Assembly (NCBI RefSeq): GCF_004349055.1
Contig: NZ_SMKX01000034.1
Coordinates: 1 to 64,000 of the forward strand
Source: Kribbella antibiotica
GTDB lineage: Bacteria; Actinomycetota; Actinomycetes; Propionibacteriales; Kribbellaceae
DNA: 64,000 bases
Direction of reading: 5' to 3'
The notes under the pieces were generated by a model. The model did not search any database and was not told where the DNA came from. It saw only the letters and a list, made by a program, of their open reading frames with translations. Shown piece after piece: positions 1-64,000 of the stretch. The translations under genes were made by a program, and so were the position numbers. The number at the start of each line of letters is the position of its first letter. The stretch's first letter is position 1.

Positions 1-1
1 T

Positions 2-235
2 GGCCAGACCCACCGCCACCGCCTCAACCGAGGCGGCGACCGGCAAGCCAACAAAGCGCTCTACGTGATCGTCATCAGCCGACTCCGCCACGATCCACGC
101 ACCCAGGCCTACGCAGCGAAACGCACCACCGAAGGCCTGTCAAAGAAAGACATCATCCGCTGCCTCAAACGCCTCATCGCCCGCGAGATCTACTACGTCC
201 TACGCCAACCAAACCCCAAGCCAACCGCTGCTTGA
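2..235 (+). pseudogene. IS110-family transposase, C-terminal part only
   Basis: The frame is open from the window edge and ends at a TGA, giving 77 residues. It contains GGDRQANKALY, typical of the C-terminal transposase_20 (RuvC-like second half) domain of IS110/IS1111 transposases, followed by a basic helical tail (KKDIIRCLKRLIAREIYYVL). The DEDD catalytic N-terminus would lie outside the window, so I cannot tell whether the gene is intact upstream. The stretch TTGACATCCATAGGAGCATC directly after the stop resembles the sequence often found near the right end of actinobacterial IS110 elements (from memory). Confidence 0.8.
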
Positions 236-250
236 CATCCATAGGAGCAT

Positions 251-318
251 CCAACTCTCCCTCGCACGACCGTTTCGCGCTCAGCGCGTGCCGCCCAGCG
301 GCCTGCGAGAGAGGTTGG
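251..318. repeat. Imperfect hairpin repeat, copy A
   Basis: CCAACTCTCCCTCGCA at the left edge pairs with TGCGAGAGAGGTTGG at the right edge with one or two bulges. The apical part reads CGCTCAGCGCGTGCCGCCC and is shared with copy C at 691-796. It lies just after the IS110 transposase remnant, so it could be part of the element's right-end non-coding RNA region or an independent repeat. Confidence 0.55.
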
Positions 319-490
319 TGAGTGGCACAGGTCCGCCCCGCGAGTGGCGCCAGTGTGCGACCAGCACTCGAGAGTGCGGACCGTGCTGCCGGACATCGAT
401 TCCCGGCGACACGATCCGCACAGTCACCCAGTGGGTTCACAAGACGCCCACCCAGTGGGTCCACTCGCACAGGCACGAGTGGGTTCAGTG

Positions 491-516
491 GGATGCATCT
501 CAGGCGACCTGCATCC
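491..516. repeat. Small hairpin within the non-coding region
   Basis: GGATGCA and TGCATCC form a perfect 7-bp stem around a 12-nt loop. Upstream, at about 428-490, the phrase CCCAGTGGGTTCAC and near-copies (CCCAGTGGGTCCAC, GAGTGGGTTCAG) recur three times. No protein-like frame explains this stretch, which lies between hairpin copies A and B. Confidence 0.4.
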
Positions 517-540
517 CGATCGCCGGCCACACCCGGGCCG

Positions 541-647
541 AGGCGGACCGCCATCACCCAGTAACTCCGCCGGGTACACCCGACTCACGCTCAGCGGGTG
601 GTCTTCTGTGGCGGGTACAAGAGGTTGGACGGTGATGCGGGTCCGCT
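541..647. repeat. Imperfect hairpin repeat, copy B
   Basis: The outer arms AGGCGGACCGCCATCACC and GGTGATGCGGGTCCGCT pair with one bulge. An inner stem CACCCG/CGGGTG encloses the ACTCACGCTCAG apex. Copy B starts with the same AGGCGGACCGCCAYCAC block as copy C, 150 bp away, and shares the CACGCTCAGCG apex. The inner stem sequence differs from copy C while pairing is kept, which suggests conserved structure. Confidence 0.55.
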
Positions 648-690
648 GGACGACGTTAGGCGAAGGCCCGCCCACCGGTTTACCCGACTA

Positions 691-796
691 GGCGGACCGC
701 CACCACTGACCAACTCCGCCCGGCAGGCGCGGTTCACGCTCAGCGCGTGCCGCCCAGTGGTCGACAAGGGAGGTTGGTCAGTGCTGCAGGTCCGCC
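691..796. repeat. Imperfect hairpin repeat, copy C
   Basis: The outer arms are GGCGGACC/GGTCCGCC, then ACTGACCAAC pairing with GTTGGTCAGT (10 bp perfect), then an inner stem GGCAGGCGC/GCGCGTGCC with one mismatch around GGTTCACGCTCA. It is the most regular of the three copies. It ends 25 bp before the stop codon of the convergent F420 PPOX gene. Confidence 0.6.
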
Positions 797-820
797 GCAG
801 ACGAGACTCTAGGCGCGAAT

Positions 821-1222
821 TCACGCGAAAGCCCAGCCGGTCCAGCGTTCTACCATCACCACGATCGTCGGTCCCTGCGGCGGATCGACGACGTACTGCG
901 GATATTTGGCCACCAGCGAGTCAGTCGGGGCAGTCGGTAGGACCTGCGCGATGCCGTCCGCGCGGACCCACCACAGTTGGGACCAGTCGTCGTCGTACTC
1001 GTCGACCAGCAATGTCACCAACGGGTTGGCAGCGATGTTGCGGAGCCGACGGAGGTTGGTGGTCGTCTTGGGCTTGTGGTCGATGGCGATGAACACCTCA
1101 TCCCCAGCGACTGCGAACGTCACCGGGACCAGGTGCGGCTGACCATCGGCACCGACGGTCGCCAGCCGAGCCACCCTGGCCGCGGCGAAGCGCGCGCGGC
1201 AGGTGGGCTCGTCGAGTTTCAC
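821..1222 (-). CDS. PPOX-class F420-dependent oxidoreductase (Rv0121-like)
   Basis: 133 aa, a split beta-barrel flavin/F420-binding protein of the pyridoxamine-phosphate-oxidase-like superfamily. The N-terminus (ARFAAARVARLATVGADGQP) and the HLVPVTFAV strand match the TIGR03668/Rv0121 subgroup as I recall it. Such proteins use F420H2 or bind flavin/heme; the substrate cannot be read from the sequence. The GTG start overlaps the TGA of the upstream oxidoreductase (GTGA), so the two are translationally coupled. The C-terminus (VVMVERWTGWAF) is typical of complete members. Confidence 0.85.
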   Translation of the reverse strand: MKLDEPTCRARFAAARVARLATVGADGQPHLVPVTFAVAGDEVFIAIDHKPKTTTNLRRLRNIAANPLVTLLVDEYDDDWSQLWWVRADGIAQVLPTAPTDSLVAKYPQYVVDPPQGPTIVVMVERWTGWAFA

Positions 1223-2814
1223 TTCTGCAGGTGGCGGAGTGCGGCGGTCGGGAACTTGCGGGTGACCGGGCCGAGCAGGGAGGCGTCGCGCAGCGCCGTA
1301 CGGGCTGCGAGGTGACCGCAGGCGCCGTGGACGCCGCCGCCGGGGTGGATCGCCGAGCTGCCCAGGTACAGACCGTCGACGAAGGTGCGTGGGCTGCCGA
1401 GCCCGATCGTGGGCCGGAAGATCAGCTGCTGCTGCAACTGCATCGTGCCGCCGCCGAGCGCGCCGAGGCCTAGCGCCGCGTTCCCCGCCTCCAGGACACT
1501 CGGGCGCTGCAGATCGCGGTCGATGACCAGCGCGCCAAACCCCGGCGCGTACCGCTCGATCGCACGCTCCATCCGCCCGGACAGCTTCTCGGCGGCCTCG
1601 TCGTCGGCGATGCCGCGCGGCAGGTGCGCATACGCCCAGACTGCCTCGGTCCCGGCCGGTGAACGCGACGGATCCGACTTCGTCGTCTGCCCGATCAGCA
1701 GGAACGGCTGCGTCGGCACCCGCCCGGTATCCAGATCCGCAGAGACATGCACCAGCTCGTCGGCCGTACCACCAAGGTGGACGACCCCGGCCGACCGCGC
1801 CTCGGCGGCCTTCCACGGGATCGGCCCGCTGAGCCGGAAGTTCAGTTTCACGGTCGGGTAATCCCACTCGAACCGCTCGTCCAGATCCCGCCGCAACCCA
1901 GCCGGAATCGTTGCCCCCGACAACAAGCCGTCGTACAGGGCGGGGGCCGAGGTGTCCGCGATCACGGCGCGCGAAACAGCGACGCGCTCACCCGAAGCAG
2001 TCAGTACGGCGGTCGCTCGCCCGCCGGTGACCTCGACCGACGTCACCGGCATCGACGCAGCAAACAGCACGCCCGCCCGCTCAGCCCGGGCGACCAGCGC
2101 GCCGGAGAATGAGCTCGATCCGCCGACAGCGACCGGATACCCGACGTCCTGCGCGAGCATCGTCAGCAGCCAGCCCATCGTGCCGCTGACACTGCCCGAC
2201 AAGGGCGAGTCAGCATGCAGCGCGTTCCCCGCCAGCAGCGCGGACCCACGCGGCCCGGCAAACAGCTCCTTGCCCATCCGGTGCATCGGCATCGCCATGA
2301 ACCGCGCGAACCGCAGCAACTCCCCCGCCGACCCGAGCTTGCGAACCAGCTTCACCGCAGGCGCCACCGGCGGCCACGCGGTGAGCAGCGACTTCAACAG
2401 CGGCTCCCGCAGCGCGACGTACTGCTGGTAGAGCCGCAGCCACGCCTCGCCGTCACCCGGGTGATCCGCGCCGACCGACTTCGCGGTGTCCTCGGGATCA
2501 GGGTGAATCGCCACCGCCGTTCCCTCGTCCGCGTCAAGCAGGTGCGCCAGCGGCAGCGGCGCGTGCCCCCACTTCAACCCGAACCGCTCGAGCTCCAGCG
2601 CCCGGATCACCGGCGACGCAACACCCAGCGGGTAGTTCGAACTGAACCGGTCACTGACCCAGCCGTCACTGGTAGTCGACCGAACGGCACCACCGAAGGT
2701 GTCCGCGGCCTCCAGCACCAGCACGTCCCAACCGGCGTCAGCGAGCGAGATCGCGCTCACCAGCCCATTCGGCCCCGAACCGATCACCACAGCATCAACA
2801 CTGCGCGGCAACAT
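1219..2814 (-). CDS. Phytoene-desaturase-like NAD(P)/FAD-dependent oxidoreductase
   Basis: 531 aa. The N-terminal FAD-binding Rossmann motif is VVIGSGPNGLVSAISLADAG (GxGxxG), followed by a beta-strand ending in an acidic residue (VLVLEAADTFGG). The C-terminus has the second FAD-contacting segment (DGLYLGSSAIHPGGGVHGAC). This layout is that of the CrtI/RetSat/pyridine nucleotide-disulphide oxidoreductase domain 2 family. No carotenoid genes are nearby, so a carotenoid role is not supported; relatives act as generic FAD amine or lipid dehydrogenases. The ATG at 2814 was chosen because the glycine-rich motif follows eight codons later. First gene of a two-gene operon with the PPOX gene. Confidence 0.85.
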   Translation of the reverse strand: MLPRSVDAVVIGSGPNGLVSAISLADAGWDVLVLEAADTFGGAVRSTTSDGWVSDRFSSNYPLGVASPVIRALELERFGLKWGHAPLPLAHLLDADEGTAVAIHPDPEDTAKSVGADHPGDGEAWLRLYQQYVALREPLLKSLLTAWPPVAPAVKLVRKLGSAGELLRFARFMAMPMHRMGKELFAGPRGSALLAGNALHADSPLSGSVSGTMGWLLTMLAQDVGYPVAVGGSSSFSGALVARAERAGVLFAASMPVTSVEVTGGRATAVLTASGERVAVSRAVIADTSAPALYDGLLSGATIPAGLRRDLDERFEWDYPTVKLNFRLSGPIPWKAAEARSAGVVHLGGTADELVHVSADLDTGRVPTQPFLLIGQTTKSDPSRSPAGTEAVWAYAHLPRGIADDEAAEKLSGRMERAIERYAPGFGALVIDRDLQRPSVLEAGNAALGLGALGGGTMQLQQQLIFRPTIGLGSPRTFVDGLYLGSSAIHPGGGVHGACGHLAARTALRDASLLGPVTRKFPTAALRHLQK

Positions 2815-2872
2815 GCCTATGACCTTAGCTCGATCCCCCTCCGCCAACCCCGTGCCCCCTCCGGGCGCCCGT

Positions 2873-2979
2873 GATAAAATCACCACTGCAGGCGCGGGTT
2901 CAGACCCGGTTGTAGGGCGCAGCGGCAGTCACGCCGAAAGGGCAAGGCCCACCTACTTCACGACCGAAGAGGGAGCGCC
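2873..2979 (+). promoter_or_regulatory. Promoter and structured leader of the VOC gene
   Basis: TAAAAT at 2875-2880, preceded by TG, is a good extended -10 element. Transcription from it would give a leader of about 90 nt. The leader has a clear hairpin CGGGT-tcag-ACCCG at 2895-2908 and ends in the ribosome binding site GAGGGAG before the ATG. No known riboswitch class was recognised. Confidence 0.4.
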
Positions 2980-3609
2980 ATGCCCAAGCTCGAAACCTAC
3001 AAGAAGCAGGCCAAACTACTCGTTCGCTGGCACCGCGACGGGAACTTCTCGATCGGCGGCCGGATCCGGCAGCTCGCGCGCTATTCCGCGTTGTCCGACC
3101 GTGAGGCCCTCGCGTTGAAGTTTCCGCTGACCGAAGCCCAGGAGATCATCGCCCTCGAAGCGGGCTTTGCCGACTGGGCCGAACTCAAGGCGAGCACAGA
3201 AGCGGCTCCGCCCGCCAGCGAGCAGCCGTTGGCTGCGGCCACGGCAGTGGCAAACGCCAACCCGGTCCTGTACGTCGCGGACGTCTCTGCCGCGGCCACG
3301 TTCTATCGGGACCGGCTCGGCTTCCAGATCGACTTCCTGCACGGCAGCCTGCCGTTCTACGGATCGGTGTCACGCGACGGTGCGACCTTGCACCTGAAGT
3401 TGGTCCATGAGCCGGTGTTCGCGGCCGGTGTCGCGGAACGCGAAGGGCTCATCATGGCGTTCGTCGATATGCCGAATGTCCGCGAGCTCTACGCCGAGTA
3501 TCTGGCTGCTGATGCTGAGATCGTGCAGAAGCTGACCAAACAGGCCTGGGGCGGCACCGACTTCATCGTGCGCGACCTGGACGGCAACGCGATCGCGTTC
3601 GTCGGCTAA
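2980..3609 (+). CDS. VOC/glyoxalase-bleomycin-resistance domain protein with N-terminal helical module
   Basis: 209 aa in two parts. Residues 1-70 form a helical module with KKQAKLLVRWHRDGN and an AQEIIALEAGFADWAELK ending. This block is often found at the N-terminus of ankyrin-repeat and glyoxalase-like proteins in bacteria, typically ending in 'GFASWPKLKAH'. From about residue 85 there is a VOC fold (VLYVADVSAAATFYRDRLGF ... FIVRDLDGNAIAFVG), the metal-binding glyoxalase/dioxygenase/antibiotic-sequestering fold. Only one VOC half-pair is present, so it would act as a dimer. The strong GAGGGAG ribosome binding site fixes the start. Substrate unknown. Confidence 0.8.
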   Translation: MPKLETYKKQAKLLVRWHRDGNFSIGGRIRQLARYSALSDREALALKFPLTEAQEIIALEAGFADWAELKASTEAAPPASEQPLAAATAVANANPVLYVADVSAAATFYRDRLGFQIDFLHGSLPFYGSVSRDGATLHLKLVHEPVFAAGVAEREGLIMAFVDMPNVRELYAEYLAADAEIVQKLTKQAWGGTDFIVRDLDGNAIAFVG

Positions 3610-3618
3610 CGCTCAAGG

Positions 3619-3656
3619 CGGTCGAGGCATGCCCGGTTGCGGTCATGCCTCGACCG
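3619..3656. terminator. Bidirectional terminator hairpin
   Basis: CGGTCGAGGCATG and CATGCCTCGACCG form a perfect 13-bp stem around a 12-nt loop. It sits between two convergent stop codons (3609 and 3663) and has no strong T-tract, as is usual in actinomycetes. Confidence 0.75.
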
Positions 3657-3662
3657 TCGCCC

Positions 3663-5642
3663 TTAGCCGGCACACCTGAAACCGATGGTCTCCGACCGGT
3701 CGAGTCCACCACCGGTGAGGACCAGCTTGAAGCTCACTTCCGGTTCGCGTGGGCCACCGTCGGCGTACCAATCGGAGCCCTGCGCGACATAGTGCGAGCC
3801 GCCCTTCAGGATGCAGAAGCGGCTGCGGCCGTCGCGGTGTTCGCTCTCGGTCAGGTTCCAGACCAATGGTTCGGCTCGGGTGAAGCCGTCCAGATCGGCC
3901 GCGACCTGCCATTCGTCCTCGGTCGGCAGCCGCCCGCCGCGCCAGGCTGCATAGGCCCGTGCGTCTGGCAGATCGACGTACGTCACCGGCTGATCGGCCG
4001 TCCCGGCCACCGGCGCGCCGTCGACCCAGTGCGCGAGGAAACGGTTCGGGATCAGCGGCCGATAGTTGGTCGCGGCAACGAACTCGGCGAACTCCGCGTT
4101 CGTCACCTCAGAAATCGCAACCGCGATACCCGGCAGCTCGACATCGCGCGTCACCGTGCGCACCTCATGCTGGCGCGGGCTCCACTCATCGACGTACGGC
4201 GCCTGGTCGTACAGACCGGTCTCGCGCCGCCGGTGCTTCACGGTCAGCAACTGAGCCCCACCCGGTACGGCGACCACCGGCCCGATCGACGCCGTACCGG
4301 CAACCGGGGGAACCGGCAACCGTTCCGCCGGGCGCATCGGGAACGCGGAGTCGTCGACATGCGGCCGGGGCATCGTGCCGAGCCTGCGCGCGGTCGTCCG
4401 GCAACCCGCTCCCGCAGTCGCGCCGACCCGGACGATGCCGGTCACACCACGACCCGGCACGACGAGGTGCACGCCGTCGTCGTCGGCAGTGATCGGCACA
4501 CCGGAGGTCACGTCGTACCAGTCGCCGACCTGATCCTCCGATCGCAGCACGATGCCCTCGAAGTCGTCGTCGCCGCGGTTGATCAGCGTCCAGAACGTGA
4601 TGTCCTGCAGGTCGAATCGCGAACCGTAGATCCCGTGCACCCGCGCCTTGTCCGGAATCTCCGGCGTCAGCTGGATCCAGTCGCCGTCGATCAGCACCGG
4701 CGCGAAGGCGCGCTGCACGGTCACCATCCGGCGCAGGGTCGCGCGGTCGCGGGCGTTCCAGCCGACCCAACTGGAGAACACCGACTCCCAGACCATGATG
4801 CCGACGCCGTTGATCCAGGCGGACTGCAGCTCGGCGCTGTGATCGCGGTTCCAGCGACGGATGTGGTGCATCATGTGCCGGCGCTCAAACAGGTGTGCCC
4901 GCAGCACCCCCGGCACATGTGTGTCGGCGAACCACTGCGCCCAGGACAAGGCATGGTCGCCAACCCTTGCCATCGGCAACCGCAGCTCGCTCTCAATCGC
5001 GATCGCCGGGTTGGCTGCCCGCAGCCGACGATTGAAGGCCGGGTCGCCTTCCTTCAACGTGTCCAGGAAAACGCCGTCTACTGCATAGTCCGTGACGAGT
5101 GCCGCGAACTCCTCGGCGTCCGACCGCGCGGGCCGCCGGGTGCCGACGTCCCAGGGGTTGTAGTCGAAGAACACCTTGATACCAAGGCGATGCAGGTCAT
5201 CGATCAGTTGCCGGAGGCCCGGAACATCGCGATAGAAGTCGAACTGGTTGCGGGAGTCGATCCCGATCACCGGGTACGCGTGCCACAGCACGATCGCGTC
5301 ATGACCGCCGAACTGCTCCACTCCGTGCCGGACGAATTTCTCCGGGGTGAACTGCCCGGTCGAGACGTCGTACAGCAGGTCGTCCCAGAGCCAGACGAGC
5401 GCCACCGAGTACGCCGTCTGGGTCCACTCGCGGGCAGGGTCGTCGTACTGGGAGCCGTTGTACGGCGTTCGGTCGTAGGAACCGATCAGCCACTCGGCCA
5501 GCTTGGCCCGCCAGCGCGGCAGATCCGCCGGGTCCTCCGGCGCTCCGAGAATCGTTGCGTCGTCAAGAAAGGACATGTCGGCCCGGAGCCCCAGCTCTAC
5601 CCGTGAGGGCAGATCGATGGGCCGCGGTTCGAGCGGACTCAC
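3663..5642 (-). CDS. TIM-barrel glycosidase-like protein fused to a SUMF1/FGE-sulfatase domain
   Basis: 659 aa. Residues 1 to about 400 resemble a (beta/alpha)8 carbohydrate hydrolase: [12 protein letters not shown], then VDGVFLDTL with a candidate catalytic aspartate, then [11 protein letters not shown]. The C-terminal part, from about 470 on, is a formylglycine-generating-enzyme-like (SUMF1) fold: [50 protein letters not shown]. The catalytic cysteine pair of true FGE is not seen between GGSHYV and GFRCAG, so sulfatase activation is unlikely; the domain may bind ligand. No signal peptide is evident. Its ATG overlaps the ribokinase stop (ATGA), indicating joint action on a sugar or glycan. 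Confidence 0.75.
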
Positions 5643-6538
5643 AGATACACCTCCGCATAACGCGCGTCGATCGCATCCCCGTGAGGCACCGAGGCAATGG
5701 CTCCCGCGGTCTGAACACTCAATGAAGCAGCTACGTTAGCGCGTCGGACCGCGTTCGTCAGGTCGCCGGGCGTAATCGGCTCGATCGCTGATCCGGCCGC
5801 CAAGGTCGCCGCGAGCACCCCGCAGAAGGTGTCCCCCGCGGCGGTCGTGTCGACCACCTCAACCCGTACGCCGGGGACCGTGATCTCGTCGTTGCCGCGG
5901 GTCAGGATCACCGCGCCGGCGCCGCCGAGCGTGACGACTGCGGCCGGGACCAGCTTCAGCAGCGCGTTCCGATCCGGTCCAGCGATCGCCTCGGCCTCGC
6001 TCTCGTTCACCACGAGCAGGTCGACGTCGGCAAGCAGGGCGGCCGGCAGTTCGGCCGCCGGGGCTGCGTTGAGGATGAAGTACGAGCTGGTCGCGGCGGC
6101 TTCCTGGACGGTCGCCATCGGGATCTCCAGCTGGGCGAGCACGATCGTGGCGCCGCCGATGACATGAGCAGCCTCGGGTGACAGCGTCAGCTCGCCGTTC
6201 GCACCGGGGGCAACCACGATGGAATTCTCACCACTCGCGTCGACGGTGATGATCGCCGTACCGGTCGGGGCGTCGGAGGTGCTCACGAGCGAGAGGTCGA
6301 CGCCGGCGCCGGCCAAGGTGTCGCGGAGCAGGGCTCCACCCTCGTCTGCGCCGAGGGAGACGACCATGGTCGTGCGCGCACCGGCTCGGGCGCTCGCCGC
6401 CGCCTGGTTGGCGCCCTTACCGCCGGGACCGCGGGTCATCACGCCCGCGAGCACGGTCTCGCCGGGTCGCGGGATGCGCTGGACGGGGAGCACCAGGTCC
6501 ACGTTCGCACTGCCCACGACGACAACGTCAGACTCCAC
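5639..6538 (-). CDS. rbsK: Ribokinase (PfkB family)
   Basis: 299 aa, close to the usual 300-310. It has the PfkB signature 1 ([18 protein letters not shown]) and signature 2 with the catalytic aspartate ([16 protein letters not shown]), plus the ribokinase N-terminus [20 protein letters not shown]. It phosphorylates ribose or another sugar or nucleoside with ATP. The GTG start has a good GGAGGT site 8 bases upstream. It is the first gene of an operon with the TIM-barrel/SUMF1 protein, which suggests the sugar is released or recognised by that partner. No rbsABC transporter is adjacent, so D-ribose as substrate is not certain. Confidence 0.88.
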
Positions 6539-6567
6539 CCCGGGCCACCTCCACAGTCTCGTTCATT

Positions 6568-6583
6568 AGTGGTCCAGACCACT
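6568..6583. promoter_or_regulatory. DasR/GntR-HutC-type operator upstream of rbsK
   Basis: AGTGGTCCAGACCACT is a near-perfect palindrome (7-bp arms AGTGGTC/GACCACT). It differs in one central base from the DasR-responsive element of Streptomyces as I know it, A(G/C)TGGTCTAGACCA(G/C)T. It ends 30 bp upstream of the ribokinase start, where a bound repressor would block transcription. The cognate regulator is not in the window. Confidence 0.65.
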
Positions 6584-6872
6584 CTGTCAGACTCCGTGTC
6601 TCACCTTGTCATGACCGAGGTGCGGATGCAGATCCGGTCAGTGCCGAATTGCCCCGGCAGTTCCGAACCAGTGCGCTTGTCCAACGCGCCGGCTACTCAG
6701 ATTCTCCAGTACGCCGGCCCGCAGCGCCCGCCGGCCGCGCATCAAAATCGCGTAAAACTCAGAGGTTGTTGCCCCCGGCACCGGTTCACATGCTGGGATC
6801 GACTCCGCTCGGCGCGAAACCCGATTAATCTCATCGACTTAGTAGCCCAAGACCCGCCGCCCGGGAGTTCCG

Positions 6873-8186
6873 ATGACCGACAAACCACCGCCCTCGCCGC
6901 GCAAGGTCGCGATCGCGGCCTGCGTCGGCGCGACCATCGAGTGGTACGACTTCTTCCTTTACGGCACCGCCGCCGGGCTGGTCTTCAACAAGCTCTTCTT
7001 CACCGGACTGAGCGGGTCGGCCGCAACCTTTGCGTCGTTCGCGACCTTCGCGGTCGGCTTCCTGGCCCGGCCGATCGGCGGGCTGGTGTTCGGGCACTTC
7101 GGCGACCGGATCGGCCGCAAGCAGATGCTGCTGCTGACGCTGGTGATCATGGGCGTCGGTACGACGCTGATCGGCCTGCTGCCGACCTACGACAGCATCG
7201 GAGTCTGGGCGCCGATTCTGCTGGTCGTGCTGCGCATCCTGCAAGGGATCGGTGTCGGCGGCGAGTACGGCGGTGCGGTGCTGCTCGCGGTCGAGTACGC
7301 GCCACCCGGCCGGCGCGGATTCTTCGGCAGCTTCGCGCATATCGGCGTACCGGGCGGGTTGTTCCTGGCGTCGGCGGCGTTCTCGTTGGCCAGTCTGTTG
7401 CCCGAGGATGCCTTCCTGGCTTGGGGTTGGCGGATCTGCTTCCTGGTCAGTGCCGGATTGCTTGCCATCGGCGCCTATATCCGGCTGTCGGTGATGGAGA
7501 CGCCGGCGTTTGCGAAGGTGCGTGAGCGCAAGGAGGTCTCCAGCGTCCCGTTGGTCGATCTGCTGAAGGAGCACCCGCGGTCGCTGCTGCTCGGGATGGG
7601 CACGCGCTACATCGAGGGCTTCACCTTCAATCTTTTCTCGGTCTACCTGCTCTCGTACGTCGCCAATGACCTCAAGCTGCCCCGTAGTTATGCGCTGAAC
7701 GGAATCGTGGTCGGCGCCTTGATCGGCGTCGCGCTGATACCGATCGCGGGAGCGCTCTCTGACCGCGTTGGGCGCAAACCCGTGTATCGGGCTGGGACCT
7801 GGGCCGCGTTGCTGTTCGCGTTCCCCGCGGCGGCCCTGGTGCAGCACGGCACGTCGGTCACGGTGTTCATCGCGCTCGCGGTTGGCATCGGCGTACTGGA
7901 TGGGGTGATCTACGGCCCGCTCGCCGCGTTCTGGGCCGAGCTGTTCAGCACGCGGGTGCGCTATACCACGCTGGGAGCGCTCTATCAGATCTCCGGCATC
8001 GTCGCGTCGGGGCTGACGCCGTTGATCGCCGCCTGGCTGGTGAGCCTCGGCGGCGGGGACCTGTGGTGGCTGGCGACGTACAACGTGCTGATCGCGATCG
8101 TCAGCCTGCTTTCCGCGAGAGCGCTCCCCGAGACGCTCGGGCGTTCTCTCGACTCCACAGACCGCACACTAGCCACTCGCTCATAA
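6873..8186 (+). CDS. MFS transporter, metabolite:H+ symporter (MHS) family
   Basis: 437 aa, 12 predicted membrane segments. Diagnostic motifs are the N-terminal EWYDFFLYGTAAGLVFN, the loop 2-3 motif GHFGDRIGRKQML, and GIGVGGEYGGAVLLAVEYAP, all typical of the ShiA/KgtP/ProP (MHS) group that imports organic acids, betaines or aromatic acids with protons. The loop 8-9 repeat of the motif is ALSDRVGRKPVY. It stands 16 bp upstream of an SsuD-type monooxygenase, so a role in taking up an organosulfur compound is possible but not shown. Start ATG with GGGAG upstream. Confidence 0.88.
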   Translation: MTDKPPPSPRKVAIAACVGATIEWYDFFLYGTAAGLVFNKLFFTGLSGSAATFASFATFAVGFLARPIGGLVFGHFGDRIGRKQMLLLTLVIMGVGTTLIGLLPTYDSIGVWAPILLVVLRILQGIGVGGEYGGAVLLAVEYAPPGRRGFFGSFAHIGVPGGLFLASAAFSLASLLPEDAFLAWGWRICFLVSAGLLAIGAYIRLSVMETPAFAKVRERKEVSSVPLVDLLKEHPRSLLLGMGTRYIEGFTFNLFSVYLLSYVANDLKLPRSYALNGIVVGALIGVALIPIAGALSDRVGRKPVYRAGTWAALLFAFPAAALVQHGTSVTVFIALAVGIGVLDGVIYGPLAAFWAELFSTRVRYTTLGALYQISGIVASGLTPLIAAWLVSLGGGDLWWLATYNVLIAIVSLLSARALPETLGRSLDSTDRTLATRS

Positions 8187-8202
8187 ACACTGGAGCTGTT
8201 CG

Positions 8203-9342
8203 ATGACCCTGACCTTCCACTGGTTCCTGCCCACGTCGGGCGACTCGCGCAACATCGTCGGCGGCGGGCACGGCGCGGACGTCGTCCACCGGGACCGCCC
8301 GGTGACGACGCGCTATCTGCGGCAGATCGTCACCGCGGCCGAGGAGCTCGGTTTCGTCGGCGCGCTCACGCCGACCGGCCTGTGGTGTGACGACGCTTGG
8401 TTGTCGACGGCATCTTTACTCGACTCGACCGATCGGTTGAAGTTCCTGGTCGCCTTCCGGCCCGGGCTCCTCTCCCCCACCCTTGCCGCGCAGATGGCGA
8501 CCACGTTCCAGAACCAGTCCGGTGGCCGGTTGCTGCTCAACGTGGTGACCGGTGGTGAACCGACTGAGCAGAAGGCGTTCGGCGACTTCCTCAGCAAGGA
8601 TGAGCGTTACGCGCGGACCGACGAGTTCCTGGCGATCGTGCGCAAGCTGTGGGAGCACGGCGACCCGTTTGACTATGCAGGTAAGCATTTGCGGGTCGAG
8701 CAGGCACGGCTGGTGTCCGTGCCTGACCCGACGCCGCCCATCTACTTCGGCGGGTCAAGCGCCGCGGCGGGACCGGTCGCAGCAGCCCACAGCGACGTCT
8801 ATCTGACCTGGGGTGAACCGCCGGCCGCTGTCGCCGAGAAGATCGCCTGGATTCGCAAACTGGCCGCGGACGCCGGCCGTACTGTCCGCTTCGGCATTCG
8901 CATGCACGTCATCACCCGTGACACTTCCGAAGATGCCTGGCGCGAAGCTCGTCGACTGCTCGACGCGCTCCCGCCCGAGACGATCGCCCGGGTCCAGGAA
9001 GGCTTGCGACGCAGCGAATCCGAGGGTCAGAAGCGCATGCTCGCCCTGCACGAAGGCCGCCCCGAAGACCTCGAGATCTACCCGAACCTCTGGGCCGGCG
9101 TCGGTCTGGCCCGCGGCGGTGCCGGTACGGCGCTCGTCGGCAGCCACCGCGAAGTCGCCGACCGCATCAAGGAGTACGCCGACCTGGGCATCGACGAATT
9201 CATCCTGTCGGGCTACCCGCACCTCGAAGAGGCCTACTGGTTCGGCGAATCCGTCCTGCCGCTACTCGCCCGCGACGGCCGCTGGCAGCACCCCGCTGGA
9301 TCACAGTCCAACGGACAGAACGCCGTACCGTTTGCGGTTTAG
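8203..9342 (+). CDS. ssuD: FMNH2-dependent alkanesulfonate monooxygenase-like (LLM class, SsuD type)
   Basis: 379 aa, nearly the length of E. coli SsuD (381). Typical are the start TFHWFLPTSGDSRNIVGG, the FRPGLLSPTLAAQMATTFQN segment, LLNVVTGGEP and PPIYFGGSSAAA. SsuD desulfonates alkanesulfonates to aldehyde and sulfite using reduced FMN from a separate reductase (SsuE); no ssuE or ssuABC lies beside it. The 16-bp gap to the MHS transporter and the GGAG site make an operon likely. The stop codon overlaps the convergent potassium channel gene by 4 bp. Other LLM-class sulfonate/sulfone monooxygenases are an alternative. Confidence 0.82.
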   Translation: MTLTFHWFLPTSGDSRNIVGGGHGADVVHRDRPVTTRYLRQIVTAAEELGFVGALTPTGLWCDDAWLSTASLLDSTDRLKFLVAFRPGLLSPTLAAQMATTFQNQSGGRLLLNVVTGGEPTEQKAFGDFLSKDERYARTDEFLAIVRKLWEHGDPFDYAGKHLRVEQARLVSVPDPTPPIYFGGSSAAAGPVAAAHSDVYLTWGEPPAAVAEKIAWIRKLAADAGRTVRFGIRMHVITRDTSEDAWREARRLLDALPPETIARVQEGLRRSESEGQKRMLALHEGRPEDLEIYPNLWAGVGLARGGAGTALVGSHREVADRIKEYADLGIDEFILSGYPHLEEAYWFGESVLPLLARDGRWQHPAGSQSNGQNAVPFAV

Positions 9343-10448
9343 TCGTCGTTGTCGTCGGCGCCGGGGCGCTCGGCCCAGGGGGTTTCCTTGGCCGGGCGGA
9401 CGACGATGAGTTTGTCGCCAGCGGCCAGGACCGACACGTTGGCGTCGTAGTAGCGGTGGACCTTGCCGTCGCGGACGACTGAGACGACCCGGTCGGGCAG
9501 GGCCGACGGGGGCTTGCCCACCTCGCGGCCGAGAACCGGGCGCTCGGCGACCTCGAGGCCTTCGCCGTAGGTGAGGAGGTCCTCCATCACCTCGCCCAGG
9601 TTCGGGCTGACGGCAGACAGGCCGAGCAGCCGGCCAACGGCCTCCGACGAGGTGACGACCGCGTCGGCGCCGCTCTGGCGCAGCAACGGCACGTTGTCCT
9701 CTTCGCGGACCGCGACCACGATGTGTGCGGTCGGGTTGAGCTGCCGCACCGCCAAGGTGACCAGCACGGCGGAGTCGTCGCGATCCGTGGTCACGATCAC
9801 CTCGCGGGCCGTCATCACCTCGGCCCGGCGCAGCACCGTGCGGTTCGTCGCGTCACCGTGGAACGCGGCCATCTGATCGTTGCCTGCGTCACCGACCGCC
9901 TGCGCGCGCGGGTCGATCACCACGATGGTGTCGCGCTTGACCCCGTTGCTGAGCAGGGTCTGCACGGCCGCCCGGCCCTTCGTGCCGTAGCCGACGACAA
10001 CGACGTGGTCCTTCATGCGCTTCCTCCATCGGGTGTCGCGCATGATGCGGCGACCTTCATTGGCCAGGACTTCCAGGGTCGTGCCGACCAGTACCACCAG
10101 GAACGAGATCCGCAGTGGCGTGACGATGAAGGCGTTCACCAGCCGGGCCGACGGCGTCACCGGAGTGATGTCGCCGTACCCGGTGGTGGTGAGGGTGACG
10201 GTGGCGTAGTAGATGCTGTCGATCAGGTCGACAGAGCCGTCGTACGTGTCCTTGTAGCCGTCACGGTCGACCACCACGATCAGCACCATCAGGGTCAACA
10301 GTCCCAGCGCTACCAGCAACCGGCTGAAGAGCTGAAAGAGCGGCGAGCGTGTACTCGCGGGCAGGTTGACCAGAAGGCCATGCGGATTCCGACCGGGCAG
10401 GGATGGCACGGGACCGACCATATTGCACCGACGCCCGATCCACTGCAT
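9339..10448 (-). CDS. Potassium channel protein with RCK (TrkA-N/TrkA-C) domains
   Basis: 369 aa. Residues about 35-60 form TM1 (LLVALGLLTLMVLIVVV), followed by a pore loop with the selectivity filter TTTGYGD, then TM2 (AFIVTPLRISFLVVLVG): a two-TM MthK-like channel. The cytoplasmic part starts VVVVGYGTKGRAAVQTL (Rossmann GxGxxG, TrkA-N/RCK) and ends with an RCK-C domain (DRVVSVVRDGKVHRYYD ... LAAGDKLIVVRPA). RCK domains gate K+ flux in response to nucleotides, Ca2+ or c-di-AMP. ATG at 10448 is used; ATG at 10421 is equally possible. Either start overlaps the preceding GNAT gene by over 160 bp in another frame. Confidence 0.88.
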   Translation of the reverse strand: MQWIGRRCNMVGPVPSLPGRNPHGLLVNLPASTRSPLFQLFSRLLVALGLLTLMVLIVVVDRDGYKDTYDGSVDLIDSIYYATVTLTTTGYGDITPVTPSARLVNAFIVTPLRISFLVVLVGTTLEVLANEGRRIMRDTRWRKRMKDHVVVVGYGTKGRAAVQTLLSNGVKRDTIVVIDPRAQAVGDAGNDQMAAFHGDATNRTVLRRAEVMTAREVIVTTDRDDSAVLVTLAVRQLNPTAHIVVAVREEDNVPLLRQSGADAVVTSSEAVGRLLGLSAVSPNLGEVMEDLLTYGEGLEVAERPVLGREVGKPPSALPDRVVSVVRDGKVHRYYDANVSVLAAGDKLIVVRPAKETPWAERPGADDNDD

Positions 10449-11373
10449 GCGACAGGCTCTCGTGAGACAGCGCGACAGTGACCATCAGGTTGTCGCCGTC
10501 GTGGACGACCCGGGTCCGCATCCGCAGACCCTCGATCGTGCGTAGCATCGCCGCGTTCTCCGGCTGGACCACACAGACGGCCCGGTCGGCGCCCAGATCA
10601 CGTGCTGCGCCGATCACCTGGCGCAGCAACTGGCCACCCAGCCCACGCCCCTGCCAGCCGTCCTCAACCAGTACGGCGACCTCCATCGCCGTACCGCCGA
10701 GCTCTTCCCAGGGGGCGGCCGTGGCCATCCCGATCACGGCGCCGTCGACCGCAGCGACGACCGACACGCCACCAGCGGGCGCGGACAGGTGCCGGGCAGT
10801 GCGGGTGGTCAGCTTCGGCATCGGCACGTGATAGCGCCGGGTGCGGCTCTCGTGTGAGCAGCGCTCGTGCATGGCGACGACAGCCTCGGCGTCCTCGACA
10901 GATGCACGCCGCAACTCCGGTACGCCGCTGCCGGGGCGCGGGCCGTCGAGTACCGGCTCCTGCAACCGCTCAGCCAGTCGGGCAGCGATCTCGACCAGCA
11001 CATCGGCCCGGGCCCACTCGGCCGGCGTGTACTCGCCGAAGCCCTGGAGCGTGCCGAGCTCGTCGTCGACCGACATCGGGTCCTCAACCAGCCGCAGCAC
11101 AGCCCGCAGGTACCGCGTCGGGGCATCACTCAGTACGTCGGCCTGGCACGGCTTGACCGTGGTCCGGACGCAGCCGGCTTCGGTGACCAGAGCGGTCAGG
11201 TCCTCCGCGGACCAGCCCACCCCGGTGGAGACAACCAGCTCGTCGACAGCGCCGCTTTCGGCAGTGAAGACTTCCAGGCTCAGGATATTGATGTCGTCCG
11301 CACCACACCGTGCAGCGAGTTCGGCCAGTGCACCGGGCCGGTCGGCGAGTTCGGTCCTGATTTTCCAGAGCAT
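10261..11373 (-). CDS. ACT domain-GNAT acetyltransferase fusion
   Basis: 370 aa. Residues 1-70 are an ACT-like regulatory domain (IRTELADRPGALAELAARCG), normally an amino-acid sensor. After a linker, residues about 155-305 are a GNAT N-acetyltransferase with the acetyl-CoA loop EDGWQGRGLGGQLLRQVI (Q/RxxGxG/A). Amino-acid-gated protein lysine acetylation is known for ACT-GNAT proteins in actinobacteria; the same role here is inference. The last ~60 codons (after VTVALSHESL) are low-complexity and overlap the N-terminus of the channel gene. The ATG has a strong GGGAGGG site. Confidence 0.82.
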   Translation of the reverse strand: MLWKIRTELADRPGALAELAARCGADDINILSLEVFTAESGAVDELVVSTGVGWSAEDLTALVTEAGCVRTTVKPCQADVLSDAPTRYLRAVLRLVEDPMSVDDELGTLQGFGEYTPAEWARADVLVEIAARLAERLQEPVLDGPRPGSGVPELRRASVEDAEAVVAMHERCSHESRTRRYHVPMPKLTTRTARHLSAPAGGVSVVAAVDGAVIGMATAAPWEELGGTAMEVAVLVEDGWQGRGLGGQLLRQVIGAARDLGADRAVCVVQPENAAMLRTIEGLRMRTRVVHDGDNLMVTVALSHESLSHAVDRASVQYGRSRAIPARSESAWPSGQPAREYTLAALSALQPVAGSAGTVDPDGADRGGRP

Positions 11374-11463
11374 GCGGACGCCCTCCCTCGTGGAGCTTCG
11401 TCCTTCTACTCTGCGGGCGGCCTGTTGCCTCGCCGGGTCGCGAATGTTACGCCCGCGTCAACG

Positions 11464-11868
11464 CTACTTGCGTCGGATCACCTTGGGCAGGCGTGCACCG
11501 ATCCGCGGCCGGCGGGCGGCACGGGCCGCTGCGAGCTCGGCGGCGGACTCACGCTTGTCCAGGTCGGCATGCCGCAACAGCTCCGGGTACGTCGCCTGCG
11601 GGACCGGCGGATAGGTCGTCACGATCGCGTCGCCGGAGAAGACGAAGAAGACCGCCTGACCGTCCTTGATCACCTTGAGCAGGGATCCGTCACGAACCGT
11701 CAGCGCGTGCTCGAGAGCCTTCTTCCGCCCAGTTCGCCGCGCGTACGCCGCCTGAACCGCCTGCTGGGCCGGTTCGCGGCCGTGCTTGACCGCTTCGACG
11801 ACAAGCGGTCCGTAGCGCACGCCGTACTTGATCAAGTTCTTGGCCAATTGGCCTCGCCCAGCCGCCAT
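11464..11868 (-). CDS. Conserved hypothetical protein, leaderless
   Basis: 134 aa, basic at both ends (ends LPKVIRRK), no membrane segment or signal peptide. I do not recognise a named domain. The core LLKVIKDGQAVFFVFSGDAI looks like a beta hairpin; the first third is helical with YGPLVVEAVKHG. The start was placed at 11868 because a -10-like TAGGCT lies 7 bp upstream with no Shine-Dalgarno sequence, the pattern of a leaderless transcript; an upstream in-frame ATG at 11892 would precede the transcription start. Divergent from the F420 PPOX gene at 11915. Confidence 0.65.
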   Translation of the reverse strand: MAAGRGQLAKNLIKYGVRYGPLVVEAVKHGREPAQQAVQAAYARRTGRKKALEHALTVRDGSLLKVIKDGQAVFFVFSGDAIVTTYPPVPQATYPELLRHADLDKRESAAELAAARAARRPRIGARLPKVIRRK

Positions 11869-11914
11869 AATGCCGAGCCTACAGTGATCCATACAGCCCG
11901 TGAGGAGTATTCGA

Positions 11915-12364
11915 ATGCCTGGTCCGATGAGTCCTGCCGGCCGTGCGGCCTTTCTGGCCGCGTCCCACGTCGCGATCCTGTCTGTCGCCGGAGCCGACGG
12001 GCGGCCGCCGCTCTCGTCGCCGGTCTTCTACCACTACGAGCCCGGTGGCGACCTGACCTTCTTCACCAACACCCAAGGCCGGAAGACTCGCAAGGCCGAG
12101 CTGATCGCCGCGGCCGGAGCGGTGACCGTCACCGTGCAGACCGAAGACATGCCGTACAAGTACGTCACCATCGAAGGTTCGGTGGTGAGCTCCGGACCGG
12201 CGACTCCGGATGCGATGAAGAAGATCGCCGAGCGCTACATGCCGGCCGAGTATGCGGACGGTTTCGTGCAGGGTGAGTTCGCGCATCCGGAGTCCGCGCC
12301 GGTCCTCTACACCGTCCGGCCGCAGCGCTGGTTCAGCAGCGACTTGTCGGAGGAGCCTGCTTGA
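11915..12364 (+). CDS. PPOX-class F420-dependent enzyme
   Basis: 149 aa. Split-barrel PPOX fold with an N-terminus (RAAFLAASHVAILSVAGADG) and PPLSSPVFYHYEPGGDLTFF that match F420-dependent or flavin-binding TIGR03618-type proteins. KTRKAELI and PYKYVTIEGSV are the usual cofactor-contacting and strand segments. The GAGGAG at 11902-11907 lies 7 bases before the chosen ATG; the earlier in-frame ATG (11900) has none. Substrate unknown; relatives reduce biliverdin, quinones or small aromatic compounds. Confidence 0.82.
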   Translation: MPGPMSPAGRAAFLAASHVAILSVAGADGRPPLSSPVFYHYEPGGDLTFFTNTQGRKTRKAELIAAAGAVTVTVQTEDMPYKYVTIEGSVVSSGPATPDAMKKIAERYMPAEYADGFVQGEFAHPESAPVLYTVRPQRWFSSDLSEEPA

Positions 12365-12401
12365 GATGCGGGGGCTTCCTGCGTCAGGCACGATAGAGGC
12401 C

Positions 12402-13007
12402 GTGAGCTCACCCAATCCGCGCCGCCCGATCCTGCCGGGCAACAAGCTGTTCGAGTCGTTGCCGGGTGCTTCCGACCCGGCCGTCGTGACCGAAGTCGCG
12501 CACCGGACCGCCGAGCTGCTGGTGCGCGGGGTGCGGTCGTCCGAGGACGCCGAGGTGCACGCGCGAGTCGTGAAGCTGGCCGACGACTACGGTCTCGACG
12601 AGCTGGCCGAGTTGTGGTCCGACGCACCGTCGGATTCACTGCCGGGCGCCCTGTGGCGGCTGTACCTGCTGCGCTCCTGGGTGCACTCGAACGCCGACCA
12701 GGTGTCGCGCGAGTTCAGCACCGGCCGCAAGTATGCCGAAGTGCATGCCGTGGTGGCCGGAGTCGCCGAACCGCCCGGCCCGACCGAGGTGCGCGAGATG
12801 GTCGATGCCGTACTGCGAGGTGTCGCGACCGGGGACTTCGCCACCACGCTGGATCGTGCGGCCGCGTTCGCGCGGATCATCGCGACCGGCCGGGCCCATC
12901 TGGCCGACGACGGTCACGACGAGGTGCTGTCCGCGTCGAAGCTGGTCGAGATGGCCGATCAGCTGCAGACCGCGGCCCGCGCCGAGCGCGCCGGTCAACT
13001 CTGGTAG
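12402..13007 (+). CDS. Conserved hypothetical actinobacterial protein
   Basis: 201 aa, soluble, mostly helical. The N-terminus SSPNPRRPILPGNKLFESLP is followed by helical repeats (AEVHARVVKLADDYGLDELA; LWRLYLLRSWVHSNADQVS; ASKLVEMADQLQTAARAER). I recognise the general family as widespread in actinobacteria without a proven function. The GTG at 12402 is preferred because the preceding codons are not protein-like; an ATG at 12366, just after the upstream stop, is the alternative. It may be cotranscribed with the PPOX enzyme (37 bp apart). Confidence 0.65.
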   Translation: MSSPNPRRPILPGNKLFESLPGASDPAVVTEVAHRTAELLVRGVRSSEDAEVHARVVKLADDYGLDELAELWSDAPSDSLPGALWRLYLLRSWVHSNADQVSREFSTGRKYAEVHAVVAGVAEPPGPTEVREMVDAVLRGVATGDFATTLDRAAAFARIIATGRAHLADDGHDEVLSASKLVEMADQLQTAARAERAGQLW

Positions 13008-13059
13008 TTGCGCAGCACCCCTTGAAGTGTTATGGGTCTCGCGCGCCGAGATCTCAACA

Positions 13060-13088
13060 GGACAAGGGATTTGGGCACCGGTTACACT
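13060..13088 (+). promoter_or_regulatory. Sigma-70-type promoter for the structured RNA at 13095
   Basis: TACACT at 13083-13088 fits the -10 pattern TAnnnT, with AGGACA about 18 bp upstream as a weak -35 (4 of 6 bases). The predicted start is at about 13094, exactly where the long stem begins, which argues that the RNA starts with that stem. Confidence 0.5.
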
Positions 13089-13094
13089 GATGGA

Positions 13095-13179
13095 GGTGTC
13101 GGACCGGTGCAAGCCCCGGGTCCCAAATAAAGCCGCTACGAGCGGCCTCGCGCCGTGAGGCGCTTCCCGGTCCGGCACC
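13095..13179 (+). ncRNA. Candidate structured RNA (small RNA or 5' leader)
   Basis: The 5' GGTGTCGGACCGG pairs over 13 bp (one G-U) with CCGGTCCGGCACC at 13167-13179; after a small internal loop AAGC/GCTT adds four pairs. Inside are two short hairpins back to back: GCCGCT-acg-AGCGGC (13132-13146) and CCTCGC-gcc-GTGAGG. The left arm GGACC can instead pair with GGTCC at 13118-13122, so two exclusive folds exist. A promoter starts right before it, and a lipoprotein gene follows 32 nt downstream. It matches no riboswitch consensus I know; a leader switch or an independent sRNA is possible. Confidence 0.5.
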
Positions 13180-13210
13180 CCTAAACCTCTCCGGTGCTAA
13201 CTTCCGTCGC

Positions 13211-13930
13211 GTGAGGCTTATCGCAGGGCTCGTCGTCGCCGGTGTGATCCTGTCCGGCTGCTCGACCGCCGACTCCCAGGACATCCACACGAGCGGTATC
13301 AAGGCCGATCTCCGGGTCACCGTCACGGACTACCTCCCGGGCGCAGAGGCGGAGGCCCTTTTGCGCGTCGGCACGCTGACCTACGTCAAGCTCGGTAAGA
13401 ACGAATCGATCAGCGCCTCCGGAGCCGGCTCCACCCAGGAGTTGATGCGGAACAAGAGCCTCGGCGTCACCAACTACTCCACCCCGCTCAACGGCACCTT
13501 CAAGGGCGGCGACGAGATCACGTTCGCCCTGAAGCGCAATCCCGAGACGTCGGCGCCGAGCTCGACCGTCGTCCTGCCCGAGCGCCTGCAGCTGACGGCA
13601 CCGGCCACCGGGACGACGGCCTCCCGGACGTCGCCGATCACGGTGCAGTTCTACTCCGTGGCGCCGACCGCTCTGCCGACGACTGTCAGCTGGAGCGGCT
13701 CCTGCATCCAAGAGAGCAGCCTCCAGTTCCCGCCCGGCGCGACCGGCGGCAAGATCCCCGCCGACTTGATCACCCTGGCCACTGCCCCTTCTCCCGACCA
13801 GAGCAACACGAAGTGCACGATCCGGATCAGGGTCTTCCGGCAGACCAAGGGATCACTCGATCCCGCCTTCAAGGAAGGCAGCATCACCGCCGAGGCTCAG
13901 TCGTTCCGGGAGATCACGTCGATTTCGTGA
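13211..13930 (+). CDS. Secreted lipoprotein of unknown function
   Basis: 239 aa. An N-terminal signal peptide (RLIAGLVVAGVILSGCST) with lipobox LSGC gives a lipid-anchored cysteine at residue 17. The mature protein is beta-rich, with two cysteines (SGSCIQ and TKCTIR) that could form a disulfide. No named domain was recognised. The GTG start is the only one giving a complete signal peptide. The preceding structured RNA could be its leader. Confidence 0.75.
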   Translation: MRLIAGLVVAGVILSGCSTADSQDIHTSGIKADLRVTVTDYLPGAEAEALLRVGTLTYVKLGKNESISASGAGSTQELMRNKSLGVTNYSTPLNGTFKGGDEITFALKRNPETSAPSSTVVLPERLQLTAPATGTTASRTSPITVQFYSVAPTALPTTVSWSGSCIQESSLQFPPGATGGKIPADLITLATAPSPDQSNTKCTIRIRVFRQTKGSLDPAFKEGSITAEAQSFREITSIS

Positions 13931-13940
13931 ATGCTTAACG

Positions 13941-13973
13941 GTTACCTGTCGGCCTCTTGTCGGTTACCTTCCC
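13941..13973 (+). promoter_or_regulatory. PHO-box-like triplet of 11-bp direct repeats
   Basis: Three consecutive 11-bp units read GTTACCTGTCG, GCCTCTTGTCG and GTTACCTTCCC. Streptomyces PhoP binds direct repeats of 11 bp whose core resembles GTTCACC. The array ends 47 bp upstream of the secreted glycerophosphodiesterase start, a gene class known to be induced by phosphate starvation. Only units 1 and 3 match the core well. Confidence 0.5.
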
Positions 13974-14020
13974 CAGAGACGCTCAGCACGACCGTCTCTC
14001 CCCCCGGAAGGAACCCCTTC

Positions 14021-15799
14021 ATGCACCGCCTTCCCCGTGTGCTGCTGCCGCTTGCCCTGGTCGGCGGCTTGCTGCTGCCGACCACACCGGCCAGCGCCCA
14101 TCGCGGCAGTTTCGACATCCAGGGTCACCGCGGCGGCCTCGGCCTGACCGTCGAGAGCACGCTCGCGTCGTTCACCCGCGGGCTCGAGACCGGCGTCAGC
14201 ACCCTGGAGCTCGACGTACAGATCACCCAGGACGGGCACGCCGTGATCACCCACGATCGCAAGATCGGCGGGAACAAGTGCCGCGACACCGCGCCGTACA
14301 CGCCGAACGACCCGGAGTACCCGTACGTCGGGAAGTACATCAACACGCTCAATCTGAAGCAGGTCAAGCAGCTCGACTGCGGTTCGCTGACGCAGGCCGA
14401 GCACCCGGCCCAGCAGCCTGACCCTGGCGCGCAGATGCCGGAGCTGCGTGAGGTCTTCGCGCTCGTGCAGCGTTTCCACGCCGACGACGTCAAGCTGAAC
14501 ATCGAGACCAAGGTCGAGGCCGGTGCACCGAGCGAGACCGCGCCGCGCGAGCAGTTCGTCCAGGTCGTCGCTTCCGAAATTCGCAAGGCACGCATCAGCC
14601 GTCAGGTGACGATCCAGAGCTTCGACTGGGGCGCACTGATGCGGATGCGTCAGGTCGCTCCCGCGCTGCCGCTGGTCGCGCTGACCAACTACGACTTCCT
14701 GCAGACCGGCCAGCCCGGCAAGTCCCCGTGGCTCGGTGGCATCGACATCGACGACTTCGGCGGTGACCTGGTCAAGGCGACCAAGTCGTTCGGCGCCTCC
14801 GCGATCTCCCCGGTGCACGGCTTCCCGCAGAACGGGAAGGTCACCGACCCCGCCTACAAGCCGTACGTGACCGCGGCCATGGTGAAGTCGGCGCACAAGG
14901 CCGGGATGAAGGTCGTGCCGTGGACGATCGACGATCCGGCGACGATGCAGTCGCTGATCGACAAGGGCGTCGACGGGATCATCACGGACTACCCCGATCG
15001 GCTGCGCTCCGTCGTACGGGACAACGGGTTGCGGCTGCCGCGCCAGTACGACGCTCCCGCCGTACGGGCGTTGCCATCGGCGCATGCTCACAACGACTAT
15101 GAACACCGGCGGCCGTTGCAGGACGCGTTGGACCATGGGTTCAACAGCGTCGAGGCCGACGTCTGGCTGATCGACGGCGAGCTGCGGGTCGCGCATGACG
15201 AGCAGGACGCCAAACCGGGCCGCACACTGGAGAGCCTGTACCTGAAGCCACTGGCCGATCGGGTCCGCGCGAACCACGGCCAGGTCTACAAACACGGTCG
15301 CGACTTCCAGTTGCTGATCGACATCAAGAGCGACGGACCGTCGACGTACGCGGCGATCGACGCAGCGCTACGCAAGTACCGCGGGATCAGCACGATCTTC
15401 GCGAACGGGCGCACCCTCAAGGGTGCCGTCACCTCGGTCATCAGCGGCAACCGCCCGCTCGACGTCCTCAAGGCCCAGAAGATCCGGTACGCCGGGTACG
15501 ACGGCCGGCTGAGCGACCTGCGCTCGGGGATGCCGGCGTCACTGATGCCGTTGGTGAGCGACAACTGGACCAACAACTTCACCTGGACCGGGATCGGCCC
15601 GATTCCGGCCGCCGAGCAGGCGAAGCTGCGCGACATCGTCCAGACGGCACACCAGGCCGGCTACCGCGTCCGCTTCTGGGCCACCCCGGACACCCGCGGC
15701 GCCGCCCGCGAAGCCCTCTGGGCCGAGCTCGCGGCCGCCGGTGTCGACCATCTCAACACCGACGACCTGCACGGGCTGGAAGCCTTCTTCCGCAACTGA
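14021..15799 (+). CDS. Secreted two-domain glycerophosphodiester phosphodiesterase / PI-PLC-like protein
   Basis: 592 aa. Signal peptide: RLPRVLLPLALVGGLLLP followed by TPASAHR (AxA-type cleavage). The first domain, residues about 30-340, is GDPD: FDIQGHRGG (catalytic His-Arg), STLELDVQITQDGHAVITHD (metal-binding E and D, then HD), VVPWTIDDPATMQSLIDKGV. The second, about 360-590, begins SAHAHNDYEHRRPLQDALDH with SVEADVWLIDGELRVAHDE, the pattern of the PI-PLC-like/AIM6-like family with the same catalytic layout. Two phosphodiesterase barrels in one exported protein are unusual. A PHO-box-like repeat upstream suits a phosphate-scavenging role. RBS GGAAGGA fixes the start. Confidence 0.85.
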   Translation: MHRLPRVLLPLALVGGLLLPTTPASAHRGSFDIQGHRGGLGLTVESTLASFTRGLETGVSTLELDVQITQDGHAVITHDRKIGGNKCRDTAPYTPNDPEYPYVGKYINTLNLKQVKQLDCGSLTQAEHPAQQPDPGAQMPELREVFALVQRFHADDVKLNIETKVEAGAPSETAPREQFVQVVASEIRKARISRQVTIQSFDWGALMRMRQVAPALPLVALTNYDFLQTGQPGKSPWLGGIDIDDFGGDLVKATKSFGASAISPVHGFPQNGKVTDPAYKPYVTAAMVKSAHKAGMKVVPWTIDDPATMQSLIDKGVDGIITDYPDRLRSVVRDNGLRLPRQYDAPAVRALPSAHAHNDYEHRRPLQDALDHGFNSVEADVWLIDGELRVAHDEQDAKPGRTLESLYLKPLADRVRANHGQVYKHGRDFQLLIDIKSDGPSTYAAIDAALRKYRGISTIFANGRTLKGAVTSVISGNRPLDVLKAQKIRYAGYDGRLSDLRSGMPASLMPLVSDNWTNNFTWTGIGPIPAAEQAKLRDIVQTAHQAGYRVRFWATPDTRGAAREALWAELAAAGVDHLNTDDLHGLEAFFRN

Positions 15800-15810
15800 T
15801 AGAGCCTGCG

Positions 15811-16293
15811 TCAGAACTGCACCTGGTAGAGGTGAGCGGCCGGTACGACCCGAGCGCCGAGCCGCTCACCGACCTGAACCGGCCGCAACTGCATGCTTTT
15901 GAAGGTCGCCTGGAACGGCTGGATGTCCGGACCGCTCACCCGCACCTCGATCGCGTACCCCGGCGAGGTCTCACTCCACTTGTGATCCTGCACCGAAAGG
16001 ACATCCGCGAAGGCCGGGAAGCTGGCGTGCTCGATCAGCAGTGTGTCCCGCCGACCCTTCTTGGCGGTCCACCAGAACGAGAAACCGAAACCGCCCGCGA
16101 CAACTGTGCCGGACAGGGCTGGCAGCAGCATCCCCAAGGTCGCGCGGCCGATGACGAACGGGTAGACCACACACGCAACGGCAAGCAGCCCCGCGACCAC
16201 ACCGGTGATGACGGCATGGCGGTAGCGAGCCGGCGAAACCTCTGCCGGGCTCAGCTTGTCGTTCCCCGGCTGGTGCCACTGCTTCGTCGACAT
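15811..16293 (-). CDS. Two-TM membrane protein of unknown function, leaderless
   Basis: 160 aa. Two hydrophobic segments (HAVITGVVAGLLAVACVVYP and LGMLLPALSGTVVAGGFGFSF) at residues about 25-80 are followed by a soluble C-terminal domain of about 75 residues starting KKGRRDTLLIEH, rich in beta strand. No named domain recognised. TAATCT lies 6 bp before the ATG, so the transcript is probably leaderless. It is convergent with the phosphodiesterase gene, 11 bp apart. Confidence 0.7.
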   Translation of the reverse strand: MSTKQWHQPGNDKLSPAEVSPARYRHAVITGVVAGLLAVACVVYPFVIGRATLGMLLPALSGTVVAGGFGFSFWWTAKKGRRDTLLIEHASFPAFADVLSVQDHKWSETSPGYAIEVRVSGPDIQPFQATFKSMQLRPVQVGERLGARVVPAAHLYQVQF

Positions 16294-16462
16294 CCCAGCA
16301 GATTATCGGACGCAACCAACGCTTGGCCGACCTTTCGACTAGGCCTGAATCTCTGTGAGAGCAAGGATATCGCCGCCCTCCCGAAAGGCTCACTGCTGCC
16401 GCACAGCCCCGTTGCAGCTCGTCGACAGCTTGGCTGCCCGGAAACGAAGTAGGCTCGCCCGC

Positions 16463-17200
16463 GTGAGTCTGCCGATTGTCACTGCCACCCGGTACGTGCT
16501 GCCGTTGCGTGAAGGAGGATCGCTGCCCGGAGTCGTTGAGGGCAACGACCTCGGGACGTACGTGATCAAGTTCCAGGGCGCCGGTCAGGGGCCGAAGGCG
16601 CTGGTAGCGGAGATCATCGTCGGCGAGCTGTTTCGGCGGCTCGGCCTGCGGGTGCCGGAGCTGAAGCTGATCGAGCTCGATCCGGCGATCGGCAAGTCGG
16701 AGCCGGATCAAGAGATCCAGCATCTGCTGGTCCGCAGCGCCGGGCTGAATCTGGCGGTCGACTACCTGCCGGGCTCCTTCGGGTACGACGGCTCGGCCGG
16801 CAACCCTGGTGACGACGCGATGGCGAAGATTCTCTGGCTGGACGCGTTCGTCGCGAACGTCGACCGCTCCTGGCGGAACACTAACCTGCTCGTCTGGCAC
16901 AAGAACCTCTGGCTGATCGACCACGGTGCAGCCCTGTACTTCCACCACTCCTGGATGTCGGCCGAGAAATTCGCCAGCCTCCCGTACGACGCCGATGACC
17001 ACGTGTTCTCGGTCGCGGCCCCCGCCGTACCGGCTGTTGCGGAGGAGCTGGTTGCGGCGATCACGTCTGAGCTACTCACCGAGGTGATCGCGTTGGTGCC
17101 CGACGAGTGGCTTGGCGACGGCGACCGAGAGCGCTATCTCGGGCATCTGCTCGCGCGGCTGGAGCAGCGCGCGACCTGGCAGCCGGGCGGTGCCGCATGA
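16463..17200 (+). CDS. HipA-like protein kinase (HipA family)
   Basis: 245 aa, much shorter than E. coli HipA (440). It retains the ATP-lysine strand (GTYVIKFQG), the catalytic loop DAFVANVDRSWRNTNLL (NxDR..NxN) and the metal-binding LIDHGAALY in place of DFG. The N-terminal lobe subdomain 1 and DNA/HipB-contact region are lacking. The GTG start follows TAGGCT by 7 bp, consistent with a leaderless mRNA. Its stop overlaps the ATG of the DUF3037 gene. No HipB-like antitoxin is present; the DUF3037 partner is the only neighbour. Ser/Thr kinase activity is inferred from the motifs. Confidence 0.8.
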   Translation: MSLPIVTATRYVLPLREGGSLPGVVEGNDLGTYVIKFQGAGQGPKALVAEIIVGELFRRLGLRVPELKLIELDPAIGKSEPDQEIQHLLVRSAGLNLAVDYLPGSFGYDGSAGNPGDDAMAKILWLDAFVANVDRSWRNTNLLVWHKNLWLIDHGAALYFHHSWMSAEKFASLPYDADDHVFSVAAPAVPAVAEELVAAITSELLTEVIALVPDEWLGDGDRERYLGHLLARLEQRATWQPGGAA

Positions 17201-17580
17201 GCGATCTCGTCCCGTTCGACTACGTGATTCTGCGGGCCGCGCCGCGCATTCATCGTGGTGAGTTCGTCAACGTCGGCGCAGTGCTTTATTGCCGTGGTCT
17301 CGACTTCCTCGGCGCTGCCTGGGATGTCGAGCCGAGCCGGCTCCGCGCGCTGGATCCGGCCGTCGACGTCGACGTGGTCTGCGCATCGCTGGAGCACATC
17401 CGGGCGATCTGCGCCGGTGACCCCGTAGGTGGGCCGGCGGCGACGACGCGGATCGGCGAGCGCTTCCGCTGGCTCGCGGCACCGCGCAGCACCGTCGTAC
17501 ATCCGAGTCCGATCCACAGCGGGCTCACCAACTCACCCGCCGCGGATCTGGACCGGCTGCTCGAGGCTTTCGTTCGTTAG
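17197..17580 (+). CDS. DUF3037 protein, partner of the HipA-like kinase
   Basis: 127 aa. The start FDYVILRAAPRIHRGEFVNVGAVLYC is the DUF3037 signature. The rest includes LEHIRAICAGDPVGGPAATT and RFRWLAAPRSTVVHPSPIHSG, also typical. DUF3037 has no proven biochemical role that I know of. The ATGA overlap with the kinase gene, and the recurrent pairing of these families in other genomes as I recall it, point to a functional pair such as kinase with regulator or substrate. Confidence 0.85.
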   Translation: MSDLVPFDYVILRAAPRIHRGEFVNVGAVLYCRGLDFLGAAWDVEPSRLRALDPAVDVDVVCASLEHIRAICAGDPVGGPAATTRIGERFRWLAAPRSTVVHPSPIHSGLTNSPAADLDRLLEAFVR

Positions 17581-17589
17581 CTCTCTTCG

Positions 17590-19215
17590 TTAGCTTTCGA
17601 GGGCCTTCGACACCACGTCGCGGGCCTCGACGAAGACCTCTGCGAGATGGTCGGCGCCCTTGAACGACTCGCCGTAGATCTTGTAGAGGTCCTCGGTGCC
17701 GGACGGCCGCGCCGCGAACCACGCGGACTCGGTCGTCACCTTGAGCCCGCCGATCGCTGCGCCATTACCCGGCGCGCTGGTCAGCCGGTCGACGATCGGC
17801 TCACCGGCCAGTTCGGTCGCGGTGACCGCATCGGCCGACAGCGCCGACAGCTTGGCCTTCTGCTCGCGAGTCGCCGGAGCGTCCACCCTGCTGTACGCCG
17901 AAGCTCCGAATCGCTCGACGAGTTTCGCGTGCGCCTGGGACGGCGTCTCGCCGGTGACCGCGGTGATCTCGCTGGCCAGCAGCGCGAGCAGGATCCCGTC
18001 CTTGTCCGTCGTCCACACGGTGCCGTCGAAGCGCAGGAAACTCGCGCCCGCCGACTCCTCGCCACCGAAGCCGACCGAGCCGTCGATCAGGCCCGGCACG
18101 AACCACTTGAAGCCGACCGGGACCTCCCACAGCCGTCGGCCGAGATCGCCGACGACGCGGTCGATCAGCGTCGACGACACGAGCGTCTTGCCGACGGCGA
18201 CCTCCGGACCCCACTTCCGGTTCGCGAACAGGTACGAGATCGCGGCGGCGAGATAGTGGTTCGGGTTCATCAGCCCGGCGTCCGGGGTGACGATGCCGTG
18301 CCGATCCGAATCCGCGTCGTTCCCGGTGGCGACGTCGTACCGGTCCTTCTGGGCGACCAGGGATGCCATCGCGTACAGCGAGGAGCAGTCCATCCGGATC
18401 TTGCCGTCGTGATCGAGGGTCATGAACGACCAGGCCGGGTCGACCCGCGGGTTCACCACGGTCAGGTCGAGGCGGTGCCGCTCCGCGATCGCGGCCCAGT
18501 AGTCGACACTCGCGCCACCGAGCGGGTCGGCGCCGATCCGGACGCCGGCGTTGCGGATGGCGTCCAGGTTGAGCACGGACGGCAGATCGTCGACGTAGTG
18601 ACCGAGGAAGTCGTAGGAACCCGCGTGCTGCCGCGCCTGGTCGAAGGGCTTGCGGCGGACCTCGCGGTTGCCGCCGGCGATCAGCTCGTTCGCCCGGTTG
18701 GCGATCCAGCCGGTCGCGTCGGAGTCGGCCGGGCCGCCGTGCGGCGGGTTGTACTTGATGCCGCCGTCACGCGGCGGGTTGTGCGACGGCGTGATGACGA
18801 TGCCGTCGGCACCGGCACCCTGGCCGCGGTTGAGGCGCAGGATCGCGTGCGAGACGCCCGGCGTCGGCGTCAGCCGGTCCTCGCTGTCGACCAGCGTCTG
18901 GACGTCGTTCCCGGCGAGCACCTCGAGGACCGTCCGCCAGGCGGGCTCAGACAGGCCGTGGCTGTCGCGGCCGACCAGCAGCGGGCCGTTGGTGCCCTCA
19001 CCAGCCCGGTACTCGCAGATCGCCTGAGTGATGGCCAGGATGTGTGCCTCGTTGAAAGCGCCGTCCAGACTCGAGCCGCGATGGCCCGACGTCCCGAAGA
19101 CGACCTTCTGAGCGGGATTCTCGACATCCGGCGTGATGGAGTCGTACGCCGAGAGCAGGGCGTCGACGTCGACGAGATCGCCGGGCTGGGCGGGCTGGCC
19201 TGCGCGTGGGTGCAT
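17590..19215 (-). CDS. pgm: Phosphoglucomutase (alpha-D-glucose phosphate-specific)
   Basis: 541 aa, the usual length of bacterial Pgm. It interconverts glucose-1-phosphate and glucose-6-phosphate. Catalytic phosphoserine loop ITPSHNPPRDGG, metal loop GNDADSDRHG, sugar-binding loop FGGEESAGASFLR and phosphate-binding loop RPSGTEDLYKIY are all present. The N-terminus MHPRAGQPAQPGDLVDVDAL aligns with the E. coli start, so ATG 19215 is preferred over 19230; no convincing RBS is seen for either. Confidence 0.93.
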   Translation of the reverse strand: MHPRAGQPAQPGDLVDVDALLSAYDSITPDVENPAQKVVFGTSGHRGSSLDGAFNEAHILAITQAICEYRAGEGTNGPLLVGRDSHGLSEPAWRTVLEVLAGNDVQTLVDSEDRLTPTPGVSHAILRLNRGQGAGADGIVITPSHNPPRDGGIKYNPPHGGPADSDATGWIANRANELIAGGNREVRRKPFDQARQHAGSYDFLGHYVDDLPSVLNLDAIRNAGVRIGADPLGGASVDYWAAIAERHRLDLTVVNPRVDPAWSFMTLDHDGKIRMDCSSLYAMASLVAQKDRYDVATGNDADSDRHGIVTPDAGLMNPNHYLAAAISYLFANRKWGPEVAVGKTLVSSTLIDRVVGDLGRRLWEVPVGFKWFVPGLIDGSVGFGGEESAGASFLRFDGTVWTTDKDGILLALLASEITAVTGETPSQAHAKLVERFGASAYSRVDAPATREQKAKLSALSADAVTATELAGEPIVDRLTSAPGNGAAIGGLKVTTESAWFAARPSGTEDLYKIYGESFKGADHLAEVFVEARDVVSKALES

Positions 19216-19267
19216 GACCACATGCAACAAGCCAACGGCTCAGATCACAACTCCCCGCCGCCGTGTC

Positions 19268-20719
19268 TCACTGCGCATACGGCGTCAGCAGCTGATCCAC
19301 GGGCGCGAAGTCGTCGGTCAGGACGGGTGCGGAGGCAACGAACTGCGTGAGATCGTCCTGGACCTGCATTCCGGCCGCCACCGTGATCGCGGGGAGCGGC
19401 CGATCCGACGCGACCAGCACGAAGTTGCCGCCGGACCCATCGCCGGCCGCAATCACGGCCACCTGGGCGAACTCGGCCTGCAGGGTCCTCAACTCGGCCC
19501 GGGCAAAGCTGGCCGGACCATGGTCGATCACATTGATCAGGTAGATCCCGTCCGGTCGCAGGACCCGCTTTACGTCGGCGATCAGCTCCCGGGTGGTCAG
19601 GTGCCACGGGACCGACACACCACCGAACGCATCCATGATCACCAGGTCGCGGCTGTCCGCCGGCTCGGCGCGGACGCCGAGCCGGCCGTCCTGGACGCGG
19701 ATGTCGAGTTCAGGACCGGTCCGGACGCCGAGCTCGGTCTTGTCCAGCTCCACGACAGCAGCGTCGATCTCGTACACCACGTGCCGGCTGCCCGGACGGG
19801 TCGCGGTCAGGTACCGCGGCATTGTCATCCCGCCACCGCCGACGTGCAGTACGTCGAGCGCCCGGTCGCCCCGCCACTTCGCGTCGATGGCTGCGACGAA
19901 GTTCTTGGCGTAGCCGAACTCCAGGTAGGTCGGGTCGTTCAGGTCGACGTACGAGTGCCGGAGCTGGTCCAGGTACAGCGTGCGGCCACCCTCGCGGTTC
20001 GGGTCGGCGACGACGCGTGCGCAGTGGTAGGCGGTCTCGACCTCACAGGGCCGGGGCGCCACCACGGTCAAGGTTGCGCCGATCAGCGCGAGCGCGACCG
20101 GTTTGAACGCCGTACGAGCACCTCGCAGTACGACGGTCAGGAAAGCGCCGACAGCCACCAGCAGACCGCCCAGGGTCAGCACGATCGTGCTGACCGGAGC
20201 ATGCGCGACGAAGAGGAACCCAGTCAGCACGGTGCCGACGATTCCACCAACCGTCGCGTACGCCGACAATCGGCCGACCACCGTCCCGGTCTGAGCCAGA
20301 GAGTCCAGCCGCAGCTTGGTCACCATCGGTGTCACCGCGGCCAGTAGCGCGGCCGGCGCGAACAGTGCCACTGCCAGTACGAGGAAGACCAGGTCCTGGC
20401 CACCGCCCCGGACCGCCTCCCCCGACCAGCGCACGATCGGAAGGATCAGCATCACCAGTGCGCCGCTCAGAAGCAGCAGCGGCCCCAGCGTCACCGTCGG
20501 TGCCACCCGATCGGCCATGATGCCGCCCAGCGCCGCACCGGTCGCGATCGCCGCTAGTGCCACGCCGATCACCGCAGTGTTGGTCTCCAGCGTCAGACCG
20601 ATGTACGGCGCGACCAGGCGTAGCGACACCAACTCCAGCACCATGACAGCGGCCGAACTGCCGAACGCCAAACTGATCGCGAGCCGCGGACCCACTCCAC
20701 CCTTCAGCACCCGCGCCAC
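19268..20719 (-). CDS. Membrane-anchored spermidine-synthase-like (fused MFS/spermidine synthase) protein
   Basis: 483 aa. The first ~215 residues hold about 7 hydrophobic segments, starting AISLAFGSSAAVMVLELVSL. The C-terminal ~260 residues are a class I SAM/dcSAM-binding fold like spermidine synthase: VLHVGGGGMTMPRYL (glycine loop), VYEIDAAVVELDKTEL (acidic residue at the end of beta-2), DLVIMDAFGGVSVP (active-site aspartate region). Actinobacteria often carry such fusions, annotated 'fused MFS/spermidine synthase', whose product is unproven. GTG start with AGGAG about 12 bases upstream. Confidence 0.85.
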   Translation of the reverse strand: MARVLKGGVGPRLAISLAFGSSAAVMVLELVSLRLVAPYIGLTLETNTAVIGVALAAIATGAALGGIMADRVAPTVTLGPLLLLSGALVMLILPIVRWSGEAVRGGGQDLVFLVLAVALFAPAALLAAVTPMVTKLRLDSLAQTGTVVGRLSAYATVGGIVGTVLTGFLFVAHAPVSTIVLTLGGLLVAVGAFLTVVLRGARTAFKPVALALIGATLTVVAPRPCEVETAYHCARVVADPNREGGRTLYLDQLRHSYVDLNDPTYLEFGYAKNFVAAIDAKWRGDRALDVLHVGGGGMTMPRYLTATRPGSRHVVYEIDAAVVELDKTELGVRTGPELDIRVQDGRLGVRAEPADSRDLVIMDAFGGVSVPWHLTTRELIADVKRVLRPDGIYLINVIDHGPASFARAELRTLQAEFAQVAVIAAGDGSGGNFVLVASDRPLPAITVAAGMQVQDDLTQFVASAPVLTDDFAPVDQLLTPYAQ

Positions 20720-20755
20720 CCTATCTGCAGATCTCCTGCAAACAGCTGGTTCGCC

Positions 20756-21112
20756 CTAGATATCCAGCTGTGCGGCCAGAGTCTTCGGTGCGATCTGCCG
20801 GAAGGCGTTCTCGACCAGGTCGGCCAGGTGCTCCCAGTCCACGTCGTCCACGTCGAGGTAGACCCCCAGCCAGCCGCGATGACCGACGTACGGCGGGCGG
20901 TAGAAGTGCTCGGGGTCCTCCGCAGCTAGTGCTTCCTGCACCCCAGGCGGCGCCGCACACCACAGCCCGACCCGGTCGTCATGGTGCTGGTTGGCGAACA
21001 TCACGAACACCTTCTTGTCCCGCACGAACCACGTCGGCTCACCATGGCTCAGCCGCTCGGTCGTCTCCGGCAGCGCGAGGCACAGCGCTCTCACCTGCTC
21101 CAGTGCGTCCAT
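20756..21112 (-). CDS. MmcQ/YjbR family protein
   Basis: 118 aa, the normal size for this small DUF419-like 'double wing' fold. Typical are the start LCLALPETTERLSHGEPTWF, KKVFVMFANQHHDDRVGLWC, and PPYVGHRGWLGVYLD near the end. Family members bind DNA in structural predictions, but function is undefined. The ATG at 21112 begins 4 bp after the response regulator stop (21117), so it is the third gene of the two-component operon; the longer in-frame start would overlap that gene. Confidence 0.8.
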   Translation of the reverse strand: MDALEQVRALCLALPETTERLSHGEPTWFVRDKKVFVMFANQHHDDRVGLWCAAPPGVQEALAAEDPEHFYRPPYVGHRGWLGVYLDVDDVDWEHLADLVENAFRQIAPKTLAAQLDI

Positions 21113-21116
21113 GAGC

Positions 21117-21770
21117 TCAGTGTCGCGGACCGGGGACGACCACACCTGACTCATACGCGTAGACGACTGCCTGGGCTCGGTCGCGGAGGTCCAGCTTGGT
21201 GAGCATGTTGCTCACGTGCGTCTTCACCGTCTGCTCGGCTAGCACCAGCTCGGCGGCGATCTGGCGGTTGGACAGGCCGCGGGCCACCAGCCGCAGTACG
21301 TCGGTCTCGCGCGGAGTGAGTCGTTCCGGAGTGGTCGTGGTGACAGGCTGGGCGCGGGTGAAGTCTTCGACCAGCCGCCGGGTCACCGACGGCGCCAGCA
21401 ACGCGTCACCCGCCGCGACAACCCGGACCGCGCTGGCCAGCTCATCAGGTGTCGAGTGCTTCAGCAGGAACCCACTCGCGCCGGCACGCAGAGCGGCGTA
21501 CACGTAGTCGTCGAGGTCGAAGGTGGTCAGCATGATGACGCGGGGTGCGTCCGGGCCGGAGAGGATCTCGCGGGCTGCGGCGAGACCGTCCATGACCGGC
21601 ATGCGCACGTCCATGAGGATCACGTCCGGTTGGAGCGCGGCAGCCGCGGTGACGGCCTGGGCGCCGTCGCCGGCTTGACCGACTACCTCGATATCGGGCT
21701 GGGCGTTCAGCAGCGCCTCGAAGCCCGCCCGCACCATCTCCTGGTCGTCAACGACCAGCACGCGAATCAT
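21117..21770 (-). CDS. NarL/LuxR-family response regulator
   Basis: 217 aa. Receiver domain: RVLVVDDQEMVRAGFEALL (acidic pocket), VILMDVRMPVMDG (phospho-aspartate), MLTTFDLDDYVYAALRAGA, GFLLK (conserved lysine). C-terminal LuxR helix-turn-helix: LTPRETDVLRLVARGLSN ... AEQTVKTHVSNMLTKLDL. ATG 21770 has GGAGGT 8 bases upstream; the adjacent GTG at 21773 does not. It overlaps the histidine kinase 3' end by 23 bp. Confidence 0.93.
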   Translation of the reverse strand: MIRVLVVDDQEMVRAGFEALLNAQPDIEVVGQAGDGAQAVTAAAALQPDVILMDVRMPVMDGLAAAREILSGPDAPRVIMLTTFDLDDYVYAALRAGASGFLLKHSTPDELASAVRVVAAGDALLAPSVTRRLVEDFTRAQPVTTTTPERLTPRETDVLRLVARGLSNRQIAAELVLAEQTVKTHVSNMLTKLDLRDRAQAVVYAYESGVVVPGPRH

Positions 21771-22998
21771 CACCGGTCACCTCCTCTCCCACCGGGATCT
21801 CGACATACACCTGATAGCCACCGTCCTCGGTCGGTCCGGTCATGATCGTGCCGTCGACCAGCTCCACCCGCTCCCGCATACCCCGGAGACCGTGACCACT
21901 TCCGGTTGCGGGCGCCGCAGCCGCACCTGGCCCGTTCACGACGTCCACCCGCAGGCAACCGTAGGCCCGTCGTACCAGGACCTTCACAGCAGATCGCGGC
22001 GCATGGCGGACCGCGTTACTCAGCGCCTCTTGGACAACGCGGTAGACAGTCAGCTGCACTGCCGGGTCTATCCCCTCCAGCGCCTCGACATCCAGCTCGA
22101 CCACTGCCCCGGCCTGACGCGCGCTGCTGATCAGCTCAGGCAGCTGGTCGAAACCGGGCTGGGGCTCAAGCTCTTGTGGTGCATCTTCCCGGAGCAGACG
22201 CAGTACCCGGCGCATCTCGGTCAGCGACGCTCTAGCAGCCTCACCGATCTCAGCGAACTCCTGCTGGACCTCATCCGACACTGCGGGCAGCCGGTGCGGC
22301 GCACTGTCAGCCCGTACGACGACCACGGACAGGTGGTGAGCGACGACGTCATGCAGTTCGCGGGCAATCCGGGCGCGCTCTTGGAGGCGGGCCCGCTCAC
22401 TGCGTTCGGTCTCGCTGATGACCTCCTGCTCAGCCAGCCTGCTGCGCGCCTCGGACCGCGACCACAGCAGACCGCCCAGGACAGCCCCGGCGGCCGACAC
22501 CACGGCCATGACGATCCCGGAGGCGAAGTTGGCAGTCCCCAGCGCCCAAACGGGCACGTACACGACCACGCTCAGCACCTGAGCGGCTATCCACCATCGG
22601 ACGAGCTCACGTCTCGCCATACCGCGAGCGCCTGCGATGGCGAGGAGGGCGGCGTACCCGAAGACAGCCGTGGCTGCCCACGGCCAGGGTTCGCTCGTGC
22701 TGACCGCATCGCTTAACGCTGCCGTGACCGCGGTGACCACTAGAGCGAGCTGAAATCCGGCCCGGGGCTTCGACCAGGCCAGCGCCAGGCTGACCCCCCG
22801 GGCAAACCCGAGCCCCAGCACCCACGGCCCGGGATCCAGGTTGAAGCCGAGCATCGACGTCAACCCGCCGCTGCCCACTGTGTAGTGCTGAAAGAGATCG
22901 AGTGACGACAGCCCGAACAGGAGCACGACGCCGCCGAGAGCGACCCAGCGCCACTGGCCGCCCGGCCAGGCGCCGCGGGTCTGCTGCTCAGCGCTCAC
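21748..22998 (-). CDS. NarL-type sensor histidine kinase (HisKA_3)
   Basis: 416 aa. About five N-terminal membrane segments (WVALGGVVLLFGLSSLDLF to GIVMAVVSAAGAVLGGLLW) without a recognisable extracellular sensor domain, then the dimerisation/phosphoacceptor helix ARIARELHDVVAHHLSVVVV (phospho-His in LHD) and an HATPase domain with N-box VVQEALSNAVRHAP and G-box GSGHGLRGMRERVEL. It phosphorylates the regulator downstream. GTG start; 12 bp after the preceding membrane gene, so the system is a four-gene unit from 23559 to 20756. Confidence 0.92.
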   Translation of the reverse strand: MSAEQQTRGAWPGGQWRWVALGGVVLLFGLSSLDLFQHYTVGSGGLTSMLGFNLDPGPWVLGLGFARGVSLALAWSKPRAGFQLALVVTAVTAALSDAVSTSEPWPWAATAVFGYAALLAIAGARGMARRELVRWWIAAQVLSVVVYVPVWALGTANFASGIVMAVVSAAGAVLGGLLWSRSEARSRLAEQEVISETERSERARLQERARIARELHDVVAHHLSVVVVRADSAPHRLPAVSDEVQQEFAEIGEAARASLTEMRRVLRLLREDAPQELEPQPGFDQLPELISSARQAGAVVELDVEALEGIDPAVQLTVYRVVQEALSNAVRHAPRSAVKVLVRRAYGCLRVDVVNGPGAAAAPATGSGHGLRGMRERVELVDGTIMTGPTEDGGYQVYVEIPVGEEVTGDDSRAGR

Positions 22999-23010
22999 AA
23001 ACGGACTCTT

Positions 23011-23559
23011 TCACAGCTGCTGGATCCACGACCAGAAGAACAACAGACCGCTGGCGCAGACCGCGATAGTTGCCGGAAGCACCCACTTCGCCGTACTGAC
23101 GCCGTACAGGCGACAGATGAGGGCGGAGTGCAGGAGGCTGATGCCACGCAGGACGAATGGGATCAATACGACGATGGGGATCGCGACAGCCGCGTGCACC
23201 GCCCAGGCGCCGGCTCGACTCGGGCCGCCCCAGGTGCCAGGGCCGTACGGACCGGGCTCGACGAAGCCGTAGAACGGTCCGCGAACGACGGCCACCAGCA
23301 GAAGTATCAAGAGGAACCAGCTCATCAGGCCGAGCACCGAGCTCGCCAGGCCGGCCCCGAACACGGCCGGGCCCCGCGCCTTCCGGCCGGGCGGTTGGCC
23401 CCACCGCTTGGCCGCATCCCCGGTCTCGCCGGCAATGGCGTCGGCCATCGTCAGAATGCCGCGCGGGACGAGCAGGACGCCGTACCGGAGCCAGCCTTGG
23501 CCGAAGCTTTTGGTTCGAGCCGGCAGCGGCCGGATGCGGTTCACCAGCGTCTGGGTCAT
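23011..23559 (-). CDS. Membrane protein of unknown function in the two-component operon
   Basis: 182 aa with about three or four hydrophobic segments (GLASSVLGLMSWFLLILLLV, AWAVHAAVAIPIVVLIPFVL, WVLPATIAVCASGLLFFW). The first 65 residues are amphipathic and basic, RYGVLLVPRGILTMADAIAG. No named domain. It is 12 bp upstream of the kinase, so it may be an accessory sensor or a target. Divergent from the lipoprotein gene at 23745. Confidence 0.75.
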   Translation of the reverse strand: MTQTLVNRIRPLPARTKSFGQGWLRYGVLLVPRGILTMADAIAGETGDAAKRWGQPPGRKARGPAVFGAGLASSVLGLMSWFLLILLLVAVVRGPFYGFVEPGPYGPGTWGGPSRAGAWAVHAAVAIPIVVLIPFVLRGISLLHSALICRLYGVSTAKWVLPATIAVCASGLLFFWSWIQQL

Positions 23560-23641
23560 GGCATCGAGCCTAGAAATCGGCGGCCTGAAACACGTCCGAC
23601 CAGAGGGCCAACTCCGAACCAGTACCCCGGTAGGGGTTGGG

Positions 23642-23657
23642 TGTGATCTAGGTCACA
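23642..23657. promoter_or_regulatory. Crp-type palindrome TGTGA-N6-TCACA
   Basis: TGTGATCTAGGTCACA matches the full cAMP receptor protein half-site pair used in E. coli and mycobacteria. It lies in the divergent promoter region, 82 bp from the two-component operon start and 87 bp from the lipoprotein ATG. It could regulate either side. Confidence 0.6.
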
Positions 23658-23744
23658 GTGACTACGATCCGTGCCGTCGCGTTACACGATCAGTGCCGAA
23701 CGACGTTCTGCGTCGGCGGCGCGCGGCCAGAGTGGAGGTTCGGC

Positions 23745-24296
23745 ATGCGCAATCGGAGTCTGGCAGTTTCCGTCGTTCTTGTCCCGGTGATGATCGTCGC
23801 CGGGTGCGGTAAAGAGGCGTCGTCCGACGTCGCCGCTTCGTCCCCGGGCGCCCAGAAGGCGTCCAAACAAAGTCTCACCGAGCAGGTCAGCGGGCCCGCG
23901 GTCGGCTCCGCCGATCCCGTCGTCAACGCGTACTACGACTACCGCGTCGCCCTCGACACGATGATGCGCAGCGGCGGCGCCAAGACCGAGCAACTGCAGC
24001 CGCTGATGACGACCAAGCTCTTCCAGTCGATCAGCGTCCAGGCGAAGTACTACCGCACCAAGAAGCTGCGCAACACCGGCATCACCACCGTCGTGTGGGC
24101 CAAGCGCACGCTCGCCTCCAACGGCGTCATCGTGACCGCCTGCTACGACACCACCGCCGCCCGGACGGTGGATGCGTCCGGAAAGTCGGTCCTGCCGGCC
24201 ACCACCCCCACCCGCTGGCTCGATCACATGCGGGTCCAGCAGCAGAACTCCCAGTGGATCGTCGACGGCGGAAGTACCGCCGCGACCTCCTGCTAG
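23745..24296 (+). CDS. Lipoprotein of unknown function
   Basis: 183 aa. Signal peptide RNRSLAVSVVLVPVMIVAGC with lipobox VAGC; the mature part begins GKEASSDVAASSPG. Residues about 60-180 look like an NTF2-like fold: DPVVNAYYDYRVALDTMM, IVTACYDTTAARTVD, RWLDHMRVQQQNSQWIVDGG. The Cys near the end (TSC) could pair with that in TACYDT. The ATG with GGAGG 7 bases upstream was chosen. Confidence 0.75.
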   Translation: MRNRSLAVSVVLVPVMIVAGCGKEASSDVAASSPGAQKASKQSLTEQVSGPAVGSADPVVNAYYDYRVALDTMMRSGGAKTEQLQPLMTTKLFQSISVQAKYYRTKKLRNTGITTVVWAKRTLASNGVIVTACYDTTAARTVDASGKSVLPATTPTRWLDHMRVQQQNSQWIVDGGSTAATSC

Positions 24297-24340
24297 ACCT
24301 TCGGTTCGCCGCCATTCGGCACACCTTGCGATCCGAAGCC

Positions 24341-24372
24341 AGCGGCGCGGAGACGCCCCTCTCCGCGCCGCT
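24341..24372 (+). terminator. Strong hairpin terminator
   Basis: AGCGGCGCGGAG and CTCCGCGCCGCT make a perfect 12-bp stem with an 8-nt loop, 45 bp after the lipoprotein stop. It has no T-tract beyond TTCACT. Confidence 0.75.
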
Positions 24373-24378
24373 TCACTA

Positions 24379-24542
24379 GGTCGTCTCTGGTGATTCCGCG
24401 CCGTAGCGAGCAAGTGCTCGGTGCGGTGCATCGGTGCGCTGGAGGGGAGGCCTCGATGCTTTTCCATCGTGGCCTTTCCTCCAGTGCGGCGAGGTGCCGT
24501 GCCGAGTGCTGCGCAGTAGGCGGGGAATCGCCAGAGACGACC
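24379..24542 (+). ncRNA. Candidate 164-nt long-hairpin RNA
   Basis: The left end GGTCGTCTCTGGTGATTCC pairs with GGAATCGCCAGAGACGACC at the right end, and pairing continues inward through CTGGAGG/CCTCCAG and GGCC/GGCC to the loop between CGATG and CATCG. About nine to eleven of the imperfections are G-U pairs if the plus strand is the RNA, against about one C-A and a few transversions plus one small internal loop. That asymmetry suggests selection on a plus-strand RNA. It begins 6 bp after the terminator of the lipoprotein gene and ends 8 bp before the stop of the convergent nuclease-like gene. No promoter was clearly identified. Confidence 0.5.
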
Positions 24543-24550
24543 CTCCCCAG

Positions 24551-25045
24551 CTACTGGTGGCGGACCATTTGCTGGAGGAGGGCTTCGACGGCGCCGTGCA
24601 GGTCGGCGTCGTGGTGCGGACCCGACCAGACGACGACACATCCCTTGTCGCCGAGCTTCTCCGCGACGAGCGCGCGAGCAGGCGTCGGATCGCCCTGATT
24701 CAGTACGACGATCAGTCGCCGGCCGTCCCGCTGGAGCCGATCGAGCAGCGGCGGCAGCGTCGAACCGCGGAAGAGCCCGGGATCGCTCTTCACCTTGGTC
24801 TCGACCATCACCCCGCGCCCGCGCACCACGAGCAAAAAGTCGGCCCGATCCCGGGTGAACTCACGATCGTGGTAGATCCGCGACTTCGGCCAGAGCCGCT
24901 GCAACGCGGCGTCCACCTCCACGTCGTACCGCTCGGCTAGTCTGCTCACCCGCGAGCTCGTCCCGCGCGGCCGGAAGCTCTCCGGTCGATCCCGCGGGCG
25001 ACCCAGCAGTGGCGACAGCAGTCGCCTCAGTCTCGTGTCGATCAT
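24551..25045 (-). CDS. Small PD-(D/E)XK-nuclease-like protein
   Basis: 164 aa. RADFLLVVRGRGVMVETKVK has the spacing of a restriction-endonuclease-like core (D ... hydrophobic strand ... ExK), followed by RRLIVVLNQGDPTPARALVA, a helix-strand typical of the fold. The N-terminus is basic (RLRRLLSPLLGRPRDRPESF). The catalytic assignment D in RADF and E-T-K is inference. ATG 25045 follows GAGGGG. A long hairpin RNA lies immediately beyond its 3' end. It could be a NERD-like or phage-defence nuclease. Confidence 0.6.
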   Translation of the reverse strand: MIDTRLRRLLSPLLGRPRDRPESFRPRGTSSRVSRLAERYDVEVDAALQRLWPKSRIYHDREFTRDRADFLLVVRGRGVMVETKVKSDPGLFRGSTLPPLLDRLQRDGRRLIVVLNQGDPTPARALVAEKLGDKGCVVVWSGPHHDADLHGAVEALLQQMVRHQ

Positions 25046-25068
25046 CGGCGGACCCCTCACCTAGCTCG

Positions 25069-25094
25069 CACTTGGAGTCAAGTGTTCCCAAGTG
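25069..25094. promoter_or_regulatory. Inverted CACTTG/CAAGTG repeats, possible operator
   Basis: CACTTGGAGTCAAGTG is an inverted pair with a 4-bp spacer and is followed by another CAAGTG after four bases. The set lies between the divergent nuclease-like gene and the SRPBCC gene. A repressor of either could bind here. Confidence 0.35.
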
Positions 25095-25187
25095 AATCGC
25101 GCGCCGAACGTGGCCACGCCAATCGTGACCGCACCGCCACACAACGGCACTAATCTGGTCTCGTCGACAAGCGAAAGGTGTTCCGGT

Positions 25188-25580
25188 TTGCCCACCTGGA
25201 AACTCCACTTCAAGTCCGGCCCGAGTGACGTCTACCGCGCTCTCAGTACGCCGGGTGGCCGCTCGCGGTACTGGGCCGATGCCCCCGAGACCGACGCGAC
25301 GATCCATTTCACCGCGCCCGGCGGCGACACCGCCGACGTCCGGATCGAGGAAGCGACCCTGGACCGCCGGTACCGGATCAGCTGGGAATCCGGCCGCCTC
25401 CTCACCTTCGACCTCGCCCCCAGCGAGACCGGTGGGACCGATCTCACGGTGAGCGGCGTGACCGGCCCGCACCTCAGTGACGACGTCGCGATCCTGATGC
25501 GGCTCAAGGCGTGGGTCGACTTCGGCGTCGACCTGCGCAACCACGACGAGAACCGCCGGACCGGCTACCTGGACCACTGA
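25188..25580 (+). CDS. SRPBCC-family (AHSA1/START-like) protein
   Basis: 130 aa. The order PSDVYRALSTPGGRSRYWAD, then a central sheet (DADVRIEEATLDRRYRISWE-like), then FDLAPSETGGTDLTVS and a C-terminal helix fits the ligand-binding START/AHSA1-like barrel. A -10 element TAATCT at 25151 lies upstream of the TTG start used and downstream of the first in-frame ATG (25092), so the ATG is probably not transcribed; the site AAAGG precedes the TTG by about 8 bases. Ligand unknown. Confidence 0.65.
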   Translation: MPTWKLHFKSGPSDVYRALSTPGGRSRYWADAPETDATIHFTAPGGDTADVRIEEATLDRRYRISWESGRLLTFDLAPSETGGTDLTVSGVTGPHLSDDVAILMRLKAWVDFGVDLRNHDENRRTGYLDH

Positions 25581-25645
25581 TGCCTTAGGCAACCATCCCG
25601 GTATTTCGGTTGCGCCGCGGCCGCCTCGCCGGGTCTGATGGCCCG

Positions 25646-26137
25646 GTGGAACCGCTCACGATCGACGAAATCAGAGGCTCGTTCGTCAACTCGACGAGGA
25701 GCCTGGTGAAGGCAATGACCCCGCCCCGAGGGTTCACCGAACTCCCTTGGGAGTCGCTCGACTTCCTCGGCTGGCGGGACCCGAAAGCCCCGAACCGCGG
25801 CTACCTCGTCGTACGGCGGGCCGGCGGCGTCACCAGCATCGCCCTCACCACCCAAGCGGCAGCCGGCAAGCCGCGCCGCGGCACCGGTCTCTGCGACCTC
25901 TGCAACACCGCCCACCAGATCACCAACGTCGCCCTCTTCGCCGCCCGCCGAGCCGGCACTGCCGGTCGCGACGGCAACACCGTCGGCACCTACATCTGCG
26001 CCGACCTGGCCTGTTCCCTCTACCTCCGCAGCCTCCGCGACCCCGAGGTCCCCCAAGGCGAGACCATTGCCCCCGAACTCCGCATCGAGCGCCTCAGCAC
26101 CCGCCTCGACTCGTTCGTCAACCGGGTCCTCACCTGA
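25646..26137 (+). CDS. FBP-domain (EF-G-binding, FusB-like) protein
   Basis: 163 aa. The N-terminus (VEPLTIDEIRGSFVNSTRS) and the C-terminal treble-clef zinc finger with CDLCNTAHQ and CADLACSLYL (CxxC and CxxxxC ligands) match the FBP family that binds elongation factor G, the same fold as the fusidic-acid-resistance protein FusB. It may assist ribosome/EF-G release; resistance itself is not implied. GTG 25646 is the only start that gives a normal N-terminus. Confidence 0.8.
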   Translation: MEPLTIDEIRGSFVNSTRSLVKAMTPPRGFTELPWESLDFLGWRDPKAPNRGYLVVRRAGGVTSIALTTQAAAGKPRRGTGLCDLCNTAHQITNVALFAARRAGTAGRDGNTVGTYICADLACSLYLRSLRDPEVPQGETIAPELRIERLSTRLDSFVNRVLT

Positions 26138-26151
26138 TCTAATCTGGTCGC

Positions 26152-26397
26152 ATGACGGAGTTCAGGATCACCCACGATATTCACGAGGCACACCCGGACA
26201 TCCGCGAGCGACTCACCGCCACCACCATCGAGGCGATCAACGAGTCCAGCGCCCGCTCCGCCGAGGACGCCGCCCGCGTCCTGCTCCACAAGCTCGCCGA
26301 GATCGGCGTCCACATGAGCGAGCCCGCCTGCCTGGCCGCAGTCGAGCGCATCCGGTCGGGCAAACAGCTCCGCTTCGAAATCGAAGCAGCCGACTGA
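26152..26397 (+). CDS. Small hypothetical protein, leaderless
   Basis: 81 aa, acidic, alpha-helical (HPDIRERLTATTIEAINESS; AEDAARVLLHKLAEIGVHM; PACLAAVERIRSGKQ). No named domain. TAATCT ends 6 bp before the ATG, so the mRNA is probably leaderless. It lies 14 bp after the FBP gene but has its own promoter. Convergent with the gene at 26402. Confidence 0.6.
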   Translation: MTEFRITHDIHEAHPDIRERLTATTIEAINESSARSAEDAARVLLHKLAEIGVHMSEPACLAAVERIRSGKQLRFEIEAAD

Positions 26398-26401
26398 CGC
26401 T

Positions 26402-27919
26402 TCAGGGCCCCAGCGGGATCCGGATCGTTCCGCGGCCGCCGATGATCAGCGTCATCGTCGGATGGTTGATCTCGAGCGTCGCCGCCCGCAAGAGCTCGGT
26501 GCCCGTGATGCCGGCAGGTTTGGCGATCGCAACGCGCCCACGTCGGCCGCGGACGGTGTAGATGGCGCGATCGATGTCGTGCGCTGCGGCGCGGTCACCG
26601 CGCAGTGCGCCAGGCGTGGTCAGGATAATTTGGTTCTCGACCTCGGCGCCCGGATCGAAGGGCGCGTTGGCGATCATGATCGGTGGCTCGAACGCCCCGT
26701 CGGCCGTCAGCGTCCAGTCGGCGAAGAGCTGGTCCACATCGACCACACCGGCCGGTCCGGGGTCGGCCGAGATGAGTTCCTCGAGCGCGACATACGGGCC
26801 GAAGCCTTCGAGGCCGCGGTCACCGCGGCGGTGCGGTCCGGAGATCTCGGTCGGATCGAACTCGCCGTCGAGCGGCTGGCACATGATGATCGCGCACGGG
26901 TTGACCGGGATCGGCTCGCCGGTGACCGGGTCGAATCCGCCGCCTGCCTCGTCCCAGCACTTGGTCTCGCCGCCACCACCCTTGGGCCGGGTCTCGGTGC
27001 TGATGCTGCTCGTGTGGTAGCTCTCCTTGATCTTGGTTTCCTTGGTCCCATCCGGCTTCTCGATGGTGACCGTCTCTTTCTCGTAGTGAGTTTCAACGGC
27101 CCGAACACCGGGTGCATGCTCGGTCCCTGCCGGGGTGTCGCTGCCGTGCCGGCCTTGGCCAAGACCCTCCACGATCTGGGTTCCGCCGTCGTGGATGATC
27201 GCTCCACCTGCCGTGGGGAAAGCCGCGGCGACCACGCCACCGAGCGCGACTTCGAACGCGCCGACGATGACCTGGCCGAGGTTGAAGCCACCGCCCGAAC
27301 CGTGGTTTCCCTCGCCGGACCGCCCCAGGACGTTGTCGAGCTCGGCGCGCAACTGATTGCCGACTTCGCGGCCACCGACCGATTCGGCCGCCTTCTCGAG
27401 TGCTTCCTTGCCGAGCCCCGCGAGTCGCTCGCCACCGGCTTCGAGAATCGGTGCCAGCTCCCGGCCACCGCCTAGATGCTCGCTGACTCCGAACTGCTTG
27501 AGCATCCCACCGGCCAGCTGCAACGCATCCGCGCCGCCCCCGTCGCGGTCGGCGGTCAGCGCGGCGGACGTCAGAACGCCTTCGAGGCCGGCCAGCTCAC
27601 CACCGTTCCTGGTGTACTCCTCGATCGAGGTGACGACCTGGTTGCCGCGCGAAGGGCCGTCGACCCACAGCTGCGCCAGGATTGAGCCGGAGGCCTTCTC
27701 ATAGGTCTGCAAAGCCTCGACCGGTGTCATTCCTTCGACCGCGGGCAGCTGGAACGGCCCGCTGTCACCGAGACTGCGCCGATGCAGCTCGTTCATCCCC
27801 TGCCAGGCGACCTCAGGGACGACGAAGACGACTTCGCCGAGCGCCGCGTCCCACGCCTGGCCGGTGATCTGCTGCCCGAGGTTGTTGTCGTAGCCGCGGA
27901 CGTTGATGGTTTCTGTCAT
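26402..27919 (-). CDS. Unknown 505-aa protein, partner of the lysozyme gene
   Basis: Not recognised. No signal peptide. Features in order: a beta-type start (TETINVRGYDNNLGQ), helical region with LAGGMLKQFGVSEHLGGG, a glycine- and hydrophobic-rich stretch at about 215-260 (GQVIVGAFEVALGGVVAAAF, possibly membrane-inserting), a charged segment with KETVTIEKPDGTKETKIKE, a cysteine group (CWDEAGGGFDPV, then NPCAIIMCQP), and a C-terminal beta domain ending NHPTMTLIIGGRGTIRIPL. It is 24 bp downstream of a GH24 lysozyme, so a secreted or particle-associated effector pair is conceivable. RBS GGGGGAACC precedes the ATG. Confidence 0.7.
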   Translation of the reverse strand: MTETINVRGYDNNLGQQITGQAWDAALGEVVFVVPEVAWQGMNELHRRSLGDSGPFQLPAVEGMTPVEALQTYEKASGSILAQLWVDGPSRGNQVVTSIEEYTRNGGELAGLEGVLTSAALTADRDGGGADALQLAGGMLKQFGVSEHLGGGRELAPILEAGGERLAGLGKEALEKAAESVGGREVGNQLRAELDNVLGRSGEGNHGSGGGFNLGQVIVGAFEVALGGVVAAAFPTAGGAIIHDGGTQIVEGLGQGRHGSDTPAGTEHAPGVRAVETHYEKETVTIEKPDGTKETKIKESYHTSSISTETRPKGGGGETKCWDEAGGGFDPVTGEPIPVNPCAIIMCQPLDGEFDPTEISGPHRRGDRGLEGFGPYVALEELISADPGPAGVVDVDQLFADWTLTADGAFEPPIMIANAPFDPGAEVENQIILTTPGALRGDRAAAHDIDRAIYTVRGRRGRVAIAKPAGITGTELLRAATLEINHPTMTLIIGGRGTIRIPLGP

Positions 27920-27943
27920 GGTTCCCCCAGTAGGTGGTGGTGG

Positions 27944-28852
27944 TCAGGCCCGCGGTACGACGTAGCCGAGTGCGGCCCAGGTCAGCGCGCCGACGATGCC
28001 GTCGGCCGCGAAGCCGCCTTGTGCCGCGGCGAGCTGGTTCTCGTTGCTCTGAAAACTGCGGACCGCGGTGTCGGTCTCGCCGTCGAACTCCCCCGACTCG
28101 CTGCAGGCGTAGCCGAGATAGGTCAGGAACCGCTGCAGGCTGCTGACCGAGTCGTCGGTGTCGAAGCCCTGACCGGCGTTGTCTGCGTCGGTTGCGCCCA
28201 GGGCTAGGCGCGGACGGTTTCCAGGGATCTGCAGCTGGAGCTCAGCCGGGTCCGCGCCGTTGTCCTTCGCCCAGAGGGCGTTGCGGAACAGGCCGCGGTT
28301 GACGGCGTTCCGTTTGCTGAGCCAGGCGTTCGACAGACCGCAGTCCTGAACGGCAGCCGCCCAGTCCTGCGCCGCGCAGGCTGCGCGGAAGCGCGGCCAG
28401 CCGCCGAAGTTCGGACCTTGCGCCCAGCTCATGCTGAACAGGGCCAGCTGGGCATCGGCGGGCCATTGATCGAGGGCCGCGAACTCTGCGGTCTGCCGCA
28501 GATGTGCCTCGAAGGTGTCCAGCTTTCCGGCTGCCAGGTTGGCGATCCCGGCCTCGGTGAGGCGCAGGCTGGTCAGGTTCTCCGCCGCCTGCCAGTTGCC
28601 CTTCAGCCCCGGGTTGTTCTTGACGGCATTCCACTCCGCCTCGACCTCGCCCTGGCCGGCCTCCGTCACCAGGTCGTGCTTGGAGACGAACGGCGCACCG
28701 AACGAACGGGTGTCCCAGGCCGCGGCTGGTGAATCGATCAGATTTCCGAGCCCGACCGTCACCAGCCCGAGCGAATCCTGGTACATCCAGGCAACGCTGC
28801 CCTCCAGCGGGTCGCTGAACGCGGCGAATCGGTTTCGCACCATCTCGTGCAT
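27944..28852 (-). CDS. GH24 (T4-type) lysozyme with peptidoglycan-binding domain
   Basis: 302 aa. The signature E17 ... Y24-Q-D26-x2-G29-x2-T32-x-G34-x-G36 has the same spacing as T4 lysozyme E11/D20/T26, so the enzyme should cleave the MurNAc-GlcNAc bond. Residues about 225-300 form a PG_binding_1-like three-helix domain (DTDDSVSSLQRFLTYLGY; SGEFDGETDTAVRSFQ; DGIVGALTWAALGY). There is no signal peptide, as in phage endolysins or injected effectors. GGGGGAG precedes the ATG by 6 bases. It heads a two-gene operon with the 505-aa protein; no other phage genes are near. Confidence 0.82.
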   Translation of the reverse strand: MHEMVRNRFAAFSDPLEGSVAWMYQDSLGLVTVGLGNLIDSPAAAWDTRSFGAPFVSKHDLVTEAGQGEVEAEWNAVKNNPGLKGNWQAAENLTSLRLTEAGIANLAAGKLDTFEAHLRQTAEFAALDQWPADAQLALFSMSWAQGPNFGGWPRFRAACAAQDWAAAVQDCGLSNAWLSKRNAVNRGLFRNALWAKDNGADPAELQLQIPGNRPRLALGATDADNAGQGFDTDDSVSSLQRFLTYLGYACSESGEFDGETDTAVRSFQSNENQLAAAQGGFAADGIVGALTWAALGYVVPRA

Positions 28853-28919
28853 GGCAATCTCCCCCAGTCATATGGATCACTGGGAGCCATCCTGCGGAGG
28901 GACCTTCTGACAGCCTTCA

Positions 28920-28937
28920 GAAAGTCTTCAGACTTTC
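28920..28937 (-). terminator. Terminator hairpin after pyrE-like gene
   Basis: GAAAGTC and GACTTTC pair perfectly around TTCA, 5 bp beyond the stop codon of the phosphoribosyltransferase gene on the minus strand. Small (7 bp) and A/T-containing. Confidence 0.5.
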
Positions 28938-28942
28938 CGGGA

Positions 28943-29461
28943 TCAGGCCTTGAGGTCGGCGGGCGTAAGGAGTGCGTGCAGGGTGAGCCCGGCTTCGGTC
29001 AGCGGGTCGGGGGTGGTGGGGTTGCGGTTGATGACACAGACGGCGTGGTTGATCTCGGCGCCTGCTGCGCGGAGATCCTGGGTGGACAGGACGATCTGAC
29101 CGCCCGTCGTCACCACGTCCTCGACGATCGTCACTCGCCGACCCGCGACGTCCGCGCCTTCGGCCAGGCGGCGGGTGCCGTACTCCTTCGCCTTCTTGCG
29201 GACGAACGCGCACGGCAACCCTGTATGACGACTGAGCGCAGTCACCACTGGGATGCCGCCCATCTCCAGCCCGGCGAGCACTTCGGTATCGGCAGGCACT
29301 AGTGCGACCATCGCGGCGGCGAGCTCGTCGAGTAGCACCGGGTCGGCCTCGAACCGGTACTTGTCGAAGTACTCCCCTGTTGTCTGTCCTGACCGGAGCA
29401 GGAACTCGCCGGTCAAATGGGCAGTCTGATAAACCCGCGTCCCCAGCTCAGCAATGTCCAC
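28943..29461 (-). CDS. pyrE: Orotate phosphoribosyltransferase-like (PyrE)
   Basis: 172 aa, within the normal range for bacterial OPRTase. It carries the PRPP-binding motif RVTIVEDVVTTGGQIVLS, the active-site loop region FVRKKAKEYGTRRLAEG with the conserved KxKxxG pattern, and EVLAGLEMGGIPVVTALS. The reaction is orotate + PRPP to OMP in pyrimidine synthesis. No other pyr gene is adjacent. The ATG lies 9 bp after the stop of the exonuclease gene, so both may share one mRNA. Confidence 0.88.
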   Translation of the reverse strand: MDIAELGTRVYQTAHLTGEFLLRSGQTTGEYFDKYRFEADPVLLDELAAAMVALVPADTEVLAGLEMGGIPVVTALSRHTGLPCAFVRKKAKEYGTRRLAEGADVAGRRVTIVEDVVTTGGQIVLSTQDLRAAGAEINHAVCVINRNPTTPDPLTEAGLTLHALLTPADLKA

Positions 29462-29470
29462 GCTCGCACC

Positions 29471-30706
29471 CTAACTCGCGTGCTGCTGGAGCTCGTCCGG
29501 CGGCAGTAGCCGCCGGAACGCATCCACCGAGACAATCGGTATCCGGTACTCCCGGGCCACGCGTGCCTTCACCGACAGGCTGTCCGGGTCGGCCGCCACC
29601 ACGAACGTCGTGTCCGGCCGCACAAATTCCTGCGGGGCGAACCCGGCCGCGACGGCACGGTCCCACCACACCTCGCGCGGTTCGATCATGTCGCCGGTGA
29701 ACACCAGCGTGCTCCCCGGCGGAAACCCACCCGAGCCGGGCCGGGACGGAACGACGTACCGGCCGGAGCTTGCTCTTAGCAAAGCCTCGTCGACATCGGA
29801 CTCCAGGTAGCCCAGCATCACCGCGACCTGGTCGAGGTCGCTGCGCCGCTCCGGCGTCACCGCACCGGCTGCCCACAAGCCCTCGGCAAGCCCGGAAACG
29901 TAGTCACAGTGGAGATCCTTGACCTCCAACCGCGTCAGCCCGAGCTCTGTCGCAACCTGCACCAGCTGATCGGCGTCGGTTGTGGTGATCTCCCGCTTCG
30001 CGAGGATGCCGTCGAGCAGCGCCAGATACGAGTCGGCCTGCGGCGGCTCCGGCACCCGCGGCAACTGGTCGACGAGTCGACTCATCCACCCGTGCCGGCC
30101 ATCGGCATGCACGGGCCGAACCGTCGGCGTGAACTCACGCACCGGAAACTCCGGCCAGCGCCAGCCGCGCACCTCTTCATACGCCCACTGCCACGGCGGC
30201 GGGGACGGAAACTCCTGCAGGTATTGGCCAAACAGCTCAGCTGTCGCTCGGGTGTCGGCCAGCGCCGAGTGCCAGCCTTCGATCGAGATCCCGGCCGCCT
30301 CACAGCACGCACCGAGCGTCCGTTTCGCGCCCGGATGCAGATGCCCGGCCAGCGCCATCGTGCACATCGATCGCTCGGTGATCAACGGCACCATGAATCC
30401 CAGCCGCGCGAACTCCGCCCGCAGGAAGCCGAGGTCGAACTCGACGTTGTGCCCGACCACCATCCGCCCGGCCAGCAGCTCACTCAACTGCCGCGCCACG
30501 GCAACGAACTCCGGCGCACCCAGCACATCCGCCGTCCGGATCCCATGGATGTGTTGAGGTCCCAGGTCGCGCTGCGGATTCAGCAGCGTCACCCACTCGT
30601 CCTCGACCTGTCCGCGGGCGTCCAGCAGGACGACAGCAATCTCAATCACCCGGTGCCGCCGGCTCGGCAGCAAACCGGTCGTCTCGGTGTCGATCACGGC
30701 ATACAT
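29471..30706 (-). CDS. DEDDh 3'-5' exonuclease with C-terminal BRCT domain
   Basis: 411 aa. Residues 1-170 are a DnaQ-like exonuclease: Exo I AVIDTETTGLL (D, E), Exo II GHNVEFDLGFLRAE (D), Exo III WHSALADTRATAELF (H, D). The middle ~120 residues are helical. The C-terminus (STLVFTGDMIEPREVWWDRA ... TFVVAADPDSLSVKARVARE) is a BRCT domain. The combination occurs in actinobacterial 'exonuclease' proteins tied to DNA repair; the partner is unknown. The GGAGG site 6 bases before ATG 30706 fixes the start. Confidence 0.85.
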   Translation of the reverse strand: MYAVIDTETTGLLPSRRHRVIEIAVVLLDARGQVEDEWVTLLNPQRDLGPQHIHGIRTADVLGAPEFVAVARQLSELLAGRMVVGHNVEFDLGFLRAEFARLGFMVPLITERSMCTMALAGHLHPGAKRTLGACCEAAGISIEGWHSALADTRATAELFGQYLQEFPSPPPWQWAYEEVRGWRWPEFPVREFTPTVRPVHADGRHGWMSRLVDQLPRVPEPPQADSYLALLDGILAKREITTTDADQLVQVATELGLTRLEVKDLHCDYVSGLAEGLWAAGAVTPERRSDLDQVAVMLGYLESDVDEALLRASSGRYVVPSRPGSGGFPPGSTLVFTGDMIEPREVWWDRAVAAGFAPQEFVRPDTTFVVAADPDSLSVKARVAREYRIPIVSVDAFRRLLPPDELQQHAS

Positions 30707-30777
30707 GGCGGGCCTCCTCGAACTCGGTTTCCGACCCACAGCAAGCCAATCACAGCCCACCGACAATTTCTGATCGC

Positions 30778-31413
30778 CTACTCCAGCGGCACGTCGACGG
30801 CGATCTCGGCGCCGAGTTTCGCACCGTGCATCAGCTCGAGTTCGTCACCACTCCAGAAGCGGCCCGGGTCGTACCAGTTCGGGCTCCGGCCCGGCGTCAG
30901 CAGACCCATCTCCTCATACGTGACCGCGACGACCTCGGCGCAGTACGCGAACTCCAACTCGAGCTCGCGCCGACCGCGCTTCAGCGCCGGAACCCGGCCG
31001 CGCACCCAGCGCGATGCCAGTCGGGCGGTCGAGGGGAACGGCGTACCGTCCAGGCGCGCGACAGTCCGCAGTACGGCGTCTTCCATGTCGGCCGTGACCG
31101 GGTGATCCAGCTGGCGCAGCCAGCCGCGCTGACCGTACCTGCGCGCCCACACCGTCACCGCATCCCGCAGGTCGTGCAGCTGCACACCACGCTGATGCTT
31201 GCCGGTCCACATGTCCTCCAGCGACCGCCCGAGCTCCGCATGCCACATCAGCGGTGGCATGTCATCGAGAACGACCGCCATCCCGACATGGTTGACGGGG
31301 CTGTTGGTCAGTGTCTGGATTGCACGATCGGCGGCACTGTCCCCACGAAACAGCCAAATGTCACCTGTTCGTGTCAGTTCCGTAGCGTCATCCAGTGAGA
31401 TCCGGCTCTCCAC
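30778..31413 (-). CDS. YiiX/YebB-like permuted papain-fold (NlpC/P60 superfamily) protein
   Basis: 211 aa. The start TGDIWLFRGDSAADRAIQTL followed by SPVNHVGMAVVLDD gives the catalytic histidine in NHVG, and FAYCAEVVAVTYEEMGLL near residue 155 the likely catalytic cysteine: the circularly permuted order seen in YiiX/LRAT-like cysteine hydrolases. Substrates of the group are peptides or lipids of the envelope. No signal peptide. Divergent from the leaderless small protein at 31432. Confidence 0.72.
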   Translation of the reverse strand: MESRISLDDATELTRTGDIWLFRGDSAADRAIQTLTNSPVNHVGMAVVLDDMPPLMWHAELGRSLEDMWTGKHQRGVQLHDLRDAVTVWARRYGQRGWLRQLDHPVTADMEDAVLRTVARLDGTPFPSTARLASRWVRGRVPALKRGRRELELEFAYCAEVVAVTYEEMGLLTPGRSPNWYDPGRFWSGDELELMHGAKLGAEIAVDVPLE

Positions 31414-31431
31414 GTCGTTAGATTAGTCGCC

Positions 31432-31587
31432 ATGAAGGTATGGAAGGTCGTAGGACTTGCGGGGCTCGTCGGCGTGGCCGCAACGGGCGTAGTGATTGCA
31501 CGGGGCGAGCGGAAGCGTCGCGCCTACACGCCGGACGAGGTGCGGGACCGGCTCAAGGACCGTGTGAAACAAGCCGCCCGCGCCTGA
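31432..31587 (+). CDS. Small membrane protein, 51 aa, leaderless
   Basis: The frame reads KVWKVVGLAGLVGVAATGVV (one membrane segment), then ARGERKRRAYTPDEVRDRLK and ends KQAARA. A single N-in/C-in type helix with a basic, helical tail. TAGATT ends 7 bp before the ATG with no RBS, the leaderless layout. I believe proteins like this are common in actinobacteria; no function known. Followed by a strong hairpin terminator. Confidence 0.7.
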   Translation: MKVWKVVGLAGLVGVAATGVVIARGERKRRAYTPDEVRDRLKDRVKQAARA

Positions 31588-31627
31588 TCAACGGGCCCCG
31601 GCCCCAGTAGGTCGCACAGTAGGACGC

Positions 31628-31689
31628 TCGGCCGGGCGCGAGGACGCCGTAACTCGGTGGTACGGCGACACCCCTCCGCGCCCGGCCGA
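31628..31689. terminator. Large bidirectional terminator hairpin
   Basis: TCGGCCGGGCGCGAGG pairs with CCTCCGCGCCCGGCCGA (one bulge); an inner stem CGCCGT/ACGGCG continues it. It lies between convergent genes ending at 31587 and 31721. Confidence 0.75.
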
Positions 31690-31720
31690 AGCCATGTCCC
31701 GATCGTACGCCGGGCCGGGA

Positions 31721-32212
31721 CTAAAGGTTGTGCAAGGCAACATCTTTTAGCTGGCCGGCCGTGATCGTGGCGGTCTGGAACGTGCAGTACGGCTGCCGGC
31801 GCCGATCCGTTGGTGAGCCGGGATTCAGCAGCCGCAGCCCGCCCGCGGTGGTCGTGTCCCACGGGATGTGGCTGTGGCCGAAGACCAGTAGATCGACACC
31901 CGGGTACGCCGTCTCACAGCGCTCCTCGCGGCCCTTCGCCGTACCGGTCTCGTGCACGACCGCCACCGCGAGCCCGTCGAGCGTCACCCGCGCCACCTCC
32001 GGCAACCGGGCTCGTAGCTCGTCGCCGTCGTTGTTACCCCAGCACCCGACCAGTCTGGCGGCCCGCGCCTCCAGCTCGTCGAGTAGTGCGACATTCACCC
32101 AGTCTCCGGCGTGGATCACCACGTCGGCGCTGTCAACCGCCTCCCACACCGCATCGGGGAGCCGCTTCGCTCGCACCGGCAGATGGGTGTCCGAAATCAG
32201 CACTAGCCGCAT
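31721..32212 (-). CDS. YfcE/MJ0936-type metallophosphoesterase
   Basis: 163 aa. Metal ligands of the calcineurin-like fold are all visible: LISDTHLP (DxH), HAGDWVN (GD), GNNDGDE (GNxD), AVVHETG (H), FGHSHIPW (GHxH). Proteins of this size hydrolyse small phosphodiesters. The gene is 11 bp downstream of the epimerase gene, probably one operon. Confidence 0.88.
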   Translation of the reverse strand: MRLVLISDTHLPVRAKRLPDAVWEAVDSADVVIHAGDWVNVALLDELEARAARLVGCWGNNDGDELRARLPEVARVTLDGLAVAVVHETGTAKGREERCETAYPGVDLLVFGHSHIPWDTTTAGGLRLLNPGSPTDRRRQPYCTFQTATITAGQLKDVALHNL

Positions 32213-32223
32213 CCCGCAACCCT

Positions 32224-33213
32224 CTACTGCTCCAGCGCTGCAATCAACTCCCGCTCTCTGCTGAGGCTCAGTCCGGCGCGGCGCTCGCGATCCAGCCCCA
32301 GCTCACGCTCCCAGGCGAGGGTGTCGACCAGGAACTGCCTGCGCGGCCGGTGCACCAGCCCGGCCGCTGCAGCCGCAGCCCCACTTCGGTTGGACCAACC
32401 GGCGTACTCCGGGTCGGACATCCACATCGTCAGGGACTCCGGACCCATGTACTGCTCGACCTCTTGCTCCTCAAGCCACTCCGCCTTCGCCTTGCTCACG
32501 GGCCCGGTGTGACCGCCCACCTCACGGGCGAGCTCGATCCACTCGCCGAATGGGACCACCGGGCCGACCGCGTCGAACGTCCCGGTCCGGCCCTCGGTGG
32601 CGCAGTCGAGCAACCAGCCGGCCAGATCCCGTACGTCGATCACCGCCGTGGCCGCGTCTGGTGAATCGGGCACCAGCATCGGCTCCGACGGCGCCTGAGC
32701 GGCCCGCGCGACCCATGCGCCCGCGCGATCGCTTCCGTCGCCCGGACCTCCGATCAGACCGGCCCGTGCGATCACCAGGCGATCTCCCACCGCCTCTACC
32801 GACGCCAACTCGCAGGCGACCTTGGCCTCGCCGTACTGCTCCCGGTCGGCAGAGTCCCCCTCAGACGGTGCCCGCAACGCCGCGCTCTCGTCCGCTCCCG
32901 GCCTATCGAACTTCGCATATGCACTCCCCGACGACACGTACGTCCAGTGCTTGGCCCGCGCCCCGAACGCCGCCAGTGCTCCCCGTACAAACCCTGGCTG
33001 CCATGACACCTCGAACACGGCATCCCAGTCCCGCTCCGGCACAGCGCCGTACCCGTCCGGTTGGCTGCGGTCGACGGCGACCAGCTCGGCACCCTCGGCC
33101 ACCGCACCACTCTCACCCCGCGCCACACACGTCACCGCATGCCCCCGCGCCACGGCCTGCGCCGCGATCTCCCGACCCAACCAAGCAGTCCCACCAAGCA
33201 CCAGAATCTCCAT
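32224..33213 (-). CDS. NAD-dependent epimerase/reductase (atypical SDR)
   Basis: 329 aa. Rossmann motif [20 protein letters not shown] and the core [14 protein letters not shown] followed by [11 protein letters not shown] (YxxxK, catalytic Tyr-Lys) define an extended/atypical SDR. The C-terminal half ([20 protein letters not shown] ... [14 protein letters not shown]) binds the substrate. Close relatives are annotated as isoflavone-reductase-like or NAD-dependent epimerase; the substrate is unknown. Start at ATG 33213, just before the glycine motif. Confidence 0.82.
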
Positions 33214-33393
33214 GCAGGTAAGCAAACCAGGCCTCGCTCCCGACCCCAACCCCCTTAGCCAGCAGCAGACGTCCTCACCGGGTGTGCGGCGTCGCTCGTT
33301 CCCGATGCCGCGAACGCTTGCCCAAGTGCCGCACCAGGAGCACTGTCGAAGTGGGTGGCATCCGCAACGGATGCCTCGGGCAAGGGGGCCGAA

Positions 33394-33705
33394 ATGGCTG
33401 GATTTGTTCAGATCATCGAGTACCGGACGTCGAGACCGGACGAGGTGACAGCGCTCGCGGAGGAGTACCGCGGCAAGCGTGAGGCGGATGGTGACGGTCC
33501 GAGGCCGGTCCGCTCCGTCTGGTGTTCGGACCGCAACGACGACGGCCGCTACGTCGCGGTCGTCGAGTTCGCGTCGTACGAGGAGGCGATGGCGAACTCC
33601 GCGCGTCCCGACACAGGTGAGTTCGCCGCCGCACTGATGGAGCTGTGCGACGGGCCGGCGACGTTCCACGACCTGGACCTCGTACAGGCGACCGACTTCC
33701 GGTAG
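33394..33705 (+). CDS. Small hypothetical protein, possible dimeric alpha/beta-barrel
   Basis: 103 aa. The pattern of strand ([20 protein letters not shown]), second strand ([20 protein letters not shown]) and helix ([20 protein letters not shown]) resembles ABM/Dabb ferredoxin-like proteins. No catalytic residues assigned. ATG 33394 chosen; the in-frame ATG at 33355 gives a non-conserved-looking extension. A strong terminator follows. Confidence 0.6.
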
Positions 33706-33723
33706 AAGTACGGCCGTTGAGTA

Positions 33724-33761
33724 CTCGGGCCCAGCCGGACTCGCATTCGGCTGGGCCCGAG
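33724..33761 (+). terminator. Strong terminator hairpin
   Basis: CTCGGGCCCAGCCG and CGGCTGGGCCCGAG are a perfect 14-bp inverted repeat with a 10-nt loop, 18 bp after the stop of the gene at 33394. Confidence 0.8.
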
Positions 33762-33852
33762 ACAGGGGAGGCGGCGCTCATGCCGGAAAGGATTCGGCAT
33801 CAGCGGTCGCATCGGTCCGGGTCCGCGGCGCCGGATCCGGACCGGCATGTGG

Positions 33853-33886
33853 GTGTTAACTCAACGGCTGTGTTAACTCAACGGAA
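33853..33886. repeat. Tandem 17-bp repeat
   Basis: GTGTTAACTCAACGG occurs twice with a 17-bp period (33853 and 33870), differing only at the last two bases of the unit. The TAA stop of the minus-strand gene ending at 33878 lies within the second copy. It marks the 3' edge of the toxin-like locus. Confidence 0.7.
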
Positions 33887-34264
33887 GACTCGGTGCGACG
33901 TCCAACCGCCTGGCGGCGCGGCACCGTGGTCGCGCTCGTGGTGCAGCGGGTCAGGGTCCGCCGGCTCCGGCGCGGAGTGCAGGTCCGGCCACGGCCGCGC
34001 AGCCAGCGTCTCGCGCGGCGGCAGCGTCGGTCCGGGATCAGGACCCGTGTCGGCGTCGATCCACTCGACCTCAGTGGCTCCGCCATGCCCGTGGATCGCG
34101 ACGACGGACTCGATCCCGTCCCACACGGTCGTGGTCGGATAGTCGCCGTACCAGCGCAGTGCCACCGACCCGTCGGTGAACTGCACCCCCTCGGCAACCG
34201 GCCCGACCCCGCTCACCCCCGACACGTCGTGATGGCGAATCAGCCGAAAACGGCGAGAGCTCAT
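33878..34264 (-). CDS. Conserved hypothetical protein
   Basis: 128 aa. RFRLIRHHDVSGVSGVGPVA and FTDGSVALRWYGDYPTTTVW, then ESVVAIHGHGGATEVEWIDA: I recognise this as a widespread actinobacterial family of unknown function whose members are about 80 residues; the C-terminal 45 residues here are proline-rich and extra. Its ATG overlaps the stop of the gene before it (ATGA). It may be an accessory gene of the toxin locus or simply downstream of it. Confidence 0.7.
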   Translation of the reverse strand: MSSRRFRLIRHHDVSGVSGVGPVAEGVQFTDGSVALRWYGDYPTTTVWDGIESVVAIHGHGGATEVEWIDADTGPDPGPTLPPRETLAARPWPDLHSAPEPADPDPLHHERDHGAAPPGGWTSHRVFR

Positions 34265-34476
34265 TTCGGCGCAACCTCCCACAACCGCTCCCCCGGCAAC
34301 GACCGGTACTGACTCGGATCGGTCACCGGAATCGGCTCACTCGTCACCTTCAACCCGGCGAACCGCCGGGACATCGCCTCCGCATACCTCGCGGCCAACT
34401 CGGCCTCGGCACTGTAATCCGCGACGACATGGTCCCCGAACCACACCCGTACGCGGCAACGTTCAGAACCATCCAC
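34261..34476 (-). CDS. Small hypothetical protein
   Basis: 71 aa. CRVRVWFGDHVVADYSAEAE and helix ARYAEAMSRRFAGLKVTSEP suggest a small alpha/beta protein. GTG 34476 is used since GAGG lies 8 bases upstream; a GTG at 34485 has no such site. Coupled to the next gene by a 4-bp overlap. No domain recognised. Confidence 0.6.
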   Translation of the reverse strand: MDGSERCRVRVWFGDHVVADYSAEAELAARYAEAMSRRFAGLKVTSEPIPVTDPSQYRSLPGERLWEVAPK

Positions 34477-34645
34477 GCCGGCCACCTCAATGCACCCGGC
34501 GCGTCATGGTTGTTCCCATCAGCGGCTCAACAGACCTACGGTTCACGTCGATCACTTCCACTTCCCTGTGGGGATGGGTTCACTCGTAGTGACGGACCCC
34601 ACACAGCTTCATGACGCGATTCCGCAAATCTTTCTCAGCCACCCC

Positions 34646-34665
34646 GTTCGAATGTTTCTTCGAAC
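34646..34665 (-). terminator. Hairpin after the last immunity-like gene
   Basis: GTTCGAA and TTCGAAC (7-bp arms, 6-bp spacer) lie 4 bp beyond the stop of the gene ending at 34669. It may end the toxin operon; the 190-bp gap to the next gene then holds that gene's own promoter. The arms do not have LexA spacing. Confidence 0.4.
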
Positions 34666-34668
34666 AGA

Positions 34669-35133
34669 TCAGCCACCGATAACCCAGGGCTTCCAGACGT
34701 CGATATCGGGGTCATCCAGCGTCGTGCGGGGAGCAAAGGTGAAGGTGCCGGCCCCCGGAAGGTAGGCCGCAACCAGGTGCGTAACGTTGTGCGACAGCAA
34801 CGTCGGCGCCTCCGGAAATCCAGCAATCAGCGCCTCGAACACCCCGCGCGTCTCCGCCTCCTGGGCATCCTTGCGATGACGCACCTGTACGTCGACCGCC
34901 ACCGCGTACCCGTCCATCGCCTGCGCCTCACCCGGCTCCGGCAGGAAATCGTTGAGCCCGATATAGACCCCGATCTTGCCGTCGAACGACCGTGCCCCGA
35001 GCGTGTACGACCACTCCCTCGACCAGTCCAGAAACCCACCGTTCGGCTCCAGCCCGAGCACCTCGGCAATCCGCTCGGCAGACGCCTCAAGCTCCCCGTC
35101 GAGCGCCAGGAAGATCTCGTCGCTATCGGCCAT
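34669..35133 (-). CDS. Immunity-like protein, paralog 3 of 3
   Basis: 154 aa, acidic. It shares with the two upstream genes a C-terminal block: here LVAAYLPGAGTFTFAPRTTL ... DIDVWKPWV, and the middle PEPGEAQAMDGYAVAVDVQV. It has an extra aromatic segment (GGFLDWSREWSYTLGARSFD) that the others lack, so it is the most diverged copy. Starts 10 bp inside the preceding gene (ATG 35133). No catalytic motifs. Immunity role is inferred from position behind a toxin-like gene. Confidence 0.72.
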   Translation of the reverse strand: MADSDEIFLALDGELEASAERIAEVLGLEPNGGFLDWSREWSYTLGARSFDGKIGVYIGLNDFLPEPGEAQAMDGYAVAVDVQVRHRKDAQEAETRGVFEALIAGFPEAPTLLSHNVTHLVAAYLPGAGTFTFAPRTTLDDPDIDVWKPWVIGG

Positions 35134-35593
35134 CGGACCGAGCGACCACCCAGGGACGCCACTTGTCCAGGTCTGGTTCGTCCTGGCTGATGGAGCCCTC
35201 GAAGAAGTGCGTACCGGCCGCAGGCAAATGAGCAGCAACCAGCGTGTCCAGGTTGGTCAGCAGAAGCATCGGTACGGTCGGCCGCCGGTCGACCAGCTTC
35301 TGAAAGATCAGATCGGCCTCGGCTCGAAGGGCAACCCCACCGCCGCGCACCTGGACCTCGATACCGTACGCATCCACCGCCTGAGCCTCACCCGGTTCCG
35401 GATCCACCTCGACGAACCCGTTCGGCTGCACCACCAGACCGAGCCAGTCGTCGACGGTCACCCCACGAACCCGCAGTCGCACGATATTTCCCTCGGCAGC
35501 CAGCATCTCGGCGCCGATGTCATCCACCACCCACGCGGCGACCTCTGCCGGCGATTCGGGAACCGCCAGGCACACACTGTCAACGTCCGACAT
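35123..35593 (-). CDS. Immunity-like protein, paralog 2 of 3
   Basis: 156 aa, acidic. Shared blocks: EVAAWVVDDIGAEM near the start, EVDPEPGEAQAVDAYGIEVQ in the middle and LVAAHLPAAGTHFFEGSISQ ... LDKWRPWV at the end. Its ATG overlaps the last base of the stop of paralog 1 (TGATG-type overlap at 35593). Confidence 0.75.
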   Translation of the reverse strand: MSDVDSVCLAVPESPAEVAAWVVDDIGAEMLAAEGNIVRLRVRGVTVDDWLGLVVQPNGFVEVDPEPGEAQAVDAYGIEVQVRGGGVALRAEADLIFQKLVDRRPTVPMLLLTNLDTLVAAHLPAAGTHFFEGSISQDEPDLDKWRPWVVARSDGR

Positions 35594-36069
35594 CACGCAA
35601 AGCCGCGGACCCAGGGACGCCAGATCTCCAAGTGTGGGTAGTCCGGGCTGATGGATTCCTCGAACACGTGGGTGCCGGCTTCGGGGAGATGAGCAGCGCT
35701 GAGCCTCGAAAGGTTCTCCACGAGGAGCATGGGAACCTCCGGGTGAGCTGCCACAAGGCGGTCGAAGATCGCCCGGCACTCGCGACGCTGGTCGTCCTCC
35801 TCCTTCGGCCCGATCAGCCGCACATGCAGGTCAGCGGCGTAGTTGTCGATCGCCGAGATGTCCTCAGGCTCCGGGTCGACATCCCCGTAGTCGTTCGGCG
35901 CCAGCAGGAGCGCCAATTGGCGATCGACCGTAACCGCATTCACGACGAAGAGCCGCTCCCCCACATCCAGCGACGAGTCCTCGGCCGGTGTCGCCCCGAG
36001 GGCCGACAGCAGCCAGGCCGCGACGTCCTCGACTGTGGCGTCGAGAAAGACGTTGTCGTCCGATGACAT
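35593..36069 (-). CDS. Immunity-like protein, paralog 1 of 3, next to the toxin
   Basis: 158 aa, acidic. Blocks: DVAAWLLSALGATPAE, DVDPEPEDISAIDNYAADLH and LSAAHLPEAGTHVFEESISP ... LEIWRPWV. ATG 36069 shares its A with the toxin's TGA, and GGAG lies 6 bases upstream within the toxin reading frame, so it is made in step with the toxin, as expected of the cognate immunity protein. Fold unknown to me. Confidence 0.78.
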   Translation of the reverse strand: MSSDDNVFLDATVEDVAAWLLSALGATPAEDSSLDVGERLFVVNAVTVDRQLALLLAPNDYGDVDPEPEDISAIDNYAADLHVRLIGPKEEDDQRRECRAIFDRLVAAHPEVPMLLVENLSRLSAAHLPEAGTHVFEESISPDYPHLEIWRPWVRGFA

Positions 36070-37340
36070 CACTGCTCCTTTGTCCAGGTGACGATGCGAC
36101 CGTCACCGAGAATGACATGGATCGGTCCCCAGACGGAGGTGCCGGGCTGACCGCAGGCCCGCCGGAAGCCCTGCTCGGCGATCGCCTCCCGCAGCTCGAC
36201 CGCCCGGCCGTCGATGAATACCTCGCCGCCGGAGTCGATCTCCTTCAGTTGCTTGAGCGCGGTGTGGATGCTGCGTTTCACCGCCGTCGTCGACTCCTCC
36301 CGCAGGGTCTTGAACTCGACAACGTGGCCATCGTCGGCGCGATGGCGACGAAGAGTGGCATCAGGATTTGCCCTCCCCTTCACCGCGTAATCCTGGGGAC
36401 GGGCATCTACGCGCCACCCTTCCTCGACAAGCCGTTCGGCGAGGTATCGCTCCTTCGGCTCGAACTTCCCCTGCGGATCGTGCACACCCGGTGCGAAGTC
36501 GAACTCTAGGGGCCGCAGGTCGAACGCCGGGTCAAACTCCGGTACGACGGCCTGCAGCGGCGGGAGGTTGATGTCGACGACTATCGGCTGAGGTTTCTCG
36601 TCTTCGGGGTAGTCGAAGGTGGCTTCGATGGTGCTGGCGGTGATGACGAAGGTGGCGTGGTCCCAGGTTTCCTCGGCGGACTCGGCCATCGCTTCGAGGA
36701 GATTCTTGATCGGTTCTTCGAGGTCGATCAGGAATTCGTGGTCGGCGAGGAGGCGTTCGTTGCGTTTCTCCTCTTCCTTTTCTTCCTTCTCGGTCTTTTC
36801 CTCGATCTCGAACTCGCCGGTCTCGGTGACGATGATCTCGACCTCGAGAGGTTCTTCGGGGTTGGGGTTCTGCTCGTCGTCCTTCTCGTGGTCCTTGCGG
36901 AACTTCTCGAAGGCTTTGCGGGCGACCGTGATCAGCGGGGGTTCGTTGTCTTCGGCAACTTCCACGTCCTCGAAGGTGGCGGTGAGGCGCTTGGTGCGGC
37001 CGCGGGCGTCGCGTTCGGGTACGTCGCCGGTGCCGCCCGTAGTGCGATTGCGGTCAGCTGAGTCCGACGACGGGCGCTTGGTGCCGGAACCACCGCCGAC
37101 CAGCCGGTCGGCCCACGCGCGCGCCTTCGGCGGTGCCATCGACAGGTAGTGCGCAGCCGCATCACATGCGCGCGCGGCGGCGTCCAACTGGTGTGCGGCG
37201 ACCGTCGCACCGCCCTGCGCCGCCGTGGCCGCGTTCTCCCGGCAGCGGACGGCCGTGCGCTGCAGGTGATGCAGGACCTGCGGTACTTCGTCGAGGCACT
37301 CGACCAGCCCACGCGCCACCCGCTGCAGCTCCGACGGCAT
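36069..37340 (-). CDS. Polymorphic-toxin-like protein with CdiA-CT/PD-(D/E)XK-type C-terminal domain
   Basis: 423 aa in three parts. Residues 1-75 are helical (LVECLDEVPQVLHHLQRTA ... LDAAARACDAAAHYLSM), like the N-terminal helical modules of WXG/LXG-type secreted toxins. Residues about 90-300 form a charged linker with glutamate/lysine-rich stretch (EIEEKTEKEEKEEEKRNE). The C-terminus, about 300-423, begins PKERYLAERLVEEGWRVDAR and has NPDATLRR (D327) and HVVEFKTL (E342, K344), then a helix AVKRSIHTALKQLKEI, a pattern seen in CdiA C-terminal tRNase/nuclease domains. No signal peptide. Lies 6 bp after the 86-aa helical protein and is followed directly by three immunity-like genes. Toxicity is inferred. 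Confidence 0.75.
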   Translation of the reverse strand: MPSELQRVARGLVECLDEVPQVLHHLQRTAVRCRENAATAAQGGATVAAHQLDAAARACDAAAHYLSMAPPKARAWADRLVGGGSGTKRPSSDSADRNRTTGGTGDVPERDARGRTKRLTATFEDVEVAEDNEPPLITVARKAFEKFRKDHEKDDEQNPNPEEPLEVEIIVTETGEFEIEEKTEKEEKEEEKRNERLLADHEFLIDLEEPIKNLLEAMAESAEETWDHATFVITASTIEATFDYPEDEKPQPIVVDINLPPLQAVVPEFDPAFDLRPLEFDFAPGVHDPQGKFEPKERYLAERLVEEGWRVDARPQDYAVKGRANPDATLRRHRADDGHVVEFKTLREESTTAVKRSIHTALKQLKEIDSGGEVFIDGRAVELREAIAEQGFRRACGQPGTSVWGPIHVILGDGRIVTWTKEQ

Positions 37341-37346
37341 GGGAGG

Positions 37347-37607
37347 TCAGATCTGGTCGGCGTAGCTCTTGCATCCGGCCGAGGCGATCTCCAGGGCCTC
37401 GGCTGCCTGCGCCACCGCCTTACCCGCCGCGTCCAGGATCTCCGCGATGTCCCGGTCGACGCCGGTCGCCGTACCGGCGATCAGACTCTCGACCTGCTGG
37501 CTGTGCTGGGTGAACCGCAGCTTGAAGCCGGCCAGCCCGCCCGCTGCCTGCTTGGCCTCCATCGAGACCTGAAACAGCTGTTCCTTGAGCCGCTGTACGT
37601 CGGACAC
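37347..37607 (-). CDS. WXG100-sized helical protein
   Basis: 86 aa, all helical, no cysteine pair: SDVQRLKEQLFQVSMEAKQA, then GLAGFKLRFTQHSQQVESLI, AGTATGVDRDIAEILDAAGK, AVAQAAEALEIASAGCKSYA. Size and two-helix pattern match ESX/WXG100 partners, with G-F-K in place of a strict WxG turn. GTG start with AGGAG 9 bases upstream. It lies between the membrane protein and toxin genes, where a T7SS co-secreted chaperone would be expected. Confidence 0.68.
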   Translation of the reverse strand: MSDVQRLKEQLFQVSMEAKQAAGGLAGFKLRFTQHSQQVESLIAGTATGVDRDIAEILDAAGKAVAQAAEALEIASAGCKSYADQI

Positions 37608-37624
37608 CTGAACCCACTCCTATG

Positions 37625-38299
37625 TCAGTTGCGCTTTTTCGGCAGCACGATCGCCGTACCGGCCACGACCACCGGTACCAGGATCGCAAGCCACCAGGGC
37701 AGTCCGGCCGCCATCGCGACGATGACCACGCCTGCCCCGCCCCAGCCCCACCACCGGGCGCCCGGCAGCCTGGGCAAGCCGAGCATCCGTGATGCGGCCA
37801 GCATGGTGACCGTACCGATCGCCGCCGCCTCGACACCGGCCAGGAACGACGCGGTGATCCACACCAGCACGAACCCGACCAGCGTCAGGACGGCGCTGAT
37901 CGTACGACGCTTGCGCCGCTCCTGGAGCGCACGCCCCTCCGATCGGACAGCTTCGAGCTGGTCGACCGCCTCACCCAACTGCTTGGTCAGCCGAGCCGCA
38001 GCGGACTCCAGGTCACTCAGACCGCGGATCTCCGGGGACGGGATGTTCACCCGGCGCCCGTCGGCCGGGAGCCCAGCGCGCTGCAGACTGACCGCCGCCT
38101 TCTCAGCGAGGTCGTTCAGCCGCTTCTCGACCTGCTGGCCGCGCTCTGCCATCGCAAGGGCCGCAGCCTGCGCTGTGGCCTCCGCACGGGACTTGGTGGC
38201 GGTCAACCGGTCCTGTGCCTGCTGCGCATCCGTACGGGCGCCTGCGACGGTCCGCAGGGCGCTTGCGTACTCCGCCCACTGATCCGCTTCCTTCTTCAT
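37625..38299 (-). CDS. Coiled-coil membrane protein of the FtsK/toxin operon
   Basis: 224 aa. Residues 1-130 are a long helical, probably coiled-coil region (RTDAQQAQDRLTATKSRAEA; LTKQLGEAVDQLEAVRSEGR). Residues about 133-220 hold about four membrane helices (ISAVLTLVGFVLVWITASFL, AAAIGTVTMLAAS, GAGVVIVAMAAGLPWW, LAILVPVVVAGTAIVLP) and a KKRN tail. Its ATG overlaps the ATPase stop (ATGA). It is a likely membrane anchor or pore for the soluble ATPase. Confidence 0.72.
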   Translation of the reverse strand: MKKEADQWAEYASALRTVAGARTDAQQAQDRLTATKSRAEATAQAAALAMAERGQQVEKRLNDLAEKAAVSLQRAGLPADGRRVNIPSPEIRGLSDLESAAARLTKQLGEAVDQLEAVRSEGRALQERRKRRTISAVLTLVGFVLVWITASFLAGVEAAAIGTVTMLAASRMLGLPRLPGARWWGWGGAGVVIVAMAAGLPWWLAILVPVVVAGTAIVLPKKRN

Positions 38300-41103
38300 C
38301 GCCGCATCAGCTCCACGACCCGCTCTACCTCGTCCGACCGCAGTGCGGCGAACGGTACGACGACCTGCGCCTCAGGATGCAGCCCGTCCCACAGGAGCGC
38401 CCGGTGCGGCTCGGAGGCCCACCGCACGAACGACCCACACACTGTGCGGACGCCGTCGATCGGATGCCGCAGGAACAGGAATGTCTCGAGGTTGCCGTTG
38501 TGGAATCCGAGCTGCTCGGTGCAGACCCGCAGCCGGTTCCACCAGCCGAAGGTGACGAGTCCCTGCGCCGGGCCGTCCCGCACGATGTCCTGCAGCGCAT
38601 GCGCTGGGCTCTCGAAGGCGCCTTCGACGTGCAGCTGCATCCGCGGCACGGAGTGGAGGCCGAAGCCGAGCAGGTACGTCGAGCCACCGAGCTGACCGTT
38701 CCGCAGTGCATCGCGTAGCGCGAAGATCCGCGGACCGATGTCGTCATGCTTGTCGACAGTCTCCACGTCACAGCCGAGCAGCCGCAGGGCCTGCACCAGT
38801 GCGTCCTTGCCCTCCGCTACGGACGGCAGCGAGTCGGTGCCGTCCAGGAAGACGAACCGCGGCGGCTCCACAGCGGCTCCTGCCACCGACAGCGCCAACC
38901 CGGTCAGCACTCCGAGGGCATCCGCCGGCCCGTCGCCAAGGATCGCCAGTCCGGCCCCTGCTTCGGGCCGCACGTCCAGCTGCACAGGCTCTTCGGTGAC
39001 TGCGATCGGCAGACCGGTCCACGGCCGCCCCAGCTCGGGCTTCACCGCCGCAGCCGTGTCCGCCAACCGAGCAGGCTCCGCCAAATGGAACACTCGCGGC
39101 GGACGCGCCGCCGTACCGGCTCGAGTCCACAGCTCACGCCGCAAGTCGTCCAGTTGGGGCTTGTCGGCGAAGCTGACCAGCACATGCTGGTTGTCGTCGG
39201 GTGAACCGAAGTTTGCGTTCAGTACGGCCTCGCCGCGGAACTGCAGTGCGGCCGCTGCAGTGTTCCCACTGCGCAGAATCGCCTGCGAGTCGGCCGGAGT
39301 GGTCTTCAGCGCGATCCGGTACGGCACCTGGCCGAAGATCGAGTCCCGCCGTGTCGACAGCCGCTTGACCCCCTCGATCGTCTGCGTCGCCAGCACAACA
39401 TGTACGCCGTACGCGCGGCCCAGCCGCACCAGGCGCTCCAGCAGTTTGGCTGCCTCGTCCGCCAGTTCGTCGTCGTCCTCCAGCAGCACCTGGAACTCGT
39501 CAAGCACCACCAGGATCCGCGGGGGCCGGTCCGGGCCGGGAGCCAGCTCTGCGATGTCCGCAACGTTGCCATGCGACTTGAAGATCTCGCTCCGGCGCGC
39601 GAGCTCGTCAGACAGGTGTCGCAGTACAGCGAGACCGAACGCTCGGTCGCTGTGGATCCCCAGCACCCGCACATGCGGCAGCCAGTGCTCACGCTCCCCC
39701 GCCGGACCGAGCGCGGAGAACTCCACACCGTGCTTGAAGTCGAGCAGGTACATCTCCAGATCGGCCGGGTCGTACCGCGCGGCCAGTCCGTGGATCAGCA
39801 CGAGCAGCAGGTTCGACTTACCTTGACCGACCGCGCCGCCGACCAGTACGTGCGGCAGGGCGGGGTTCCCGCTGCGCAACCGCACCAGCGCCGGCGTGCG
39901 ATCGTCGTACCCGATCACTGTGCCGATCTCGTCCGTGACGGGCTCCCACCAGGTGTCACGCTCCGGCAGCGTGCGCTTGAAGTCGATGGTGGGCAGGACT
40001 GCGATCTCGGCCTTCTCCGCCACGACGTCGCCGACGCGGGCAGCCAGGTTCGCGTCGAAGGCCTCGTCGAGCTTGGCATGCACGCCCGGCAGGGTCGCCG
40101 CCTCGACCTTTTCACCGGTGATGACCACAGCGTCCAGCAACTCGAGCAGTTGCTTGGTGTCGACGTCGCTCTCCGCCTGAGCGCTCGGGTCGTGGTGGAC
40201 AAGGAAGCAGATGCCCCGCTCGCCGGCCGTCGCGGCCAGCCGCAGCAGGTCGCGCTGCGCGAGCTGGTCGATCCCCGAGGGGTAGTCGAACAGCACGACC
40301 ACCCGGTACGGGTCGGTGACGCGGCCGGTCTCCCGGATCAGGTCCTCGAACCGCTTGTGCCCGAGCTGTGCCTGCCGGCTCGCCCGCATCGACGACACGT
40401 CGACCAGCCCCGACAGCACCGCGTGCAACTGCTCCGCGGTGTGTGTTGCCCTAGGCACCAATTGCGGGTACTTCGTGGTCAGGTGACCGAGCAGACCCAT
40501 GGTCCCGGTCAGCTTCGGGTCGAACGCGTCGATCCGCAACCGGAACGGCTCAGCGGCCGCGACCAGCCTCAGCGCGGTGCTCTGCAGCAGTCTGCGCGCG
40601 GCCTCGTTGCGGTCCGCGGTCACCTTCCAGCCGTTCGTCCGCAGCAGCGGTACGGCGACCGGCACGTGGTCGCCGACCTCGCCGATCCGGACGTACGGCT
40701 CGACACCTCTACCGACGAACTGCTCGGAGGTCCACCGGGCGTCGTTCGGCGGGATCGAGGCCAGCCCGGGCGCCAACTGGTGCGCGAGTACGCGCGCCCT
40801 TGGCTGTGCCACCGCCAGCGCCTCGTTCGTGACGGCATCGACCTGCGCCCGCGACTCGCGCCGGGCGATCGCAGTCTGCTCCTGGAGCTGACGGTGCAGC
40901 TGCACAGCCCGCTGATGTTCGCCCTGGGTCAGCCGCCGCGCATGCTCCAGCAACTGCGCCAATGCGTGCTGGAGACCGCGGATCCGCGCTTCCAGAAGCT
41001 CAGGTACAGCTTCCGTACTTTGCGCCACCCGCACTGCATCAGATTCTCGCGCTCCGCGCGAAGCCACAAGGGGAGCGTTGTCCCCGTCAGGCTTCTCCGT
41101 CAC
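38296..41103 (-). CDS. FtsK/SpoIIIE (EccC/EssC-like) ATPase without membrane segments
   Basis: 935 aa. An N-terminal coiled coil (LEARIRGLQHALAQLLEHAR and onward), a middle Rossmann-like region (PYRVVVLFDYPSGIDQLA), then an FtsK-type motor: Walker A GGAVGQGKSNLLLVLIHG (K429), MYLLDFKHGVEFS, Walker B ILVVLDEFQVLL (D535, E536), HVVLATQTIEGVKRL. A second, degenerate ATPase-like half follows (AGAGLAILGDGPADALGVLTG has no Walker lysine). No hydrophobic anchor, unlike EccC or FtsK. GTG 41103 follows GGAAGGA. First gene of the toxin operon, so it probably powers secretion of the toxin, though a DNA pump is possible. Confidence 0.85.
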   Translation of the reverse strand: MTEKPDGDNAPLVASRGARESDAVRVAQSTEAVPELLEARIRGLQHALAQLLEHARRLTQGEHQRAVQLHRQLQEQTAIARRESRAQVDAVTNEALAVAQPRARVLAHQLAPGLASIPPNDARWTSEQFVGRGVEPYVRIGEVGDHVPVAVPLLRTNGWKVTADRNEAARRLLQSTALRLVAAAEPFRLRIDAFDPKLTGTMGLLGHLTTKYPQLVPRATHTAEQLHAVLSGLVDVSSMRASRQAQLGHKRFEDLIRETGRVTDPYRVVVLFDYPSGIDQLAQRDLLRLAATAGERGICFLVHHDPSAQAESDVDTKQLLELLDAVVITGEKVEAATLPGVHAKLDEAFDANLAARVGDVVAEKAEIAVLPTIDFKRTLPERDTWWEPVTDEIGTVIGYDDRTPALVRLRSGNPALPHVLVGGAVGQGKSNLLLVLIHGLAARYDPADLEMYLLDFKHGVEFSALGPAGEREHWLPHVRVLGIHSDRAFGLAVLRHLSDELARRSEIFKSHGNVADIAELAPGPDRPPRILVVLDEFQVLLEDDDELADEAAKLLERLVRLGRAYGVHVVLATQTIEGVKRLSTRRDSIFGQVPYRIALKTTPADSQAILRSGNTAAAALQFRGEAVLNANFGSPDDNQHVLVSFADKPQLDDLRRELWTRAGTAARPPRVFHLAEPARLADTAAAVKPELGRPWTGLPIAVTEEPVQLDVRPEAGAGLAILGDGPADALGVLTGLALSVAGAAVEPPRFVFLDGTDSLPSVAEGKDALVQALRLLGCDVETVDKHDDIGPRIFALRDALRNGQLGGSTYLLGFGLHSVPRMQLHVEGAFESPAHALQDIVRDGPAQGLVTFGWWNRLRVCTEQLGFHNGNLETFLFLRHPIDGVRTVCGSFVRWASEPHRALLWDGLHPEAQVVVPFAALRSDEVERVVELMRR

Positions 41104-41219
41104 GAGCACCGTCCTTCCACCTCTGCCCCGCGACACCTACTACCTGGACAACTGTGTCACACCAGTAGTCCCAGTGGTCACTCCAGGCATCAGTAGTCTC
41201 AAGCATCAGTCACGAGGCC

Positions 41220-41615
41220 TTAGTCGGGGGCGACGAGCTCCAGCTCGTACCCGTCCTCGTTGTGCAGGAACGCGGCGTAATGCTGCGGTCCTCCCGCGTA
41301 CGGGTGCCGGTCGGAGAACATCAGGGTCCACCCGTTGGCAGCGGTCTCGGCGACCAACGCGTCCAGCTCGGCGCGGGAGCCGACGTTCAGCGCGAGATGG
41401 TTCATCCCGGGGCGGAGCCGGTCGTGGACGTCGGACGACATCGCCGGGCTCTGCTCGACCACGACGTAGCTGCCGTCGGCGGCGATCCAGGTCATCCCGC
41501 CGGGCCAGCCGTCGCCGTCCTTCCAGCCCAGCCGGTTCAGGACCCAGCCCCAGCTCTGACGGGCCCGCGTTAGGTCGGGGACCCAGATCTCGACGTGATG
41601 CACAGCAGCAGCCAT
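41220..41615 (-). CDS. VOC-family (glyoxalase/dioxygenase-like) protein
   Basis: 131 aa, single VOC module: VHHVEIWVPDLTRARQSWGW at the start, MNHLALNVGSRAELDALVAE and AAFLHNEDGYELELVAP at the end. His in HHVEIW, His in NHLAL and Glu in YELELV are likely metal ligands. The same small protein type occurs often in actinobacteria; substrate unknown. Confidence 0.85.
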   Translation of the reverse strand: MAAAVHHVEIWVPDLTRARQSWGWVLNRLGWKDGDGWPGGMTWIAADGSYVVVEQSPAMSSDVHDRLRPGMNHLALNVGSRAELDALVAETAANGWTLMFSDRHPYAGGPQHYAAFLHNEDGYELELVAPD

Positions 41616-41622
41616 CGGAGCA

Positions 41623-41820
41623 TTATCTGTGCTCGTCGAGACGGTTCGACACGGCCATCGCGATCGTCCCCGAGACGATCAGCCAGACCAGCGCCGCGAC
41701 CAGCCACGGCCACCAGGCACGACCCTGCGAGGCCTCGGCGACACCCTGACCCGACAAGCCGCCCGATGGCGCGAAGACAGCCACCATCAGCACCCGCGCG
41801 ATCGCCGTCTGCCTGGTCAT
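41623..41820 (-). CDS. Small membrane protein, 65 aa
   Basis: One clear membrane segment (WWPWLVAALVWLIVSGTIAM) with a short charged tail (SNRLDEHR), and a weaker hydrophobic N-terminus (AIARVLMVAVFAPSGG). No domain recognised. GACAAT lies 6 bp before the ATG, possibly a leaderless promoter. It lies 7 bp upstream of the VOC gene. Confidence 0.5.
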   Translation of the reverse strand: MTRQTAIARVLMVAVFAPSGGLSGQGVAEASQGRAWWPWLVAALVWLIVSGTIAMAVSNRLDEHR

Positions 41821-41950
41821 CTCTTCATTGTCCGAGCCGGGCGCGAACCCTGCAGAAAACCTTGGCGTTTCGCGCCCTTCACAGCCGATTTCAGAACTTG
41901 TCCGTGGCAGGGTCTACCGTCTGCGGTGACAGTCGAAGGACGGGGGATTC

Positions 41951-44900
41951 GTGAGCACCACCCGAATCGAAAGCACGGCGTACGGCGCTGCTGCGCTGGA
42001 CCGCCTGCAGGCCGTTGTGACCCGGCTCAAGGCCGATGACCCGATGGCGCCTGTCACCTTGCTGCTGCCCAACAACCTGGCCGGTGTCGTCGCTCGCCGG
42101 CAGCTCGCGACGACGGGGATCGCGGGCCTGTTCCTCGCAACGCTTGAGCGTTTGGCCGAGCAGCTTGCGGCGAGTGTGCTGTCGCCGCGGCGGCCGGCCA
42201 CGCGTCCGATCGTGGCGGCGACCTGGCGGACGGCTTTGTCCAAGGCACCGGGCATTTTCGCCGAGGTCGCGGGGCATCCGTCCACCATCCAAGCGCTTGC
42301 ATCCGTCCATCGTGAGCTGCGCGATTTGTCCGAGCCTGCACTGGAAAATGTCGCCGCGGCGTCTGTTCTCGGTCCGGACCTGGTCCGGCTGCACCGCCAG
42401 ATCGGGGCCGACCTCGGCGACGGCTGGTACGACGAGACCGACCTCCTGCGCGCCGCCACAGCACGCATCGACGCCGAGCCGGCGATCGTGCGCGAGCTCG
42501 GTGCGCTGGTGCTCTATCTGCCTCAGGAGCTCACCCAGGCCGAGGCCGCGTTCGTCGAGGCGCTCGGAGCCGCCGCGGCCGACTTGACGGTGATCGTGGG
42601 ATTCACCGACGTACGGCGTGCTGATCGGGCCGTGCGGCGTTCGCTGGAGCGGATCGGTCTCGACCTGCCGACCTCGATCTCGCGGAACTATCCGGTCGCG
42701 ACCGAAATCCTGAACGCGTCCGATGCCGATGACGAGGTCCGCAATGTCGTGCGGGACGTGGTCGCGTCGCTGAAGAAGACTCCGGCGCACCGGATCGCCG
42801 TGCTGTATTCGGCCATCACGCCGTACGCGCGGTTGCTGCACGAGCACCTGGCGGCAGCGGAGATCGCCGTCAACGGTCCCGGGACGCGGCCGGTGCAGGA
42901 GCGGGCGATCGCGCGGACGCTGCTCGAGGTGCTCGCCCTCGTCGATCAGGATCTTCCGCGCGCTGACGTGTTCCGCGCGCTGGCGAATGCGCCGACACGG
43001 GACTTCACCGGCGAGCGGATTCCGGTGCCGCAGTGGGAGCGGATGTCGCGCGCAGCCGGTGTGGTGCGCGGCGACGACTGGGATACCCGGCTCGCGCGGT
43101 ATGCGGAGTCGGAGCGTCGTACGGCGATTCAGGAGGAGGCGGCCGAGGATCCACGACCGGCCGCGATCCGCCGGGCGCGGGACAACGCTGAGCGGGCCGA
43201 GCGGCTACATGCCTTCGCCTCTGAGCTCCGCCGTCGTCTGCGGACGCTCGCCGGGCTGGAGAGCTGGTCCTCGTTGGCCGCAGGGGTTCTCGAGCTCTTC
43301 CAAGACCTGCTGGGTGACTACTCGGCGCTTCCGATCGAGGAGCAGTACGCCGCGGCCGCGGTCGAGGGTTCGTTACGAGGGCTGTCCACGTTGGACGAGC
43401 TGGGGACGCCAGCGAGCTTGGCGGTGTTGCGCGACGTACTGGATCTTGAGTTGCAGCAGTCGCTGCCCAGAGTCGGCACCTTCGGGACCGGCGTACTGGT
43501 CGCGCCGCTGTCGGCGAGTATCGGGCTGGCGGCTGACATCGTGTACGTCGTTGGGCTGTCGGAGGACCTTTATCCGGGGCGCGTTCACGAAGATGCGTTG
43601 TTGCCGCATCGAGTGCGGGAGGCGGCCGCGCCTGAGTTGGCGTCGTTCCGGGATCGGCTGGACGAGAAGCAGCGGCATCTGTTGATCGCGTTCTCGGCCG
43701 GTGCGAAGAAGGTGGTGGCTTCGTTCCCGCGGGGAGACCTGCGGCGTTCGTCACGGCGGTTGCCGACGCGCTGGCTGCTTGGCTCGATGCGGGAGCTGAG
43801 CGGCGACCGCGCCTTGGCTGCGACCGCTTGGGATCAGGGCGCGTACGGCGATCGGCTTCGGACCTCGGCGTCGTTCGCGGGATCGTTGACGACGGCAACT
43901 ATGCCGGCGAGCGAGCAGGAGTGGCAGGTGCGGTCCGCCGCGGCCGGCCTGTGGCTGAGCGATCGAGTGCTCGTGCGGGCGCGGGAGATGCTGCGCGGGC
44001 GCGGGTCTCTGGCGTTCACCCGATTCGATGGCGACCTCTCCGGGGTGCCGGGGCTGCCGGAGTATGCGGTGGAGGATCGGGTGGCATCGCCGACGTCGTT
44101 GGAGGCGTATGCGACGTGCCCGCATGCGTACTTCGTCCAACGGTTGCTTCAGGTGGAGCCGTTGGAGGCGCCGGAGGATCTGCTCGTCATCTCTCCGATC
44201 CAGGTCGGCAACCTGATCCACGACAGTCTGGATGCGTTCGTGTCGCGCTTGGCCGGGTCGCTGCCTTCGTGGGGTGAAGCCTGGTCGGCGGAGCAACGCC
44301 AGCTCCTGCTCGCGATCGGGGCCGATCTCGCCGATCGGTTCGAGGCGGAGGGGCTGACCGGTCACCCTCGATTGTGGCAGCGGGAGCGGCAGCGAATCCT
44401 CGGCGACCTGATGGTGCTGCTTGCCGACGATGACGGCTGGCGGGCGTCGCGGGATGCGTCGGTGGTTGCCAGCGAGCTGCGATTCGGGTTCGACGGCGAG
44501 CCGCCGGTCGAGATCCCGGTGCCGTCCGGGCGGGTGCTGCTGCGTGGTTCAGCCGACAAGGTCGACCTCGGGCAAGACGGGACGATCTACGTCACCGATG
44601 TGAAGACCGGCGGATTCTCGCGCTACGAGGGCATCGAGAACGATCCGGTCGCGGGCGGGACGAAACTCCAGCTGCCGGTCTATGCGTATGCGGCTCGCGC
44701 CCGGCTGGGCGAAGCGGCGACACCGGTGGAGGCGTCGTACTGGTTCGTCCGGCGCGGCGGCAAGCGGATCCCGGTGCCGCTGACCCCCGAGGTCGAGGCC
44801 CGGTACGTCGAGACGCTGGACGTGATCGTGTCGTCGATCGCCGCGGGGCTGTTCCCGCCGAAGGCGCCCGAGATCCCGGACTTCTTGTGGGTGCAATGCC

Positions 44901-45034
44901 CGTACTGCAACCCGGACGGGCTCGGGCACAGCGAGGTTCGGGCGCGCTGGGACCGCAAACGGCACGATCCGACGTTGGAGCGGCTGGTTCGACTGATCGA
45001 TCCGGTGGTCTATCAGGAGGCCGGCGATGAGTGA
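41951..45034 (+). CDS. AddB-like nuclease (PD-(D/E)XK family) of a helicase-nuclease pair
   Basis: 1027 aa. The N-terminal two thirds follow a UvrD-like layout without an intact Walker A (LLLPNNLAGVVARRQLATTG instead of GxxxxGKT), as in AddB/RecC-like subunits. DIVYVVGLSEDLYPGR and FRDRLDEKQRHLLIAFSAGA are helicase-core remnants. The C-terminus is a RecB-type nuclease: SPTSLEAYATCPHAYFVQRL, GNLIHDSLDAFV, YVTDVKTGG (D883, K885). Cysteines CPHAYF and CPYC could hold an iron-sulfur cluster as in AddB, but only three of the four expected are found. GTG start after GGGGG; the 3' end overlaps the helicase gene by 8 bp. Confidence 0.85.
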   Translation: MSTTRIESTAYGAAALDRLQAVVTRLKADDPMAPVTLLLPNNLAGVVARRQLATTGIAGLFLATLERLAEQLAASVLSPRRPATRPIVAATWRTALSKAPGIFAEVAGHPSTIQALASVHRELRDLSEPALENVAAASVLGPDLVRLHRQIGADLGDGWYDETDLLRAATARIDAEPAIVRELGALVLYLPQELTQAEAAFVEALGAAAADLTVIVGFTDVRRADRAVRRSLERIGLDLPTSISRNYPVATEILNASDADDEVRNVVRDVVASLKKTPAHRIAVLYSAITPYARLLHEHLAAAEIAVNGPGTRPVQERAIARTLLEVLALVDQDLPRADVFRALANAPTRDFTGERIPVPQWERMSRAAGVVRGDDWDTRLARYAESERRTAIQEEAAEDPRPAAIRRARDNAERAERLHAFASELRRRLRTLAGLESWSSLAAGVLELFQDLLGDYSALPIEEQYAAAAVEGSLRGLSTLDELGTPASLAVLRDVLDLELQQSLPRVGTFGTGVLVAPLSASIGLAADIVYVVGLSEDLYPGRVHEDALLPHRVREAAAPELASFRDRLDEKQRHLLIAFSAGAKKVVASFPRGDLRRSSRRLPTRWLLGSMRELSGDRALAATAWDQGAYGDRLRTSASFAGSLTTATMPASEQEWQVRSAAAGLWLSDRVLVRAREMLRGRGSLAFTRFDGDLSGVPGLPEYAVEDRVASPTSLEAYATCPHAYFVQRLLQVEPLEAPEDLLVISPIQVGNLIHDSLDAFVSRLAGSLPSWGEAWSAEQRQLLLAIGADLADRFEAEGLTGHPRLWQRERQRILGDLMVLLADDDGWRASRDASVVASELRFGFDGEPPVEIPVPSGRVLLRGSADKVDLGQDGTIYVTDVKTGGFSRYEGIENDPVAGGTKLQLPVYAYAARARLGEAATPVEASYWFVRRGGKRIPVPLTPEVEARYVETLDVIVSSIAAGLFPPKAPEIPDFLWVQCPYCNPDGLGHSEVRARWDRKRHDPTLERLVRLIDPVVYQEAGDE

Positions 45035-48000
45035 GCAACTGCTCGATGGACCGGCCCGGGAGCGGATCCGGACCGACACCGAGACGACGCTGTTCGTTGA
45101 GGCCGGGGCCGGTTCCGGGAAGACCCATGCGCTGGTCGACCGAGTGACGACTCTGGTGCTGCGCGACGGCGTGCCGCTGCGGACGATCGCGGCGGTGACC
45201 TTCACGGAGAAGGCCGGGGCGGAGCTGCGGGATCGGCTGCGAGTCGAGTTCGAGAAGGCGCGGAAGGGGCCGGCCGGGCCGCTCGCGGACGAAGCGCTCG
45301 ACGACCTGGATTCTTCGTCGATCGGGACGCTGCATGGGTTTGCCCAGCAACTGCTGCTGGCGCACCCGATCGAGGCCGGGCTGCCGCCGCTGATCGACGT
45401 ACTGGATGAGGTTGGGTCGTCGGTCGCGTTCGAGGAGCGCTGGGCCGAGCTGCAGCAGCAGTTGCTGGATGACGACTCGATCGCCGAGCCGCTGTTGCTC
45501 GCGATGGCGGTCGGGGTCGAGCTGAAACACCTGCGGTCGCTCGCGCGGTTGTTCGGCAACGACTGGGACCTGATCGGCGATCGCGTGCTGGTCGATCCAC
45601 CGGAGCTCGTGGCGATGCCGGATCTCACGGGGCTGATCGCTGCCGCGGCCCAGCTCGGCGCGGCTGTCGATGCCTGCCGGGATGCCGAGGACCGGCTACT
45701 GCCGAAGTTGCACACCATTCGCGAGCTGGGCGTCATGCTGGCGGCCGCGACCGACCAGGAATCGCAGCTTGCCTATCTGCAGGCGTTGCGTGGGCTGAAG
45801 ATCGGCAAGATCGGCCGCAAGGAGAACTGGCCCGACATCACCAAGATGCGGTCGGACTGCACCGAAGTCGTCGAGGTGGCCGGGTCGCTGGTCGAGCTGT
45901 TGCTTGATGCTTGCCTTCGGCATCTATCGCACTGGATCGCGGAGCGGGTTCTGGAGTCGGCCGAGGTGCGGCGGTCTGAGGGGCGGCTGGAGTTCCACGA
46001 CCTGCTGGTGCTGGCGCGCAACCTGTTGCGGCGGGACGAGTCGGTTCGTGCGGCGCTGCACGAGCGGTATGAGCGGTTGCTGCTGGACGAGTTCCAGGAC
46101 ACGGACCCGATTCAGATCGAGCTCGCGGTCCGGATCGCGGCCGGAGCGGACGGCGATGCGCCGGATTGGCGGGATGTCGAGGTTCCGGACGGTCGGCTGT
46201 TCGTGGTCGGCGACCCCAAACAGTCGATCTACCGATTCCGCCGGGCCAACATCGCGACATACCTGACCGCGCAGGACCTGCTTGGTGAGACCGTCACGCT
46301 GACCACCAACTTCCGCACGGTGCCGCCGATTCTCGACTGGATCAACCACGTCTTCGCGACGCTCATCCAGGCCCAGGACGCGGCCCAGCCGACGTACCAC
46401 GCGCTGACGCCGCACCGCACGACTACGCCGACCACGGCGCCGCCGCCACTGCCTGGCCCGCTGCCTGACAAGGTTCGCCGGGACACGGACGACGAGCTCA
46501 CGCTGTTCGACTTCCTCGACGACTCACCTGCAGGGCCCGAGCCGACTCCTGCCCCGGGGCTGGCCACCGTCCTGCCTTTCCGGCGCTCGACCGACACCAC
46601 CTCAACCGACGCCGGCCTGTCCGAGCCTGCGCCCGCCGACGCCCCGCCGTACGACGACTCTGTCTCCGGTCCCGCTGTCACGGTGCTTGGGGCGGTCCCG
46701 CATGACGACCTGCCGCGCGCGCAGGCCTCGATCCTGCGGGAGCGCGAAGCGACCGATGTCGCGGCGACTGTGGAGCAGGCGCTGCGCGACGGCTGGCTCG
46801 TGTACGACGAACGGGCGTCTAGGTGGCGACCGGCGGTGGCCGGTGACATCGCCGTACTGGTTCCGGCGCGTACGTCGCTGCCGTTCCTTGAGGACGCTTT
46901 CGATCGAGCCGACATCCCGTATCGGGCCGAGGCCAGCTCGCTCGTCTACCAGACCGCGGAGGTTCGCGACCTGCTCGCCTGCGCCCGCGCGCTCGGCGAC
47001 CCAAGCGATCAGCTCGCGCTCGTGACCGCGCTGCGTTCGCCGCTGTTCGGGTGTGGGGACGACGATCTGTTCACGTGGAAGCGGTTGGGCGGCTCGTTCA
47101 CGCTGACCGCGCCCGTCTCCGACGACCTGCTGACGCATCCGATCGGCGAGGCGATGGAGTGGCTGCGCCGCACGTACTACGCCTCCCGCTGGCTCACCCC
47201 CAGCGAGGTGCTCGCCAAGATCGTCGCCGATCGCCGGATGCTCGAGGTCGCCGCGATCGGCCCGAGCGCTCGCGATGCCTGGCGCCGGATCAGGTTTGTC
47301 GTCGATCAGGCTCGGGCGTGGTCCGAGGTCGAGCACGGCGGTCTCCGCTCGTACCTCGCCTGGGCCGCGCACCAGGGCGAGGAGGCCTCACGCGTCGCCG
47401 AGGCCGTCCTGCCCGAGACCGACGCGGACGCCGTGCGGGTGATGACGATCCACGCGGCGAAGGGGCTCGAGTTCCCGATCGTCATCCTGTCCGGCATGAC
47501 AGCGGCGCCGAACCGTCAGCGCGGTGTTCAGGTGCTCTGGCCGCCGGACGGCCTCGGCTATTCAGTCAAGCTCAAGGCATCGGTCCAGACCGAGGACTTC
47601 GATCTCGTCCAGCCTGTTGACGAGCAGATGGACGACTACGAACGCCGTCGCCTCCTGTACGTCGCTGCCACCCGCGCCCGCGACCACCTTGTCGTGTCGC
47701 TGCATCGGTCGGGTACGCGTCGCCACTCCAGCAACGCCGAGCTGTTCGCATCGGCTGGTGCGGCGGAGGTGCCGGGGATCGCGTTGTTCGACGGACCGCC
47801 GCCGGTCGATCGCGATCCGCGCTCCACGTCCGATGTCACGCCGCCGATGAGCCGCCGGGACTGGGACGAGCAGATCACCGCCGCCCGCAAGGCCAGTCGC
47901 AAGCCGTCCGCGCACAGCGCGTCCGGCCTCGAAGGCACCGGGCCGGAGACTGCGTTGGCCGATGCGACGGCCGACCCCGGTAGCGCCAAGGCCCCGCGCG

Positions 48001-48488
48001 ATCTCGAACTGCCCCCGTGGTCGAAGGGCCGGTACGGAACCGCGATCGGGCGCGCAGTTCACGGCGTACTGCAGGTTGTGGATCTGTCCACCGGCGCCGG
48101 CCTCGACGCCGCGGTCGCGACGCAGTGTTTGGCCGAAGGTGTGCTGGAGTACACCGACGTCGTGACCGCTTTGGTTCGCTCCGCTCTCGCCGCAGATGTC
48201 GTGCAGCGAGCGGCGGCGCGGGACCACTGGCGCGAGTCGTACGTCGGGACTGTCCAGCCTGATGGCACAGTCCTCGAGGGCTTCGTCGACCTGATCTACC
48301 GCGAGGACGACGGTCGTCTCACCGTTGTCGACTACAAGACTGACGCGATACCGGCGGCGGCGCTGGACAGCCGGGTCGCCTACTACGCCCCACAACTGCA
48401 GGCGTACACGGAGATCCTGCCCAACACCGGCCCACCGGTCCTGCTGTTCCTCAACCCTGCCGGCGCGGTCGCCCGCCAGTTGCCCTAG
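45027..48488 (+). CDS. AddA/UvrD-like ATP-dependent helicase-nuclease
   Basis: 1153 aa. SF1A helicase motifs in order: FVEAGAGSGKTHALV (Walker A, K32), AAVTFTEKAGAELRDRL (Ia), LLLDEFQDTDPIQ (II), VVGDPKQSIYRFRRAN (III), LTTNFRT (IV), VMTIHAAKGLEFPIVILSG (V) and LLYVAATRARDHLVVSL (VI). A RecB-type nuclease ends the protein: TAIGRAVHGVLQVVDL, VDLIYREDDGRLTVVDYKTD (D1102, K1104), YAPQLQAYTE. With the AddB-like partner it should form a dual-nuclease double-strand-break resection complex. AGGAGG precedes the ATG. The 3' stop overlaps the convergent LysE gene by 4 bp. Confidence 0.9.
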   Translation: MSEQLLDGPARERIRTDTETTLFVEAGAGSGKTHALVDRVTTLVLRDGVPLRTIAAVTFTEKAGAELRDRLRVEFEKARKGPAGPLADEALDDLDSSSIGTLHGFAQQLLLAHPIEAGLPPLIDVLDEVGSSVAFEERWAELQQQLLDDDSIAEPLLLAMAVGVELKHLRSLARLFGNDWDLIGDRVLVDPPELVAMPDLTGLIAAAAQLGAAVDACRDAEDRLLPKLHTIRELGVMLAAATDQESQLAYLQALRGLKIGKIGRKENWPDITKMRSDCTEVVEVAGSLVELLLDACLRHLSHWIAERVLESAEVRRSEGRLEFHDLLVLARNLLRRDESVRAALHERYERLLLDEFQDTDPIQIELAVRIAAGADGDAPDWRDVEVPDGRLFVVGDPKQSIYRFRRANIATYLTAQDLLGETVTLTTNFRTVPPILDWINHVFATLIQAQDAAQPTYHALTPHRTTTPTTAPPPLPGPLPDKVRRDTDDELTLFDFLDDSPAGPEPTPAPGLATVLPFRRSTDTTSTDAGLSEPAPADAPPYDDSVSGPAVTVLGAVPHDDLPRAQASILREREATDVAATVEQALRDGWLVYDERASRWRPAVAGDIAVLVPARTSLPFLEDAFDRADIPYRAEASSLVYQTAEVRDLLACARALGDPSDQLALVTALRSPLFGCGDDDLFTWKRLGGSFTLTAPVSDDLLTHPIGEAMEWLRRTYYASRWLTPSEVLAKIVADRRMLEVAAIGPSARDAWRRIRFVVDQARAWSEVEHGGLRSYLAWAAHQGEEASRVAEAVLPETDADAVRVMTIHAAKGLEFPIVILSGMTAAPNRQRGVQVLWPPDGLGYSVKLKASVQTEDFDLVQPVDEQMDDYERRRLLYVAATRARDHLVVSLHRSGTRRHSSNAELFASAGAAEVPGIALFDGPPPVDRDPRSTSDVTPPMSRRDWDEQITAARKASRKPSAHSASGLEGTGPETALADATADPGSAKAPRDLELPPWSKGRYGTAIGRAVHGVLQVVDLSTGAGLDAAVATQCLAEGVLEYTDVVTALVRSALAADVVQRAAARDHWRESYVGTVQPDGTVLEGFVDLIYREDDGRLTVVDYKTDAIPAAALDSRVAYYAPQLQAYTEILPNTGPPVLLFLNPAGAVARQLP

Positions 48489-49093
48489 GCAACCAGACGG
48501 ACCGCCAGCACCACGATCAGCACACTGGAGGCCAACGCTGTCACGAGTCCCCCGACGTGCCCGGTCAGGACGCGTCCCAGCAGGACGCCACCACCGGCCA
48601 GCAACAGCTGCCAACTCGACGACGCCAGGAATGCCGCGACCACGAACAGGGGCGCCGACCCCGTTCCGGTGCTCCCGAGTACGAGCGCTGCGAAATAGAT
48701 CACCGTCATGGGGCTGAGCAGCGTCATCCCGAGCATCCCGAAGTACGCCGTACGGGCGCGGAGCGGTGCCTCGCGGGTCACTCCGCCGAGCCTGCGCGCG
48801 CGATATCGCCGTACGGCGGTGATGGCACCTGTCAGGGCCAGCGCGACCAGCACCAGCATGGAGATCCATCGCAACGGCATCACGATCGGGACCAGCACCG
48901 GCGCCAGGGCGGCTCCCGCGATGGCTGCGATCAACGCGTAGATCCCGTCAGCCGAGGCGATCCCCAAGGCCGCAAAAGCGCCGACGCGCGCTGAGCTTCG
49001 GGCGCTCAGCCCCACCAGGTAGGTCGCCACGGGGCCAACGGGTACGGCGATTCCGTACCCAGCCAGCATCCCGGCGACCACCACCTCCATCAT
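48485..49093 (-). CDS. LysE/RhtB-family amino acid exporter
   Basis: 202 aa, about six membrane helices: AGYGIAVPVGPVATYLVGLS (family start with PVGP), AALGIASADGIYALIAAIAG, WISMLVLVALALTGAITAV, FGMLGMTLLSPMTVIYFAAL (NP-like site replaced by SP). It exports amino acids or related small molecules. ATG pair at 49093/49090; no clear RBS. Confidence 0.85.
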   Translation of the reverse strand: MMEVVVAGMLAGYGIAVPVGPVATYLVGLSARSSARVGAFAALGIASADGIYALIAAIAGAALAPVLVPIVMPLRWISMLVLVALALTGAITAVRRYRARRLGGVTREAPLRARTAYFGMLGMTLLSPMTVIYFAALVLGSTGTGSAPLFVVAAFLASSSWQLLLAGGGVLLGRVLTGHVGGLVTALASSVLIVVLAVRLVA

Positions 49094-49256
49094 GACTGGA
49101 GGCGGCTAGACCTCCAGCATCGACCGGCCTGCTGCTGAGCCCCAGCCGCCACGTCGGCAACCGGTCTCGTCAGCAACACTCCAGAGGTCGTAGTCATACC
49201 CTCATCATGCGAACCGACGCCGCCCAGCTCAACTCATTAACCCTCTGAGGACCCCC

Positions 49257-49838
49257 ATGCAACGCCAGATCCGAGCCCTGTACGACGAAGAAACCATCGC
49301 CGTCTACCAGGCCTATGCCCCCGAGATCGCCGTACCGGCCCTGGCCGCCCAAACCTTCGTCGCGCCCTTCGGCATGACCCGGATGACCTGGATCAAGCCC
49401 TCGTTCCTCTGGATGGCCTACCGCTCCGGCTGGGCCACCAAGCCCGGCCAGACCCGAGTCCTGCGCATCCATCTCAAGCGCACAGGCTTCGAATGGGCCC
49501 TAGCGAACAGCACCCTGTCCCACTACGACCCCGCCCACCACGAGTCCGAGGCCGCGTGGAAATCCACCCTCGCCGCCTCCCCCGTCCGCATCCAATGGGA
49601 CCCAGAACAAACCCTCACCCTCAAACCCCAGCCCAATGTCCGTTCCCTGCAACTAGGCCTCTCCGGCCCGGCCGTGACCCACTACGTCAACGACTGGATC
49701 ACCCGCATCGAGGATGTAACCCCTTCGATGCACCACATCCACTCCCTGCCGGCCGCCGAGGCCCAAGCCGCCCTCTCGACAGAACGGCCGTACCCGTTGA
49801 CGCCCGCCCTAGCCACCCACATCGGCGCAACCGACTAG
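49257..49838 (+). CDS. DUF4291 protein
   Basis: 193 aa, full length for the family. QIRALYDEETIAVYQAYAPE and MTRMTWIKPSFLWMAYRSGW are the family hallmarks. DUF4291 proteins are widespread and have no assigned reaction that I know of. Codons are cytosine-rich (long C runs) compared with neighbours. The 3' end overlaps the convergent dioxygenase gene by 4 bp. Confidence 0.85.
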   Translation: MQRQIRALYDEETIAVYQAYAPEIAVPALAAQTFVAPFGMTRMTWIKPSFLWMAYRSGWATKPGQTRVLRIHLKRTGFEWALANSTLSHYDPAHHESEAAWKSTLAASPVRIQWDPEQTLTLKPQPNVRSLQLGLSGPAVTHYVNDWITRIEDVTPSMHHIHSLPAAEAQAALSTERPYPLTPALATHIGATD

Positions 49839-50617
49839 CCGATCGCGGCCAGGATGGCTGCTTCCACGGGGTAAGCCGCACTCGGCTCCGCCAACGCAAA
49901 GGGCTCCAGCAGCCCAACCCCCGGCTGGGTGATGATCCGCGGGCTCACCCCGCGATGCGGCCACGACGCGGCGTGCACCAGGAACGGATGGCACAAATAC
50001 ACATCTCCCGCCGACCCCGTAGCCTCAACCACCCGCCGCCCGGCACTCGCCGCGCCAATCGCCGGCCCTGACTCGGCCGACGTCATTCCACCATCCCCCG
50101 CAGACGCCAACACCCGCGCAGCGTCAGCATGCGACCCCACCCGAATTCGCGTCGGAGCATCGTCCGGCCCCACATCGGTCAGCAGGAACAGCGACAGCAG
50201 CCCGCGATCACGACTCCGCACGTTCGCCCGCCACTCACCGTCGTCCCAGTAGCTGGTCTCGATGTGCCAACCCGCATCCCCCGGATCCGCCGCGTGCGGA
50301 AACCGGACGGGAATCGTGCCGCCCATCCCCTCGCGCTTCCACCACTTGTCCGGCCCGATCAGCTGGTCATACGCCTCCCACACAGCACCGGCCGTCCCCG
50401 CCTCCGCAAACGGCTCCCACTGATCGCCGTCTTCCGGACAGACAACCCGCTCAACAGGCGTCGCCCAGGACCCAACATCACCTCTCCTGATGCCACGCCC
50501 CTCCAACTCCGCCCAGACCACGTCAACACACGCGTCGGCGACCGACCGCGGCACAGCCCCACGAACCACCACAAAGCCGTCCCGCATGAACGAAGCAACC
50601 TCGGCGCCAGTCAACAT
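49835..50617 (-). CDS. Phytanoyl-CoA dioxygenase (PhyH)-like Fe(II)/2-oxoglutarate enzyme
   Basis: 260 aa. Iron ligands: H and E/D in AGWHIETSYWDD, and the distal H in YLCHPFLVHAASWPHRG followed by R in SPRIITQPG for 2-oxoglutarate. The beginning LTGAEVASFMRDGFVVVRGA is the usual PhyH start. Likely a small-molecule hydroxylase; substrate unknown. ATG 50617 has GAGG 9 bases upstream; the longer frame has none. Confidence 0.83.
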   Translation of the reverse strand: MLTGAEVASFMRDGFVVVRGAVPRSVADACVDVVWAELEGRGIRRGDVGSWATPVERVVCPEDGDQWEPFAEAGTAGAVWEAYDQLIGPDKWWKREGMGGTIPVRFPHAADPGDAGWHIETSYWDDGEWRANVRSRDRGLLSLFLLTDVGPDDAPTRIRVGSHADAARVLASAGDGGMTSAESGPAIGAASAGRRVVEATGSAGDVYLCHPFLVHAASWPHRGVSPRIITQPGVGLLEPFALAEPSAAYPVEAAILAAIG

Positions 50618-50921
50618 GCCCAGCAGCCTCAACCACCCGCCGCCCGACCTCAACTGGATTTCCACCACCCCGAGTCCGGCAACTCGCCGTACCGGCTATT
50701 CAAAGGATCGCCCGTTGTCCGCGCCTCCGTTCGGTGGCGAGATCGTCACGGACAGTACATGTGGCTTCCGGTGTTTCGGGGCGGATGGTTACAGGTTGTG
50801 GATAACGGGAACGACCCTGGCGTGTAAGTGAGCGTGCAGTCGCCTACGATCTGCGGAAACGCTGTGAGGATGATGGCTCGTCTGCTGGCGGGTCTGCCAC
50901 AAAGAGTGTGAGGGTGTGGCC

Positions 50922-51548
50922 ATGAATATCGGTACTCGGAAGATCGTCGTCGACGAGGCGATCGCCCAGCTTCGGATCTATGCCGAGGGCAACGGCGCTG
51001 TGTTGCGGTACTACGACGGCCTGCCGGGGATGACGAATGTCGGGGGTACTGACCCGAACCGGGTGTCGCTGGAGGATCTGGCTCGCACCATGGTGATCGG
51101 GTCCGACCTGCGGGCGCTGGACATTCCGTGGCTGCTGGAGGTGGACGCGGAGAAGGAGTTCGCCGCGGTGCCGGTGGATGCGCGGCTGGAGGATGCGGCG
51201 CCGGGGAGTGCGCTGTTCGACGCTGCGATGGCGCTCGACGAGGTCTTCTCCGGGCACCGCGGGTTCGGGCAGGCGAAGAAGTCGAAGCTGCTGCACCTGA
51301 AGCGGCCGTTTCTCTTCCCTGTCAGCGACAGCTTCATTCGGATGACCTACACGAACGCCTCTGCCGGCGCGGAGCTGCTGGGTGCTGTGCACAGCGACCT
51401 GGTCAACCCGGCCAACGTGCGCGACTTCAAGCTACTGCAGGTGCGTCTGAACGCTGAGCCGGCCACGTCGGCGGCTCGCCTGCTCGGCGAGGCTCCGACG
51501 CTGCGGCTACTCGACATCCTCGCCTCACTGCTCGGTGAGGCGAAGTAG
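50922..51548 (+). CDS. Conserved hypothetical protein (DUF6308-like)
   Basis: 208 aa. VLRYYDGLPGMTNVGGTDPN, then FGQAKKSKLLHLKRPFLFPV followed by SDSFIRMTY, then a C-terminal helical part (NVRDFKLLQVRLNAEPATSA ... LRLLDILASLL). The central 'SKLLHLKRP..FPVSDS' phrase resembles the DUF6308 family as I remember it; not certain. The GAGGG site 7 bases upstream supports ATG 50922 over the GTG at 50916. Confidence 0.65.
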   Translation: MNIGTRKIVVDEAIAQLRIYAEGNGAVLRYYDGLPGMTNVGGTDPNRVSLEDLARTMVIGSDLRALDIPWLLEVDAEKEFAAVPVDARLEDAAPGSALFDAAMALDEVFSGHRGFGQAKKSKLLHLKRPFLFPVSDSFIRMTYTNASAGAELLGAVHSDLVNPANVRDFKLLQVRLNAEPATSAARLLGEAPTLRLLDILASLLGEAK

Positions 51549-51552
51549 CCCG

Positions 51553-53064
51553 CTACATCACGCCGAGCCGCGCCAGCGGCTCGACCAGCTCCCGCTCTTC
51601 GTAGGACAGGTGCGAGAGCAGCGTGTCGTCCAACAGGTCGACCGCTGCGCGCAGCCCGTCGATGCTGCCCGATCCGTCGACCAGCGCGACCAGTGCCTTG
51701 TCCACGCCTTCCAGCACGTCGTGGATGATCAGGTGCTCCGCCTGCAGCCGGTCCACGACCGGTACGAGCGCTGGGTCGGCCCGGCGCAGGCGCGGGAACA
51801 GTGACGCATCCTCGATCGAGTGATGCGTGGTGACCAGCCGGCAGTAGGACTCGCAGTACGTGCCGAGTGTCCAGTTGTTCTGCCGCATGGTCATCGTGTT
51901 GATGTGTGAGCGCGCCTGACCGATGCCCATCGAGCCAGCCGCCACCTGCTCGACCAGATCGTGGATCTGCTCGAGCTCTGCTCGCAGATGGTCGTGCACG
52001 TCGATCAGATGCTGCCCCGACGACAGTTGATGCGGCGTATACGCACGCGAGGGATCCAGCGCAGGCCCAGTCGGCCGCTCCGACTCATCAAGCACCCGTA
52101 CGGCGCTCCGTCGCGCAACCGGCGGCGGTGTCGGCACCACGGCGAACCCGGATGCCGTCTGCGGTGCCGCTACTGCGGGGACAACGCCGTTCCGCGCAGC
52201 CTCCACTGCCTCACGCACACCCACCGCCACCTCAGCGAACCGGCGAATGTCAGTCGGGTCATCAGAAGCGAGGATGTAGGTGCTCATCCCCTCGCCCAGT
52301 GTCAGCTCGGTGAGCTGGTCGATCCAGACCTCCTCCGGCCCCTGCAGGAACCCACCGCTGCCCGAGAAGTGCCCGGAGAGGTTGTACAACCGCCGTACCG
52401 ATGCCGGGTCGCGGCCAGCGTCAACAGCGGCCTCGTCGATCAACTTGTTCATCGCAGTCAGCAGGTCAGGACCGGCGTACCCGCTGCTGGGGAGCCATCC
52501 GTCGGCGAGGCGGCCGGTGACGCCCAGCATGCGTGGCTTGTAGGCACCCAGCCAGATCTGTACGTCGTGGGCGGGCTGCGGGCCGCGCTTGGCGCCGGCA
52601 ACGGCGTAGTGCTGACCGGGAAGCTTGATACCGCCACCTGTCGGCGCCCAGACCTCCCGGATGATCGCGATGGCCTCCTCGAGCGCGCTAATGCTCTGGC
52701 CCGTAGTGAGCCGCGGCCCGCCGTTGGCTGCAACCGCCTCCAGGAAGCCACCCGCTCCGAGGCCCAGCTCCACCCGGCCGCCGGTAATCTGGTCGAGAGT
52801 GGCCACGCTGCGCGCCAGCACGACCGGGTGCCGCAGCGGCAGGTTGGCGACGTTCGTCGCGACCTTGATGCGCTGGGTCTGCGCCGCGACGACCGACAGC
52901 AGCGTCCAGGCATCCATCAGGCGTGGCTGGTAGGGGTGGTCCTGGAAAGTCACCAGATCCAGCCCCACCTGCTCGGTCAGCTGGGCCAGCGCGATCACGT
53001 GCGCCGGGTCTTCGATCGCCGGGGTGAGGAAGGTCCCGAATTGCAGGTCGTGGCCGTAGTCCAT
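51553..53064 (-). CDS. F420-dependent LLM-class oxidoreductase fused to a hemerythrin (HHE) domain
   Basis: 503 aa. Residues 1-285 are a luciferase-like TIM barrel: QFGTFLTPAIEDPAHVIALA, LATLDQITGGRVELGLGAG-type core, EEAIAIIREVWAPTGGG, VQIWLGAYKPRMLGVTGRLA. After a proline/alanine linker, residues about 355-500 form a four-helix HHE domain with ligands in VHDHLRAELEQ, TTHHSIEDASLF, QAEHLIIHDVLEG and LLSHLSYEERELVEP. Hemerythrin binds a di-iron centre for O2 or NO sensing; the fusion suggests iron/oxygen-coupled control of an F420 or FMN enzyme. The gene is 46 bp downstream of the SARP regulator on the same strand. Confidence 0.86.
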   Translation of the reverse strand: MDYGHDLQFGTFLTPAIEDPAHVIALAQLTEQVGLDLVTFQDHPYQPRLMDAWTLLSVVAAQTQRIKVATNVANLPLRHPVVLARSVATLDQITGGRVELGLGAGGFLEAVAANGGPRLTTGQSISALEEAIAIIREVWAPTGGGIKLPGQHYAVAGAKRGPQPAHDVQIWLGAYKPRMLGVTGRLADGWLPSSGYAGPDLLTAMNKLIDEAAVDAGRDPASVRRLYNLSGHFSGSGGFLQGPEEVWIDQLTELTLGEGMSTYILASDDPTDIRRFAEVAVGVREAVEAARNGVVPAVAAPQTASGFAVVPTPPPVARRSAVRVLDESERPTGPALDPSRAYTPHQLSSGQHLIDVHDHLRAELEQIHDLVEQVAAGSMGIGQARSHINTMTMRQNNWTLGTYCESYCRLVTTHHSIEDASLFPRLRRADPALVPVVDRLQAEHLIIHDVLEGVDKALVALVDGSGSIDGLRAAVDLLDDTLLSHLSYEERELVEPLARLGVM

Positions 53065-53110
53065 GACCTCAAACTACTCGGATCGACAAATAATCTCAAA
53101 CACAGAACAT

Positions 53111-56100
53111 CTACTCGTAGAGTAGATCGAAGGCTTGGCGGGGCGTCAGCGCACCGCCGCGCGCGTACGCCTCGTCGTACGCCCGCTCCCCCAGAGCCTC
53201 CCGAGCGGCGGCCACCGCCCGAGTCAGGTCGTCGAGTTCGGTAGAGGCGATCAGGTGCTCGCCAGCAGCCCGAGCGGCCGCTGCTGCTCCCAGCAGTTGC
53301 GCAGCGACACTCTTGTCAGCGGCTGCGCCGGCCAGGCCCTCAAGAGCACCGCACAGGCCGCGGACCGAGCCATAGGCCTCAGAGACCTCGAACGACTCTC
53401 GGTGAAGCTCCAGAGCCGCAGCAGCATCGCCCTGCAGCTCAAGCACGAACCCGAGCTCCTCAAGCACCATCGACAGGTAGAGCGCGGGCTCGTCCTGCGC
53501 CCGCGCCGCTGCGATCAACGCGCGCAGCCGCAGCTCCGCCTCGCCCAGTTCACCCATCCGCCGAGCGGAGAAGGCCAGCACGATCTCTGCGAGTGCCTGG
53601 ACCGGCCGTTGGCCCTGGTCCGCTGCCAGCCGCAACGCGCGCTCCGCCTGCGCCCGCGCAGCCGTGTATTCGCCCTGCCTGACCTGGGTCCAGCCGAGCA
53701 TCCCCAACGCGCCTGCGACCTCAGGCCACAGTTCCAGCCCTTCGGCGATCTGCGCGCACTCCTGGTGGAGCCGGGCCGCCTCAGCGAAGTCACCTGCCAG
53801 CTCAGCCGCCGCACCGAGCCAACTAGTCGCCTGCAAGGTCCCCCATGCGTCACCGAGTCCCCTGAAGATCCGCTCGCTCTCTGATGCGTCAGCGCGGAGC
53901 GCGTCGAGGTCGGACTGGACGTGTGCGTGCTTGGCGCGCGCCAGCAACACCGCAGCGGCGCCCCACTGATCCCCGTCTGTCTCGAAGGTCTTCAGCGACC
54001 GCTCCAGCAGCACCTGTCCCGTCACCAGCTCACCGACGTCGCTACTGGCGAACGCGACCCACCACTGCCCACGAGCATCGGCTGTCTCCAGCCAGCGTTC
54101 CCGCTCCGCGCCAGCCCGTCGATCCGCTTGCACGTAAAGGAATCCGGTCCGCCAGACACCTGCGCGAGCCGACCCCGGTACGGCGTCCAGCGAGCGAACC
54201 GCTTCCGCCGTACGGCCGCGGAGGAACCAGTACCAGGCCATAGCGTCGACCAATCGCTCAGCCAGATCAGACTGCCCAGTCGCCACAGCTCGGTCAAGTG
54301 CCGTGCGCAGATTGGCCGCATCCGCGTCCAGGAGCCGCAGCCAGCTGTTCTGCTCAGCACCGTGCAGCTCAGCCGACTCAGCCAGCTCCACGTAGTACTC
54401 AAGGTGCCGCTGCTGCACTGACTCCAGCTCGTCGGCCGCACGCAGCTTCTCAACGCAGTACGCCGCCACTGACTCCAGCAACCGGTACCGCGGCCCGTCG
54501 ACACCATGCACCGGTACGACGAGCGACCGGTCGACGAGTCGAATCAGCACCTCCAGCACGTCCGGCTCAGCGCACACCGCAGCCGCCGCCTCCGCCGTAC
54601 CGCCATCAGCCTGTACGGCGAGACGTCGCAGTACAGCTTGTTCGTCGGGCGCGAGGAGCTCCCAGCTCCAGTCGATCATCGCTTGCAGAGTCTGCTGTCG
54701 TGGTGCAGCACCCCGATGCCCGGTCGCCAGCAACCGGAACCGGTCGTCCAGCCGAGCGACCAGGCCACGGATACCGAGGGCACGCACCCGGGTGGCGGCA
54801 AGCTCCAGCGCGAGCGGAATGCCATCGAGCCGCCGACAGAGCACGGCGACATCCGCAACGTTGTCTGCAGTCAGCGTGAAGCCCTGCGACGCCGCAGCGG
54901 CCCGAGCGACAAACAACTGGACCGCACTGCACTCCGCCACCGCATCTGCTCCAGCTAACGGCACCTCCAGCGGCGGCACGGCCCACACCGCCTCGCCCGC
55001 AAGGTTGAGCGGCTCCCGGCTGGTCGCCAGCACCCGCAGGTGCGGTGCGGCCGCCAGCAGCTCATCCACCAGGTCCGCGACCTCAGCAATCACCTGCTCG
55101 CAGTTGTCGAGCAGCAAGAGCCGCGTACCCATGACGGCCGCCAGCCGCGCCACCACAGTCTCAGCCGGACCGCTGCTGTCCCGCAGGTCCAAAGCAGCCT
55201 GTACGGCGTCTGTGAGCGCATCGCGCACCGAAAGCGTCGCCGGTGTCACGGCGGCCAGTTCGACGAGCACAACGCCGTCCGCGAACCGCTCTGCCACCGA
55301 CGCCGCCGTGGCCAACGCCAGCCGAGTCTTGCCGACACCACCCGGTCCGGTCAGCGTCACCAACCTCGACGACGACAGTGCGGCGCCAATCGAACTCACC
55401 GCGTCCGAACGCCCGATCAGGTCGGTCCGCTGCGCAGGCAGATTGCTGCGCGCATGCGGCAGCTCCTGCGTCAGGATCGACTGCTGCAGCGCAACCAGCG
55501 GTGGACTCGGGTCCAGCCCGAGCTCATCTGCCAGCAGCCGTCTTAGCTCCTCAAAGCTGTCCAGCGCCTCAGTCTGCCGACCGGCTCGGTACAGCGCACG
55601 CATCTGGGCCGCACGCAGCCCCTCCCGCAGCGGATGCTCAGCAACGAGCGCAGACAGCTCATCGATCGGCACATCTGCACGCTCCAGCGCCGCCAGGCGC
55701 TGCTCCGTCAGCCGAGCAACCGCAGTCTCGACAAATGACTCGTCAGCGAAGTCCGCGTACGCGGGTCCCCGCCACAGCCCCAGCGCCTCAGTCAGCTCAC
55801 CCCGCGAGACTCGGTCCGCGAACAGCAGCGCGTCGTACGACGTCTTGTCGACAGCGATCGAGTAGCCGGCCGGTCCGGAGCGCACGAGCTCTCGGCTGCC
55901 CGCCTCGGCGTCCTCGAACGCCCTGCGCAGTTGCGACACCTTGGCGGACAGCGTCCCCGCCGGGTTGCCAGGGAGCTGCGTGCCCCAGAGGTCGTCGATC
56001 AGCCGGTCGGCCGGCACCGGTCTGCCCTCGTGCACCAGCAGGTCAGCCAGGAGCGCACGGACCTTCAGCCCCTGGATCGTCACGGGCTCCCCCGCGTCGG

Positions 56101-56137
56101 TCCAGGCTGTGACCGGTCCCAGCACCCCGAAACGCAT
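53111..56137 (-). CDS. AfsR/SARP-type transcriptional regulator (winged helix-BTAD-NB-ARC-TPR)
   Basis: 1008 aa. Residues 1-90: OmpR-like winged helix (RFGVLGPVTAWTDAGEPVTI; SAKVSQLRRAFED). Residues 95-235: bacterial transcriptional activation domain (FADESFVETAVARLTEQRLA; LREGLRAAQMRALYRAGRQT). About 255-560: NB-ARC STAND ATPase with LTGPGGVGKTRLALATAASV (K270) and LLLLDNCEQVIAEVADLVDE. The remainder is TPR-like helical repeats. Such proteins activate secondary-metabolite or stress genes when their sensor part is triggered. The upstream inverted repeat is a likely autoregulatory site. Confidence 0.92.
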   Translation of the reverse strand: MRFGVLGPVTAWTDAGEPVTIQGLKVRALLADLLVHEGRPVPADRLIDDLWGTQLPGNPAGTLSAKVSQLRRAFEDAEAGSRELVRSGPAGYSIAVDKTSYDALLFADRVSRGELTEALGLWRGPAYADFADESFVETAVARLTEQRLAALERADVPIDELSALVAEHPLREGLRAAQMRALYRAGRQTEALDSFEELRRLLADELGLDPSPPLVALQQSILTQELPHARSNLPAQRTDLIGRSDAVSSIGAALSSSRLVTLTGPGGVGKTRLALATAASVAERFADGVVLVELAAVTPATLSVRDALTDAVQAALDLRDSSGPAETVVARLAAVMGTRLLLLDNCEQVIAEVADLVDELLAAAPHLRVLATSREPLNLAGEAVWAVPPLEVPLAGADAVAECSAVQLFVARAAAASQGFTLTADNVADVAVLCRRLDGIPLALELAATRVRALGIRGLVARLDDRFRLLATGHRGAAPRQQTLQAMIDWSWELLAPDEQAVLRRLAVQADGGTAEAAAAVCAEPDVLEVLIRLVDRSLVVPVHGVDGPRYRLLESVAAYCVEKLRAADELESVQQRHLEYYVELAESAELHGAEQNSWLRLLDADAANLRTALDRAVATGQSDLAERLVDAMAWYWFLRGRTAEAVRSLDAVPGSARAGVWRTGFLYVQADRRAGAERERWLETADARGQWWVAFASSDVGELVTGQVLLERSLKTFETDGDQWGAAAVLLARAKHAHVQSDLDALRADASESERIFRGLGDAWGTLQATSWLGAAAELAGDFAEAARLHQECAQIAEGLELWPEVAGALGMLGWTQVRQGEYTAARAQAERALRLAADQGQRPVQALAEIVLAFSARRMGELGEAELRLRALIAAARAQDEPALYLSMVLEELGFVLELQGDAAAALELHRESFEVSEAYGSVRGLCGALEGLAGAAADKSVAAQLLGAAAAARAAGEHLIASTELDDLTRAVAAAREALGERAYDEAYARGGALTPRQAFDLLYE

Positions 56138-56150
56138 GGCCGCACCCTAT

Positions 56151-56181
56151 CTTTCCGGTGGCTGGCGGCCGCACCGGAAAG
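56151..56181. promoter_or_regulatory. Perfect 10-bp inverted repeat between divergent promoters
   Basis: CTTTCCGGTG and CACCGGAAAG are perfectly inverted with an 11-bp spacer, so the half-site centres are 21 bp apart (two helical turns). It lies 13 bp before the SARP gene start and 52 bp before the FMN reductase ATG, a good position for an operator controlling both. Confidence 0.6.
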
Positions 56182-56233
56182 AAACCGTAAAGGGTCTGCG
56201 GCAGAGTTTGAACCAGCAGAAGGGAGGCAGGAA

Positions 56234-56797
56234 ATGAGACTCGCAGTCATCATCGGCAGCACGCGCCACGGGCGGTTCGGACCGACAGTTGCGCACTGGC
56301 TGGCGGCACAGGCGGCCAAGCAGTTCTCGATCGACCTGATCGATCTCGCAGTCACTGATCTGCCCACCGCGCTGCTGGATACTGACGACCCGGTACCCGC
56401 TGAGGTCGCCGTACTGGCTCCGAGGCTGGCTGCTGCAGATGCCTTCGCAGTGGTCACACCGGAGATCAACAGCAGCTTCCCGGCTGCCCTGAAGACCGCA
56501 CTGGACTGGTACTACGCGGAGTGGCACGCCAAGCCGGTTGCGGTCGTCAGCTATGGACGGGAGAGCGGTGGTCTGCTGGCCACTGCGCAACTGCGGCAGG
56601 TGTTCGCCGAGCTGCAGGCCGTCACCATCCGCAACACAGTCACGCTCCCTTGCTACTGGGAGCAGTTCGCCGCCGACGGCTCCTGGCCGCGGCCGGCCGC
56701 GGGCTACGAGGCCCAGGCCAAGCTCATGCTCGACCAGCTCACCTGGTGGGCTCAAGCGCTCCGGGATGCGCGCACCAAGCACCCCTACAAACCGTAA
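56234..56797 (+). CDS. NADPH-dependent FMN reductase (flavodoxin-like)
   Basis: 187 aa. LAVIIGSTRHGRFGPTVAHW has the FMN phosphate loop (GSTR), and FAVVTPEINSSFPAALKTAL with DWYYAEWHAKPVAVVSYG is the PE.N.S.P motif of chromate/azo/quinone reductases such as ChrR/YieF. It supplies reduced flavin or reduces quinones with NADPH. A strong AGGGAGGCAGG site precedes the ATG. It lies 27 bp upstream of the RibD-like gene. Confidence 0.9.
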   Translation: MRLAVIIGSTRHGRFGPTVAHWLAAQAAKQFSIDLIDLAVTDLPTALLDTDDPVPAEVAVLAPRLAAADAFAVVTPEINSSFPAALKTALDWYYAEWHAKPVAVVSYGRESGGLLATAQLRQVFAELQAVTIRNTVTLPCYWEQFAADGSWPRPAAGYEAQAKLMLDQLTWWAQALRDARTKHPYKP

Positions 56798-56824
56798 ACA
56801 ACCGTCAAGAGAGGCAACACCATC

Positions 56825-57361
56825 ATGCGCAAGATCATCGAGTCCACGTTCGTCACCCTCAACGGCGTCATCAGCAACCCGCAGGACTACTCCGGCCCGT
56901 ACTGGGACGAGGAGCACTTCGGCTACTCCGGCGCTCTGATGGCCGAGACCGACGCGCTGCTGCTCGGCCGGCGGACCTACGAAGGCTTCGCCGAAGCCTG
57001 GTCGCAGCGCGACGGCGAGATGGCGGACACCTTCAATCGGATGCCGAAGTATGTCGCCAGCCGCACGCTCACCGAGACCACCTGGAACGCCACCCTGCTC
57101 GAGGGCGACACCGTCGAGGCGATCCGCGAGCTCAAGGCCCAGGACGGCGGGAACCTGCTCAAGTTCGGCACGGGATCGCTCTCCAAGACTCTCCTGGACA
57201 ACAAGCTGGTCGACGAGTACCACTTCTGGGTCTTTCCGGTGCTGGCCGACGGCGAAACCATGTTCGGCGGTCAGGGCTTGGACATCCACCACCTCGAACT
57301 GCTCGGCACGACCACCTTCAAGTCCGGCATCGTCGTCCACAAGCTGGCCCCGAAAGCCTGA
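56825..57361 (+). CDS. Dihydrofolate-reductase-like RibD C-terminal domain protein
   Basis: 178 aa, single RibD_C/DHFR fold: RKIIESTFVTLNGVISNPQD, LLLGRRTYEGFAEAWSQRDG, KYVASRTLTETTWNATLLEG, LKFGTGSLSKTLLDNKLVDE. The lone domain (no deaminase half) is typical of actinobacterial stand-alone 'dihydrofolate reductase family' proteins. NADPH-dependent reduction of an unknown substrate is inferred. Good RBS GAGAGG; in operon with the FMN reductase. Confidence 0.88.
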   Translation: MRKIIESTFVTLNGVISNPQDYSGPYWDEEHFGYSGALMAETDALLLGRRTYEGFAEAWSQRDGEMADTFNRMPKYVASRTLTETTWNATLLEGDTVEAIRELKAQDGGNLLKFGTGSLSKTLLDNKLVDEYHFWVFPVLADGETMFGGQGLDIHHLELLGTTTFKSGIVVHKLAPKA

Positions 57362-57371
57362 ACACCACAGC

Positions 57372-57398
57372 GCGGCCCGGTACGTCGCACCGGGCCGC
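57372..57398. terminator. Bidirectional terminator hairpin
   Basis: GCGGCCCGGT and ACCGGGCCGC make a perfect 10-bp stem with a 7-nt loop, between the convergent stops at 57361 and 57409. Confidence 0.75.
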
Positions 57399-57408
57399 AG
57401 GACCGTCT

Positions 57409-58773
57409 TTAGGGCGCGATGTTCTGGTTGAGATGGAACAGGTTGCCCGGGTCGTACTTGCGTTTCACCTCGACCAGGCGGTCGTAGTTGCCCTTGTAGT
57501 TGTCACGGATCCGCCCCTGGTCGTCGTCGGCCATGAAGTTGACGTAGCCGCCGGCTTCGGAATGCTGCGCGATGTCGTCGTAGTAGGACCGCACCCATTC
57601 GGTACCGGCCGCGTTCTGCGCCGGATCGGGCCACATCCCGGCGATCACCGTGGCGAACTTCGCATCGCGGTACGCGAACGCCGTCGCATCCGCGGTGACC
57701 CGATGGCACGCACCGTTGATCGGGTAGATGTGCACGGTCGAGTTGACCGCGGGCAGACCCGACGCGTGCCGCAAGTGGGCCTGGATCGCCTCATCGGTGA
57801 GTTCGGTGGCGAAGTTCGCCTTCCAGTAGTGCTGCAATCCGGGCGGAACGAGTCCGTCGAACGCGCTGTTCAGAGCCGGGTAGGGCATCGGGCCGACATG
57901 CTCGGCAACCACCGGCGCGAACTCCCGGAACGCCGAGACAGCGCTCTCTCCGCGGTCCGGATCACCGGCCCAGCAGGCGACGATCAGCGTGAACGGGTCG
58001 CCGTGCCGATCCTCGGGGATGAACGGAAGCGGCGGCGCAAGCTGGAACGCCGGGAAGCCGCCGAGCTCCTCCGGCGCATCGTCGATCAGATCCCGGAAAC
58101 CGGCCAGTACGGCGGTCGCGTCCGACATCTCGAACAGCATCGGGCCGCCGTACACAGTCGAGACCGGAGCCAGCCGGAACTCCAGCGCAGTCACCACTCC
58201 GAAGTTGCCGCCGCCTCCCCGCAGAGCCCAGAAGAGGTCTTCGTTCTCCTTCTCGCTGGCGATCAGGAACTGCCCGTCCGCGGTCACGACGTCGGCCGAA
58301 ATCAGGTTGTCGCAGGACAGCCCCAGGCCGCGGGCCAGGTACCCGATTCCCCCGCCCAGCGTGAGCCCACCGACGCCGGTGGTCGAGATGATGCCGCCGG
58401 TCGTCGCCAGTCCGAACGCGTGCGTGGCTGCGTTGAAGTCACCCCAGGTCGCTCCGCCACCGGCACGTGCCGTCCGGGTGACCGGATCTACCCGGACGTT
58501 CCGCATCCCGCTCAGATCGATCACGACACCGTCATCGACGGTGCCGAAGCCCGGCACACTGTGCGAACCGCCCCGGACTGCCAGGTCGAGTTCGTTGGTC
58601 CGCGCGTAATCAACCGCGGCCATGACATCTCCGGCGTTCTCGCAGCGGACGACGACCTGCGGCCGCTTGTCATGCATGGCGTTGTGGACGCGGCGCGCGT
58701 CGTCGTACCCGTCGTCGCCGGCGGTGAAGATCTGCCCGCGAACGCGCTCTCTCATGTTCTCGATAGTGCTCAT
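57409..58773 (-). CDS. FAD-linked oxidase (BBE/berberine-bridge-like, PCMH-type)
   Basis: 454 aa. PCMH-type FAD-binding: QVVVRCENAGDVMAAVDYAR, LAVRGGSHSVPGFGTVDDGV (His likely covalently flavinylated), TGVGGLTLGGGIGYLARGLG, then the BBE C-terminal motif YYDDIAQHSEAGGYVNFM and YDRLVEVKRKYDPGNLFHLN. These enzymes oxidise sugars or secondary metabolites with O2. No Tat/Sec signal is visible with ATG 58773. The longer frame upstream is not protein-like. Confidence 0.87.
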   Translation of the reverse strand: MSTIENMRERVRGQIFTAGDDGYDDARRVHNAMHDKRPQVVVRCENAGDVMAAVDYARTNELDLAVRGGSHSVPGFGTVDDGVVIDLSGMRNVRVDPVTRTARAGGGATWGDFNAATHAFGLATTGGIISTTGVGGLTLGGGIGYLARGLGLSCDNLISADVVTADGQFLIASEKENEDLFWALRGGGGNFGVVTALEFRLAPVSTVYGGPMLFEMSDATAVLAGFRDLIDDAPEELGGFPAFQLAPPLPFIPEDRHGDPFTLIVACWAGDPDRGESAVSAFREFAPVVAEHVGPMPYPALNSAFDGLVPPGLQHYWKANFATELTDEAIQAHLRHASGLPAVNSTVHIYPINGACHRVTADATAFAYRDAKFATVIAGMWPDPAQNAAGTEWVRSYYDDIAQHSEAGGYVNFMADDDQGRIRDNYKGNYDRLVEVKRKYDPGNLFHLNQNIAP

Positions 58774-59067
58774 GTCTGCTCCCGCCCGGTCGCTGCTACC
58801 AGCCCGGTGCCGCATCCTGACGACGCGGCACCGCACAGACCGGTCGTCGCCGGGAACGGCGCGAACCTCACCCCTGAGAGCGTCTCGACCCGGCAGGCAG
58901 CCCGCCATCCCCCAGACCATGCCCACTCCTCTCGACCCTCCTCCCGCACATCCGGTTCGTCAATGCCACGGGCTTACGGCTCGACGACGTCGGCCGAGCA
59001 ACCGCTCTCCGACCTCGTCACCAGCGCTTTCGACCGGTTTTCGTTGCCGAACGGCAGACTGGCCCGC

Positions 59068-60117
59068 ATGGAGCGGCGGACGGCGTTGACGACACTCGGT
59101 GCACTGGTGATGGCGGCCGCCGTCGGTTGCAGTAGCGACGACGCGGCACCCCCTGCGACCACCCCCAGCAGCACCGGGCCCACGCCGCCCGCCGATCCGT
59201 CGGCCCCTACACTCAGCACGACGCCGACGAGAACGCCGTCGGGAACGCCAGAGAGCGCTCACCCGGTCTCTCTCCCGGCGCTGATGACCAAGAAGTACGA
59301 CGGCCGCAACCTCCGTCTCGGCCGTGTCCTGGCCCGCAATCCCGCCTACACCCGGTACCACGTGACGTATGCCAGCGGCTCACTCACAATCTCCGGGATC
59401 CTCAACGTCCCGACGACGCCGGGTCCGCACCCGGCACTCGTCCTGAACCACGGCTACATCGACCCAGCCGTCTACACCAACGGTCGCGGCCTGGCTCGTG
59501 AGCAGGACTACCTCGCCCGCCGCGGCTACGTCGTACTGCACACCGACTATCGCAACCACGCGCAGTCGTCCAAGGACCCGCGCTCCGAACTCAACCTGCG
59601 CCTCGGCTACACCGAGGACGCAATCAACGCCGTACTGGCGCTGCGGACCTCCCAGTACGTCGATCCCGACCGGATCGGAATGCTCGGTCGATCGATGGGC
59701 GGCGGCGTCACCTACAACGTGCTCGTCACGCAACCCGGCCTGGTCAAGGCCGGGATCGTCTTCGCCTCGGTCAGCACCGACACCGTCGACAACTTCAACC
59801 GCTGGAACCGCCCCAACGCAACCGCCGCCGCCCCGATCCTGCGCGCGTACGGCGAACCTGCGCGGAACCCCGAGTTCTGGCGCAACGTGTCACCGGTGAC
59901 GTTCTTCGACCGGATCACCGAACCGGTCCTGATCCATCACGGCGAATCCGATTCGACCTGCCCGATCATCTGGTCCCGGAGAGCGCTCTCGGCGCTCACC
60001 GCGGCCGGCAAGAAGGCGACGCTCTACACCTATCCCGGTGAAGAGCATGCCTTCAGCGCAGCCTGGCCGACCTCGATGAGCCGAACCGTTGCCTTCCTCA
60101 AGCAACAGGGGCTTTGA
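59068..60117 (+). CDS. Secreted lipoprotein alpha/beta hydrolase (S9-like/dienelactone-hydrolase-like)
   Basis: 349 aa. Signal peptide RRTALTTLGALVMAAAVGCS with lipobox AVGC, then a Thr/Pro/Ser-rich spacer of 45 residues. Hydrolase core: HPALVLNHGYIDPAVYTNGR, nucleophile elbow GMLGRSMGGGVTYNVL (Ser), acid in HHGESDSTCP (Asp), and His in YPGEEHAFSAAW. Probably an extracellular esterase/peptidase. Start ATG 59068; longer frames read through non-coding DNA. The 3' end overlaps the convergent methyltransferase by 20 bp. Confidence 0.85.
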   Translation: MERRTALTTLGALVMAAAVGCSSDDAAPPATTPSSTGPTPPADPSAPTLSTTPTRTPSGTPESAHPVSLPALMTKKYDGRNLRLGRVLARNPAYTRYHVTYASGSLTISGILNVPTTPGPHPALVLNHGYIDPAVYTNGRGLAREQDYLARRGYVVLHTDYRNHAQSSKDPRSELNLRLGYTEDAINAVLALRTSQYVDPDRIGMLGRSMGGGVTYNVLVTQPGLVKAGIVFASVSTDTVDNFNRWNRPNATAAAPILRAYGEPARNPEFWRNVSPVTFFDRITEPVLIHHGESDSTCPIIWSRRALSALTAAGKKATLYTYPGEEHAFSAAWPTSMSRTVAFLKQQGL

Positions 60118-60934
60118 CCGCACTCACGGCGTACATGGTGAGCGACATGTGGAACGCGCCGCGATCGGCTGCCTCGGTGATGCCCTTGGCAAACGCTTCG
60201 GCCTCCGCAGCGGTGATCGCACCGCTCTGAAACGCACGGGCGTGCATCATCGAGATGAACCCCTGGCGAGCGCCCGACTGCGGCTCCAGCCAGGTGGCAG
60301 CGCTCTCTCCAGCGATCTCGAGTCCTGCCCCGACGAGTTGTCCACGCAACTGCCGGCCCGAATACGGGTTCGCCGACTGAGCCAGGAAGCTGCCGACCAT
60401 CCGCTGGAGAACCTCAGGATCGGCCGGATGGATGATCGCGGTCTGCCAGTCAGTATCGATGAGCACGATCCGGCCGCCGGGACGCAGTACCCGGGCCATC
60501 TCCCGAACCGATCCCGCCGGGTCCTCGACATGCTGGAGAACGCGCTCACAGCGAACCACATCGACCGACTCGTCGTCGAAAGGCAGCTTGTCGGCAAGCC
60601 CTTCCACGAACTCGACCTCGCTCGGCCCAGAGCGCCGTACCGCCTCCGCCCGCAGCCCTGCACTCGGCTCGACGCCGATGGCACGCAGGCCCAAATCAGC
60701 GAACGCCACCACGTCCTCGCCCGTCCCGGAGCCGACATCGACCGCCGTCTCCCCAGGCTGCGGCGCCAACTGCTCCAACGCCCAAGCCTTCAAAGCCTGT
60801 ACGGCGGGTCGCCCGGCCATCTGGTCGAGCACGAACGCCATGCCGGCGGCATCGGTCGTCGCAGCATCGGCGATCTTGAAACTGCCGATCCGAACGTTAG
60901 CCCCGAGCTCGCCCGACGCTTCGATCTCGCTCAT
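60098..60934 (-). CDS. SAM-dependent methyltransferase (UbiE/Methyltransf_11 type)
   Basis: 278 aa. Motif I AVDVGSGTGEDVVAFADLGL, motif II GVEPSAGLRAEA, motif post-I VRCERVLQHVEDPAGSVREM, then MARVLRPGGRIVLIDTDWQT. Likely acts on a small molecule. The C-terminal 100 residues (SGARQGFISMMHARAFQSGA) would form the substrate lid. ATG 60934. Confidence 0.87.
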   Translation of the reverse strand: MSEIEASGELGANVRIGSFKIADAATTDAAGMAFVLDQMAGRPAVQALKAWALEQLAPQPGETAVDVGSGTGEDVVAFADLGLRAIGVEPSAGLRAEAVRRSGPSEVEFVEGLADKLPFDDESVDVVRCERVLQHVEDPAGSVREMARVLRPGGRIVLIDTDWQTAIIHPADPEVLQRMVGSFLAQSANPYSGRQLRGQLVGAGLEIAGESAATWLEPQSGARQGFISMMHARAFQSGAITAAEAEAFAKGITEAADRGAFHMSLTMYAVSAVKAPVA

Positions 60935-61029
60935 CTGCCATCCCCCATCGACAAGGCCCCCATCAGCAAGGCTCCTTCAGCAGCTCGAGACTAGCGCCGG
61001 GCGAACCGGTCTTCGAACACTTCCGCCCT

Positions 61030-61716
61030 TTAGGGCAACGGTTCCCATTCATCGTCGGACAGTCGCAGAATCACCCACCCCACCGCGGCGAACCCGACAG
61101 CCTGCATGCCCCAGCCGACCAGATCCAGCGTGTGACTGACCACGATCACCGCCGCGACGAAGTGGATCGGCTGCGAGATCGCGGTCGCCACCGCCGCCCA
61201 GCGCGGCACCATCCGGGAACGCCAGAGAGCGCTCCCCAGCAGGATCGTGCCCAGGACATGACCGACCACGAACACCACGCCGGCCACACCCACCGACCCA
61301 TGCGACACCTCGGCAGCCTTCGTGATCGAGGCAGCGTCCAACCCCGCCTGCCCGGCCGACCAGGTGAAGACGTCACCGGAGGCCATCCATGGCAGCGCCA
61401 GATACCCCGGTACGACGAGCAGCAGGGAGAGCGCTGTCAGCCGCGGAACGCGGTAGCGGATCAGCCGCCCGACGAAGTAGGCGCCAGGCACCAGCGTGAG
61501 GACCGCCACGAAGGTCAGCCACAGCACCGCCGAGGCCCGTTCCGGGTGAGCCAGGATCTTGCTAGTCATCGTCGCGTGATCGTCGATCGTGTCGTACGGC
61601 AGGAGGTAGCGCAGCAAAGCGACCGCCGCAGGCCCGATCGGCAGGATCAGCGCTCCGAACCACCGCGACGCCGTACGGACGTCGGCCCGCGGCGTACTTG
61701 CCTGAACCTGACTCAT
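61030..61716 (-). CDS. Multi-pass membrane protein of unknown function
   Basis: 228 aa with about six membrane helices (FGALILPIGPAAVALLRYLL; VLWLTFVAVLTLVPGAYFVG; VGVAGVVFVVGHVLGTILLG; PIHFVAAVIVVSHTLDLVGW; MQAVGFAAVGWVILRL). No named domain recognised; pattern is like anti-sigma-free DUF-type proteins linked to kinase or regulator genes. ATG overlaps the stop of the preceding membrane gene (TGATG). Divergent from the histidine kinase gene at 62219. Confidence 0.75.
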   Translation of the reverse strand: MSQVQASTPRADVRTASRWFGALILPIGPAAVALLRYLLPYDTIDDHATMTSKILAHPERASAVLWLTFVAVLTLVPGAYFVGRLIRYRVPRLTALSLLLVVPGYLALPWMASGDVFTWSAGQAGLDAASITKAAEVSHGSVGVAGVVFVVGHVLGTILLGSALWRSRMVPRWAAVATAISQPIHFVAAVIVVSHTLDLVGWGMQAVGFAAVGWVILRLSDDEWEPLP

Positions 61717-62066
61717 CACGCACGCGCCGCAACACGGGACGGCAGCAGCAAGGCAACCACTCCGAAGATCGTCGCGGCGACTCCGACCCCGGCCGCCGCC
61801 ACGGCGGGCGCCGGGACGTCGGCAGCAAAGAACGCGGGCACTGCGAGCAACGCCGACGCCAGCCGAAGCGTGATCAGCGGCGCCAGCACCCAACGCTTTC
61901 CGCGCCACCCCAGCACGACCAGCACCAAGCTGATCAGACCGACGACTGCGCTCCCGATTGCGATCACCATCGGCGGGTGTTCGCCGTCCGTCATCAGCGG
62001 GGTGAACAGATCTGCCACCGACAGCAGACCGAGTACGACCAGCCCGGCTTTGTTCATTCCAGACAT
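61716..62066 (-). CDS. Small four-helix membrane protein
   Basis: 116 aa, four hydrophobic segments (AGLVVLGLLSVADLFTPLMT; MVIAIGSAVVGLISLVLVVL; LAPLITLRLASALLAVPAFF; AAAGVGVAATIFGVVALLLP). No domain recognised. AGGAG 8 bases before ATG 62066. It is the first gene of a two-gene unit facing the histidine kinase. Confidence 0.72.
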   Translation of the reverse strand: MSGMNKAGLVVLGLLSVADLFTPLMTDGEHPPMVIAIGSAVVGLISLVLVVLGWRGKRWVLAPLITLRLASALLAVPAFFAADVPAPAVAAAGVGVAATIFGVVALLLPSRVAARA

Positions 62067-62218
62067 GTGAGATCTCCTTCCAGATCGTCTGGAACCACCG
62101 TCGCGGCTGCCGGCGTGCGGCACCTGAGAGCGCTATCCCCCGTTCACAGGCAGTTCCCCGAGTCGTCCGGGAACGTGATCCCGAGACGCCGGGACACTGT
62201 CGGGGGCACACTGCCGTT

Positions 62219-64000
62219 ATGACCACCCCGGATCCCGCGCACGCCCCCGTGCGTTCTCGACGGAAGCTCGCCGGTGGCCTGGGCGCGCTCGCGGTCCTGG
62301 AGGTCGTCCTCGGGCTGGTGTTCTCGACGCTCGCCGGCTGGGGCTGGCAGGAGATGCTCGACGGCTTCGTGGTGACGAACGGCCTCATGGGCTTGGCGTT
62401 CGGCCTGTGCGGCGCCGCGATCGCATGGCACCGTCCGAGCAACCCGATCGGCTGGCTGTTCCTTGCCGATGGCATCGGTCACGCGACGACCACGCTCACC
62501 GCTCCGCTCGCGCCGGTGCTGGCTGACGCCGGCGCTCCACTCGCCGCCCAGCGCCTGGTCGTCACCATCGCGCTCTGGGCCTGGCCGTGGTCGATCGGGC
62601 TGTTCCTGCCGCTCGCCCTCCTGCTGTTCCCGACCGGGAGACCGCTCTCTCGCCGCTGGCGCTGGGTCGCGCTCGGCATCATCATCACCGCGCCTCTGTT
62701 CGCGATCGAGATGGGGAGCAGCGGCGAACCCATGACCAACGGCCTGCCGAGCGGCTACCTGACCATCCCCTCGTACGCCGACCTCCAGCCACTGTGGACC
62801 GCGACCGAGATCCGCAACCTCATCGCGATCCTGCTCGCGGTCAGCTGCCTAGTGATCCGCTTCCGCCGCGCAGACGAAGCCGGCCGCCGACAGCTGTTGT
62901 GGTTGCTCTTGGCATCAGTCCTCGCTCTGCTCTTCATTACCCCGTGGGGGCTGATCGCAGGAACACCGATCTTCGTTCTGCTGGCGATCCCGCTGATTCC
63001 GATCGCCGTCACGGTGGCGATCGTCCGTCACCAACTCCTCGACATCCGCCTGGTCGTTTCGCGTGCACTGACCTGGGGGTTGCTAACTTTGGTTGCCGTC
63101 GGCTCCTATGCGGCGCTCGCGGCGATCCTCGGTGTGCTGATTCCGTCCCGAGTCGGCCGGCCCGCGGCGGTCACCGTTCTGGTGGCGCTGATCATCGCGC
63201 CGATCCTGCCGCGCCTGCAGAGACTCGTAGATCGCGCTCTCTACGGTGATCGCCACGATCCCGCCCGGATCGCGTCCCGCGTCGGCGAACAGCTTTCGGC
63301 GGGTCTCCCGGGCGTCGTTGCCGCGATCCGATCGGGGCTCCGGTTCCCGTATACCGCGCTCACGATCGACGACATGGTCCTCGCGGCCGACGGCACTCCG
63401 CTGGGGAACGTCGTACCGATTGAGCTTCAGTACGGCGGTACGTCGGTCGCCCAACTGCTGATCGGCATCCGCTCCGGCGAATCCACGTTGTCGACCGCGG
63501 ATCGCGATGTGCTCGCACTCGTCGCCGTACCGCTGGCTGTTGCTGTCCACGCAACCCGGCTGTCGAGCGAACTGCAGTCATCGCGCGAGAAGCTGGTCGC
63601 GGCCCGCGAAGAGGAGCGGCGGCGACTGCGCCGAGACCTGCACGACGGCCTCGGCCCCACGCTCACCGGGGTTGCGTTCACCGCCGATGCGGCCGCCAAC
63701 CTGATGGACTCCGACCCCGGCAAGGCCCGCGACCTGGTCAACACACTGCGGACAGACACCCGTACGGCGATCGCCGACGTGCGGCGTCTTGTCGACGATC
63801 TCCGTCCGCCCGCCTTGGACGAGCTCGGGCTGGTAGGCGCGCTGCAGCAGCGAGCGGATCAGCTCGCATTCCGCGCGGACGGGGCGACGATCCAGGTCGA
63901 GGTGGCGGCGGAGGGGTTGCCTGCATTGCCTGCCGCGCTGGAAGTGGCGGCCTACCGGATCGCCACGGAAGCGCTCACCAACGTGGTCCGGCACTCCCGC
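62219..64000 (+). CDS. NarL-type sensor histidine kinase, partial (3' end outside window)
   Basis: 594 codons are present. About eight or nine N-terminal membrane helices (GALAVLEVVLGLVFSTLAGW; GLMGLAFGLCGAAIAWHRPS; LFLPLALLLFPTGRPLSRRW; ALLFITPWGLIAGTPIFVLL; TWGLLTLVAVGSYAALAAIL), then a GAF-like region with LTIDDMVLAADGTPLGNVVP, a short coiled coil, phosphoacceptor RRRLRRDLHDGLGPTLTGVA, and the HATPase N-box YRIATEALTNVVRHSR at the window edge. The paired LuxR regulator is probably next. The membrane part has a WxxxRxxNPIGWLF motif common in such sensors. It starts 153 bp upstream of nothing but the two membrane genes on the opposite strand. Confidence 0.9.
   Translation, partial: MTTPDPAHAPVRSRRKLAGGLGALAVLEVVLGLVFSTLAGWGWQEMLDGFVVTNGLMGLAFGLCGAAIAWHRPSNPIGWLFLADGIGHATTTLTAPLAPVLADAGAPLAAQRLVVTIALWAWPWSIGLFLPLALLLFPTGRPLSRRWRWVALGIIITAPLFAIEMGSSGEPMTNGLPSGYLTIPSYADLQPLWTATEIRNLIAILLAVSCLVIRFRRADEAGRRQLLWLLLASVLALLFITPWGLIAGTPIFVLLAIPLIPIAVTVAIVRHQLLDIRLVVSRALTWGLLTLVAVGSYAALAAILGVLIPSRVGRPAAVTVLVALIIAPILPRLQRLVDRALYGDRHDPARIASRVGEQLSAGLPGVVAAIRSGLRFPYTALTIDDMVLAADGTPLGNVVPIELQYGGTSVAQLLIGIRSGESTLSTADRDVLALVAVPLAVAVHATRLSSELQSSREKLVAAREEERRRLRRDLHDGLGPTLTGVAFTADAAANLMDSDPGKARDLVNTLRTDTRTAIADVRRLVDDLRPPALDELGLVGALQQRADQLAFRADGATIQVEVAAEGLPALPAALEVAAYRIATEALTNVVRHSR

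Follow-up and report, generated by a model that had tools for sequence, protein, structure and literature searches.

One question is raised by positions 24379-24542 of the window (the whole stretch of 64,000 nucleotides of Kribbella antibiotica DNA analysed here): why does a long, nearly complete hairpin carry imperfections that are mostly G-U pairs, and on one strand only? A preliminary description, made from the sequence alone, had read the structure as a selected double-stranded RNA hairpin and as something other than a mere MITE. The sections below follow this question from the fold of the single copy to its relatives, its orientation in the chromosome and its probable mode of movement.

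Anatomy of the hairpin

Positions 24379-24542 form one hairpin of 164 nt, as previously described, and folding confirms its boundaries to the base (Table 1). Folded as RNA, the plus strand reaches -136.4 kcal/mol (z -13.9, with 0 of 200 shuffles as good) against -107.6 kcal/mol for the minus strand, and folding as DNA gives -71.5 versus -55.3 kcal/mol. Read in structural register, this copy has 70 opposed positions, made up of 55 Watson-Crick pairs, 11 G-T, 0 A-C, 2 G-G, 1 A-G and 1 T-T, while free self-alignment returns 11 G-T and 1 A-C, in agreement with the roughly nine G-U cases and roughly one C-A case first counted. Two features had escaped that first reading, namely that most of the G-U pairs are held in tandem wobbles of opposed 5'-GUGC/5'-GUGC motifs, and that the hairpin is a dispersed repeat.

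Table 1. Coordinates of the hairpin element and its parts in the window
Feature	Position	Strand	Basis and remarks
Whole hairpin element, family 1	24379..24542	+	Plus strand is the G-U strand; folding, dispersed copies, absence from the orthologous site in G015
Outer stem, 5' arm	24379..24402	+	Double-sided change in 22/24 pairs; terminal ~10 bp similar to IS5-family TIR (GGGCGTGTCT)
Outer stem, 3' arm	24519..24542	+	Complement of 24379-24402
Internal loop, 5' side (GTAGCGAGCA)	24403..24412	+	Near-invariant in alignment A1
Internal loop, 3' side	24511..24518	+	Near-invariant in alignment A1
Core stem, 5' side	24413..24458	+	GTGC motifs 24414-24417, 24421-24424, 24426-24429; fixed T-G/G-T columns across copies
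Core stem, 3' side	24465..24510	+	GTGC motifs 24484-24487, 24494-24497, 24499-24502, 24506-24509; fixed T-G/G-T columns across copies
Terminal loop	24459..24464	+	Folding, copy alignment
Insertion-site remnant CTA, 5' side	24376..24378	+	Flank statistics; unoccupied G015 site ends ...TTCACTA

Among copies the core is near-invariant, its opposed GTGC/GTGC motifs giving tandem G-U wobbles, and the asymmetric internal loop is conserved with it. The 24-bp outer stem diverges strongly from copy to copy, most of all in its inner part, with pairing always kept; even within a single genome (G012) outer stems differ despite near-identical cores. Two short hairpins elsewhere in the window (33724-33761 and 3619-3656) apparently bear no relation to the element.

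Dispersal and host range

Positions 24379-24542 hold one member of a repeat family that is dispersed and confined to the soil bacterium Kribbella, not a single-locus RNA. The K. antibiotica genome (9.28 Mb) holds at least 23 strong copies of the full-length type, together with a related short-core group that has only the centre in common with them. Family 1, to which this copy belongs, occurs in 37 of the 58 relatives searched, essentially in the genus Kribbella only: copies are present in nearly all Kribbella genomes searched and essentially in none of the other Propionibacteriales, and no copy of the hairpin family was found in genome G008. Exact core matches among about 85,000 GTDB species number 86, all in Kribbella; these loci were picked with a pattern matching the 3' core exactly, which inflates the conservation measured in them; this selection does not apply to the copies from the own genome or those found by BLAST. 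Searches of phages, plasmids and viral contigs returned no match, and a phage or plasmid origin is rejected on this result; a literature search on Kribbella palindromes yielded nothing relevant.

At the orthologous site in the closest relative (G015), the same two neighbouring genes are present and the hairpin is absent, the site reading ...TTCACTA/CCTTCCAACTACTGG... (stroke at the junction). A second insertion site (L013) is likewise empty in G015, with ambiguous breakpoints. Since the two flanking genes stand together without the hairpin in this relative, the gene neighbourhood looks incidental; near an orthologue of the window's upstream gene in another genome (L160, G025), the same hairpin occurs as an apparently independent insertion.

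Several related forms were encountered. A second, related family has a different core (GGTGTCCAGGTGCGTGCATCG), and a third (L102:5255; GGATCCGTGGATCCTGCCAGCCGCGAGCAGG...) combines traits of the first two. In Kribbella G003 the element also occurs as tandem dimers, joined head to tail and repeating every 163-174 bp or so (L208:615-957 and L209:617-835). Centre-deleted derivatives of about 95-130 nt (L194, L202, L374, L384, L395, L401, L403, L064, L079, L141, L076 and L094) seem to have lost their centres through deletion between short direct repeats (GTGCGG...) within the arms. Other long palindromes, with GGGGTTAACCCC and GGGTTGCC motifs (L306:16245 and L291:7465, G023), are probably a separate repeat family that lacks strand asymmetry.

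Pairing covariation and one-strand mismatch bias

Conservation of the fold was assessed in an alignment of 73 copies and 66 pairs, in which 97.9% of cells are paired and 33 of the 66 pairs, including almost the whole outer stem (Table 1), show double-sided change. Cells with double change number 498 against 114 +/- 13 in shuffled controls that ignore the kinship of the copies. By self-alignment, G-U exceeds A-C in all 105 collected copies. On the G-U strand of family 1, G-T outnumbers A-C by 1096 to 7, G-G outnumbers C-C by 185 to 2 and A-G outnumbers C-T by 129 to 3, and family 2 gives 440 G-T against 17 A-C; many of the family-1 mismatch cells sit in fixed ancestral columns, and G-U cells in the fixed core columns are inherited and non-independent. 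Only mismatches that contain a G are common on this strand, save one fixed T-T column, which supplies nearly all of the 104 in a T-T to A-A ratio of 104:3; the corresponding second ratio is 62:0.

A more independent test compares orthologous insertions in two species. Across 12 such pairs, some of them perhaps two separate insertions into one site and not true orthologues, 55 double changes lead from one Watson-Crick pair to another and 39 single steps link Watson-Crick with G-U pairing, against 0 A-C steps (p ~ 4e-12). As the preliminary description had argued, the imperfections are not neutral drift, and folding is conserved on the G-U strand only, G-U being tolerated and A-C not. The pattern is the single-strand-fold covariation expected of a structured RNA family; single-stranded DNA would give an identical signal.

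Orientation relative to replication

Beside the variable but paired outer stem with its one-sided mismatches, a second unusual feature is the placement of the copies on the chromosome. In nine complete single-contig genomes, with dnaA marking oriC and ter placed diametrically opposite, replication of the leading strand uses the G-U strand as template in 92 of 94 family-1 copies (p ~ 5e-25) and in 48 of 48 family-2 copies (p ~ 7e-15), so that 140 of 142 obey one fork polarity: the G-U strand is the minus strand in the right replichore and the plus strand in the left, and the lagging-strand template is its complement, the weaker folder. Consistent with this choice of origin, the GC skew of the leading strand lies slightly above zero overall (+0.016) and is positive in 16 of the 20 segments examined in G012. 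With a TA skew of +0.012 as well, the leading-strand sense is slightly G- and T-rich, which is the wrong sign for mutation skew as the source of the mismatch bias.

The two wrong-way copies (L268 and L269) are full length, have common flanks and appear to be one inherited insertion retained by two species. In G016, the recent, identical copies of family 2 already follow the polarity, as do all centre-deleted derivatives that could be placed on replichores, none being found the wrong way round. In 1.6 Mb of oriented sequence, 1,022 further hairpins show no such asymmetry (A-C 114 versus G-T 126 on the lagging template; C-C 73 versus G-G 77), which argues against a general NucS or stability filter acting on all hairpins.

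Ends, insertion site and candidate mobilisers

The flank consensus of the family is YTA/G...C/TAR (strokes at the element borders), and the recent family-2 copies in G016 carry CTAG at both borders. The outermost 9-13 bp or so and the CTAG/YTAR site correspond to the termini of IS5-family insertion sequences (DUF4096 + DDE_Tnp_1), which makes a non-autonomous, MITE-like element with IS5-type ends the best classification. Exact 13-nt TAG-initial inverted repeats spaced 0.5-3.5 kb apart occur as a single case in the 2.66 Mb of sequence examined, an IS5-family element of a related genus (L177) with ends CTAGGGCGTGTCCTGCGGATCTT. Ends of the same type are found in L178 and in L179, the latter from Kribbella; a Kribbella IS5-type element has ends CTAGAGCGTGTCTGACAA, and these, like CTAGGGCGTGTCCTGCGGATCTT, resemble the outer arms of the hairpin (TAGGGCGTGTCT...). 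These three insertion sequences (L177:853-1787, L178:1343-2383 and L179:680-1601; ends CTAG(G/A)GCGTGT...) are candidate relatives of a mobiliser.

The expectation that the hairpin would prove to be more than a MITE is not supported, in view of its dispersal, its absence from the orthologous G015 site and its IS5-type ends, even with no clear target duplication. The search for dispersed copies, earlier proposed as a check, turned up many copies; target duplication across family-1 flanks is on average not clear, with 24 matches of 2 nt against 23.2 expected and 6 of 3 nt against 3.3. IS5-type DUF4096 genes are rare in Kribbella, with 2 in the K. antibiotica genome and none in most genomes. When type-A ends were searched in the K. 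antibiotica genome, they were found only in hairpin copies and an autonomous partner was not found; on the same result, the idea that solo outer arms formed a palindrome family already in place is rejected. A Y1 HUH transposase (PF01797) is absent from all 30 genomes searched, with positive controls working, which rules out a Y1/RAYT or IS200/IS605 mobiliser.

Gene neighbourhood and the question of a transcript

Gene context was derived with a home-made codon-score gene finder. Stop codons adjoin many copies, and where the flanking genes are co-directional, the G-U strand is antisense to them in 37 cases and sense in 15, a bias that is probably secondary to, and weaker than, the fork polarity. 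Convergent gene pairs surround 16 of 92 copies, without enrichment; with the orientation opposite to that required, a role as read-through terminator or 3'-UTR is rejected. Beside the hairpin, the ORF at 24551-25060 (-), initially labelled PD-(D/E)XK-like, is conserved across Kribbella but has no Pfam match at E <= 0.05. At a relaxed threshold, Rfam gave no bacterial family and only sub-threshold matches to miRNA-like hairpins and VA RNA.

Proposed explanation and its rivals

The explanation favoured here, with a probability of about 0.5, is that an IS5-type MITE is kept, and probably inserted, via a single-strand hairpin coupled to the replication fork, its orientation being fixed at insertion. 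An IS5-type transposase would act in trans on the element ends to move it, and selection would act on the single G-U strand in its hairpin form while transposition proceeds coupled to replication. Insertion would be the main step that imposes polarity, because the rule is already followed by young identical copies and by centre-deleted derivatives and because one wrong-way, full-length copy has been stably inherited; poorer tolerance of a strong hairpin on the lagging template may contribute. More tentatively, the element may be a transposable hairpin that is mobile in folded, single-stranded form at the fork, with strand-fixed polarity and IS5-type ends and without an HUH (Y1) transposase. 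Against the fork-coupled reading stand the failure to find a candidate autonomous partner in the own genome, the rarity of DUF4096 genes in Kribbella, the lack of clear target duplication and the absence of IS200/IS605-type transposases (PF01797), the known route through single-stranded DNA; the strand that IS608/ISDra2 transposes, the lagging template (PMC5371812), also counts against it, being the reverse of the G-U strand here. An ordinary double-strand DDE reaction offers no obvious means of fixing orientation, because IS5-type ends are symmetric.

The main rival, which is rather unlikely, is that an ordinary IS5-type MITE inserted in both orientations and that copies with the G-U strand as lagging template were later deleted or selected out, their hairpins being cleaved or slipped over. 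The stronger folding of the G-U strand as DNA, the breakage of hairpins on lagging templates by E. coli SbcCD (PMC4245961) and the occurrence of centre deletions between short direct repeats all speak for such removal. However, recent identical copies already follow the polarity, a search for wrong-way centre-deleted derivatives found none, the full-length L268 and L269 apparently represent one insertion that survived in two species, and the maintained pairing of the outer arms is left unexplained. Improbable, in turn, is a functional long RNA hairpin transcribed from the plus strand, with mobility and polarity secondary, even though covariation with one-strand G-U tolerance is classic RNA behaviour and many copies adjoin stop codons. 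RNA function alone does not predict the fork polarity, the G-U strand is mostly antisense to its neighbours, convergent gene pairs are not enriched, Rfam offers only weak miRNA-like matches, and the copies are not tied to conserved loci; the double-stranded RNA first proposed is accordingly disfavoured.

Somewhat less probable still is fork-coupled surveillance by NucS/EndoMS, which would remove G-T, G-G and T-T from lagging-template hairpins and leave A-C, C-C and A-A, which on the opposite strand appear as G-U, G-G and T-T. NucS is present in 10 of 10 genomes tested, the mismatches repaired in vivo by the M. smegmatis enzyme are exactly G-G, G-T and T-T (PMC11551767), the observed polarity carries the predicted sign, and the T-T excess over A-A fits, although nearly all of the 104 come from one fixed column. 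Yet the other hairpins are symmetric, the A-G versus C-T asymmetry (129:3 and 153:16) is not predicted, and most of the G-U columns are fixed and date from the ancestor. Hardly credible, finally, is a neutral inverted repeat shaped by replication-strand mutation bias: uniform orientation would indeed make any such bias act one way, but the G- and T-richness of the leading-strand sense works in the wrong direction, the 39:0 preponderance of G-U over A-C steps is far too strong, and double changes maintain the pairing.

Significance and comparison with known systems

Small hairpin repeats are common in bacteria and are usually taken as symmetric, strand-neutral debris. Two related Kribbella families with almost perfect replication polarity, in which folding of one strand only is conserved, offer a natural system for asking whether single-strand structure at the fork drives DDE-type mobility or whether replication filters palindromes by strand. 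They also carry a caution, in that one-strand G-U covariation, usually taken to prove RNA function, can arise in replication-oriented mobile DNA.

Among known repeats, ERIC/IRU (RU-1, 127 bp) and RU-2 (168 bp) are small intergenic mobile sequences and resemble the Kribbella element in size, mobility and hairpin formation (PMC2759123, PMC2229807); they differ from it in sequence and host, and literature searches found no description of replication-locked orientation or one-strand G-U covariation for them. REP/REPIN sequences with TnpA-REP (RAYT) and IS200/IS605 elements are likewise palindromic, hairpin-based and dispersed, but the Kribbella hairpin is far longer and the Y1 transposase is absent from the Kribbella genomes searched. 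In integron attC sites, selection acts on the folded single strand, and the structure is conserved while the stem sequence varies; unlike them, the Kribbella hairpin is not a recombination site between genes, and no cassette array or integrase was seen. In Yersinia, RU-2 is known as YPAL.

Orientation that follows replication has published precedents in IS200/IS605 elements (PMC5371812, PMC6006769), including IS608/ISDra2, and in Tn7-TnsE (PMC5371812). Neither IS608/ISDra2 nor Tn7-TnsE has the anatomy of the Kribbella hairpin, and the transposed strand of IS608/ISDra2 is the lagging template (PMC5371812), so that the strand polarity of IS608 is opposite to that of the Kribbella element, whose G-U strand is the leading-strand template. 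Among the closest parallels are the MITEs and insertion sequences of the IS5 family, with which the element has in common a CTAG/YTAR-type site, terminal GGGCGTGTC-like inverted repeats and small, non-coding, dispersed copies; it differs from them in being one whole hairpin with a conserved asymmetric core, in its strand-polar pairing and in its near-complete orientation with the replication fork.
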